Position numbers and translations under genes: made by a program | Virus record (IMG/VR): IMGVR_UViG_3300010158_000211 | Location: 1 to 32,215 of that record | From: a virus | Length of the DNA stretch: 32,215 nt | Reading direction: 5' to 3' (one strand) | The notes under the pieces: model-generated | Databases searched by the model: none | Told to the model about the DNA's origin: nothing | What the model saw: only the letters and a program-made list of their open reading frames with translations | Part shown: one piece after another, positions 1-32,215 of the stretch | How the letters are laid out: every line of letters starts with the position of its first letter | Position numbering within the stretch: the first letter of the stretch is position 1

Positions 1-111
1 CTGTTCACGTGTTGCAGTATCTGCAAACACTTCAATTGGAGAATAGAAAATGTTGCAGTCTTCTCGACTACCATTGTCGGCGTCGTAGATCAGTACGTAC
101 ACTTTAGTCAT
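1..111 (-). CDS. Hypothetical protein, N-terminal 37 residues (cut by window edge)
   Basis: An open frame runs from an ATG at 109-111 to the window edge with no stop. It begins MTKVYVLIYDADNGSRED and reads like the N-terminus of a small soluble protein. Its start overlaps the 3' end of the next upstream gene by 8 bases, as is common in this compact minus-strand run. I do not recognise a family. Confidence 0.55.
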   Translation of the reverse strand, partial: MTKVYVLIYDADNGSREDCNIFYSPIEVFADTATREQ

Positions 112-469
112 GTTTGCGGTCCTCTTGGAGTTCTTTGATACGTTGTTGCGCAGCTTCTAGTGTAAGATAGCAATCTTCGAAAAAGCCATCCGGTTCTTCC
201 CAGTATTCTGTGTTACCAGTAACAGCTTCTTCCAGGTGGTACTCTGTTTCATAGTCTTCTGGATTAGACACCGTTCCCTGTATTATCTTAATCACTGTAC
301 CAGTATGCATATACTCTGTAATGTCAAATGTAAAGAGCGGACGGTCATATCTATACCATTCAATGCCATCTGCATCAGTCATGGTGATTTTGTCGCGACT
401 AAAAAACTGGTTAGTTTCTTTTACATGATACAGGATTGTACCAGGTTGTAGTCTTGCAAAGTCTATCAT
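104..469 (-). CDS. Hypothetical acidic protein (121 aa)
   Basis: A 121-residue soluble protein, acidic in its second half, with no membrane segment and no motif I recognise. The N-terminal part (IDFARLQPGTILYHVKETN) looks like the start of a small beta-rich fold, and the C-terminus ends in a charged helix (AAQQRIKELQEDRKHD). The ATG at 467-469 has a GGTGA-type ribosome binding site about 5 bases upstream. It overlaps the next gene by 8 bases, so the two are probably translated from one message. Confidence 0.6.
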   Translation of the reverse strand: MIDFARLQPGTILYHVKETNQFFSRDKITMTDADGIEWYRYDRPLFTFDITEYMHTGTVIKIIQGTVSNPEDYETEYHLEEAVTGNTEYWEEPDGFFEDCYLTLEAAQQRIKELQEDRKHD

Positions 470-490
470 TGTATCACCACGGCATTCATG

Positions 491-1186
491 TTATTTTGTA
501 GTACGGCGATTCCAACGTTCCAGTGACGCATCTGCATCACAGTCTTCACAATGCACAGACAATTCTCGTTCACCGTTTTCCATAACAGTGAGATCATCTT
601 TGCCGCAGAATGGACATGGTAGCAATTCGGGAATGTTAACAGCCATGGCCTTCTTCACAGCCCAAAAATCTTCTGGTCCAAAATTACGGCCGATGTGTGA
701 ACCACCACTGTTGTCTATCCATCCATTGGCATCTACACCATGCTTGGCAAAATCCCAAAATGGTTTCAATGCGGCGATCAACTGGCGGTTATGATCTTTT
801 AGTGCAGTGATGTTTACCGTGTCTTCAACGGGGACGCCGTTTAAAAGACTCACTGCACGAGTGTAAGCACTGCTGTTATGACCGCTAAATTCCACACAGA
901 GATCAACCACAGCCTGTTTGTACATGTCGCGTTCACGTTCTGCACGAAGCTGTGCATCGTATGCATCACTTGCTTGCCCTGCATCGCTCAATGCTTGCAA
1001 TATCATTTCACGCTGATTAGCGTCTATGTTTGCATACTCTCTAAGAGCTTCGGCAGTATGAGTGTGAAACACACTCATTGTAACCAAATGCTGTTGATAG
1101 TTGGCACGACGTGTGGATCGTTGCTGATAGTCGTTGGCAACAGCCACATGTCTGCGAATCAAATCTTGTAAATCGTATTGGCTCAT
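491..1186 (-). CDS. Phage protein with C-terminal Lar-type zinc ribbon (231 aa)
   Basis: The last ~45 residues carry LLPCPFCGKDDL...VHCEDCDADASLERWNRR, with Cys191, Cys194, Cys213 and Cys216 placed like the zinc ribbon of the Lar family (restriction alleviation, lambdoid phages and Rac prophage). Residues 1-130 are a charged helical region, probably coiled coil. Residues 130-180 resemble a segment seen before zinc ribbons in other phage proteins. Lar proteins reduce type I restriction of incoming DNA; that role is known for the family but unproven for long fusions like this. The start overlaps the upstream stop as ATGA (1183-1186), implying translational coupling. Most Lar proteins are far shorter, so other nucleic-acid binding roles are possible. 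Confidence 0.65.
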   Translation of the reverse strand: MSQYDLQDLIRRHVAVANDYQQRSTRRANYQQHLVTMSVFHTHTAEALREYANIDANQREMILQALSDAGQASDAYDAQLRAERERDMYKQAVVDLCVEFSGHNSSAYTRAVSLLNGVPVEDTVNITALKDHNRQLIAALKPFWDFAKHGVDANGWIDNSGGSHIGRNFGPEDFWAVKKAMAVNIPELLPCPFCGKDDLTVMENGERELSVHCEDCDADASLERWNRRTTK

Positions 1187-1491
1187 GGTTCTAATCCTTG
1201 TAAGAGATGTTCTTCTATCCAGTTGCGCAGTTCGTCAACTGTAGCACAGTCGCGCAAGTCTGCCCGGCGCTGCAATCTAATTCTAGCCAGTGCATTCTGT
1301 CGTTCAATTTCTCGTTGGCAACTGGTGCAATAACCATCTTCATGCCCTGTACGTTCATTACAGCCTTTGCACTTGGGAAATGCAAATGTTGCATCCTGCC
1401 GCCGTTTGCGGTCAGCATGATGTTCCTTGCATAGGTTGGGAACACGACCTTGCACAGCTTCGTTGTTACAATAGGGTCTACGACAACGCAT
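1183..1491 (-). CDS. Cys/His-rich putative zinc-binding protein (102 aa)
   Basis: Four Cys pairs or Cys/His clusters are visible: MRCRRPYCNNEAV, NLCKEHHADRK, FPKCKGCNERTG and YCTSCQREIE. They suggest two treble-clef or zinc-finger units in the first 65 residues, followed by a basic helical tail (ARIRLQRRADLR). I chose the ATG at 1489-1491 because it overlaps the upstream stop as ATGA; an ATG 45 bases further upstream lacks a ribosome binding site. The gene is coupled at its end to the Lar-like gene by another ATGA. Exact function unknown; nucleic-acid binding is likely. Confidence 0.6.
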   Translation of the reverse strand: MRCRRPYCNNEAVQGRVPNLCKEHHADRKRRQDATFAFPKCKGCNERTGHEDGYCTSCQREIERQNALARIRLQRRADLRDCATVDELRNWIEEHLLQGLEP

Positions 1492-1781
1492 CACACTGTC
1501 CAATCTCGTTTCAATGCTGTTTCCATGTTCTTGCATTTGGTATATTCGTAGCGGTCGTGTTCCTTGCTACGCTTGATACTGCTTGCCAACAGCATAGGAA
1601 CATATACTGCACAACTCACGCACACACCTACCGCAAATCCAAAAACACCACCGTGCGGCATACAAGCAAGGCCAGTGATTAAAATCAGCCACAACGCTAT
1701 CTTTACACCAGGGTGTGGTCCAAAGTAATGCAGGGTGCCAAGCCCACGACGTGCATGTGTAAAGATGCTGCGTTTTTCCAT
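1491..1781 (-). CDS. Small membrane protein (96 aa)
   Basis: Two closely spaced hydrophobic segments (about residues 26-40 and 45-66) form a likely helical hairpin, with basic residues on both sides (RSIFTHARRG before, SIKRSKEHDR after). This suggests an inner-membrane protein with both ends in the cytoplasm. An AAGG ribosome binding site lies 9 bases before the ATG. The stop overlaps the next start as ATGA. No family recognised; holin-like or superinfection-exclusion roles are possible but nothing specific supports them. Confidence 0.6.
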   Translation of the reverse strand: MEKRSIFTHARRGLGTLHYFGPHPGVKIALWLILITGLACMPHGGVFGFAVGVCVSCAVYVPMLLASSIKRSKEHDRYEYTKCKNMETALKRDWTV

Positions 1782-1791
1782 TGTCGTTACC

Positions 1792-1956
1792 TTATATAGT
1801 GGGATTGCGATGCACAGAGTCTATACGGTATGCATATCGTTCGCTGCCATCGTCAATTTTGTTTACATAGTTGTATGCATCCAAGTGGCTATCAAACGCA
1901 GCGACAGCGTCTACTCGTTCTACATTACGGTCTCGTCTCATTACCACATAGATCAT
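1792..1956 (-). CDS. Small hypothetical protein (54 aa)
   Basis: A 54-codon frame starts at the ATG 1954-1956 (MIYVVMRRDRNVERVDAVAA...) and stops at TAA 1792-1794. A good GGAG ribosome binding site sits upstream, and the frame exactly fills the gap between its two neighbours (5 and 10 bases away). It has the look of short phage proteins with a beta-alpha-beta start and a DSHLDAYNYVN segment. The opposite-strand frame across this region is a shadow. Function unknown. Confidence 0.6.
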   Translation of the reverse strand: MIYVVMRRDRNVERVDAVAAFDSHLDAYNYVNKIDDGSERYAYRIDSVHRNPTI

Positions 1957-1961
1957 TTTTA

Positions 1962-2414
1962 TTACTCCGACACACGTAATATGTATGTCTTCTTCTTAAA
2001 GAAGAAGTCACCAGTTGTCAACGGTTTTGACCACCCATTCTTCTTAGCTTCACTTGCGGATTTAAACAGATTGAGCTCTGCAAGTAAAGAGGGGAAATGC
2101 GTGTGTTCAGTATTGGCCAATGACACAGTCACTAGCTGGATAGGGTACAGGTCTGAATCATCGTCGGGGAATACGTCCCAAGACAGTTCCCACCATCCTG
2201 CCCACTTGCCAATGTACATGTGATATACATGACTGCAAAGACTGTAATGGTCTTTCCACATTGCGTTGTCGGTTAGTTTCAAAATCGCAATGAATCGCTC
2301 ATAGGTGGGCCAACTGTAGCCGTCGGAGCTCTGTTTGGCAACATAGGCCACTGTGCGTCTGATGTCACTGGGCTCTAAATCCTGCCATATTCCCGATGGT
2401 CTAATTTGTGTCAT
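1962..2414 (-). CDS. Hypothetical protein (150 aa)
   Basis: A soluble protein of 150 residues rich in Trp and Tyr (WPTYERFIAILKLTDN, WAGWWELSWDVFPDDD), with an odd Lys-rich C-terminus (FFFKKKTYILRVSE). No family recognised. Its ATG overlaps the stop of the upstream small membrane protein as ATGA (2411-2414). Confidence 0.6.
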   Translation of the reverse strand: MTQIRPSGIWQDLEPSDIRRTVAYVAKQSSDGYSWPTYERFIAILKLTDNAMWKDHYSLCSHVYHMYIGKWAGWWELSWDVFPDDDSDLYPIQLVTVSLANTEHTHFPSLLAELNLFKSASEAKKNGWSKPLTTGDFFFKKKTYILRVSE

Positions 2415-2599
2415 TCGTAGTCTCTGTTTTTCAATTCGATTATCAACGCTTCGATCTTGTCAAGTTTTTCCATTCTGTCGTTGAATCGGATTTCAGCGTG
2501 GGCATTATACTGATCTAGAATTCGATGCTCGTGGTGTGAAATAGTTACTCCAATTGTTATTGCAAATATTATTCCAATAAATGCACCAACTGCTGCCAT
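2411..2599 (-). CDS. Single-pass small membrane protein (62 aa)
   Basis: An N-terminal hydrophobic segment (MAAVGAFIGIIFAITIGVTI) is followed by a charged, probably coiled-coil cytoplasmic tail (NDRMEKLDKIEALIIELKNR). I set the start at the ATG 2597-2599. A TTG at 2615-2617, with GGGGA just upstream and immediately after the RNA ligase stop, is an alternative that adds six residues. The gene follows the RNA ligase catalytic ORF and overlaps the next gene by 4 bases. Function unknown. Confidence 0.55.
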   Translation of the reverse strand: MAAVGAFIGIIFAITIGVTISHHEHRILDQYNAHAEIRFNDRMEKLDKIEALIIELKNRDYE

Positions 2600-2617
2600 G
2601 GCGAATACGTTTTCCAA

Positions 2618-3397
2618 TCAGTCCCCGTTTTTCAACAGGAACTGATTGCTAATCGTTTTAAAGCTGAAGCCGGGATCTTCGTTGCACTTCCACACAAGAC
2701 CTTCGCGGATCTTGTGCGTGATGCTGGGACCTTCTGCCATAGCAAGGCCGGCCTCAACACTAGCAGGCGCAATAAAAGAGTGATGGATCACAGGAACATG
2801 CTCAAGACCACGAGTTTCGCACACATGCCGCCGCATGATAGGCGGAATGTACTCATGCTTCTTGATGTCGAACATATCAAACACGAAGAACCGGTGTTCT
2901 TTAAAGCCTTCGCGGTTGCCTTGAATACCTGGACCCATTACTTCACCTTGCACAGCAATACCGTCGGGAATTTTATCTCCAATCTTGAGAGCCATAGCAA
3001 CAAAAGTGTTGTCTTTATTCTCTTCGTTGATCTTGAGTTCAAGGTTCCGACTGCAAACACGCAGTTCGCCTTCCCAACGAAAGATTGTGCAGCTCGAACC
3101 GTCCAGCTTCATGGTGACTTCGTAGGTAGGTTCGCGGAAGTCAGCAGGCACCTCAACAGGATGCTCTTCAAGAGTTTGAGACTCTGCGTTCCATACCTTC
3201 TCGGTAGCAAACCGCTTTGACCGCTTTTGGATTTCACCAAAGCAGTTTTGAATACGCTCTTGATCAGTCTTGGGGATCAAGTCTGTGGGAAACATACCGG
3301 CAGCTTGACCTTGCAACTGTGCAGGCAGAACCGCTTCCCACTTTTGAATGCCAAGCAGTTCGGTAACGTCTAACCCGTCTTTAAGTTCGATGAGCAT
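2618..3397 (-). CDS. RNA ligase, catalytic (nucleotidyltransferase) half of a split gene
   Basis: Carries the covalent nucleotidyltransferase motifs in order: motif I K97-LDG (EVTMKLDGSS), an RVCSRN element, motif III FVFDMFD, motif IV EGLVWK (about 232) and motif V FSFKTIS (about 245). Lys97 would be adenylated by ATP. The segment LDVTELLGIQKWEA before the catalytic domain matches the linker of Deinococcus DraRnl-type RNA ligases, where an OB-fold domain precedes the catalytic domain in one chain. Here the OB domain is a separate ORF at 4315-4662, with a GIY-YIG endonuclease gene between them. This half has its own GGAG site 6 bases before the ATG. Read upstream, its frame meets a TAG at 3423-3425, so it is a separate translation unit. 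The two products may reassemble into an active ligase. Confidence 0.85.
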   Translation of the reverse strand: MLIELKDGLDVTELLGIQKWEAVLPAQLQGQAAGMFPTDLIPKTDQERIQNCFGEIQKRSKRFATEKVWNAESQTLEEHPVEVPADFREPTYEVTMKLDGSSCTIFRWEGELRVCSRNLELKINEENKDNTFVAMALKIGDKIPDGIAVQGEVMGPGIQGNREGFKEHRFFVFDMFDIKKHEYIPPIMRRHVCETRGLEHVPVIHHSFIAPASVEAGLAMAEGPSITHKIREGLVWKCNEDPGFSFKTISNQFLLKNGD

Positions 3398-4287
3398 TTG
3401 ATTCTCCAGTATTGTTCCCAGCTATCGTCAATCAACTTGTAGCATAGCTGTTGATAATTGTCAACACCAATTTCTCTAAACCATTGTCTGAGTTTGAATT
3501 CAGATATAGAAAATAGTGTGCTTATATCTTTCATTTTTATTTTATGTGTAGACAAATATTCTATTATTTGCTGTTTTTTATCAGTTGAGAATTCGATATA
3601 TCTTGGATTATTTTCAGCAGACCATTTGTTTTTACGTAACAACCGTTGACGTGCAGATTCATCCAGACCATATAATTCGTCATAAGTTTTACCTGCCCTT
3701 GCAGTAGATATTTTTGTACGAGACTCTTGTGTATGTGTTTTACCTGTAAATGTGCCAATCTGACCTTTTTTCCATTTGGTATGATCCGGTGGTGATATTC
3801 CTTTTTTCTTATTTGTATCACTAATTTTTTGTGATATGTTAATTCTATCTTCGACAGTTCTGCTAGCTTCACGTTTTATAGACGCTTCTTTTATATTTCG
3901 TTTTGCAGCATCTGTACGTTTACTACCTGTTCGTGTTAATGCTTGCTGTTTATACAACGCAGAACGATCTTCGTCGGACCAATGCTCTAATGTATGACCC
4001 CCATCTCCACCTTTAGTCATATTATAACCATGCGGTATTACAGTATTAAAATAAGTTACCCAATAAGTTTCTCGGTCATTAGCAACTTGACGAGATACAT
4101 CGCCCAATTCTTCAACAAGTATTAGTGTAAATGCATTAATGCCATGATGATTCATTGAATCATACAATCGTGTATTTTTATGGTTTAATGCACACTTTTT
4201 GTGACCTTCGAATCGTTTTATGTAATCAACTGATTTACCAATGTACGATTTACCTGTGATTGTATTTAATATTCTATATATCTGCAT
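3370..4287 (-). CDS. GIY-YIG homing endonuclease inserted in the RNA ligase gene (305 aa)
   Basis: The N-terminus (MQIYRILNTITGKSYIGKSV) is a GIY-YIG nuclease domain with the YRI...SYIG signature. Next come a conserved Arg helix, a Glu (RETYWVTYFN) and an NMTKGGDGG loop. The middle holds two NUMOD3-like DNA-binding segments (KRTDAAKRNIKEASIK; GKTHTQESRTKISTARAGKT), and the end a probable helix-turn-helix (MKDISTLFSISEFKLRQWF). This is the architecture of SegA/I-TevI-type enzymes. Its A+T content is clearly higher than the flanking ligase halves, as expected for a recently acquired element. The last 28 bases overlap the start of the catalytic half in another frame. There is no clear ribosome binding site, but a hairpin lies just before the ATG. 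Confidence 0.85.
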   Translation of the reverse strand: MQIYRILNTITGKSYIGKSVDYIKRFEGHKKCALNHKNTRLYDSMNHHGINAFTLILVEELGDVSRQVANDRETYWVTYFNTVIPHGYNMTKGGDGGHTLEHWSDEDRSALYKQQALTRTGSKRTDAAKRNIKEASIKREASRTVEDRINISQKISDTNKKKGISPPDHTKWKKGQIGTFTGKTHTQESRTKISTARAGKTYDELYGLDESARQRLLRKNKWSAENNPRYIEFSTDKKQQIIEYLSTHKIKMKDISTLFSISEFKLRQWFREIGVDNYQQLCYKLIDDSWEQYWRIKCSSNLKTG

Positions 4288-4315
4288 AATACTATCATTG
4301 TAGTCTAATAGTATT
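4288..4315 (-). promoter_or_regulatory. Hairpin upstream of the homing endonuclease start
   Basis: AATACTAT (4288-4295) and ATAGTATT (4308-4315) form an 8-bp stem with a 12-base loop, filling the gap between the OB-half stop and the endonuclease ATG. In T4, hairpins at this position limit translation of I-TevI-type genes from early messages. The minus-strand sequence ACTAAATA overlapping the stem matches 6 of 8 bases of the T4 late promoter. The role here is by analogy. Confidence 0.5.
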
Positions 4316-4662
4316 TAGTCGGGCATACTTAGATATGTAATACCGCCCACTTCAACAACTTTAAAAACATCTTCTATTTTCAAAAGTAATCCTTGAGAAG
4401 TAGTGCCACGAAGTTTGACAGTGCGAAGGCGTTCACCTTTTACATCGTTGTAGACACGAGGTTCTTGGCCTTTGCTAAGGAACGGTGCAAGTTCATGCGG
4501 TACCCAAGAATCAATCTCAAGGTACACTGCAAGACTGCCAATCTTAAACTCGTCTTTCTTAATGACTACTTTCCAGCCGTCTACAACAGCTACTTCAATT
4601 GCATCAGCACCTTCGATGGGCTGAATATCGGTAATACGCCGAACGCTTGCAAGTTTACGCAT
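4315..4662 (-). CDS. RNA ligase, N-terminal OB-fold half of a split gene (115 aa)
   Basis: The sequence MRKLASVRRITDIQPIEGAD...GWKVVIKKDEFKIGSLAVYLEIDSWVP...LRTVKLRGTTSQGLLLKI is the characteristic N-terminal OB-fold domain of DraRnl-type RNA ligases, which normally continues straight into the catalytic domain. Here the frame stops after GGITYLSMPD, and the continuation (LIELKDGLDVTELLG) is found 0.9 kb away beyond the endonuclease gene. The start is the ATG 4660-4662, with a perfect GAGGAG site 7 bases upstream; an ATG 30 bases further upstream has no such site. In the family this domain supports nick sealing and metal/substrate contacts after adenylation. It could act as a separate subunit. 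Confidence 0.8.
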   Translation of the reverse strand: MRKLASVRRITDIQPIEGADAIEVAVVDGWKVVIKKDEFKIGSLAVYLEIDSWVPHELAPFLSKGQEPRVYNDVKGERLRTVKLRGTTSQGLLLKIEDVFKVVEVGGITYLSMPD

Positions 4663-4689
4663 GTTAGTCTCCTCATTGTTTACACGCAA

Positions 4690-4718
4690 CACATAACATG
4701 CTGTACAGTAGGTGTCAA
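4690..4718 (-). promoter_or_regulatory. Possible sigma70-type promoter for the RNA ligase OB half
   Basis: On the minus strand TTGACA (4713-4718) is followed after 17 bases by TATGTG (4690-4695). The -35 is perfect and the -10 is weak, but TATGT-type -10 boxes recur at 5598 and 24852. A 16-base perfect palindrome (AATATCATATGATATT, 4722-4737) lies just upstream and could be an operator. Confidence 0.35.
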
Positions 4719-4747
4719 TGGAATATCATATGATATTGAAAATTAAA

Positions 4748-5164
4748 TTAATCGGCAATCAGCAACATTATGGGATCGTTGCCAGCGCGGCCAATTGTAC
4801 GAAACCCCCAACCTTGATACCATGTGTCTAAACTTTTACCAAGTTGTGCATTGTCTTCATTTAGATCTGCGACTAATACAATAGCTTCTGCACCGTCGGC
4901 AAATGCAGCATTTATAGCAGATTCAAGTAAAAAACTGCCTATGCCACTGTTTCTATGGTCTTCATCTACCCAGATGTTTCTGATGACAGCAATACGTGAA
5001 AATTTATTAGCAATTGAATCAATAAGATTGCTGTCTGCACCTTGCGCAGTGAGATAATTTACCAGTTGCGGCTGTGCAGTGTCTACTACATATCCTTCAA
5101 GACTACCGTTGTCGTCTTCTTGATCAATACTGGTATAACCGCTTGCTATTTCTAATAATCTCAT
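4748..5164 (-). CDS. GNAT-family N-acetyltransferase (138 aa)
   Basis: The acetyl-CoA pyrophosphate loop R71-NSGIG (in NIWVDEDHRNSGIGSFLLE) is clear. It is preceded by the beta-4 strand RIAVIRNIWV and followed by a C-terminal GWGFRTIG strand typical of GNAT folds. The enzyme should transfer an acetyl group to an amine of an unknown substrate. The N-terminus MRLLEIASGY resembles the short M[RQ][IL]xxL start of the three kinase-like proteins at 19-21 kb. It has its own GGAG site and lies just downstream of a strong hairpin (5179-5206). Confidence 0.75.
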   Translation of the reverse strand: MRLLEIASGYTSIDQEDDNGSLEGYVVDTAQPQLVNYLTAQGADSNLIDSIANKFSRIAVIRNIWVDEDHRNSGIGSFLLESAINAAFADGAEAIVLVADLNEDNAQLGKSLDTWYQGWGFRTIGRAGNDPIMLLIAD

Positions 5165-5178
5165 GCAATCGCTCCATT

Positions 5179-5206
5179 AGACAGCGCAATATTTATTGCG
5201 CTGTCT
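5179..5206 (-). terminator. Perfect 12-bp hairpin before the GNAT gene
   Basis: AGACAGCGCAAT (5179-5190) and ATTGCGCTGTCT (5195-5206) pair perfectly around an ATTT loop. It sits between the stop of the 111-residue gene and the GNAT start. There is no U-tract on either side, so it may be a weak terminator, a processing site or a 5' leader structure. On the minus strand the loop region reads AATAAATA, 7 of 8 bases of the T4 late promoter. Confidence 0.5.
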
Positions 5207-5228
5207 GCTGTTAACCCTGTAGTATCTG

Positions 5229-5564
5229 TTAATCCAAACGAGAGCCAACTGACACTGCGTAGCCGGCGGCTTTCATCAGCTCAGCATAGGCACGAGCACC
5301 GGCTTCTTTTACATCAACGTTCTGCGTCATGTGCTTGGAAGGGTTCCACAGTTGCCAAGCTTTGCCAGTCCAATCTTGGCTAAAGCCAATGCTTTCAAAC
5401 AGTTTGCGCTCAGCTTTGCCAGCAGTGGTATTGCCTTTGTGTTTAGGGTAGTAGGTGACCCATGCAAAGCCGCAAGGATAGCTTTCGCCAATTTCACTGT
5501 GCAGTTCATTGGCAGCGACGCGAGCAGCGTCAGTGGCTTTTTCGTGCAGTTCCTGGATTTCCAT
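5229..5564 (-). CDS. Conserved-looking phage protein (111 aa)
   Basis: A 111-residue soluble protein with an N-terminal helix (LHEKATDAARVAANELHSEIG), then CGFAWVTYYPKHKGNTTAGK, WTGKAWQLWNPS and a C-terminal helix (EAGARAYAELMKAAGY). It looks like a protein often seen in T4-like aquatic phages, but I know no function. An AGGA site precedes the ATG, and a TTGACA-type promoter lies 34-61 bases upstream. Confidence 0.6.
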   Translation of the reverse strand: MEIQELHEKATDAARVAANELHSEIGESYPCGFAWVTYYPKHKGNTTAGKAERKLFESIGFSQDWTGKAWQLWNPSKHMTQNVDVKEAGARAYAELMKAAGYAVSVGSRLD

Positions 5565-5597
5565 AGCGTGTATCCTGTGTGTGTTGTCTATGCGTTA

Positions 5598-5625
5598 TAC
5601 ATAGCATCTAGTATGCCGTTGTCAA
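5598..5625 (-). promoter_or_regulatory. Sigma70-like promoter with repeated TATGTATAAC box
   Basis: Minus strand: TTGACA (5620-5625), 16 bases, then TATGTA (5598-5603) within GATGCTATGTATAAC. The same 15-base string occurs at 24848-24862, there also 16 bases after TTGACG. It lies just upstream of the 111-residue gene. Confidence 0.45.
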
Positions 5626-6389
5626 CCGTGCTTGGGATAAAATCTACTGTTTAGGTAAACCGCATTGGCTTCCAACTCATGTGCCATTTGAAATGCAGGC
5701 GTTAATTCCCAAAATCCCAGTTCTGCAAGGAATGTGTCAATCTCTGGCTTGAGTGCTTGCCCCTCATAGTAAGGCACAACACCAGCTTCAGTCATAATCA
5801 CACGGGTATCCACAAGACTCGCCGCTGCACCTCGTAGTACATCTAATTCTGCACCTTGCACATCCATCCATATGGCATCAATGGCAGGAATATTGTAGGC
5901 TTTACGCCAATCATCCAGCTTGTAGCCCCAGACTTTCACAGTCTTCTGTGCCCAATGTTCGTTGATAAAACTGCCTTCCAAGCCTTCAATTAACTTGTAC
6001 TTGCTGCCAACACCCATGTTGTATTTGGTTTGGCTATTGGCAAGATCCACTGCATTGAACTCCATAAGACCTGTACGGTCGTTGCCTGCCATATTCCACA
6101 GTTTGATACGATTGCGAGTTGCAGAATCTAGCCTGGATAAATTGGCATTGCAAGTGGGAATATTATCTGCGGCTGCTTCAAAGATATGAACTTGTGCAGT
6201 GGGCAGTAGTGTTGCAAATTCCATAGAATCCAGCGCATCCCAACTGCCAATCTCCATGACAGTTTTCAAACTGTCAAGGTCCACAATGTCAGCAATATAA
6301 CTCAATCGATCTTTGATCAAGCTGGCATTGCTGCCAGAAAACTCATGTGTGCCAATTGCTGCTAATGATGTGGCGTAGTGTGTGTTCAT
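5622..6389 (-). CDS. FkbM-type SAM-dependent methyltransferase (255 aa)
   Basis: SAM-binding motif I is VMEIGSWDA (44-52), the acidic end of beta-2 is HIFEAAADN, and the FkbM hallmark WMDVQGAELDVLRG lies at 174-187. The enzyme should methylate a hydroxyl, possibly of a sugar or lipid; in phages such enzymes may modify surface glycans or virion parts. The C-terminal third closely matches the second FkbM protein at 8539-9288 (VIMTEAGVxPYYxGxxLKPEIDxFL), so the two are paralogues. A GGAA site sits 7 bases before the ATG. Confidence 0.75.
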   Translation of the reverse strand: MNTHYATSLAAIGTHEFSGSNASLIKDRLSYIADIVDLDSLKTVMEIGSWDALDSMEFATLLPTAQVHIFEAAADNIPTCNANLSRLDSATRNRIKLWNMAGNDRTGLMEFNAVDLANSQTKYNMGVGSKYKLIEGLEGSFINEHWAQKTVKVWGYKLDDWRKAYNIPAIDAIWMDVQGAELDVLRGAAASLVDTRVIMTEAGVVPYYEGQALKPEIDTFLAELGFWELTPAFQMAHELEANAVYLNSRFYPKHG

Positions 6390-6402
6390 CTATGTTTCCT
6401 AG

Positions 6403-6660
6403 TTAATTACAAACTTGTTTGTTGTCAGCGTCCATGCGAGGTGTGATACCGCCACGTTGCGTGGCAAGATACTGGCAACCTGTGAGCGCATCAGTCAACA
6501 CAGACATGTTGCTGCGACCGCCAGGGGGATCACTGTTGTCGCGCGGCGGTTGATGCTGCGCCAAACCTGCCACTATTACTATAGAAACCAAAACTGCTGC
6601 CGTGGTGATGAACCCGCTGAAACCTCCGCCAATTACTATTGGTTCTGGTTCTTTGGCCAT
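6403..6660 (-). CDS. Small membrane-anchored protein (85 aa)
   Basis: A hydrophobic stretch ([20 protein letters not shown], about 14-33) follows a short N-terminus. A Gly/Pro/Asp-rich linker follows, then [20 protein letters not shown]. That last element resembles a small motif (xYLxxxxGGxTPRxDxxG) that I have seen in short phage and bacterial proteins of unknown role. The C-terminal part is probably periplasmic. An AGGAAAG site precedes the ATG. Confidence 0.55.
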
Positions 6661-6728
6661 TACTTTTTCTTTCCTAAATCTGCGATATCGATAATACTAC
6701 ACAACCATAATGTAATATGCAAGAGAAA

Positions 6729-6736
6729 CATAAATA
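6729..6736 (+). promoter_or_regulatory. T4-late-like promoter element upstream of the plus-strand endonuclease
   Basis: CATAAATA matches 7 of 8 bases of the T4 late consensus TATAAATA and lies 60 bases before the endonuclease start. Similar xATAAATA or TAAATA elements precede the other plus-strand genes. Confidence 0.35.
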
Positions 6737-6795
6737 ATATTGTAGTTCGCGAGATTGGCGTCTCCAACTACTCTATTGTTATGAGGAACAACAGC

Positions 6796-7422
6796 ATGAA
6801 TACTTATCGGCAATATCCAGTGGGATATTATGTATATGCATACATACGGCAATCAGACAATACACCATATTATATTGGAAAAGGCAAGGGCAATCGTGCT
6901 TGGCAATCACATGGTAGAGTAACTGTACCAAACGATAGCAGCAAGATTGTTATAATTGCAGATGATTTGAATGAATTATGGGCGTTTGCATTAGAACGAC
7001 GACTTATCAGATGGTATGGTAGAAAAGATTGTCTTTATGAAAATGGACAAGCAGGTATACTTCTCAATCAAACAGACGGCGGCGAAGGACACAGTGGGTA
7101 CATACAGTCTTCTTCTACTAAACTTAAACGTTTAGTCACTATAAAAGAAAAGTACAATACTACTCATTTCAATACACCAGAGTCTCGTGCAAAATCTTGG
7201 GAAACTAGACGAACCAATGGTACTGAATCTAGCAAATCATCTAAACCGCGGAAAATACGAGCAGTAGAATCTAAAGAAAGAGATCCTGCTAGATATGCAT
7301 TAATGTGGGAAACACGACGTAATACTTGTCAAGTAGAATGCCCTCATTGTAAAAAAACTGGAATGCGTCATATGATGCATCGATGGCATTTTGCTAAATG
7401 TAAGTTATTTCTTATTACCTAA
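6796..7422 (+). CDS. GIY-YIG homing endonuclease with C-terminal zinc finger (208 aa)
   Basis: The GIY-YIG signature is [26 protein letters not shown] near the N-terminus. The nuclease Arg and Glu helices follow ([24 protein letters not shown]). The C-terminus carries a zinc-finger-like [22 protein letters not shown], common at the end of phage HNH and GIY-YIG enzymes. I chose the ATG at 6796 because GAGG lies 8 bases upstream; the open frame continues back to 6415, but that part is only antisense to the membrane-protein gene. It is one of the few plus-strand genes and its last 18 bases overlap the convergent neighbour, as expected of an inserted freestanding element. A+T-rich relative to neighbours. 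Confidence 0.85.
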
Positions 7423-7791
7423 GTCTGAAAGATCTGTGCCAGGTGTAATGAATTGATATGCACCTTTTGAAAAAGCAGGTGCAATTCTTTTAGCTTTAGC
7501 TAAAATTTCAGTTTGAGTTGCAATTGATTCATTTTTAAGGTTAACCATAACGCCTGTTTGATAACCATTGCCCAACTTGTTGCCCAAGGGCACAGCAGCA
7601 CGATTACCTGCACGGTAATCAGGAATGTTATTGGGAGATGCTACACGTTTGTCAGTCTTGGTTTTAGCGCCAATGCCACGTGACTTGAGCCAAGCTTCAT
7701 GTTCTTCCACTGCACGCTTTTGCTTGGCATTGAGTTTGCGCTTGGGATTGTAATTGGTAGTAGTAAGGTAAGGTCCGACCATGTGTGTCAT
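7405..7791 (-). CDS. Basic hypothetical protein (128 aa)
   Basis: A Lys/Asn-rich protein ([22 protein letters not shown], then [20 protein letters not shown]) with a C-terminal [20 protein letters not shown]. The [24 protein letters not shown] segment looks like part of a conserved aquatic-phage protein of unknown function. The ATG overlaps the upstream stop as ATGA. The convergent endonuclease gene ends 18 bases inside its 3' end. Confidence 0.6.
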
Positions 7792-8045
7792 TCGTCGTAG
7801 CCTTTTCTGAGTTCACGCAACACGCGAGCTTCGGTATATTCTTTTTTTTCCAGTCGCAGTTTGGCAATTTGAAAAGTTATCCATCCTGCATATCCCACAA
7901 CTGCAACTATCACTGCTGCTATGGCAAAATTGGTAGGCAACTGTCTCACCGCCCACCCTGCACCCACGCCCAATAAGATGTATGCACAAATGTTAGCAAT
8001 GACACCCACCCAAATCATTAACAACCGTTTAGTACGTTGCTGCAT
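7788..8045 (-). CDS. Two-pass membrane protein (85 aa)
   Basis: Two hydrophobic helices (about 8-30, LMIWVGVIANICAYILLGVG, and 38-58, FAIAAVIVAVVGYAGWITF) are followed by a charged cytoplasmic tail (LRLEKKEYTEARVLRELRKG). Size and topology would suit a holin or other small inner-membrane phage protein, but no specific signature is seen. A strong AAGGAG site lies 9 bases before the ATG. Confidence 0.6.
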   Translation of the reverse strand: MQQRTKRLLMIWVGVIANICAYILLGVGAGWAVRQLPTNFAIAAVIVAVVGYAGWITFQIAKLRLEKKEYTEARVLRELRKGYDE

Positions 8046-8076
8046 GATACCAACTCCTTGTATTGATGTTATCTAT

Positions 8077-8104
8077 ACAATAGCAGATCATGCAGCATTG
8101 TCAA
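8077..8104 (-). promoter_or_regulatory. Possible sigma70-type promoter for the two-pass membrane protein
   Basis: Minus strand: TTGACA (8099-8104), 16 bases, TATTGT (8077-8082), about 30 bases before the ATG at 8045. The -35 is perfect and the -10 matches 4 of 6. Confidence 0.4.
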
Positions 8105-8107
8105 TGA

Positions 8108-8515
8108 TTATTCAGCAGGCGTTTCGTCTTTGGGCTTGCGAGGCGCACGTGGCTTCTTAGATTGGCCAGGTGCAGATTCTGACGTAGGTTTAGCAGCTTT
8201 GGACGCACGTTTTGTTGCAGCAGTTTTTACTTCTTCAACTGTTTCAGCAATGTCGCTGGCCACTTGTGTTGCAGCAGCAGTGACATCTTTAACTACCGTG
8301 TCAGCTAGCTTTTTAGCAGCAGGTGCAATGTCATTGGCAACTGTTTCACTCACATGTTTGGCCGCTGCGGCAGCTTGTTCTGCTGCTGCATTTGCCGCAG
8401 CTTCAAGTTTTGCATATGCTGTGCCAACTGCTGCTTGTGCTTTAACTGCTTTGGCTTCAACTACTGCTGATTGTGCAGGTGTGATACCTGCAAGTTTTTT
8501 AATAAAGTCCCACAT
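8108..8515 (-). CDS. Ala/Lys-rich coiled-coil protein (135 aa)
   Basis: Begins MWDFIKKLAGITPAQSAVVE and continues as a long Ala/Lys/Val/Thr helix with LEA-like or apolipoprotein-like repeats (AAAKHVSETVANDIAPAAKK, TAAATQVASDIAETVEEVK). It ends in a basic Pro-rich tail (GQSKKPRAPRKPKDE) that could bind nucleic acid. I chose the ATG at 8513-8515 because GGAGAG lies about 7 bases upstream; a longer frame from 8542 would run into the neighbouring gene. Phages carry such tails in internal or histone-like proteins, but this is only a resemblance. Confidence 0.6.
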   Translation of the reverse strand: MWDFIKKLAGITPAQSAVVEAKAVKAQAAVGTAYAKLEAAANAAAEQAAAAAKHVSETVANDIAPAAKKLADTVVKDVTAAATQVASDIAETVEEVKTAATKRASKAAKPTSESAPGQSKKPRAPRKPKDETPAE

Positions 8516-8538
8516 AAATTCTCTCCGTGTTATGTTTG

Positions 8539-9288
8539 TCATTGTGTTTGTTTAAATTTAGTATTGACGTAGATGGCATTGACTTCGTATTCATGTGCCT
8601 GCTCTCTGGCAGATTCCAATTCTACAAAGCCTTGTTGTAACAAAAATGCATCAATTTCAGGTTTCAGTGTATGACCGTGGTAGTAGGGTTTGACACCCGC
8701 TTCTGTCATGATCACCTGCATATTTGACAATGTATTCACTGCGCCTCGTAGTACTGTGAGTTCTGCACCCTGCACATCCATCCAGATGGCATCCACTCGT
8801 TCGACCTTGGATTCTACACACCAGTGGTCCATGGTATAACCCTGCACAGAGATTTCGCGTTGTGCATTGTGTTCCCAGGGCCACATGTCAGGGTTTTCAA
8901 GTTTTAATACACTGCCCATACCTGTATTAACTTTGCCTTTGGCTGCCATGGCTTTTTCTTCGTCAACTTCATAGAACATTATAGGTCCTGTGGTATCTGT
9001 CAGGGCAATTTGGCTCAGTGCAATACGACTGCGAATATGATAGGGCTGTGTCATATAGGTTTTGACACAGCGTTCACAATTTTGTTTGCTGGGTTCAAAT
9101 GCATGTACTCTAGCATCTGCGAATACGCGAGCAAGATTGACACCTTCCCACCCATCCATTGCACCAACATCTAGTATGGTTTGCCAACTGTTGAGATCTA
9201 CAACACCCGTCAAATGTTGTAGGCGTTCAGCCAACACAGACATGTTATAGCCAATGGGATTACGTATCAGTGCGTCGTTGATAGTCAT
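8539..9288 (-). CDS. FkbM-type SAM-dependent methyltransferase, second copy (249 aa)
   Basis: Motif I is ILDVGAMDGWEG, the acidic beta-2 end HAFEPSKQN, and the FkbM hallmark WMDVQGAELTVLRGA. The enzyme should O-methylate an unknown, probably sugar-containing, substrate. It shares with the copy at 5622-6389 the order motif I, QGAEL motif, VIMTEAGVxPYY, LKPEIDxFL and an AxExExNAxYxN end. The start is the ATG 9286-9288, overlapping the upstream stop as TAATG with AAGGAAA upstream; an upstream in-frame ATG would lie inside the neighbouring gene. Confidence 0.75.
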   Translation of the reverse strand: MTINDALIRNPIGYNMSVLAERLQHLTGVVDLNSWQTILDVGAMDGWEGVNLARVFADARVHAFEPSKQNCERCVKTYMTQPYHIRSRIALSQIALTDTTGPIMFYEVDEEKAMAAKGKVNTGMGSVLKLENPDMWPWEHNAQREISVQGYTMDHWCVESKVERVDAIWMDVQGAELTVLRGAVNTLSNMQVIMTEAGVKPYYHGHTLKPEIDAFLLQQGFVELESAREQAHEYEVNAIYVNTKFKQTQ

Positions 9289-9950
9289 TAAATTTTCCTT
9301 ATAAAAGCGGCAATGCCATAATCTGTATCTTCTGTACAATATCTGGCTTTATCATACATTGTATTGTCTACTGCATCAAACAGTGCAGCACACCCTGGGT
9401 GACTGTTACTATCATGTAGTAACACTATACCACCCGGACGTAGTAGATCTGCATAACGCCAATCGTTTACACAGGTGTTGACACTGTGCCACCCATCTAT
9501 AAACAACAGATCCAAATGTGTTATGCCCTTGCTGGCTATGAATTCACGTATCGCAGTTTGATTGTGACTATTAGATTGCAGTGTACATGTATTGGCGTCT
9601 GCATTGTCAAGATAACTTTTGTCGTCAAGATCTACGCCCAAGTAAAATGATCCAGCAGGCCTGCCTTCCATAATAATCTTGCTCATACTGCGTTCGCTCA
9701 TACTGGCTTTATTGCTGCGATCTACGCCAATTTCCATTGCTGCTGTCAATGATGTGCCAAGATGTTCAACTGCTTGACGAACAATTGCTCTATTACCGTC
9801 TGATATTTCCTGCAACCCAGTCCAGCCAAATGGAGGCGCATCTTGATCATTATCGACTTGTGGTTCAAGATCAGGAAAATACCTCAAGCCCTGTATTGTA
9901 GTAGGGCGAGGTTTAATCAATTCTATTATTCTATTATATGCGGTAGTCAC
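9288..9950 (-). CDS. Class I SAM methyltransferase, Methyltransf_24 type (220 aa)
   Basis: Motif I region is AMEIGVDRS (71-79), followed by YLGVDLDD, then DLLFIDGWHS (147-156) and LLRPGGIVLLHDSN (169-182). The FIDGxHS...PGGxxxxHD pattern is typical of Methyltransf_24 enzymes, which in bacteria are often tied to surface-polysaccharide synthesis. The start is GTG at 9948-9950, with AAAGG upstream. It overlaps the FkbM gene by one base, so the two are surely co-translated and may act on the same glycan. Confidence 0.7.
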   Translation of the reverse strand: MTTAYNRIIELIKPRPTTIQGLRYFPDLEPQVDNDQDAPPFGWTGLQEISDGNRAIVRQAVEHLGTSLTAAMEIGVDRSNKASMSERSMSKIIMEGRPAGSFYLGVDLDDKSYLDNADANTCTLQSNSHNQTAIREFIASKGITHLDLLFIDGWHSVNTCVNDWRYADLLRPGGIVLLHDSNSHPGCAALFDAVDNTMYDKARYCTEDTDYGIAAFIRKI

Positions 9951-9984
9951 AGCAGACCTTTCGTGTTAGCGGCTGTGATGATAT

Positions 9985-10021
9985 CAACACCGTAGCCATT
10001 ATATATTATGCTACGGTGTTG
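9985..10021. terminator. Perfect 12-bp inverted repeat between the RNase H-like gene and the methyltransferases
   Basis: CAACACCGTAGC (9985-9996) pairs with GCTACGGTGTTG (10010-10021) around an A+T-only-like 13-base loop. On the plus strand a T6 run follows after AAG. On the minus strand an A-run precedes but no U-tract follows. It may be a terminator or an mRNA processing/stability element separating the two transcription units. Confidence 0.5.
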
Positions 10022-10039
10022 AAGTTTTTTCAAATTTTA

Positions 10040-10552
10040 TTATGCAGCTTTTTTTGTTATACCAAGTTGTCGCGTCGTCATTGCAAAAACTTGTTTGTAT
10101 CTATCTGCGGCATACGATGCACAAAACGCAAAAGGTTTGACTTTGGGATCAACATTACATGTACCACGAATATAACCAATGGCCTGCTGAATAACACAGC
10201 TTGAACCATGCTTTTCATTGGGGTTGATGTCAAGGTGTACATCGATAACGTGATTGACAAACAGCTCGCTTAACCTTAGGTAAAGTTCGCTGACACGATA
10301 GACTTCGTTCATCAATCGCATCTGTGGTTTGTCCTTGCGTTGATCATAGTCGATCTCGCGATTCACGCTACCAAAGATTCTACATCCCTTGTTGCCATTG
10401 ATGTGTACAACAACCGCTAGTGTATAGTCCGCATGCCAACGACCATCTACAATCATACGTTCGCTGTCGCAACCGATGTATAGTTTGGTGTCAGGTCCGC
10501 AGCTATCTACAAACGCTTTGATGTCATTGAGGTCGAGTTCTTTAGGTAACAT
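10040..10552 (-). CDS. RNase H-like fold protein, YkuK/DUF458-related (170 aa)
   Basis: KLYIGCDSERM (23-33) provides the first acidic strand with Asp29. It is followed by HADYTLAVVVHINGNKGCRIFG, a VIDVHLDINP strand and a C-terminal PFAFCASYAADRYKQ helix. This order matches the YkuK/DUF458 RNase H-like family (xxVGTDSQ ... D...N ... ASxxADK). The substrate is unknown; the fold suggests a nuclease or nucleic-acid binding protein. The ATG has a strong AAGGGGGA site. The leader of about 150 bases, starting at a TATAAATA promoter, contains several hairpins. Confidence 0.65.
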   Translation of the reverse strand: MLPKELDLNDIKAFVDSCGPDTKLYIGCDSERMIVDGRWHADYTLAVVVHINGNKGCRIFGSVNREIDYDQRKDKPQMRLMNEVYRVSELYLRLSELFVNHVIDVHLDINPNEKHGSSCVIQQAIGYIRGTCNVDPKVKPFAFCASYAADRYKQVFAMTTRQLGITKKAA

Positions 10553-10611
10553 TGTGTGGTCCCCCTTTCATGGGCCAGTATTGATATGTCATTGACAGTG
10601 ACACGTAACTG

Positions 10612-10690
10612 GTAGACTCCCATGCTACATTGATCTTGCAATGTAGAGTTCGAAACGTCTACAATTTCAAACTTACTGCAACTGGTGCAG
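10612..10690 (-). promoter_or_regulatory. Structured 5' leader of the RNase H-like gene
   Basis: Nested inverted repeats: GTAGAC (10612-10617) with GTCTAC (10657-10662) enclose an 8-bp hairpin, CTACATTG (10625-10632) / CAATGTAG (10639-10646). A further hairpin is CTGCA (10676-10680) / TGCAG (10686-10690). All lie in the about 150-base transcript leader between the TATAAATA element and the ATG at 10552. A GTTCGAAAC string recalls a tRNA T-loop, but no cloverleaf can be built. It could be a regulatory leader or a decayed tRNA. Confidence 0.4.
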
Positions 10691-10708
10691 ATTCCCTATT
10701 ACGCATGA

Positions 10709-10716
10709 TATTTATA
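10709..10716 (-). promoter_or_regulatory. T4-type late promoter (TATAAATA)
   Basis: A perfect TATAAATA on the minus strand with no -35 box at 17 bases (that position is inside tRNA-Ser). It would start a transcript near 10702 running into the structured leader and the RNase H-like gene. Confidence 0.5.
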
Positions 10717-10734
10717 TACCGTTTTAAAAGTTTA

Positions 10735-10826
<92 letters not shown>

Positions 10827-10837
10827 GTATTAGTTGT

Positions 10838-10866
10838 AATATAGTTATATATTACGGTAATGTCAA
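10838..10866 (-). promoter_or_regulatory. Sigma70-type promoter of tRNA-Ser
   Basis: Minus strand: TTGACA (10861-10866), exactly 17 bases, TATATT (10838-10843). The predicted start is a few bases before the tRNA 5' end at 10826. This is an early-type promoter readable by host RNA polymerase. Confidence 0.65.
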
Positions 10867-10886
10867 TTGCTTGTTACACTACAGCG

Positions 10887-10904
10887 AATAAATATCACTA
10901 TAAT
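10887..10904 (+). promoter_or_regulatory. Promoter region of the secreted protein gene
   Basis: AATAAATA (10887-10894, 7 of 8 of the T4 late consensus) is followed by a perfect TATAAT (10899-10904), but no TTGACA lies 17 bases upstream. Either element could drive the plus-strand gene at 10923. Confidence 0.4.
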
Positions 10905-10922
10905 ACAGCATAGGAGTTGCGT

Positions 10923-11540
10923 ATGAAATTACAAACTATAATAATGGCACTGTTTTCTATACTAGTGTTGGGAATATCATCAGCCGCTGCACATACTCTT
11001 GGCCTTTGCCATGGTCAATATGCACTGTGTGCAGCATCTGCCACTGTGCCCACTGGTCGTACTATGACAATAAACGGCAAGGTTTTCAAGGAAGGTGCAG
11101 CAGTTTGCCCAATCTTGGAAGGCGACAGCATTGCAGACTTGGATCTCATGGATGGCAGTTGTGACAGCGAGCCTGGCAAGGTATGGAGTCTGTTTGGTGT
11201 ACCACCTGTGACCAGCTATCCACAGGCACCATCATGGGCTGCTGCACCTGCACAGTTTCGTTCATTTACAATTGGCGACACACCTGAAACTGGTATGAGC
11301 AACATGTGGAGTTATCCCTGTGATATTCAAGCAACGCCTGTGAATGGTGCCAAGCTGGCCACTTGTTATGGTCCTATCATGGAAAGTCCATGGACACATC
11401 GTCATGTTAAACAGGGTCAAATTGGATTTACACAGGCTGCACCTGGTGCTTCATATCCTGTAGGGGGCAATGCACCCAACGAGTCTGCGATCACTGACGG
11501 CGATTGGGGTTCTATACTCAAGCCTGCGCAGAGTAACTAA
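10923..11540 (+). CDS. Secreted protein with Sec signal peptide (205 aa)
   Basis: A clear signal peptide: MKLQTIIMALFSILVLGISS then AAA-HTLG, with likely cleavage after residue 23. The mature part has six cysteines (in GLCHG, ALCAA, AAVCPI, DGSCDS, YPCDI and ATCYG), which could form three disulfides in the periplasm. Phrases such as PTGRTMTINGKVFKEGAAVCPIL and IADLDLMDGSC look like a conserved bacterial periplasmic family of unknown function. The ATG at 10923 has GGAG 6 bases upstream; an in-frame TTG at 10917 is less likely. It is convergent with the pqqA-like gene, shares a terminator with it, and is flanked by tRNA genes. It could be host-derived. Confidence 0.75.
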   Translation: MKLQTIIMALFSILVLGISSAAAHTLGLCHGQYALCAASATVPTGRTMTINGKVFKEGAAVCPILEGDSIADLDLMDGSCDSEPGKVWSLFGVPPVTSYPQAPSWAAAPAQFRSFTIGDTPETGMSNMWSYPCDIQATPVNGAKLATCYGPIMESPWTHRHVKQGQIGFTQAAPGASYPVGGNAPNESAITDGDWGSILKPAQSN

Positions 11541-11542
11541 CA

Positions 11543-11574
11543 AAAATGCCCTGCCATAATGGCAGGGCATTTTA
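11543..11574. terminator. Bidirectional Rho-independent terminator
   Basis: AAATGCCCTGCCA / TGGCAGGGCATTT forms a stem of 12-13 bp with a TAA loop (11557-11559) and T-runs on both strands. It can end transcripts of the secreted protein (plus) and of the pqqA-like gene (minus). Confidence 0.9.
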
Positions 11575-11614
11575 CATAACCAGTATTAAGGTAACCGGCA
11601 ACCCTTATTCTCTA

Positions 11615-11695
11615 TTACTTCAAAGCAGCCTTAGCATACATGTTGATTTCCATGCCACAAGCAACTTCTGCAACTTTAGGTGTATTCCAAGTCAT
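11615..11695 (-). CDS. pqqA: PQQ precursor peptide PqqA-like (26 aa)
   Basis: The 26-codon frame begins MTWNTPKVAEVACG and continues MEINMYAKAALK. It aligns without gaps to bacterial PqqA, the ribosomally made precursor of pyrroloquinoline quinone: Trp3, Pro6, Glu10, Gly14, Met15, then Glu16 and Tyr20. Glu16 and Tyr20 are the residues PqqE cross-links to build PQQ. AAGGAG lies 9 bases before the ATG. A near-consensus promoter and a 5' palindrome lie upstream, and a strong terminator follows, so this is a complete single-gene unit of about 190 bases of RNA. No pqqB, C, D or E gene is in the window, so host enzymes would be needed. Short length is the only caution. Confidence 0.8.
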   Translation of the reverse strand: MTWNTPKVAEVACGMEINMYAKAALK

Positions 11696-11714
11696 TTGTA
11701 GTCTCCTTGTTGTT

Positions 11715-11729
11715 GGTAAACTGTTTACC
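11715..11729 (-). promoter_or_regulatory. Palindrome in the pqqA-like leader
   Basis: GGTAAAC-T-GTTTACC is a perfect 7-bp inverted repeat just after the predicted transcription start and about 20 bases before the ATG. It could be an operator or a 5' stabilising hairpin. Confidence 0.4.
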
Positions 11730-11738
11730 GTAGTATAA

Positions 11739-11769
11739 TATTTATAAACTGGTTGTGTGTTTTTGTCAA
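11739..11769 (-). promoter_or_regulatory. Promoter of the pqqA-like gene (sigma70 type overlapping TATAAATA)
   Basis: Minus strand: TTGACA (11764-11769), 17 bases, TATAAA (11741-11746). The -10 lies inside a perfect T4-late-type TATAAATA (11739-11746). The predicted start near 11734 gives a leader of about 40 bases. This is the best-matching promoter in the window and might serve both early and late transcription. Confidence 0.7.
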
Positions 11770-11834
11770 CGCAATTACTCATGATTGCCTGCACTATTGC
11801 CAATGTACCGCATTGTAAAAATTTATATATAAAG

Positions 11835-11908
11835 TGGTGCCCCAGGAGAGGATCGAACTCCCGTCTGCTGATTACTAATCAGCTGCTACGCCACTCAGCT
11901 ACTAGGGC
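11835..11908 (-). tRNA. tRNA-Thr (anticodon AGU)
   Basis: A 74-base tRNA. Acceptor GCCCTAG pairs with CTGGGGC, with discriminator A and an encoded CCA (11835-11837). D-stem is GCTG/TAGC, anticodon arm GCTGA-TTAGTAA-TCAGC, T-arm GGGAG-TTCGATC-CTCTC. The anticodon read from the loop is AGT. A34 is unusual for bacterial threonine tRNAs and would need inosine modification for wider decoding. Confidence 0.9.
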
Positions 11909-11953
11909 ACTGTTTTTACTTATAGTTTATCTTAACTATAGATTAAATTATTT

Positions 11954-12030
11954 TGGTGGTCCCAACTGGAATCGAACCAGTGGCCTCAGAGGTAGGAACT
12001 CTGCGCTCTATCCAGCTGAGCTATGGAACC
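11954..12030 (-). tRNA. tRNA-Arg (anticodon CCU)
   Basis: A 77-base tRNA. Acceptor GGTTCCA pairs with TGGGACC, discriminator A, encoded CCA (11954-11956). The D-arm has TAGCTCAGCTGGATAGAGC, the anticodon arm is CAGAG-TTCCTAC-CTCTG and the T-loop TTCGATT. It reads the AGG codon. Confidence 0.95.
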
Positions 12031-12038
12031 GTTAAGTT

Positions 12039-12067
12039 AATTTATCATATTTTGACAATGATGTCAA
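12039..12067 (-). promoter_or_regulatory. Sigma70-type promoter of tRNA-Arg and tRNA-Thr
   Basis: Minus strand: TTGACA (12062-12067), 17 bases, TAAATT (12039-12044), with the predicted start just before the tRNA-Arg 5' end. The -35 overlaps the stop end of the 985-residue gene. Confidence 0.55.
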
Positions 12068-15021
12068 CTGAATACGATACCTTGACCAATTGTAATACCC
12101 TGTCCTATATCAATGGCAGCAGTTCCAACTATTGGCACCCAGTCTGCGGTATTGCTTACCAGTGTGGTAGTTGGTGCTGCAAACCAGTTCGCGCCACCTT
12201 TAGGTGTATTGTCTTTGATACTGAGATAGTTTGCTGCCACACTGCTGCCGCTCTTGCTGATTGTTGCAGCAGATCCGGACGTCACAGCATTGAGCGTGAC
12301 CAAACTGCCAGCAGTGCCTGCTAGCGTAAAGTTGCTCACAGTCTGCGTTGTGCCAGATGTCAAGGATATTGTGCTAGGATACGCAGTTGCAGCGATATCA
12401 TTAAACGTGTTGCTACCAGTCACAGTCAATGCACCCGCACCAGCTTGCACCAGTGTTGCTGCGAAGTTACTACCACCGCCTACAAATGTTTTGGCTGTAG
12501 CACCCGTCATTGAGATGTAGCCAGGTGCAACGCCGGCAGTTGAGGTAAAGTTTGTAGGTTGTGCATTGTTGAATGCAGTGGTTGTTACACCAGGGCATAC
12601 AATAGTGCCACCGTTAAATGTAATGTTTTTAGTACCAGCAGCAGTGGTAAATGCTGTACCCACTGTTAGTGTTTGACCGTTAAGATCCAGCGTACCGTTG
12701 GTAAGAGTGACTGCACGAGTGCTGCCAGCAGTCATTGCATCTTGTAAGGTCCATGCTCCGCCTACACCGTTAAAGGTTACAGGAAAATCTAATGTTTTAC
12801 CAGCTGAGGTTATGGTTTTACCTGAGGCAGTTGAGGCAAATGTCATTGCAGATGTGCTAGCCGTTAGTGTCATGGTGGGCGACAATATAAGATTACCGTA
12901 TATAAATGAGGCATTTATTGCACCTAATGTACCACCAAAACCAGTAAAGTTTACGTTTTTTGCTGCTGGTGCACCGACTCCCAGGAAGCTTAATGCATAT
13001 GTACCACCTGTAAAATTAAATGATATCGCATTGGTTTCTGTTGGTGAACCAGAAGACACAGTGATAGCAACTGCACCCGAGCTGGTAACATTGACCACTG
13101 GTGTACCTGTTACAGTTAAATTGAGAGCAGTTGCAGTGGCCCATACAGTACCTGTACCAGTAGCAGTTATATTGCCCGTGCCAAATGCAATAGTTCTAGT
13201 ATTACTGTTATTGGATGAGAATAATCCAGTTGTCAATACGTTGTTATTGAGATTCAATATACCTTGTGTCAAGGTAAACGTCAGTGTAGATCCCATTGTA
13301 AACGAATCTACCAATGTTAAACCTGTAGCAGTGTTGGTGTTTACAGTGATAGGCTGGGTCCACGTTCTGCCAGCAGAAGTAATATTTTGAGTGGACTTTT
13401 GCCCAGCAAGTGTTATTGTACCTGTACCAGTTGTGGTTACAGCAGACGTAAGTGTAATATCTCCATAAACTGTAAATGTGTTTGTGCCATTTGCAAACGT
13501 TAATGCAGCAGTTCTACCTGATAAGTTTAATGTGCCAATATTATAAATTGTGTTGGGGATAGTGATAGTAGTAGATGCATTGGGACTTGTATCATCAATA
13601 ATAACAGTATCCTGTGCCAATGGGAAGTTGTTTACAGCAGGAGTTCCGCCGGACGTAGTCGCCCATGCTGTTGCGTTCCAGTTAGCCCCTGCTGCCAAAT
13701 TCCAGTATTTGTTAACCCCTGCTGGAAAAGTTATAGTAGTTTCATCGTTGCCTTGGCAGTTGCCAAGTCTGGTGCCCGTCCAAGGGGTAGCAACTGTGCC
13801 CGCAGCTTTGATATCTGCAAAATCCACGTCGGCCAACGTAGCAAGAGTACCATTAAGAGTTATAGTACGCTGAGTACCAACAATATCTGATTTGACAAAA
13901 AATCTCGTAATCGCAGTATTTGCTGCACCAAAAGTAAGCGTGCCGTTTATAGTTTGGTTTGCAGCAAATATAACTCCTTTAACACCACCAGCAGCACTGG
14001 TAAATGTTAAATTATTAAAAGTATTTGTGCCGCTTATAGTTGGAAAATTGTTTGCACCGGTTGAGGTAAAACTCACATTATAGAACGTTAATCCACCACC
14101 GTTGAATGTTGTGTTAGCAGTACTGCTAACCAACGTGCTGGTACCTGCGTTGAATGTCAATCCGGTTGTAACAGTAAAATTAACAAACGTAGCAGTATTA
14201 GTAGATGTGATAGTAGACGACCCAAAATTTATAGTTCTTGTTGTGGTACTAGAACTATAAAGCGCACCCTGTGTCAGCGTCATATTAAAGTTGCCGGTGT
14301 CAAAAGTACCCCTGACAACTCTGAATGAGTCAGTACTGTTTATAGCACTAGTCCATGCACTACCCAGCGTCCATCCGCCGCCGGTACCATCTAATGCTAT
14401 ATAACTAGTGGTTGTACCTAAAATAGTCACACCATTTGTAGTAATGGTTTTACCAGTTGCAGTAGCACAGAATACTATTATTGGTGTTGCAGTCCACGTC
14501 AAGTTAGCGGCAGGCAGTGTCATACTACCGTAGATGCTCCAACAAGTCAATGCTGCGCCTGCTAATGTAACTGCACCACTTGCTGGTCCAGCAATATTCA
14601 CGTCAAGACAACTAGGTCCTGAATAAATCGTGATACTGGTAACTGTTTGTGATATGCTAAGGTTATAGGTACCAAGTCCGCCAGACCCTGTACCAAAGCT
14701 AGTAATATACGTGCCGCCAGCCACGTAGGTTGTAGCAGTTGGTCCGGTAGCTGTGCCAGCATAAATGCTGTTTCCAACTGCTAATGCGCCGCTGGTAACT
14801 ACAGTAATGGTTAGCACTGTACCTGCAATAGTACCTGTACCAACAAAGCCGTTGGCCATTGTTACTGTATAAAGTGTTGCGTTGGATGCACTGTCAAATA
14901 TCACACTGTCTGCATAGGTTGGTGCAGCAGCAAGTGTGGTTCTACCTGCATCGCTATACCAGTTTGTGGCAGTGTTAGAATCCCAGGTGCCTGATCCACC
15001 GCCCCAATATCGTGTGGCCAT
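12064..15021 (-). CDS. Large beta-repeat structural or adhesin-like protein (985 aa)
   Basis: Starts MATRYWGGGSGTWDSNTATNW, a start shared by many phage and environmental surface proteins. The rest is almost all Thr, Ser, Gly, Ala, Asn and Val with few charges, in irregular beta-helix-like repeats (patterns such as LTxTLTQGxLNLNNxxLT and TRTIAFGTGNITATGTGT). Residues about 60-135 hold the TGTIAGTVLTITVVTSGALA / GSGGLGTYNLS element, recurrent in phage tail-associated proteins. The C-terminus is DIGQGITIGQGIVF. It probably is a virion fibre or receptor-binding/decoration protein; repeat proteins of this kind could also be secreted adhesins. Its ribosome binding site GGAG lies in the last codons of the upstream 64-residue gene, so they are coupled. 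Confidence 0.7.
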   Translation of the reverse strand: MATRYWGGGSGTWDSNTATNWYSDAGRTTLAAAPTYADSVIFDSASNATLYTVTMANGFVGTGTIAGTVLTITVVTSGALAVGNSIYAGTATGPTATTYVAGGTYITSFGTGSGGLGTYNLSISQTVTSITIYSGPSCLDVNIAGPASGAVTLAGAALTCWSIYGSMTLPAANLTWTATPIIVFCATATGKTITTNGVTILGTTTSYIALDGTGGGWTLGSAWTSAINSTDSFRVVRGTFDTGNFNMTLTQGALYSSSTTTRTINFGSSTITSTNTATFVNFTVTTGLTFNAGTSTLVSSTANTTFNGGGLTFYNVSFTSTGANNFPTISGTNTFNNLTFTSAAGGVKGVIFAANQTINGTLTFGAANTAITRFFVKSDIVGTQRTITLNGTLATLADVDFADIKAAGTVATPWTGTRLGNCQGNDETTITFPAGVNKYWNLAAGANWNATAWATTSGGTPAVNNFPLAQDTVIIDDTSPNASTTITIPNTIYNIGTLNLSGRTAALTFANGTNTFTVYGDITLTSAVTTTGTGTITLAGQKSTQNITSAGRTWTQPITVNTNTATGLTLVDSFTMGSTLTFTLTQGILNLNNNVLTTGLFSSNNSNTRTIAFGTGNITATGTGTVWATATALNLTVTGTPVVNVTSSGAVAITVSSGSPTETNAISFNFTGGTYALSFLGVGAPAAKNVNFTGFGGTLGAINASFIYGNLILSPTMTLTASTSAMTFASTASGKTITSAGKTLDFPVTFNGVGGAWTLQDAMTAGSTRAVTLTNGTLDLNGQTLTVGTAFTTAAGTKNITFNGGTIVCPGVTTTAFNNAQPTNFTSTAGVAPGYISMTGATAKTFVGGGSNFAATLVQAGAGALTVTGSNTFNDIAATAYPSTISLTSGTTQTVSNFTLAGTAGSLVTLNAVTSGSAATISKSGSSVAANYLSIKDNTPKGGANWFAAPTTTLVSNTADWVPIVGTAAIDIGQGITIGQGIVFS

Positions 15022-15027
15022 GAGTTG

Positions 15028-15222
15028 TTACTCCTCTACCGGAGTGATAGCAGCGATCCATGCTGCAAAACGCTGTTGCTGCATTTCAGTTATTGCAGCA
15101 TCTGTGATGTTGATATAATCAATGGGACTTAGTACTATAGAGTCTTTGAATGACTGACCATTGTAGTCAAATTCAAAACCTATACTCCACCATCCGTCTG
15201 GTCGTTGTGTTGCCGAACCCAT
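15028..15222 (-). CDS. Small protein co-expressed with the beta-repeat protein (64 aa)
   Basis: A 64-residue protein (MGSATQRPDGWWSIGFEFDY..., then SPIDYINITDAAITEMQQQR) that ends in PVEE. Its final codons supply the ribosome binding site for the 985-residue gene 6 bases downstream. It may be a small virion or chaperone protein for the large one; only position suggests this. A late-type promoter element lies 25 bases upstream of its ATG. Confidence 0.6.
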   Translation of the reverse strand: MGSATQRPDGWWSIGFEFDYNGQSFKDSIVLSPIDYINITDAAITEMQQQRFAAWIAAITPVEE

Positions 15223-15246
15223 GTTTGTAGAATCCCAAATACAGGG

Positions 15247-15254
15247 TATTTATC
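15247..15254 (-). promoter_or_regulatory. T4-late-like promoter for the beta-repeat unit
   Basis: GATAAATA on the minus strand matches 7 of 8 bases of TATAAATA and lies 25 bases before the ATG at 15222. Late expression would suit a virion gene. Confidence 0.4.
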
Positions 15255-15272
15255 TGGAATTCTACTAGATTT

Positions 15273-15731
15273 TTACACAATGATGATACGGTCGAAGCCT
15301 TCGTCCGCAGTGGGCATTTCCAACTGCGATACCATGCCCATGACAATGTTGGCAGGAATGGTTTTTCCAGGACGATTGGCCAGTCGTCGCTGCAATTCTG
15401 CTTCAGGCGGAGTATTAAAGTACACAGCAATTTTTTCGTAATGCGCAGGCACACGATTCAATTTCTTGCCACGAGTCTTGGCAGTTACATTGGTCTGATC
15501 CCAGATTACATCGTGTCCTGCTGCAAACGCAGCCACAGCATCTGCATGCATTTGCCGTTCAGCTTCACCAATCACAGACTTGAACATGTCATTGTAGGTT
15601 TTGCCTGCGGCTTCCGCAGCAGCTTCGATTTTGTCATCTGTGCTGAGAATAACCGCATCGATGCCGCAATTTTTGATCCACGTGCTTTTACCAGAACCGG
15701 GTACGCCAATCAAGATGTAAAGTTTTTGCAT
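15273..15731 (-). CDS. P-loop kinase, polynucleotide-kinase-like (152 aa)
   Basis: Walker A is GVPGSGKST (9-17), and ILSTDDKIE (about 29-36) matches the DD region that binds the 5'-hydroxyl in T4 Pnk. VIWDQTNVTAKTRGK (75-89) fits the motif after the beta-3 strand, and LQRRLANRPGK the lid arginines. This corresponds to the 5'-kinase domain of T4 polynucleotide kinase, without its phosphatase domain. With two RNA ligases in the window, a role in healing cut tRNA is plausible; a zeta-toxin-like or nucleotide kinase is the alternative. AAGGAG precedes the ATG. Confidence 0.75.
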   Translation of the reverse strand: MQKLYILIGVPGSGKSTWIKNCGIDAVILSTDDKIEAAAEAAGKTYNDMFKSVIGEAERQMHADAVAAFAAGHDVIWDQTNVTAKTRGKKLNRVPAHYEKIAVYFNTPPEAELQRRLANRPGKTIPANIVMGMVSQLEMPTADEGFDRIIIV

Positions 15732-15755
15732 GTGCTATCTCCTTGTTATGCGATG

Positions 15756-15788
15756 TTTATACGGTATCCACACTGTTGTCAACAGTGT
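15756..15788 (-). promoter_or_regulatory. Promoter and palindrome upstream of the P-loop kinase
   Basis: Minus strand: TTGACA (15777-15782), 15 bases, TATAAA (15756-15761). The -35 lies in a perfect palindrome ACACTGTTG-T-CAACAGTGT (15770-15788), a possible operator. It overlaps the end of the zinc-ribbon gene. Spacing is short, so confidence is modest. Confidence 0.4.
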
Positions 15789-15972
15789 CTGGACCTTTCA
15801 TAAACTTGAGAAAGTGAAGATTGCCTTCCAGTTCTTCTTCACTGATACCACAACTCCACGCATGTAGGCAATGTTCACTGTTGACTTTGCAGATAGGACA
15901 CTCCCAGCCGTGACTGTGTTTGAATTCATATAGTACCCAACACTTTTCACAAACGGGAGGTCCAAGGCCCAT
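15757..15972 (-). CDS. Small zinc-ribbon protein (71 aa)
   Basis: Two Cys pairs are visible near the start: VCEKCWVLYEF and ECPICKVNSEHCLHAW, enough for one zinc ribbon or rubredoxin-like knuckle with an extra Cys/His. The rest is acidic (ISEEELEGNLHFLKFMKG). The last residues (DTVDNSVDTV) are encoded by the palindrome and promoter of the next gene. It lies 1 base after the DUF59 gene. Function unknown. Confidence 0.6.
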   Translation of the reverse strand: MGLGPPVCEKCWVLYEFKHSHGWECPICKVNSEHCLHAWSCGISEEELEGNLHFLKFMKGPDTVDNSVDTV

Positions 15973-15973
15973 T

Positions 15974-16321
15974 TTACTCTATCCCTAATATAAGTTTTGC
16001 GTCATCGCTCATGAGTTCCGGACCCCATGTTGGATCAAATACCACATTAACGGTTACATTGTCGATGCCTTTAACTGCCAACGTTGCAAATCTAACATCG
16101 TTGACAATATCATCTGCACTAGGGCAAAATGCACTGGTTAGACTCATGATTATATCACATGTGTTATCTATAATGTTGACATTATATATAAGACCCAGAT
16201 CATAGACATTGACGCTAATCTCTGGGTCATATACTTCTTTTAAATTTTCAACAATTAGATCATGACGGTTGTCTGGGTCAACAGTTTGATTGTTGGCATA
16301 TATTACTGCCGTTGTATCCAT
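15974..16321 (-). CDS. MIP18/DUF59 family protein (SufT/PaaD-like, 115 aa)
   Basis: LKEVYDPEISVNVYDLGLIY is the hallmark DPE...DLGLIY strand-helix of the MIP18/DUF59 family. It is followed by TSAFCPSADDI (the conserved T..xCP.xD.I segment with its Cys) and VNVVFDPTWGPELMSDDAK. Relatives (SufT, PaaD, CIA2) help mature iron-sulphur proteins. Marine T4-like phages are known to carry such genes, perhaps to keep host Fe-S proteins active. The ATG at 16319-16321 is preferred over an upstream TTG; the ribosome binding site is weak. Confidence 0.8.
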   Translation of the reverse strand: MDTTAVIYANNQTVDPDNRHDLIVENLKEVYDPEISVNVYDLGLIYNVNIIDNTCDIIMSLTSAFCPSADDIVNDVRFATLAVKGIDNVTVNVVFDPTWGPELMSDDAKLILGIE

Positions 16322-16344
16322 AATTTTACCCAATGTTTCTATAA

Positions 16345-16947
16345 TCAGTCAGACATCTTACGCTTGTCGATGACCACATCTGCCAGGCCATAGGCCACAG
16401 ATTCAGCAGCAGTCATAAACGTATCGCGGTCCATGTCGCGCTCAAACTCTTCATAAGTCTTGCCCACGCTGTTGTGATCCACATAGATCTGTGTGAGTTC
16501 AACTTTCATGCGTTCAATCTCACGTAGTGTAATAGCCATGTCGCTGACCATACCCTGTGCCCCACCTGAGGGCTGATGGATCATATGACGTGCATGCTTC
16601 ATAATATAGCGATGCCCAGGTGCACCTGCTTGTGCTAACAGTGACCCCATGCTTGCAGCTTGTCCCATGACAAATGTGTACACAGGGCATTGAATAAATT
16701 GCATTGTATCGAAAATACTCATACCAGCAGTGACTGATCCGCCTGGTGAATTAATATAGAAATTGATTGGCGACTTGGCATTTTCGCTTTCAAGAAACAG
16801 CAATTGTGCAACCAACAAGCTGGCACTGTGATTGTTAACATCAGTATCGAGTATAATCACTCGGTCGCGAAGTAATCTGCTGTATATATCGTAGCTGCGT
16901 TCGCCATTGGCGCTTTTTTCTACAACGATTGGCACTAGATTGGGCAT
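16345..16947 (-). CDS. clpP: ClpP-like ATP-dependent protease subunit (200 aa)
   Basis: The Ser-His-Asp triad is in place: Ser99 in GQAASMGS, His124 in HMIHQPSGG, and Asp173 in DMDRDTF, with spacing equal to E. coli ClpP (25 and 49 residues). [15 protein letters not shown] is the conserved oxyanion region and [16 protein letters not shown] the handle helix. Length is normal, with no long propeptide. The ATG at 16945-16947 has AAAGGAAA upstream. ClpP forms a tetradecamer fed by ClpA/ClpX; phage copies occur in T4-like aquatic phages and may mix with or replace the host protease, or act on virion proteins. Confidence 0.9.
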
Positions 16948-16981
16948 GGTATTTCCTTTGTATGTTATATTAAGTATAGTA

Positions 16982-17140
16982 TCAGTGACAGATTTTCTCA
17001 ATCTCGTCAGCAGTGCGGTCGCTCATTGCAAAGCCGGCAATGCAATTGTTCCTGTTGTAATCATTGACAGCTAACGAGCATGACATAGCAACAACTATAC
17101 CCACTATCATAATTACAAACCATTTTAGTTCCATTTCCAT
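16982..17140 (-). CDS. Small membrane-anchored protein (52 aa)
   Basis: [20 protein letters not shown] is a membrane anchor or uncleaved signal, followed by a short tail with two Cys ([16 protein letters not shown]) likely in the periplasm. The ATG at 17138-17140 has GGAG 9 bases upstream; a longer frame to 17245 would overlap the neighbour and lacks a site. Function unknown. Confidence 0.5.
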
Positions 17141-17171
17141 TTGCGTTGCTCCGTGTGTTACGCAGTTTATG

Positions 17172-17585
17172 TTATAGCCAATGCATCTTAAACAGCACAG
17201 CATCTGCATCGTAAGCAAACCAAAATCTGCCAGCTGTAGTAACAAATGATCCTGGCTTCAAATTCTGCTCGCACCATGCAAACGCAGGCTTGTAACTGCT
17301 TCGGATTTTCACTGACTGATATCCAAAGTTATCTAATGTAGACGTTTTTTGAAAACGTCTACGATTGTACAGACGTAGAAAATGTTGATAGTGTACTTTG
17401 TCCATTTTAAGATGCGCTCCGTCCTTTAACCAACCAGGTATAATATCGTCTGCCCAAATCACAGCATTCATATATGATTTTCCTGTCTGTCTAGCTTTTA
17501 AAAAAGTTATAGTTTGTGTTGCAGTTGCGGCAATGGCATCAGCTTTCTTACCCGCAGTTATAGCATCATAAAATTTATAATGCAT
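17172..17585 (-). CDS. Hypothetical protein (137 aa)
   Basis: A basic 137-residue protein: an N-terminal helix with KKADAIAATATQTITFLKA, a KARQTGKSYMNAVIWADD segment, and an aromatic C-terminus (GRFWFAYDADAVLFKMHWL). The QTGKS string is reminiscent of a P-loop but lacks the full GxxxxGK[ST] pattern. It follows the ATP-grasp gene by 3 bases, whose last codons provide its ribosome binding site. No family recognised. Confidence 0.6.
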   Translation of the reverse strand: MHYKFYDAITAGKKADAIAATATQTITFLKARQTGKSYMNAVIWADDIIPGWLKDGAHLKMDKVHYQHFLRLYNRRRFQKTSTLDNFGYQSVKIRSSYKPAFAWCEQNLKPGSFVTTAGRFWFAYDADAVLFKMHWL

Positions 17586-17588
17586 GAG

Positions 17589-18413
17589 TTATTCCCATTC
17601 TTTCAAAGCACTGGCACTCACTGCTGCAACAATGGCATCCACATCTGACTGATACAAGCCACTGCTGGCAAAACTATTGAATTCTCCAATTCTAGCACCG
17701 CGTTCTTCGCAGAGGAAGATGTCCACAGTGTAACAGGTATCCAACTGCCAGTCTGCTGTGGCAACACGTTCTGCCATGGCAACACAGTCTGGATGCAAGT
17801 CGATGCGTGTCATCAACCTGTCATCCCAGCGGTATTGCGATCCAGTGACTATCTTGCGATCACATATCACAAAACGATTCTCACACTTGATAGGACGAGC
17901 TCGGGCAATCAAACACTGTTCATGGTCAAAGGGTCTGCTGGTCTGTTTGAGTGCAGACAATTCATAGTCCAGCTTGTCCATGGTCACATCAAAGCCAGTG
18001 AAGCTTTTGAAGCCGCTGTCTGGCCGCATGAAGATGTGATCGCCAAACAGATCGCGAATCATAGACTTGCTGCGGGCAATCATGCCCACTGGCATGTAGA
18101 CACAGTGTTCATTGAAGTACCAGTCACCGGGCAACTGCGTCATGTAAAAGCTGGTGTCAGTGTCTTTTTTGAAACCATATGCGCCGGGTGTATAGCCACG
18201 GTTTTTGGTGCGTATGAACTTGATAGGACCATACATGACCACGCATTCATCTTGTCCATAGGGAATGTCTGCATACTCGCGAGTATTGGGATCAAAGTCA
18301 CTTTGAAAGTATTCGATGCCTGCACGTTGCAATGCAGAGTCAATCTGTGGCGATCCGGGCCTACGAAAGATTTCAGTACTGATTGCCCATTTAACTGTGG
18401 AAGGTGTGCGCAT
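17589..18413 (-). CDS. ATP-grasp enzyme, R2K-clade-like (274 aa)
   Basis: FMRPDSGFKSFTG (128-140) matches the signature strand of the R2K/DUF4343 ATP-grasp group. A C-terminal block with YTVDIFLCEE...IGEFNSFASSGLYQSD supplies the D/E/N metal-binding residues typical of this fold. The N-terminal half (ISTEIFRRPG...YGPIKFIRT) fits the pre-ATP-grasp domain. Such enzymes join a carboxylate to an amine using ATP; in phages, R2K members have been proposed to add amino-acid tags to proteins, but the substrate is unknown. It overlaps the exonuclease stop by one base (TAATG). Confidence 0.7.
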   Translation of the reverse strand: MRTPSTVKWAISTEIFRRPGSPQIDSALQRAGIEYFQSDFDPNTREYADIPYGQDECVVMYGPIKFIRTKNRGYTPGAYGFKKDTDTSFYMTQLPGDWYFNEHCVYMPVGMIARSKSMIRDLFGDHIFMRPDSGFKSFTGFDVTMDKLDYELSALKQTSRPFDHEQCLIARARPIKCENRFVICDRKIVTGSQYRWDDRLMTRIDLHPDCVAMAERVATADWQLDTCYTVDIFLCEERGARIGEFNSFASSGLYQSDVDAIVAAVSASALKEWE

Positions 18414-18964
18414 TATGGTCCTGCTTCAATCATGTCTTTTGCAAAGTTTAGTGCCACCATGCAGTGTTGTACACCTACAATCTGAGTGTGACAATCGATC
18501 AGAGCATTGTGTTGGCCTTCGGGATTGTTATCACGTAGATCATCCCATACTGCAAACAGTGTACGGCTATCGAGAACTCTGCTATAACGCCACGGCGCAC
18601 TCATGCCATACTGTTGATAGAGATTTTCAAGAATGACCAAATCAAACTGCGGCCCTTGCGCCCATACACTTTTACTGCCTTTGACAAATGCACTGAGTTC
18701 TTTAAGAGCTGTGGCTATGTCAATGCGGTTGTCAGGATCAAATGCTTCTGTGCGTACTGCATCATCTTGTTTAAGCCACCAGTCTATGGTGTCAGCTTCA
18801 CTGCAACGGTTGATCTTCTCTTGTTCATCAATGCTCAACCGCATATAGAAGTTGTCAATGGGCTCACTCAGCGTATTTGGATTAAATTTAGCTGCACCCA
18901 CTGTGAGGACAATGCAGTTGGCAGATACGCCCAGCGTTTCGATATCAATCATTACATCATGCAT
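18413..18964 (-). CDS. DEDDh 3'-5' exonuclease, DexA/ExoVIII-like (183 aa)
   Basis: Exo I motif is MIDIETLG with Asp7 and Glu9, Exo II is WAQGPQFDLVILENL with Asp108, and Exo III is QHNALIDCHTQ with His152 and Asp157: a complete DEDDh active site. Size and the NPEGQHNALIDC pattern resemble T4 DexA and the exodeoxyribonuclease VIII-like C-terminal domain. It would degrade single-stranded DNA or RNA ends 3' to 5'. CGGAG lies 7 bases before the ATG. It is divergent from the kinase cluster, with 76 bases between. Confidence 0.85.
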   Translation of the reverse strand: MHDVMIDIETLGVSANCIVLTVGAAKFNPNTLSEPIDNFYMRLSIDEQEKINRCSEADTIDWWLKQDDAVRTEAFDPDNRIDIATALKELSAFVKGSKSVWAQGPQFDLVILENLYQQYGMSAPWRYSRVLDSRTLFAVWDDLRDNNPEGQHNALIDCHTQIVGVQHCMVALNFAKDMIEAGP

Positions 18965-19040
18965 TCGTCACTCCGTTGTCAATTGTAGACACACTAACAG
19001 TATATGGTAAAACAGTCAATGACATTCGCTAAATATTCAC

Positions 19041-19649
19041 ATGCGCATCAATGAACTCACTGGTTACCGTTCCCATCCTGCTTATAAACAAGCAAGATCC
19101 ACGTTTGACGATACCACAGACAAATGGGCCATGCAGACTCGTCGCAAAGACAAACTGGAACAGTTTAGAACGTTTCTAGAAAAAAATGGCTTCAAGTTTA
19201 TAGACAAGGGATCGTTTGGCGCAGTATTTGAACGTCCTGGATATCCATGGGTATTTAAAATATTCAACAGGGATCCTGCATACTTACACTTCGTAAAGTA
19301 TGCCATGGCACATCAGGATAATCCACACTTGCCACGGATCAAAGGCATCATAAAAATCAACGACGATACCTATGCAGTGCGTATGGAACGCTTGAGTCCA
19401 ATACCGCTTGGCACAGAGCCTGCAATGTCACTGATACGTAAAATAGTCGGCATTGACAGCTATGGCGATCTCAGCGATGCAGATGTGGCATGGATAGACA
19501 AAAAGTTTCCAGGCATTTCTGCGTTTTTCAAAAGCTTTCCGTTGGGTGAGTTTGAATACGATCTACACTTACAAAACTTCATGCAGCGTGGCAAGACCAT
19601 GGTTATAGTAGACCCCATATATGATTATAGAGAAATGCAGGGCAACTGA
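19041..19649 (+). CDS. Protein-kinase-like protein 1 of 3 (202 aa)
   Basis: A compact kinase fold: glycine loop G57-SFG (IDKGSFGAVFE), Lys73 in WVFKIF, hinge TYAVRMERL, catalytic D174-LHLQN179 and metal Asp191 in VIVDP. DxHxxN plus a DP in place of DFG recalls aminoglycoside-kinase and small phage kinases. At 202 residues it lacks a large C-lobe. The N-terminus MRINELTGYRSHPAYKQARS is shared in style with the next two genes. No strong ribosome binding site is seen; a GCTAAATA element 6-13 bases before the ATG suggests a very short leader. The target could be a host protein or small molecule. Confidence 0.7.
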   Translation: MRINELTGYRSHPAYKQARSTFDDTTDKWAMQTRRKDKLEQFRTFLEKNGFKFIDKGSFGAVFERPGYPWVFKIFNRDPAYLHFVKYAMAHQDNPHLPRIKGIIKINDDTYAVRMERLSPIPLGTEPAMSLIRKIVGIDSYGDLSDADVAWIDKKFPGISAFFKSFPLGEFEYDLHLQNFMQRGKTMVIVDPIYDYREMQGN

Positions 19650-20251
19650 TGCAGCTACGTGATTTATTCGAACGTCACTATAAAAGCTTGCCAGCGTATC
19701 AGCAGGCTCACAGTGATTTCTCTGACACCAGTACGCATGGTGCAGCCATGCACGGCATGCTGAAATTTGATAAATTCATGCGTGAAAATGGATTTGAACT
19801 GCTGGGATCGGGCGGATTTGCCAACGTTTATGAACGACCAGGATATCCTTGGGTATTCAAAATCTTCACTGGTGATACAGCATACCTGTCATGGTTGGAA
19901 TATGTCACTGCCAATCAAGGCAACGAACATGTGCCTAAACTACGAGGTAAACCATTTAAAATCAACAACGGTACCTATGCCATACGCATGGAAAAATTAA
20001 CACCATTGCCCGGCAATTTCACGGATGATCCATTGCTTGATGCTGTTATGTATGGCGGGCTTCCACTTACACGCAAGTCTGAAAGCACTATTACAGATCT
20101 AGGGCATCCGGATTTATTGGCTGTTTTAAAAGCAATAATGAAAATTGCATATTCTAATAAAAATTACAACACAGATTTACATAGATATAATCTAATGATG
20201 CGCGGTAACACACCTGTTATAACAGACCCGCTTGCAGATTCCAGGGTATAA
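19649..20251 (+). CDS. Protein-kinase-like protein 2 of 3 (200 aa)
   Basis: Paralogue of both neighbours: SGGFANVYERPGYPWVFKIF holds the glycine loop and Lys71, NGTYAIRMEKLTPL the hinge, NTDLHRYNLMMRGNTPVITD the catalytic loop and metal Asp. The loop SGGFANV keeps two of the three usual glycines. It starts at the ATG overlapping the previous stop (TGATG), so expression is coupled. The N-terminus MQLRDLFERHYKSLPAYQQA matches that of protein 3. All key kinase residues are kept, so it is probably active. Confidence 0.7.
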   Translation: MQLRDLFERHYKSLPAYQQAHSDFSDTSTHGAAMHGMLKFDKFMRENGFELLGSGGFANVYERPGYPWVFKIFTGDTAYLSWLEYVTANQGNEHVPKLRGKPFKINNGTYAIRMEKLTPLPGNFTDDPLLDAVMYGGLPLTRKSESTITDLGHPDLLAVLKAIMKIAYSNKNYNTDLHRYNLMMRGNTPVITDPLADSRV

Positions 20252-20254
20252 AAC

Positions 20255-20974
20255 ATGCGCTTACAACAACTATTCCTCAACGAAAACACAGTGCTTGATG
20301 AACTCACACACTACAAAAACTTGCCTGCGTACAAAACTGCGCAAGATACATTTGCAGGTGTTGGACGTGGTGGTCATTACAGTGCCATGAAAAAGTTCAA
20401 CGAGTTCATGAATGAACACGGCTTTAGGAAAATGGGCGAAGGTGCATTTGGTGCAGTGTATGAAAAGGAAGGATATCCATGGGTATTCAAAGTATTTCAT
20501 GGAGATCCTGCATACTTGGATTTCTTACGCTATGCCATTGCACATCAAAATAACCCACATGTGCCAAAGTTCAAAGGCAAACCCTTCAAAATAGATGATA
20601 AAACCTATGCCATACGCATGGAAAAACTATATGAATGGACCAGTTACTTTGATCTTATGGGACATACCAAATCATTGATGTATGCTGTATCTTCGTGGAG
20701 ACCGCCTGTGTCACCAGACCAAGAAGCAGTGTTTAAGTCACGCGGTGCCGCAGGATTAATACCAGTACTCAACAATCTTGCTCAATTGTGTGGTAGTAAA
20801 AATTACAGACTAGACCTACACCATGGTAATATTATGAGACGTGGCAATACCATAGTAATAGTAGATCCTCTGGTAGACGATGCGAGTTTGCAAAGAAGTG
20901 AACCAAATATGGCGCCGCCTGATGAATCGCAACAGTCCACTCAACCGGGCAGATTTGAACCCAGTTCAAAGTGA
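20255..20974 (+). CDS. Protein-kinase-like protein 3 of 3 (239 aa)
   Basis: The most complete copy: GEGAFGAVYEKEGYPWVFKV with a canonical GxGxFGxV loop and Lys79, KTYAIRMEKL hinge, RLDLHHGNIMRRGNTIVIVD catalytic loop and metal Asp. It has a 10-residue longer N-terminus (MRLQQLFLNENTVLDELTHY) and a Ser/Pro-rich tail of about 25 residues after the kinase fold. The last 34 bases overlap the convergent gene at 20941. Tandem triplication with retained catalytic residues argues for selection for several related substrates. Confidence 0.7.
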   Translation: MRLQQLFLNENTVLDELTHYKNLPAYKTAQDTFAGVGRGGHYSAMKKFNEFMNEHGFRKMGEGAFGAVYEKEGYPWVFKVFHGDPAYLDFLRYAIAHQNNPHVPKFKGKPFKIDDKTYAIRMEKLYEWTSYFDLMGHTKSLMYAVSSWRPPVSPDQEAVFKSRGAAGLIPVLNNLAQLCGSKNYRLDLHHGNIMRRGNTIVIVDPLVDDASLQRSEPNMAPPDESQQSTQPGRFEPSSK

Positions 20975-21189
20975 TCTTCAATAAAGCCGCCAACTGGACA
21001 AAATCCTTTGTTGTAATTGTTGTTTGCAATTTCTGCACATTCGCGAACAATCAGTTCAGCAAACTTTTCCAGTGATCCAGGGTTGTTCAGAGACTCTTGC
21101 CAAATGCGCACCCGTTCTGTGTCAGCATCTGCCCATTTGGTTTGTACAAGCCCTGCTTGTTTGGCCAGTTCTTTGATACGTGGATTCAT
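20941..21189 (-). CDS. Conserved-looking small phage protein (82 aa)
   Basis: MNPRIKELAKQAGLVQTKWA followed by LEKFAELIVRECAEIANNNY is a pattern very common in T4-like phages (function unknown; a helical protein with an acidic C-terminus). It is convergent with and overlaps kinase 3 by 34 bases. Its ATG overlaps the upstream stop as ATGA (21186-21189). Confidence 0.75.
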   Translation of the reverse strand: MNPRIKELAKQAGLVQTKWADADTERVRIWQESLNNPGSLEKFAELIVRECAEIANNNYNKGFCPVGGFIEDHFELGSNLPG

Positions 21190-21386
21190 GCTGCGTCCTC
21201 ATAAACTATGTTATAACCTGTGGGCATTTTTCTGCGCGGTATGTCACGGTTACGTTCCCGCTGCATCCAGTCCCACACTTGCTGTGCCAACGGATCCTTA
21301 TATACTCGTCGTGTTACAGGACCAAATCGTTCACCTTTGGGACCTACTAACCACATATCTTTGCGATACTCATATTCATAAGTCAT
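21186..21386 (-). CDS. Small hypothetical protein (66 aa)
   Basis: MTYEYEYRKDMWLVGPKGER, then FGPVTRRVYKDPLAQQVWDW and a basic stretch RERNRDIPRRKMPTGYN. The start at 21384-21386 overlaps the upstream stop as ATGA; a longer frame upstream lacks a site. Translation is therefore coupled to the preceding gene. No family recognised. Confidence 0.6.
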   Translation of the reverse strand: MTYEYEYRKDMWLVGPKGERFGPVTRRVYKDPLAQQVWDWMQRERNRDIPRRKMPTGYNIVYEDAA

Positions 21387-21613
21387 GGTTTCAATCCATA
21401 TTTTCTGCACAGTGCAGCATGACCTGCCACTGCTTCATCCAGTGTTTGATAGCGATCAACGACTTCACTGCCGTTTTCTGAGAACAAGCAAGACTCATAC
21501 TTGTAACCAAAATCCATGCCCGGTATAGTGGGCATTTCCACAGTGCTCAAGCGGATTGTTTCAAGACTAAACAATCCGCCATCGCTTGATACCTTTTGCC
21601 AACGCGGCGCCAT
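21383..21613 (-). CDS. Small conserved-looking phage protein (76 aa)
   Basis: The pattern SSDGGLFSLETI...YESCLFSENGSEVVDRYQT...LDEAVAGHAALCRKYGL is familiar from small proteins of T4-like phages, function unknown. Its ATG overlaps the RNA ligase 1 stop (TGATG), so it is the second gene of that unit. Confidence 0.65.
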   Translation of the reverse strand: MAPRWQKVSSDGGLFSLETIRLSTVEMPTIPGMDFGYKYESCLFSENGSEVVDRYQTLDEAVAGHAALCRKYGLKP

Positions 21614-22812
21614 CAGTTGTCTCCATCAAAGTGATAAGTCCATTTGATATCCTTCCACAGATGCCGCACGGAATCAATGGTAGTCTGAGTGCCAGTGTGC
21701 TTGCGGATATGCGCAACCAGCATTGCACGAGTATCTTTGCCGTCAAATTTGCCAAACACAATCATGGGAGCCACAGGGTCGTTCTTCTTGATAGTGGGCA
21801 TCCACTCAGTGGCATAACGCTTGCGGTCCAAGCCAGATGCCACCACACCGTTGTAATAACGGTCGTAGCTGTCAACACTTGCAGCAATGCCTTCCCAAAA
21901 GTCATTTTCAAACTGGTCAACTCGATGACGGTCATCATCCAACATAAACGCTTTGCTGTCATCCAGCTTGTCCGTGACAATCAACTTGATCAAGTTCTTT
22001 TCCAAGTTCAAGTTGTCTTTGGTCTTATGGATACGACAGTACCACTCGCCTTTGATTTTGTGCATTTCGCCATCGTCAAAACGAATGATCCAACCTTCCA
22101 TGCCTTCAACATCATGGGTCTCAGACAACAGTCGTTCCATGTTGGCAGCAGTGCCGTCGTAAGCACGAACAACATCAATATTGTAAGAACCTCCCCATTC
22201 TAGCAAGTCGGCATAGCCGACATATTCACCAGAGACATTGTGACGAATAGCCAGCAATACCAAACGGTCCTCTGGATAGTCAATGACAATGCGTTGCTTA
22301 CGGCTGCACCATTCAAAGATGGGAGTCATACCGCGAGTGATGCATTCGCGTGCCATAGATTCATAACCATGAGTACCAAGAGTAGCAATGAACAGTTCTG
22401 CACCCATGCCAACATCAGTGATACCCATCTTGGTACCCCAACGGATACCCGCATCAGTGATCACAGGCGTAATCATAGAACCATCCAGCTTTTCCAAGAT
22501 CACATGCGGACGATTCAAATCAATGCAGTGCATTTGAGTTTCGTCACGTTCGTTGACGTTGAAGAACTTGTGCAAACGGCGTGCCATGATTTTACCGTCG
22601 TTATGGAAAAGTATACCACGGCATTCTCGACGAATGGCAGCATGCAGATCGTATTCATTGTTCAACATCACAGGAGGGAACGTATCAATCATGTTGACCA
22701 TGTAGTTGACAACGTAGCCCCAATCGCGTTCAACAATTTTAAATTCATCGCGACCTGCAATGGCAGCACGAACATCGTCGATATGATTGATGTTAGGAAA
22801 TTGGTAGCCCAT
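21613..22812 (-). CDS. rnlA: RNA ligase 1, T4 Rnl1 type (399 aa)
   Basis: Follows T4 Rnl1 along its whole length: ECRGILFHNDGKIMARRLHK, FFNVNE, adenylation Lys108 in EKLDGS, FEWCSRKQRIVIDYPEDRLV, EGWIIRF (motif IV) and MHKIKGEWYC (motif V), with an all-helical C-terminal domain of about 130 residues. It seals 5'-phosphate and 3'-hydroxyl RNA ends using ATP, classically repairing tRNA cut by host anticodon nucleases. The ATG at 22810-22812 has AGGG 9 bases upstream; an ATG 48 bases further upstream lacks a site. With the P-loop kinase at 15273 it could form a heal-and-seal pair. Confidence 0.9.
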   Translation of the reverse strand: MGYQFPNINHIDDVRAAIAGRDEFKIVERDWGYVVNYMVNMIDTFPPVMLNNEYDLHAAIRRECRGILFHNDGKIMARRLHKFFNVNERDETQMHCIDLNRPHVILEKLDGSMITPVITDAGIRWGTKMGITDVGMGAELFIATLGTHGYESMARECITRGMTPIFEWCSRKQRIVIDYPEDRLVLLAIRHNVSGEYVGYADLLEWGGSYNIDVVRAYDGTAANMERLLSETHDVEGMEGWIIRFDDGEMHKIKGEWYCRIHKTKDNLNLEKNLIKLIVTDKLDDSKAFMLDDDRHRVDQFENDFWEGIAASVDSYDRYYNGVVASGLDRKRYATEWMPTIKKNDPVAPMIVFGKFDGKDTRAMLVAHIRKHTGTQTTIDSVRHLWKDIKWTYHFDGDN

Positions 22813-22840
22813 GTCGTTCAACCCTGTATGAATAACTGTG

Positions 22841-22881
22841 TATGGTTGACAATAACACATAGCAAATTACTGTCAACCATA
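22841..22881. repeat. Perfect 11-bp inverted repeat between lysis gene and RNA ligase 1
   Basis: TATGGTTGACA (22841-22851) and TGTCAACCATA (22871-22881), 19 bases apart, each containing TTGACA facing inward to the other. Neither has a good -10 at 17 bases. It may be a hairpin ending the lysis transcript or an operator pair. Confidence 0.5.
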
Positions 22882-22888
22882 TTTTTAT

Positions 22889-23377
22889 TTAAAGATGTAA
22901 AAACGAACGTTTTTTGTCTGCAACGATTGCAGGGATCGCTGCCATAACTCGTCTACAATAGGCACTGGGTTTTTTGCCTAATTTTGCATATGTACCACGG
23001 TTATAGAGAGTAGCTGCTTTACACCAATCGCCCTTTGCACGATCTAGCGCCTCTTTGAGGTATAGCATACTCCAGGTCAGGTTCGTTTCTGGGTCAAACA
23101 ACAACTTGCAGTTGCCTTTGAATCCCAGACCTTTGGCAGTGGCACATCTGATCTGACCTAGACCATAGTTGCCACTGTTATAAGCTCGCACATCGAAAGT
23201 ACTTTCGACCTTTATGATAGCGTATGCCAGCGAGAATGGCACCTGTCGTTCTGCGGTCTTGTCAGCGATTAACTGAACCAATGGAGGAAGGCTATCAACA
23301 TTCACAACATCGGCACCCCATGCTTTGCAGCTAACGCATGCTAACACTAGGGCTACGACCATGATTTTTAACTTCAT
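22889..23377 (-). CDS. Secreted lytic transglycosylase, SLT domain (162 aa)
   Basis: An N-terminal signal sequence (MKLKIMVVALVLACVSCKAW, GA) is followed by an SLT fold: AYAIIKVESTFD with catalytic Glu58, NSGNYGLGQI, and ETNLTWSMLYLKEALDR...AATLYNRG. It should cleave peptidoglycan glycan strands in the periplasm, for lysis or DNA entry. The signal means it can leave the cell through Sec, possibly without a holin. No ribosome binding site precedes the ATG; the possible promoter lies so close that the message could be leaderless. Confidence 0.85.
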   Translation of the reverse strand: MKLKIMVVALVLACVSCKAWGADVVNVDSLPPLVQLIADKTAERQVPFSLAYAIIKVESTFDVRAYNSGNYGLGQIRCATAKGLGFKGNCKLLFDPETNLTWSMLYLKEALDRAKGDWCKAATLYNRGTYAKLGKKPSAYCRRVMAAIPAIVADKKRSFLHL

Positions 23378-23385
23378 AGTAATTT

Positions 23386-23415
23386 ATTTAACTACCAAAA
23401 CCGCATAATTGTCAA
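23386..23415 (-). promoter_or_regulatory. Possible promoter of the lytic transglycosylase
   Basis: Minus strand: TTGACA (23410-23415), 18 bases, TTAAAT (23386-23391). The start would fall 1-3 bases before the ATG at 23377. Confidence 0.3.
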
Positions 23416-23509
23416 GCCAGTTAACTGTTGACTGCGCCAAGTACCAGATAGTAAGCGGAATATTGCTTCTTTGCACCGTCAACACACTGTTAAAGTATGC
23501 TATAATATT

Positions 23510-23545
23510 GAAAAATACTGCGTTAACTCAGTCAACGCAGTATTT
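23510..23545 (-). terminator. Rho-independent terminator after the PTH2-like gene
   Basis: AAATACTGCGTT (23513-23524) pairs with AACGCAGTATTT (23534-23545) around a 9-base loop, a 12-bp stem. On the minus strand it is followed by a T-run (TATTTTTC). It ends the message of the gene stopping at 23576. Confidence 0.8.
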
Positions 23546-23575
23546 AATTTTAGATTATTACGTTGGTTTTGCAGT

Positions 23576-24043
23576 CTATGGATGTAGAGGGAACCTGCTA
23601 AGATAAGGTTGCAGTGCTTCTTTATATCCAAACACATAAGCAGCAGTGGCTTCGCGACGGAAGCACATATAGTTGCCATCTGACATTTCAACTGGAGGCA
23701 GTGTATGTGTTGCAGGAGCGATCAAACTTCGGATTTCACTGTTGACAATGTAAGGGTAAGTGGGATCAATCACAATACCTGTAATAAAACCATCTGTGTC
23801 AGCTTCATCAACTGATTGCATGACTTCTTGCCATGAACCTTTCAAATTGATCTGTGTGCCAAAACCATTGGCCTGTTTCATCCACAACTCAATGTCTGCC
23901 TTGCGTTCAACATCTTTAGAGTTGATGTAATGATTGTAAACAAAGTGATTGGCAGCATGCCCACTGTGGGCCTGTGCTTTTCCTGGGGCCATGCTCTGCA
24001 AATCCGTTCTAACGAACACATACAGTGCTAGATAATCTGCCAT
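23576..24043 (-). CDS. Peptidyl-tRNA hydrolase PTH2-like protein (155 aa)
   Basis: LYVFVRTDLQSMAPGKAQAH followed by SGHAA (8-31) matches the start of PTH2 enzymes (xVVRxDLxMxxGKxAAQxxHA). The rest has a WMKQANGFGTQINLKGSW segment and a GIVIDPTYPY strand in the places of the PTH2 core, though the C-terminus is divergent. PTH2 releases tRNA from stalled peptidyl-tRNA. Similar proteins occur in T4-like phages; activity on tRNA is inferred. A clear terminator follows. Confidence 0.65.
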   Translation of the reverse strand: MADYLALYVFVRTDLQSMAPGKAQAHSGHAANHFVYNHYINSKDVERKADIELWMKQANGFGTQINLKGSWQEVMQSVDEADTDGFITGIVIDPTYPYIVNSEIRSLIAPATHTLPPVEMSDGNYMCFRREATAAYVFGYKEALQPYLSRFPLHP

Positions 24044-24070
24044 ATTGTTTCCTTACAAGTAGTGTGCGGA

Positions 24071-24454
24071 TTAAAAAACTCGCACAATGAGATGTCCATT
24101 TTCAACTTTAACCTCAACATTGCCCAGCGCCAACAACGGACCGTAGAGTTTGGCATTCTTTTCGGCAAGCTTGGCACGCTTGAGCGCAAAATGTGCGTCA
24201 CAGACTTTGACAGCTTCAAACGGTTTTTTGCGATTCAAACCGCGCTTGGTGTAGTAGTCAGGTCGTTGTCCAAAGAAGTCTTTGATGATATCGCTTACAG
24301 CACACACACGATCCACATGAGTGTCAGTGTCGAAAAACTCCTTGTGTTGACCCGCTGCTTCATTGCCGCGGTAGATTGCATCAAGATATGCACCCAAGCT
24401 ATTTTTCACTGTGTGAGTTGTATTCAGATCTTCTTGAACAAGCATTGCGGTCAT
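24071..24454 (-). CDS. Hypothetical protein (127 aa)
   Basis: A soluble, mixed-charge protein: MTAMLVQEDLNTTHTVKNSL, then DTDTHVDRVCAVSDIIKDFF, a basic KRGLNRKKPFEAVKVCDAHF helix and a C-terminal beta hairpin (GNVEVKVENGHLIVRV). The ATG at 24452-24454 has AAGGA about 9 bases upstream; an upstream in-frame extension to 24604 would cover an inverted repeat and the neighbouring gene. No family recognised. Confidence 0.6.
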   Translation of the reverse strand: MTAMLVQEDLNTTHTVKNSLGAYLDAIYRGNEAAGQHKEFFDTDTHVDRVCAVSDIIKDFFGQRPDYYTKRGLNRKKPFEAVKVCDAHFALKRAKLAEKNAKLYGPLLALGNVEVKVENGHLIVRVF

Positions 24455-24485
24455 CGTTTTGATCCTTTGGTTGTGTTGTGTCTCT

Positions 24486-24516
24486 GTGCTGCATACGTAA
24501 CAGTTGTATGCAGCAC
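24486..24516 (-). repeat. Perfect 11-bp inverted repeat upstream of the 127-residue gene
   Basis: GTGCTGCATAC (24486-24496) and GTATGCAGCAC (24506-24516) flank GTAACAGTT. On the minus strand a TTGACA (24515-24520) starts at its edge, with TTACGT 16 bases on. It could be an operator over a promoter or a terminator hairpin of the upstream gene. Confidence 0.5.
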
Positions 24517-24530
24517 TGTCAAGTGTAATT

Positions 24531-24818
24531 TTAGTTTGCCCAATAGCTTTCGCTAGCAACGCTGCAATGCCAAGGAGTGTTAACGCTTTCGCGCACAATT
24601 TCACCCGTCATCATGTTGCAAACTTCGCGGGTACCTGCAATCAGCAAGTGATAAGCAGCACTGTCTTGCACTGCAAGCACTGTGTCTTCCACGTTCTTCT
24701 TACGGCAGATACGAGTCTTAGCAGCTTTGGCAGCAGCTTCGGTTTTGTAATACTGCGTACCATAGGCACGCTCGGTAACAATTGCAGTAGTGTTGACGTT
24801 GTAAACTACGTAAGCCAT
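24531..24818 (-). CDS. Conserved-looking small phage protein (95 aa)
   Basis: MAYVVYNVNTTAIVTERAYG, YYKTEAAAKAAKTRICRK, and a C-terminus NTPWHCSVASESYW. This AAKAAKTR...PWxCSxxSExYWxN layout recurs in small proteins of T4-like aquatic phages, function unknown. The ATG at 24816-24818 has AGGA 8 bases upstream; an ATG three codons earlier sits too close to the site. A TTGACG-N16-TATGTA promoter lies 34 bases upstream. Confidence 0.7.
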   Translation of the reverse strand: MAYVVYNVNTTAIVTERAYGTQYYKTEAAAKAAKTRICRKKNVEDTVLAVQDSAAYHLLIAGTREVCNMMTGEIVRESVNTPWHCSVASESYWAN

Positions 24819-24851
24819 TGTGTGCATCCTTGTGCGCTGCGTTATATGTTA

Positions 24852-24879
24852 TACATAGCATCAACAGATACTGCGTCAA
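24852..24879 (-). promoter_or_regulatory. Sigma70-like promoter with repeated TATGTATAAC box
   Basis: Minus strand: TTGACG (24874-24879), 16 bases, TATGTA (24852-24857) in GATGCTATGTATAAC, identical over 15 bases to the element at 5595-5609. It drives the 95-residue gene. Confidence 0.45.
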
Positions 24880-24900
24880 CCAATTTTTAATATTTTTAAC

Positions 24901-24908
24901 AATAAATA
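24901..24908 (+). promoter_or_regulatory. T4-late-like element upstream of the nitroreductase
   Basis: AATAAATA matches 7 of 8 bases of TATAAATA, 26 bases before the ATG at 24934, the same variant as upstream of the secreted protein. Confidence 0.35.
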
Positions 24909-24933
24909 ATTTGTAATACAAAGGTTTTACTAC

Positions 24934-25659
24934 ATGATTGAAGAAATTAAAAAAGCTGCCGAGTTGTCAAACAGTTGTCAACGTAATTGGGATCACAGTG
25001 CGTTGATACCAGATGAACATGTTGAGATGTTAATACATAGCATTCGTCATGCACCAACTAAACAAAATGAAACTCACTACAAAGTATTTTTTATTCGTAA
25101 TCCAGAGCTTATATACCAGATATACAGAAAGACAAAACAATTTGCTGTTACGCCAGGAACTGGTGATATCACACAGTTTACAGACAACGACGGTAAAACC
25201 AAACTTGAATACAATGTTCGCAACTCTCAAGTCAACGCAAACTTACTGATAGCATTTTGCGATGATTGGGATCAATCAAAATCTCGAACTATGATTCACA
25301 GAATTGTAGATGAACGTCCGAATGATGTTGCACCTGGCGCTATAACTGAAAAAGAGCGTCAGAAGGCTCTCAGTATAGGTGTTGCTACTGGTGAGTTAAT
25401 ATTAGCTGCAAACTTGCTCGGCTACAGAACAGGCATCTGTACTGCATTTTGGTCGCATGAGATGACGGATTTTTTCGAGGGTGGGGAACTAAAACTATTA
25501 GTTGGTGTAGGCGTTCCGCATCCAGACAAGGATAGAAAAGAACACGAAGAAGTCGTCAACAAGGACATTGTAGCAGTTGATCGTCGTAGCGGCGACGATG
25601 ATGCCAAATGGATTTTTCCTACGTTTGAAAAAGACGTGATGATCAAAGAACTGCTTTAA
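24934..25659 (+). CDS. Nitroreductase-family FMN protein (241 aa)
   Basis: SNSCQRNWDHSALIPDEHVE with LIHSIRHAPTKQNETHYKVF holds the N-terminal FMN-phosphate region (the R...AP[TS].QN pattern). GVATGELILAANLLGYRTGI is the conserved dimer and flavin helix, followed by FWSHEM and LLVGVGVPHPDKDR. These enzymes reduce nitro-compounds or quinones with NAD(P)H. Such genes are known from T4-like cyanophages and pelagiphages; the role there is unclear. An AAAGG site lies 8-9 bases before the ATG. It is isolated on the plus strand, convergent with the following gene. Confidence 0.8.
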   Translation: MIEEIKKAAELSNSCQRNWDHSALIPDEHVEMLIHSIRHAPTKQNETHYKVFFIRNPELIYQIYRKTKQFAVTPGTGDITQFTDNDGKTKLEYNVRNSQVNANLLIAFCDDWDQSKSRTMIHRIVDERPNDVAPGAITEKERQKALSIGVATGELILAANLLGYRTGICTAFWSHEMTDFFEGGELKLLVGVGVPHPDKDRKEHEEVVNKDIVAVDRRSGDDDAKWIFPTFEKDVMIKELL

Positions 25660-25678
25660 ATGTTCAGAGCCTATAGTA

Positions 25679-26017
25679 TCACACATCTTCTGTACGAACA
25701 ATGTCACTCTGATATTTGTCCATAAACGCATCAAAATCTTCAACGTTGTCAAAGTAGTAGACAACACGATCATTGTAAGCTGCTTCACTGGCTACTCTCA
25801 CTGCAACATCGCCCGTCAGTGTGCGTTCACACCATCGCCTTACAGCAAACATAGTCATTTGATCAAAGTGATCAGTCTGTGTACTCATCCATGCAGCCCA
25901 CGGCCATAAGCTGTTAGGCCATGGCGGGTCCCGCTGGTCGAACTTCAAAAGTTCCTGCGGCATTATCCACAACACGGTGTTGGGATCTAAGCTGTCAAGG
26001 TCAATCCAGCGAGACAT
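25679..26017 (-). CDS. Hypothetical Trp-rich protein (112 aa)
   Basis: An acidic protein with six or more Trp residues in its first half (DPPWPNSLWPWAAWMSTQTD) and a C-terminal FDNVEDFDAFMDKYQSD segment that could form a small alpha/beta unit. No family recognised. It follows the 107-residue gene by 2 bases and is convergent with the nitroreductase. Confidence 0.55.
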   Translation of the reverse strand: MSRWIDLDSLDPNTVLWIMPQELLKFDQRDPPWPNSLWPWAAWMSTQTDHFDQMTMFAVRRWCERTLTGDVAVRVASEAAYNDRVVYYFDNVEDFDAFMDKYQSDIVRTEDV

Positions 26018-26019
26018 TT

Positions 26020-26343
26020 TTATTCATTCGTTAGTATGTAATGCATTGCAGCTTGCTCAAAATCATCCGAAGATTTAAAAAACACTTCTTTATCTTCGTA
26101 ATTATGAATCCAGCATTTAGGTTGTGCATTTCTGCGTTCGAAACAGTACCATTCACTATTATTGCGAATTTCACTACCATCACCTAATGTTGCAATGCAG
26201 GATTTTACAAAATTATTAAACATACTACCAAACGTGTTTGCACGATATAAGTATCCTCGTTCAAATGCTTGATTACGATCATCTATTTTACAAAAGTCGC
26301 CAAATTTATATCTAGTACGAGGGTATGGTGTATTACGTCCCAT
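26020..26343 (-). CDS. Hypothetical protein (107 aa)
   Basis: MGRNTPYPRTRYKFGDFCKI with later WYCFERRNAQPKCWIHNYED, an aromatic/Cys-rich soluble protein. The ATG at 26341-26343 has an AGGAG site and lies 1 base after the DNA ligase stop; an upstream in-frame Met would be inside the ligase gene. A+T content is higher than in the flanking genes. No family recognised. Confidence 0.55.
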   Translation of the reverse strand: MGRNTPYPRTRYKFGDFCKIDDRNQAFERGYLYRANTFGSMFNNFVKSCIATLGDGSEIRNNSEWYCFERRNAQPKCWIHNYEDKEVFFKSSDDFEQAAMHYILTNE

Positions 26344-26344
26344 A

Positions 26345-27691
26345 TTAAACTCCTGTAACTTTGTCATTACGAAACCCCATGAACACAGGGAACCTCACAC
26401 TCCAAACGTCATCGCTGTCTTGATTCTTTGTTAGTACATCTCCTTTGATTTCAACTGTGCGACCAATTACAGTATCGCGGCTTACCCAAATCTCATCACG
26501 TAGTTCTTCTGTATAGCCGCCGCCAACTGTGACTTCAATCAGCTTGCCTTGATCAACACCGCGACATACCAATCCACCCATGGTGTTTTTGAATTTGCTG
26601 TCAGCTTTACCAGGTTCAACGTCAACAACTTCCAAGTCCACAGTGATAAAGGGTTTGATCTTCATCCATGCATCGGTACGCTTGCAACGATAGCTGGCAC
26701 CGGGATCTTTTACCATAATGCCTTCATAGCCAGCAGCCACAGTTTCGTTGTTGAACTGTTTGAATTCTTCCTGTCCTTCTGCTGTATCAAGATCGACAGC
26801 CTTCTTGGGAATCACATACACACTTTCGCCGCAGGTGTCTTGCAACATGGGTATAAATCCAACTAGCACATCCTGTCGTTCTGTCTGTTTCACAGCATAT
26901 TCACCTGCACGGAATTCGTCAAGCGGAATGATATCAAACAGTGCCAGTTTGGCATCGCTGGTATCCACATCACTTTTGCGATTCAACTGCTTCATCAGTT
27001 CTTGGAAGCTGCGGCTAACCATTTCGCCATCCAGCACAATGCTCTGTTTCAACTTGGGCAGCATTGCAGACATTTTGTCAGTGATGGCATCAAACCTATC
27101 GTTTTGCCGTCCGTCTCGGCTGTATTGTGTAACAGTCTGTGCGTCGATATCCAAGATAGTGAGAATGCGCACACCATCCAGTTTGGGATCCAGCAGCTTC
27201 CAACCCTTCATCTTCTTGGGATGGTCATCTGCGTTTTTTGCAAGCTGGCAGCTAAACACAGGGATAGTATATTGCAGTGCATCACCGCCAATGGCTTCCA
27301 GCACTTTGTTGATAGTGCTTTCAGTTACACCGCACTTGAGATCTTTAAGCAGCAGTCTACGGTACCAACCGTTCCAATCTGCGGTGCTTGATACATCTGC
27401 TGCTGCAAGCAGTGCATCACGTGCAGCATTGCCAGTTAGTTGGCGTTTGCGCAGTCGTTCTAGCAGTGTGTTGAATTTGATCCAGTCCATGCTGGGTACA
27501 AAGCCCGGCATATCACCATCTTCAATAATGGGTGCTTTTTTGACACCAAATGTAACAAGTGCATCATATGCAAGCTTGGCACCTTGGAAGAATTCAACAC
27601 AGCCTTGATCCCATGCGCGGCGCACGATGGCTTCTTTATCTAGTCTACCCGGTGTAGCTTCAAGCTGCGCAATGACGTCTGACGGTTTCAT
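26345..27691 (-). CDS. ATP-dependent DNA ligase, T4 gp30-like (448 aa)
   Basis: Domain order as in T4 ligase: an N-terminal helical DNA-binding domain (with WNGWYRRLLLKDLKCGVTES, TINKVL), the catalytic Lys170 in LLDPKLDGVR, YSRDGR, VLDGEM (motif III), GYEGIMVKDP (motif IV), DAWMKIKP (motif V), then an OB domain (EVVDVEPGK...GGLVCRG...VEIKGD). It seals nicks in duplex DNA during replication and repair. At 448 residues it is a little shorter than T4 gp30. It is first in a run with the 107- and 112-residue genes. Confidence 0.9.
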   Translation of the reverse strand: MKPSDVIAQLEATPGRLDKEAIVRRAWDQGCVEFFQGAKLAYDALVTFGVKKAPIIEDGDMPGFVPSMDWIKFNTLLERLRKRQLTGNAARDALLAAADVSSTADWNGWYRRLLLKDLKCGVTESTINKVLEAIGGDALQYTIPVFSCQLAKNADDHPKKMKGWKLLDPKLDGVRILTILDIDAQTVTQYSRDGRQNDRFDAITDKMSAMLPKLKQSIVLDGEMVSRSFQELMKQLNRKSDVDTSDAKLALFDIIPLDEFRAGEYAVKQTERQDVLVGFIPMLQDTCGESVYVIPKKAVDLDTAEGQEEFKQFNNETVAAGYEGIMVKDPGASYRCKRTDAWMKIKPFITVDLEVVDVEPGKADSKFKNTMGGLVCRGVDQGKLIEVTVGGGYTEELRDEIWVSRDTVIGRTVEIKGDVLTKNQDSDDVWSVRFPVFMGFRNDKVTGV

Positions 27692-27756
27692 CTGTGTACC
27701 TCTATGGAACGTTATACACTATGATGTAGCAGATAAGCAGTGCGTTGTCAACCTGA

Positions 27757-29004
27757 TCAACTACCTGAACCAATGCTTTGTTCAATTGTATCAAGTTCTG
27801 GCCAGTCTACATTGTGTTTGCGTAGGTAATCGACTACCTCTTTTGCAAGATCAAATTGGCTAGTATGCATCCAATTTAAAACTGTTTTAATTATAGAACG
27901 CTTGACTTTGTGGTCAGCAAACAACGCCGGGCTGGGATTTTTGATGTATTTTATGTTAAGGCCATCTTCTTGTACCGCAGCCGATTGTGACGCCAGGCTG
28001 GGATTTTTAATATATTCGATTGCCCATGGTCTGTGTTGCACCGCAGCCAATTGCACAGCTGGTGTAGGATTGTCAATTGATCTTATTGCCCAGCCAGATT
28101 GTTGTACCGCAGCCAATTGAATAGCTAGACTGGGATTAGAAATATATTGTATTCTACTACCGTCTTTTTTCACAGCAGTGAGTTGTCGCTTTTCGCTGGC
28201 AGTATTCAAGTCAGATAATTTTAACGATTCAGTTAGTTTGCCTGCATTCATGCTTTGTTCAATTGTATCAAGTTCTGGCCAGTTTATGTTTAGAGTTCGC
28301 AGTTTATTCGCTATATTGACCACAGTTTCAGACTGCGGTCCTTTATGTTTTAATTCAGCTAGTAGAAATTTTATTATAGTATGTTTATGCGGCAAAATGT
28401 CATTGGCTGAAAATTCAACATCAGTGGTTAAAACAGCAGGACCAAATTTAGATAATATCGCATTTGCATCTTGATTTAAAACGAACCTGACTGCGTCTGC
28501 TATTTCTCTTGCGATTCCGCCTGCATAGTAATCAATTTGATCGTTGTTACTATAATCAATTTCAATATCGGATGCTGCCGACTCACTGAATCCAATATCA
28601 GTTAACTTTTCAACTAGTTCACTGTCGTAATTACCTTCGTCGAACCAATTTTTTACCTCTTCATATGCTTCTTCGTCATCCGAGTTTGCCGAAAATTGTG
28701 GTTGAAAATTATATTGTAAAATAAGTTCGCCGTGATAAGGGTCTTCATCAACGTCCATTGGTACTGATACAGACATTTGTAGCGTAGTTACTCTAGCAGT
28801 TAACTTGACTGGTTCGTCGTCGATGCCAATATGACCATCGATAGTAACAACATCATTAATAGGAACTTTAAACAGTACCTCAATACCAGTGTCGTCATAT
28901 ACAGGATATAGTGTTATGTATTTTGCAATAAATTCCAAGTCTGCTGTAATAGACAACTCACTGTCTTCTAGTATTTTTCTATACTGTTGGATGTCGTCGG
29001 TCAT
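27757..29004 (-). CDS. Repeat protein with DUF4116-like and WPEL modules (415 aa)
   Basis: Residues about 280-375 hold four repeats of about 23 residues: LTAVKKDGSRIQYISNPSLA, LAAVQQSGWAIRSIDNPTPA, LAAVQHRPWAIEYIKNPSLA and SAAVQEDGLNIKYIKNPSPA (DUF4116-like). They are bracketed by two copies of another module ending in WPELDTIEQS (about 250 and at the C-terminus). The same module recurs in the gene at 31420 and in a broken copy at 29008. The first 200 residues are acidic, with an N-terminal TDDIQQYRKILEDSELSITA. Repeats of this kind are seen in several large phages; function unknown, protein-protein contacts likely. GGAAA precedes the ATG. Confidence 0.65.
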   Translation of the reverse strand: MTDDIQQYRKILEDSELSITADLEFIAKYITLYPVYDDTGIEVLFKVPINDVVTIDGHIGIDDEPVKLTARVTTLQMSVSVPMDVDEDPYHGELILQYNFQPQFSANSDDEEAYEEVKNWFDEGNYDSELVEKLTDIGFSESAASDIEIDYSNNDQIDYYAGGIAREIADAVRFVLNQDANAILSKFGPAVLTTDVEFSANDILPHKHTIIKFLLAELKHKGPQSETVVNIANKLRTLNINWPELDTIEQSMNAGKLTESLKLSDLNTASEKRQLTAVKKDGSRIQYISNPSLAIQLAAVQQSGWAIRSIDNPTPAVQLAAVQHRPWAIEYIKNPSLASQSAAVQEDGLNIKYIKNPSPALFADHKVKRSIIKTVLNWMHTSQFDLAKEVVDYLRKHNVDWPELDTIEQSIGSGS

Positions 29005-29007
29005 CTG

Positions 29008-29140
29008 TTAATTTCCTATCGTTTTTGCATTCATACTGCGTTCTATCACCGCTAGATCTGACCATTGTACACCATGCTTGCGCCGGTGTTTTGAGAAGTG
29101 TTTCTAATAGCTGTTTGTAATAACCAGGTTCGTGGGTCAT
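29008..29140 (-). pseudogene. Frameshifted remnant of a WPEL-module gene
   Basis: From an ATG at 29138-29140 the frame reads MTHEPGYYKQLLETLLK; a different frame then continues HRRKHGVQWSDLAVIERSMN and AKTIGN before a TAA at 29008-29010. Joined, this aligns with the C-terminal module of the next gene (YLRKHNVDWPELDTIEQS) and with the gene at 31420. The frame change and lost upstream part show decay. It has no clear ribosome binding site. Confidence 0.6.
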
Positions 29141-29164
29141 GAGTATTCTTTAAAATTACTGATA

Positions 29165-29730
29165 TACTTATCTTAGAGTATTCATCGAGATATCAAGTTC
29201 TGCTTCGCCGAACTGCGACTGTCGTTGCTGTCATTTCGCAGGCTCCATTCATCAACTCAATCGCTATATCTTAATAATTGAATCTTAATTATTTCGATAG
29301 ATTTGATGTCACAAGACGACTAGTGTGCCGCCTTGTGACCAAGAGCCAACATTTCGATGAGTTCTCTAGCCTGTCCATCAGTTCGCAACCTTATTCAGGC
29401 AAGGGGCTGTCATGATTTCCTCCATTTTACGTTAATTTCTGCCTATCTCGTTCAATGGCCTATGGACCAACAATACCACTGAATGTCATGGATATGGGGT
29501 TACCGTCTACTACCCCAAGTATCATATAATATGATTTCGACCGCGGTTTGCTTATGCTGATACGCAGAGCTTTTTATTTTGAATTGTCACGGAACCGGAT
29601 TGCCGGAAGCTTCGCATCCACCATCAGTGGGTAGTGCGTATCAGTCATGCTGTCGCCCATGTGCATCCCTTCCCGTCCGAAGGTGAGCAGTCCTATTCAA
29701 ACGCCTGGACCGGCTATCGACAGTGTTTAA
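29165..29730 (-). ncRNA. Candidate large structured non-coding RNA
   Basis: About 570 bases without a credible gene, but with many helices: a 13-bp hairpin (29308-29339), a 10-bp long-range helix (29557-29566 with 29635-29644), and hairpins at 29196-29214, 29273-29293, 29369-29400, 29496-29516 and 29668-29683. The 13-bp hairpin is fully paired only on the minus strand, where two positions are G-U pairs; on the plus strand they would be A-C mismatches. It starts right after a terminator and so should have its own promoter. Large ornate RNAs of the GOLLD/ROOL kind occur in phages, but I cannot assign a family. A 30-codon frame (29586-29678 region) is the only coding alternative. Confidence 0.45.
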
Positions 29731-29732
29731 TT

Positions 29733-29758
29733 AAAAAGGGCAAGTGTTACCTTGCCCT
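29733..29758 (-). terminator. Rho-independent terminator after the 247-residue gene
   Basis: AGGGCAAG (29737-29744) pairs with CTTGCCCT (29751-29758) around TGTTAC. On the minus strand a T-run (TTTTTAATTAA) follows. It separates the VWA unit from the candidate RNA. Confidence 0.85.
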
Positions 29759-29767
29759 AGTTTGCAG

Positions 29768-30511
29768 TTATGGTTGCCATCCCGGCGGCGGAGTTGCGCC
29801 ACTGGTATAAGCAGGGAATGCTGTGTTAGATACATCTGTGCCATATCTAGTACGCAATACAATCCCTCGCTTCTGCAAGTTCTTACTACTGTCGTAGTAT
29901 ACTGCCATTATGGCATTAGGCACAGTGGAATTCTCTCTGGTAAACTGTGTATTAACAGTGTTCCATTGAGTGGCAGCACCAAATCCTGTGCCAACTGATT
30001 GACTAACAGAACTCAAACTGTCCGCAGATCCGCTGTGGTTGTATATACCTCTAGCTACACTGCTGCTGGGATTGGCAAACGTGAGTTTGTTGATACTTGA
30101 CGCAGGAAAACTATTTTGCCATTGATACTCACGGAATACCATGGCACCAATAACTCCTGTGTTACCTACGTTGCCGCCAATTTTAGCCACATAGCTTTTG
30201 CTGCTACGGCTGAAGAAGAACTCGGCAGCGGTTGATGCATCCAGTTTCCACCCTGGTATTTCCAGTGTGCTGTTGCCATTTACCACATAGCCTTCGCTTA
30301 GATGCCCTGCGGGTTTACCCTTGAGGACATCTAGTCCGTCTACACTGAAGATTGCCAATACCCTATCTGGACTTCGATTGGTAAAGCGGAGAGTGTATGT
30401 GCTACCCTCTCTGCCTTCAATCCAAACCTGCCCTTGATGATAGTATTCATCGGCAGGTCTGCGTCCAAGTGGGCAGATCTCCAGCTGATATTGTGCGCTG
30501 GAATCAAACAT
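29768..30511 (-). CDS. Hypothetical beta-rich protein, probable virion or VWA partner (247 aa)
   Basis: A soluble beta-rich protein with no charge clusters: an N-terminal YQLEICPLGRRPADEYYHQG, jelly-roll-like strands (STYTLRFTNRSPDRVLAIFS, TLEIPGWKLDASTAAEFFFS), a Ser/Gly/Thr-rich middle and a Pro-rich end (GATPPPGWQP). FxVDGxDVLxGKPA is a pattern I associate with phage and bacterial beta-sandwich proteins of unknown function. It follows the VWA gene by 1 base and is followed by a terminator, so the two form a two-gene late unit. Confidence 0.6.
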   Translation of the reverse strand: MFDSSAQYQLEICPLGRRPADEYYHQGQVWIEGREGSTYTLRFTNRSPDRVLAIFSVDGLDVLKGKPAGHLSEGYVVNGNSTLEIPGWKLDASTAAEFFFSRSSKSYVAKIGGNVGNTGVIGAMVFREYQWQNSFPASSINKLTFANPSSSVARGIYNHSGSADSLSSVSQSVGTGFGAATQWNTVNTQFTRENSTVPNAIMAVYYDSSKNLQKRGIVLRTRYGTDVSNTAFPAYTSGATPPPGWQP

Positions 30512-30512
30512 C

Positions 30513-31289
30513 TTACTTGATCCTGTCGCGTTCTTCGGCAGTCATACTAGTAGACGCATACACTGCATGCGTATCCAACCCTGCTATCTTTGCACTGCGC
30601 ATACGTACAGTGGTAGCACTGAGTGTACCCATAGTCTGCGCCATGTTGGTAGTGCTGTAGTTTACACTGTTCATAGTGTTCATACCAAAGCTTGCACCAA
30701 CTGAGAACGCATCAATGTTTGCACCAAGGAACACAAAACTCCAGTCTGCCTTTTCAGCAGCAGCAACCATTGCTTTGATTTGTGTACTGTTGAATTTGCT
30801 ACTGGCGTTTTCTTCGCCGTCAGTCATAATAAGAACGATAACACCGGGGCGATCCTTCTTCTTATTCTTTTCCAGTGTGGCATTTACCTGCTCAATAGTA
30901 TAGCCAATGCAGTCGAGCAAGTTGGTTCCACCATTGGGTCGGTAGTTCTTTTTATCAAGCGCAGGCGCTTCGCTAATTGCAAGATTTTCAAACACAGTTT
31001 TGATATGCGGTGCGTCGAACTTGTTCAGTGTAAGAGTTGCATCGCCTGCATTTTCAGCAGCACGTTGGCCTTGAACAAATTCGTTAAAACCAGAGATAGT
31101 GCTGTCGTAGCAGGAATTCATACTACCGCTTTCATCAAGTACAACCGCAATAAGGTTGCCTTTGGTGCCAGCTTTTTTAAACTTGTATGTGTTTGTGGGA
31201 GTTGTGGTTGTTGCTACTGTTACAGTAGTTTGCTGTGTCAAACCGAGACCTGGAAACGGGTTCGGCAGAGTGCCATTTGTAGTAGTCAT
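30513..31289 (-). CDS. von Willebrand factor A (VWA) domain protein (258 aa)
   Basis: A metal-ion-dependent adhesion site is clear: D52-ESGSMN, then a GGTNLLDCI threonine and MTDGEENAS with its Asp. The first 40 residues are a Thr/Pro-rich leader (QQTTVTVATTTTPTNTYKFK) and the domain fills 45-205. The C-terminal part (SVGASFGMNTMNSVNYSTTN...) resembles the tail of phage and tellurium-resistance-type VWA proteins. It probably mediates metal-dependent protein binding, perhaps in virion assembly. AAGGA lies 9 bases before the ATG. Confidence 0.85.
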   Translation of the reverse strand: MTTTNGTLPNPFPGLGLTQQTTVTVATTTTPTNTYKFKKAGTKGNLIAVVLDESGSMNSCYDSTISGFNEFVQGQRAAENAGDATLTLNKFDAPHIKTVFENLAISEAPALDKKNYRPNGGTNLLDCIGYTIEQVNATLEKNKKKDRPGVIVLIMTDGEENASSKFNSTQIKAMVAAAEKADWSFVFLGANIDAFSVGASFGMNTMNSVNYSTTNMAQTMGTLSATTVRMRSAKIAGLDTHAVYASTSMTAEERDRIK

Positions 31290-31372
31290 ATCAATGTCCT
31301 TCGAGGTCTTTACTGCCCAAAATCACCTTTGGGTCTTATCTGCCTCATCCTGCACCCTGTGTGCATTAAACA

Positions 31373-31380
31373 TATTTATA
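31373..31380 (-). promoter_or_regulatory. T4-type late promoter of the VWA unit
   Basis: A perfect TATAAATA on the minus strand, 84 bases before the VWA ATG. TTGGAT lies 17 bases upstream, so a weak sigma70 reading is possible. The leader contains a 6-bp hairpin CCCAAA/TTTGGG (31318-31335). Confidence 0.5.
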
Positions 31381-31419
31381 ATGTCTGAATTGCTGATATC
31401 CAAATTATTTAGATAGAAC

Positions 31420-31713
31420 TCATTGATTGTCAGCAGCAGTTGCACTGTCTTTTATTATTTCCAAATCTGGCCATGTGACGCCTAGTTTGTTTAGTTGCCA
31501 TATAAATGCTTTGGTATGTTTAAACATCTCTGCTTTGAGATATTCCAGCAACATTTTAATTAATCGGTGCCTGTATGGTTTAAGATCTTCTGCGTGATCG
31601 CCTTCGTAGCCCATGCGCAACAATTCTACCAATGCAAGTCTTACATTTGTCATATCATTGGCATTGAGAGCTTGCATTAAATTATCAAGTTGGTATTCGG
31701 CGTCATTGCTCAT
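31420..31713 (-). CDS. WPEL-module protein (97 aa)
   Basis: An all-helical protein whose C-terminal half (YRHRLIKMLLEYLKAEMFKH, KAFIWQLNKLGVTWPDLEII) is the same module as found twice in the 415-residue protein and in the broken copy at 29008. The N-terminus is MSNDAEYQLDNLMQALNAND. AAAGGAT lies about 7 bases before the ATG. Function unknown; it may partner the larger repeat protein. Confidence 0.6.
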   Translation of the reverse strand: MSNDAEYQLDNLMQALNANDMTNVRLALVELLRMGYEGDHAEDLKPYRHRLIKMLLEYLKAEMFKHTKAFIWQLNKLGVTWPDLEIIKDSATAADNQ

Positions 31714-31724
31714 GGTGTATCCTT

Positions 31725-32213
31725 TTACAGTTGTACTGTTGGAAACAATACAGTAGTCATAAATTCTGTAGCAAGTTCATCGCCTAACAGATTCTTAATG
31801 GCTTTTACAGTATGCTCATTTTTACGTTGCTGTATGCAATATCTATCCTGTGCGGCTATGATATTAGCAGACAGGTGTGTATCAGGCGTTAAGCTATCAA
31901 GGTATTGTGCTAATACCAACTTTGCATCGTCTGCAATTGCTATCAACTCATCGCCTGTTGGTCTGCATGCAATCCAATTTTCGCCAAATATGTCGCCCCA
32001 TTCTGGACGTTGTCTAGGACGTTCAATTGGCAATGTGGTAAAAGGCTGACTGGGTAATACAGTGGGACTGAGATCCCAAAACAATCCAGTTACTTTGCTT
32101 TCGCCTGCTATAACATCAAATCCAAATATAGGAGCAGGATCGGTAACATGCGGAAATACACAGCAATGTACCACCATGAAACGATCCTGATTAAAAATTT
32201 CCACATGCGCCAT
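31725..32213 (-). CDS. Hypothetical protein (162 aa; start at window edge)
   Basis: A soluble protein with MAHVEIFNQDRFMVVHCCVF, a PRQRPEWGDIFGENWIACRP segment and a helical C-terminus (LGDELATEFMTTVLF). The ATG at 32211-32213 is 2 bases from the window edge, so a longer start cannot be excluded. No family recognised. It lies 11 bases upstream of the WPEL-module gene and probably shares its message. Confidence 0.55.
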   Translation of the reverse strand: MAHVEIFNQDRFMVVHCCVFPHVTDPAPIFGFDVIAGESKVTGLFWDLSPTVLPSQPFTTLPIERPRQRPEWGDIFGENWIACRPTGDELIAIADDAKLVLAQYLDSLTPDTHLSANIIAAQDRYCIQQRKNEHTVKAIKNLLGDELATEFMTTVLFPTVQL

Positions 32214-32215
32214 GC

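Follow-up and report, generated by a model that had tools for sequence, protein, structure and literature searches.

The virus sequence studied here encodes its Rnl5 (DraRnl/NgrRnl-type) RNA ligase as two open reading frames (ORFs), an OB-fold half and a nucleotidyltransferase half, with a GIY-YIG homing endonuclease gene (HEG) between them and all three on the minus strand. The window, i.e., the whole 32,215-nucleotide stretch that was analysed, is a viral fragment of 32 kb from IMG/VR, and its split ligase is one of 14 distinct cases, each having an HEG of the same clade in the same linker. The explanation favored here, and held with good confidence as a whole, is that a free-standing GIY-YIG HEG, from a clade specialised on the phage Rnl5-type ligase gene, converted the ligase gene of this phage; the ligase would now consist of two proteins, each translated from a ribosome binding site of its own, and most likely associating without covalent joining into a working enzyme, as in Aeh1 NrdA.

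The two halves of the ligase and the gene between them

As for the N-terminal half, it spans positions 4315-4662 (minus strand; ATG at 4662, TAA at 4315) and encodes 115 amino acids, the last of which form the tail KIEDVFKVVEVGGITYLSMPD just before the TAA; it matched the Pfam OB-fold family PF21189 (1.9e-29), and it aligned with the PDB entry of NgrRnl over residues 4-100 at about 1e-20. The C-terminal, catalytic half lies at 2618-3397 (minus strand; ATG at 3397, stop at 2618; 259 amino acids) and has the motifs KLDG, EGLVWK, and FSFK; it matched PF09414 (RNA_ligase, 6.9e-26) in Pfam and NgrRnl at 2.1e-39. On the 341 positions of the NCBIfam model TIGR02306 (RNA_lig_DRB0094, the DraRnl model), the OB half covered 2-103 and the catalytic half 107-341, so that the two together span one profile end to end. 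The pair has the N-terminal OB module and the nucleotidyltransferase domain with KxDG that define Rnl5, in the same order as in the Naegleria gruberi ligase and DraRnl (Rnl5 clade), but the single-polypeptide trait of these ligases is absent: the window has two ORFs with a separate stop and start. The initial annotation had reported a ligase split in this way by a GIY-YIG gene, and both its coordinates and the two collinear pieces seen with Pfam and TIGR02306 bear it out. Its further claim, that each half has a ribosome binding site of its own, agrees with the Shine-Dalgarno (SD) sequences seen by eye, AGGAG-ACTAAC-ATG for the OB half and GGAG-AATCAA-ATG for the catalytic one. Three IMG/VR contigs from other metagenomes (L002, L003, and L030, the last ending inside the HEG) carry the identical split with 100% identity in the matched segments; the split is therefore not an assembly slip.

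The HEG occupies positions 3370-4287 (minus strand) and encodes 305 amino acids. It matched PF01541 at 1.6e-5 and TIGR01453, a model of group I intron endonucleases, with 64.2 bits against a cut-off of 56.05; the residues Y4, Y15, G17, R25, E73, and N89 were invariant in seven relatives, in agreement with a GIY-YIG enzyme. The HEG of the window is itself without a clear SD. A second likely GIY-YIG-type ORF occurs at 6757-7422 (plus strand) within the ORF 6415-7422; its neighbours are on the other strand, and it had no Pfam match at 0.001.

Regarding the rest of the window, it encodes a T4 Rnl1-like RNA ligase (phrog_562; 21613-22860, minus strand) and an ATP-dependent DNA ligase (phrog_114; 26345-27691, minus strand), making a total of three ligases in 32 kb, together with a small kinase-like protein (phrog_505, a weaker match; 15273-15731, minus strand). 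Three tandem similar ORFs of 200-239 amino acids at 19041-20974 (plus strand) resemble kinase-fold paralogues by eye, and two similar ORFs at 5622-6389 and 8539-9339 (both on the minus strand) are methyltransferase-like by eye, the first matching PF05050 (FkbM).

Recurrence of the split and movement of the endonuclease gene

Comparison with about 180 intact relatives (66 distinct ones in a first set and 116 in a second, the two sets partly overlapping) showed that both halves align as one protein, and that the break of the split forms coincides with the hypervariable interdomain linker of the intact ones; in the latter, the segment from SQGLLL to DVTELLGIQKWE varies strongly in length and sequence. 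One intact relative was similar to NgrRnl along its whole length (E 1e-65). The initial annotation had read the two halves as one uninterrupted ligase, which stands for the domains, as they are collinear, and not for the linker ends, which are not strictly alignable; given the hypervariability of the linker, the junction "...SMPD + LIEL..." is not the literal linker of any intact ligase found.

Besides the window, the split was found in L019, L006, L040, L107, L098, L099, L104, L100, L106, L110, and L109, and, among contigs of bacterial genomes, in L352 and L354 (L353 is the same as L109). Hence a two-piece ligase, which had been called unusual, is recurrent. Without exception, the strongest relatives of the HEG sit between the two halves of a ligase, in viral as well as bacterial-genome contigs, and for 68 weaker matches there is no ligase nearby. 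Splits that had lost the HEG were not found among the 66 and 116 intact loci of the two partly overlapping sets; in cultured phages, which were searched with the HEG rather than record by record through their 317 ligases, no match covered at least 80% of the query. As every split found still has its HEG, and as close relatives have intact alleles, the initial statement that the phage had fixed the break was too strong, and the two-piece state as such may not be under selection.

In a tree of the catalytic half, built on the main dataset of 12 split and 66 intact rows, the split rows were scattered among the intact ones, with at least seven changes forced by well supported branches; this number is not a count of insertions, because the changes may include losses. 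The HEG of the window clustered with those of L098, L099, and L104, and its catalytic half with those of L006 and L019. Each data set rejected the grouping of the other (p-AU of 1.4e-50 and 5e-70, for groups picked after the identities were seen), meaning that the HEG and the catalytic half have different histories; the strong conflict between the HEG and ligase trees indicates transfer of the HEG from one ligase allele to another. One such site can be seen in a near-isogenic pair: the filled L040 and the empty L079/L083 are about 95% alike on both sides, their similarity ends at the KLRG codons and returns at the LGIQKWE codons, and the segment between is replaced. Together, the tree conflict and the filled/empty pair point to mobility of the HEG into HEG-less alleles, on comparative grounds and not from a cross.

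In the window, the conserved TVKLRG codons lie at approximately 4413-4430 (minus strand); they are the point where homology breaks off on the 5' side in L040/L079, are mimicked in the HEG leaders, and represent a candidate target site. Most likely, the HEG would cut close to these RTVKLRG codons, where the OB-fold ends, and repair from an HEG-bearing allele would then swap the hypervariable linker for a cassette that brings a new C-terminal end and a stop codon to the OB half, followed by a structured leader, the HEG, and the signals (SD and start codon) from which the catalytic half is translated.

Anatomy of the inserted cassette

The inserted element seems to be complete in itself, bringing the stop of the OB half, the leader, and, in five lineages, the restart of the catalytic half. 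At the downstream side, the last 28 nt of the HEG are also the first of the catalytic half. The restart signal, at approximately 3395-3410 (minus strand), is TGGAGAATCAAATGC, an SD (GGAG) and an ATG in a different frame, contained within the HEG codons for Trp-Arg-Ile-Lys-Cys. The same device, with the TGGAGA of the terminal Trp-Arg codons of the HEG providing the GGAG SD that precedes the out-of-frame ATG, occurs in the window, L019, L006, L040, and L107, so that in five lineages the SD and the start of the second half are placed inside the last codons of the HEG; with the restart codon in this position, imprecise loss of the HEG would be costly. Two loci have an extra ORF between the HEG and the catalytic half (4861-5148 in L098, 2264-2521 in L099); these ORFs differ but end almost alike (in FGVDK), and the overall gap is the same in both loci.

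At the upstream side, the leader of the HEG (4288-4315, minus strand) contains a hairpin, AATACTAT..ATAGTATT, directly 5' of the HEG ATG, with a folding energy of -8.5 kcal/mol and a z of -3.42 (-2.82 on 50 nt); hairpins close to the HEG ATG had z values from -2.8 to -3.8 in the window, L006, L107, and L100. Several leaders also carry a mimic of the RTVKLRG codons of the ligase, which was first spotted by eye and then found to be significant at the peptide level: in 7 of 13 leaders, the translated 7-mer had its best match in the whole ligase at the RTVKLRGQ site, and in a narrower peptide test four leaders scored 23-28, compared to 12 or less in 36 control leaders of HEGs unlinked to ligases. 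At the DNA level, local alignments of the leader with the ligase codons were mostly not significant against shuffles. The window holds a degenerate form of the mimic (ACTATTAGACTAC, TIRL).

Another element, TATAAATA, was present in 4 of 12 leaders (L006, L040, L107, and L104), and the corresponding ACTAAATA of the window leader matches it at just 6 of 8 positions. Among three related phages that were sampled in part, it preceded 3 of 38 ORFs by 22-28 nt in the gp23-bearing one; as it was not enriched in the window (3 occurrences against 1.4 expected) or overall in the sampled parts of the three, the idea of a T4 late promoter is kept only as a lead.

By analogy, these elements recall the upstream region of I-TevI, the GIY-YIG enzyme of the T4 td intron, which has an operator resembling its homing site, a late promoter, and a hairpin at the ribosome binding site (PMC2988022). 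Apparent counterparts of the operator, promoter, and hairpin exist in part of the split-ligase HEG clade; differently from I-TevI, there is no intron here, and in the window both the promoter match (6/8) and the operator match are degenerate. The regulatory parallel is suggestive, and the mimic might act as an operator. The strongest competing explanation sees the RTVKLRG-like leader as the scar of an ancestral insertion at those codons, with no operator function; it is a tentative but serious possibility, favored by the mimic having the reading frame of the ligase in L006, L019, and L040 and by its degeneration in the window. Such a relic fits less well with the persistence of the mimic, at the same place before the ATG, across HEG lineages just about 35-55% identical, with its position beside or over the TATAAATA motif in some leaders, and with the I-TevI precedent.

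Extending the operator reading, the whole insert could be a mobile gene-splitting cassette, by which this GIY-YIG clade repeatedly turns Rnl5 into a two-subunit enzyme, with a stop, a decoy or operator copy of the target, and a restart in the tail of the HEG, leaving host and parasite translationally locked; the chances of this broader proposal are judged to be evenly balanced.

Probable joint function of the halves and parallels in other phages

Purifying selection acts on both halves: in the pair L098/L099, which shares the split, the OB half had a dN/dS of 0.09, the catalytic half one of 0.19, and the HEG one of 0.21; more distant pairs also gave values well below 1, with dS saturated in several of them. 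According to work of Shuman's group on DraRnl, both ligase adenylylation and nick sealing at the 5'-phosphate reportedly depend on the N-terminal module; if this module is required here as well, both products would have to act together to seal RNA.

Alternatively, the HEG may have broken the enzyme, leaving the split ligase inactive or half-active, with the catalytic half alone, or nothing, of use. A weakened Rnl5 might be tolerated, because the phage of the window also has the T4 Rnl1-like ligase and the DNA ligase; moreover, all splits are HEG-linked, and in L006 (1844-2225) the OB half is frameshifted, by sequencing error or decay. This is nonetheless unlikely in view of the low dN/dS of both halves in the pair sharing the split, the good SDs kept for both in the window, the recurrence of the allele in four metagenomes, and the conserved residues retained in all split N- and C-halves compared; in particular, the catalytic residues K97, G100, E152, E232, and K247 (numbering of the window C-half) are invariant across 11 split forms.

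Joining of the halves after transcription was weighed as well. The insert could be a group I intron that harbors the HEG and whose splicing restores one ligase: the HEG matches the TIGR01453 model, endonucleases of this kind often sit in introns, and the AGACTA of the leader resembles by eye part of a group I core. This is very improbable, and was rejected on negative Rfam searches and lack of room: Rfam gave no intron match in the window insert, L098, or L006, whether the gathering score was applied or E values up to 10 were admitted, and none at the gathering score in six further loci; outside the HEG ORF, just about 30 nt are left in the window, and in L098/L104 about 75 nt precede the HEG; in addition, L098 and L099 have different ORFs between the HEG and the C-half, and the C-half of the window has its own SD and ATG. 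Protein trans-splicing by a split intein of a fractured gene, a phage layout with an HEG between the intein halves that was reportedly described by Dassa in 2009 (a reference listed in PMC10448857), can be practically dismissed, as the extra tail of about 21 and head of about 8 amino acids do not exceed the linkers of intact relatives in length, which leaves no room for it, and neither half matched an intein family in Pfam.

The two-protein ligase proposed above has parallels among the phage enzymes split by HEGs, namely nrdA with mobE, the T4 topoisomerase gene 60/39 with mobA, and gene 43 with seg43(25) (PMC2988022). The first of these is known from Aeh1, where mobE interrupts nrdA (Friedrich et al. 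2007; review in PMC2988022): there and in the window, an HEG lies between separately translated halves of an enzyme that is intact in relatives, and an RNA hairpin would control the HEG. The two differ in the endonuclease, GIY-YIG here and HNH there, and in the enzyme, an RNA ligase instead of a ribonucleotide reductase; further, the function of the NrdA halves was demonstrated, whereas that of the ligase halves is inferred. Gene 43/seg43(25) of Aeromonas phage 25 and gene 60/39/mobA of T4 similarly involve a phage enzyme that is broken up at the position of an HEG (PMC2988022), although the enzymes are other ones and, for gene 43, the HEG as the cause of the break is uncertain. A literature search turned up no publication describing an RNA ligase in two pieces, and none of the few HEG-split phage enzymes in the literature surveyed is an RNA ligase. 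Compared to these systems, the novelty of the present one lies in its target, an RNA ligase, in its unusual recurrence, and in the built-in restart codon.

With 14 distinct cases and intact near-isogenic relatives at hand, the passage of a single gene into a two-subunit enzyme can be traced and tested step by step. Since the break parts the OB module from the catalytic domain, the pair may also serve as a natural tool to study the role of the OB module in trans.

Follow-up and report, generated by a model that had tools for sequence, protein, structure and literature searches.

A 26-codon open reading frame resembling pqqA lies on the minus strand of the window, by which we mean the whole stretch of 32,215 nucleotides analysed here (IMG/VR virus record IMGVR_UViG_3300010158_000211). 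The frame is convergent with a gene of a phage protein family, and ARAGORN finds tRNA genes on both sides. The features of the region are listed below.

10735-10826, minus strand: tRNA-Ser, downstream of pqqA
10917-11540, plus strand: convergent gene for a 207-amino-acid protein of a phage family without annotation
11573-11543, minus strand: strong intrinsic terminator, with a 14-bp stem and a T-rich tail
11695-11615, minus strand: pqqA, from ATG (11695-11693) to TAA, product MTWNTPKVAEVACGMEINMYAKAALK
11708-11703, minus strand: Shine-Dalgarno sequence AAGGAG, 7 nucleotides before the ATG
11711-11580, minus strand: cassette common to the window and the otherwise different contig L002, containing the Shine-Dalgarno sequence, pqqA and a small downstream hairpin
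11729-11715, minus strand: leader palindrome GGTAAACAGTTTACC, with a 6-bp stem and a 3-nucleotide loop
11746-11739, minus strand: TATAAATA, a T4-late-like box that overlaps the TATAAA element
11769-11741, minus strand: possible promoter matching the consensus, TTGACA (11769-11764), 17 nucleotides, TATAAA (11746-11741)
11835-11908, minus strand: tRNA-Thr, upstream of pqqA
11954-12030, minus strand: tRNA-Arg, upstream of pqqA

The pqqA gene and its expression signals

The original prediction placed a PqqA frame of 26 codons at 11615-11695 and named Trp3, Pro6, Glu10, Gly14, Met15, Glu16 and Tyr20, all of which are present in the peptide; the strand, which it left unstated, is minus (the plus strand reads LLQSSLSIHVDF...). 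The peptide matches TIGR02107, the equivalog for "pyrroloquinoline quinone precursor peptide PqqA", with 39.5 bits (E = 3.5e-10; cut-off 20 bits) and PF08042 with 37.4 bits (E = 2.3e-9; gathering score 21.1 bits). Both scores are far above the curated cut-offs and both matches span nearly the whole profile, so the proposed kinship holds. At 26 residues the peptide falls within the 23 to 29 amino acids of PqqA and carries the Glu-x-x-x-Tyr cross-link pair (Glu16 and Tyr20). In an alignment of 13 sequences W3, P6, G14, E16 and Y20 are invariant. Judged by its sequence, the frame is a genuine pqqA.

The gene was also predicted to have a full set of expression signals, and these fared differently. 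The AAGGAG is present and is identical in contigs L002 and L003, two viral relatives with the same type of PqqA. The terminator was confirmed, and the 72-nucleotide 3' region that contains it (11543-11614) folds at -29.4 kcal/mol (z = -4.26). The terminator is close to a palindrome and so can serve the convergent gene as well. The proposed promoter reads as described and both of its elements are conserved in L003, but TTGACA is not found in L002, a generic promoter scan did not list the site, and such sites are not in excess in the region; the promoter is plausible. The predicted leader palindrome likewise exists, and is conserved in L003 as GGTAAACAATTTACC but absent in L002. Its class shows a weak enrichment, in that leader hairpins with stems of at least 7 bp precede 26% of phage pqqA genes and 19% of the other intergenic genes that have a Shine-Dalgarno sequence on the same contigs, a slight difference (Mann-Whitney p = 0.016). 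Peptide, Shine-Dalgarno sequence and terminator are solid evidence, and promoter and leader hairpin weak evidence.

Two candidate control elements were dropped. We abandoned the idea that phage pqqA generally has a T4-late promoter, since TATAAATA occurs in 6 of 123 upstream regions and the window shows no excess of it (3 found, 1.4 expected). The idea of a leader RNA specific to pqqA was given up because hairpins are only marginally commoner here than before other genes, and in an Rfam search over the window tRNAs were the sole matches. The convergent 207-amino-acid protein is predicted to be secreted, from a reading of its N-terminus. An 82% identical copy adjoins pqqA in L003; 12 other relatives have no PqqA in the fetched flanks, and a general linkage between the two genes was therefore rejected.

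Occurrence of pqqA in phages

A degenerate pattern for CGMEINMY identified L002 (48.8 kb) and L003 (36.2 kb) as two further IMG/VR contigs, both of which encode MAWNTPKVAEVACGMEINMYAKAALK, the same peptide as that of the window apart from Thr2/Ala2. Among the three coding sequences pN/pS is approximately 0.06. L003 is syntenic with the window and 85% identical over the pqqA unit. The match to L002 (blastn, 91% over 134 nucleotides) reaches from the leader, just before the Shine-Dalgarno sequence, to a small hairpin beyond the stop codon, short of the terminator. All three contigs have pqqA in tRNA clusters. A 3' repeat of L002, GGTTGCCAGTTCCCTTAATAACTGG, has one degenerate copy just after pqqA in the window, where no other convincing copy was found. 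L003 also carries a GOLLD RNA (1990-2458, plus strand, 188 bits) with a tRNA inside.

An RNaseH-like protein encoded near the window's pqqA is 86% identical to one in a viral contig of 518,643 bp, so that the window may be only part of a very large phage genome. This 518-kb contig (L283) has no PqqA. Most relatives recognized by the RNaseH-like protein lack PqqA too, so the gene is accessory in this lineage, and four others, found by profile search, carry the different type MWTKPTAQD[TK]RFGFEVTMYIAAR. The PqqA type switches between alpha-like and Methylophilales/gamma-like within this one phage lineage, as host matching predicts.

Many more viral contigs carry such genes. The loose codon pattern W..P...[ED]...G.E[VI][TNK].Y matches at least 120 IMG/VR contigs, and all 120 listed decode to frames of 23 to 27 amino acids that begin with ATG and end with a stop codon, nearly all preceded by a purine-rich Shine-Dalgarno sequence. 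A pattern restricted to the alpha-like G.EIN.Y also matches at least 120 contigs, 100 of them new among the matches listed. The two patterns give at least 220 distinct contigs, all with complete, ATG-started PqqA-like frames, and at least 227 viral contigs with PqqA result when L002, L003, the four found by profile and the window are included. Since the alpha-like type makes up 20 of the 120 loose-pattern matches listed, yet by itself exceeds 120, the IMG/VR total is probably several hundred, a rough estimate given that the choice of matches listed is unspecified.

Some of these loci have features of their own. The motif TGCGGTC....GACAACC[AG]GC is conserved just upstream of alpha-type phage pqqA in L015, L019, L021, L028, L036, L070, L086 and L120, and perhaps represents a structured leader; Rfam gave no match to this region in the four loci searched. 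In L206 and L259, PqqA-like cores are followed by long, acidic, Asp-rich tails of halophile-like character, and these peptides are possibly a different class of PqqA or a different RiPP.

Cultured phages carry the gene as well. A tblastn search of 50,697 phage records (INPHARED) with a Methylophilales-type peptide matched nine records of Methylophilales phage isolates, of an incomplete set (taxonomy also names MEP431-434, HIM624-A, phiMB624-A and Venkman EXVC038S). The nine are Methylophilaceae phage P19250A, Methylophilales phages Venkman EXVC282S, MEP301, MEP401 and MEP402, and four Melnitz strains. The search also matched a podovirus contig from spring water and a pair of contigs filed under Acinetobacter phage MD-2021a. 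We rejected MD-2021a (CAKLQF020000010.1) as a phage, since it is a piece of bacterial chromosome with ppk, pqqA, pqqB, pqqC and pqqE; the misfiled contig served as a positive control. No Pseudomonas phage was matched among the 50,697 records, though the query is close to a PqqA peptide that we take to be that of Pseudomonas, and in this search the association is with phages of methylotrophs. Neither the window peptide nor an alpha-type peptide had a tblastn match in isolate phages, and the 227-base window unit had no DNA relative among them.

None of seven genuine phage records inspected has a PqqA feature, and the place is either blank or occupied by a hypothetical ORF on the opposite strand. 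Common gene callers have a default minimum of 90 nucleotides. The isolate genes measure 72 to 75 nucleotides, and phage pqqA, at 72 to 81 nucleotides, is probably missed by annotation on account of its length. Surveys of auxiliary genes made so far under-count it, since the usual annotation does not see it. PQQ goes unmentioned in the papers on MEP301, MEP401/402 and Venkman, and in the Melnitz paper it appears solely as an ingredient of the medium.

Purifying selection and absence of PqqE

For Methylophilales-type phage genes, pN/pS calculated from 73 copies (68 distinct DNAs, 29 peptides) is 0.15. The ratio is 0.22 at codons free of the search pattern and 0.11 at those after Glu9. Peptides identical in amino acids diverge widely in DNA, and one that occurs in 15 copies is encoded by 13 distinct DNAs. 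As these ratios show, phage pqqA is under purifying selection: a homolog of a host metabolic gene is being kept intact in phages. The conservation that the original prediction anticipated was found in both related and unrelated phages, and Glu16 and Tyr20, which it singled out, are retained even in the copies found by tblastn, where the search did not demand them.

PqqE (TIGR02109) was above the cut-off in none of 123 virus records, where three weak radical-SAM matches lay below it, and in none of six genuine phage records; most viral contigs are fragments, so the absence of other pqq genes is firm for the complete isolate genomes only. The same search found PqqE in all four cellular controls, namely three cellular genomes and the misfiled Acinetobacter contig, and the claim that these phages encode the precursor alone is upheld by this difference. 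The window record also lacks PqqE, and its pqqA is therefore a stand-alone gene that would rely on host enzymes, and not part of a cellular pqq operon.

Cellular relatives give an indication of the host. The nearest cellular peptide to that of the window is MAWTTPKIAEVACGMEINMYASAKKK, which is 79% identical and comes from an alphaproteobacterial MAG; other near peptides belong to the alphaproteobacterial Sulfitobacter and Albimonas. Related PqqA peptides occur in 46 of 197 genomes of the order to which the MAG belongs. By peptide likeness, the host of the window is probably alphaproteobacterial. Rhodobacterales-like cellular PqqA has at most 79% identity to the phage peptide and shares its W-x-x-P ... 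E-x-x-x-G-x-E-x-x-x-Y frame. However, PqqE is present in the cellular control genomes (in the Acinetobacter record it lies downstream), whereas the phage copy stands alone with its own Shine-Dalgarno sequence and terminator, and its C-terminal tail, AKAALK, is unseen in the cellular peptides examined. In streamlined alphaproteobacteria, with genomes of about 1 Mb, pqqA of a neighbouring type is present in two or three copies. Three copies are likewise found in a 3.0-Mb genome whose peptide is of the Methylophilales type, and both cases fit a need for much precursor.

A proposed role in host PQQ supply

We consider it quite probable that the window pqqA is a precursor-only auxiliary metabolic gene of a large T4-like phage and feeds PQQ synthesis by the host. 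The phage would make the 26-residue peptide, and host PqqD would present it to host PqqE, which would cross-link Glu16 and Tyr20, the residues that become PQQ. The cofactor would then be completed by host enzymes (PqqB, PqqC and one or more proteases) and would load periplasmic dehydrogenases, such as methanol dehydrogenases in methylotroph hosts. After shutdown of host transcription these enzymes would persist, but the PqqA peptide would not. Because one PqqA is destroyed per PQQ while PqqB to PqqE are catalytic, PqqA alone could sustain host PQQ after shutdown, and as the first component to run out it would be the only one worth encoding. These considerations suggest that phages keep the PQQ supply of the host going during infection, with a presumed benefit through PQQ-dependent oxidation. 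The original prediction had likewise proposed an auxiliary metabolic gene, and a phage gene that is conserved and comes without PqqE supports that reading; the effect on PQQ itself we infer.

Experiments on cellular systems bear on this proposal. In Acinetobacter, no PQQ is made when the PqqA Glu is changed to Asp or the Tyr to Phe, and PqqA expression exceeds that of PqqC or PqqE 20-fold (PMC2294125). In Acetobacter, extra pqqAB increased PQQ by 29%, versus eightfold for pqqABCDE (PMC7936290). The precursor is thus only partly limiting in uninfected cells, and the argument rests on the infected state.

A variant compatible with precursor supply is that PQQ in the window's host serves glucose, ethanol or another alcohol dehydrogenase instead of methanol oxidation. 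The window PqqA is of a type nearest to the alphaproteobacterial ones (Albimonas, Sulfitobacter and the MAG), as this variant would have it, but all isolate hosts of phage PqqA found here are Methylophilales methylotrophs, and related peptides occur in the streamlined alphaproteobacteria that have pqqA in several copies. We regard the variant as possible, though doubtful.

The phage peptide might instead act on the pathway as a decoy that titrates PqqD/PqqE, or as a regulator, and so lower or redirect host PQQ. Binding to PqqD and PqqE would make this feasible, and sequence data do not report flux. However, a decoy would be free to lose the cross-linked Glu and Tyr, yet both are kept together with the surrounding motif, even in isolate copies whose detection did not require them, and the carriers include phages of methylotrophs that rely on PQQ enzymes for their energy metabolism. 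Such a role is unlikely. We also give little credence to a functionless passenger in a tRNA-rich cargo region, although pqqA does sit among tRNA genes in the window, L002 and L003 and is accessory among their relatives. Purifying selection and a Shine-Dalgarno sequence and terminator of its own argue against a passenger, as do its recurrence in unrelated phage types and the fact that only 8 of 123 pqqA loci have tRNA genes within 1 kb. Misassigned cellular DNA, with the viral contigs being host pqq operons or binning errors, does occur, as in MD-2021a, but is extremely improbable here: complete isolate genomes carry pqqA, which refutes it for the isolates, no PqqE accompanies the gene in the 123 virus records, a terminase match is found in 24 of 48 PqqA-bearing virus records (nearly all above 20 kb; 20 matches exceed the family cut-off), and the window, itself an IMG/VR record, encodes members of phage families, among them T4-type RNA ligase 1 and a phage DNA ligase.

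Precursor supply by a phage has been proposed before. The Lake Baikal phage population VP_266, reported in 2020, encodes PqqA next to methanol dehydrogenase (PMC7678222), so phage PqqA is not new. There, too, it was proposed as an auxiliary metabolic gene for PQQ. VP_266 is T4-like, is assigned to Methylophilaceae and has a genome that also encodes methanol dehydrogenase, whereas the window has an alphaproteobacterial-type PqqA alone, in its own unit; the present work adds a survey across IMG/VR and isolates. One 72-kb PqqA-bearing virus record (L065) echoes the Baikal arrangement with a PQQ-dependent alcohol dehydrogenase at 34049-35731 (608 bits). Viral pqqA, pqqE and pqqD are also named, without detail, in a survey of sediment (PMC13188868). 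VP_266 is the only detailed report of phage PqqA in the literature searched, a body that leaves preprints and subscription papers, including the P19250A paper, outside. What seems new is that the gene is widespread though hidden, that Methylophilales isolates carry it unannotated, that some of the PqqA types are alphaproteobacterial and that the precursor comes alone.

A parallel is offered by cyanophage psbA, which encodes D1: the phage provides the single component of the host that is depleted most rapidly. The difference is that D1 is a damaged enzyme subunit, while PqqA is a consumed peptide substrate, a RiPP precursor. We lean towards the broader view that pqqA, without the rest of the pathway, is very common in phages that infect PQQ-dependent bacteria, methylotrophs above all. 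It would be a "consumable-only" gene that escapes annotation and through which phages directly influence methanol oxidation in lakes and oceans. A very common viral gene would thereby be tied to the cofactor of methanol dehydrogenase, and hence to C1 turnover in lakes and the sea. The underlying principle, by which phages encode what is consumed but not the enzymes, is testable in existing pairs: Venkman or Melnitz with Methylophilales H5P1, MEP401 or MEP402 with FZCC0133, and P19250A with IMCC19250.

Other genes of the window were noted in passing. A repetitive protein of 985 amino acids (12064-15021, minus strand) has no Pfam or PHROG match. A member of an iron-sulfur cluster assembly protein family (PF01883; 15974-16333, minus strand) adjoins a ClpP-like protease (16345-17001). 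Three tandem paralogous proteins of 200 to 239 amino acids are encoded at 19041-20974 on the plus strand, opposite to most genes, and the third matches phrog_15752, a T7 gp0.7-like protein kinase and inhibitor of host transcription (E = 1e-10). At the window end, a ferredoxin-dependent bilin reductase (PF05996, E = 5e-15; 31725-32213, minus strand) is another possible auxiliary gene.
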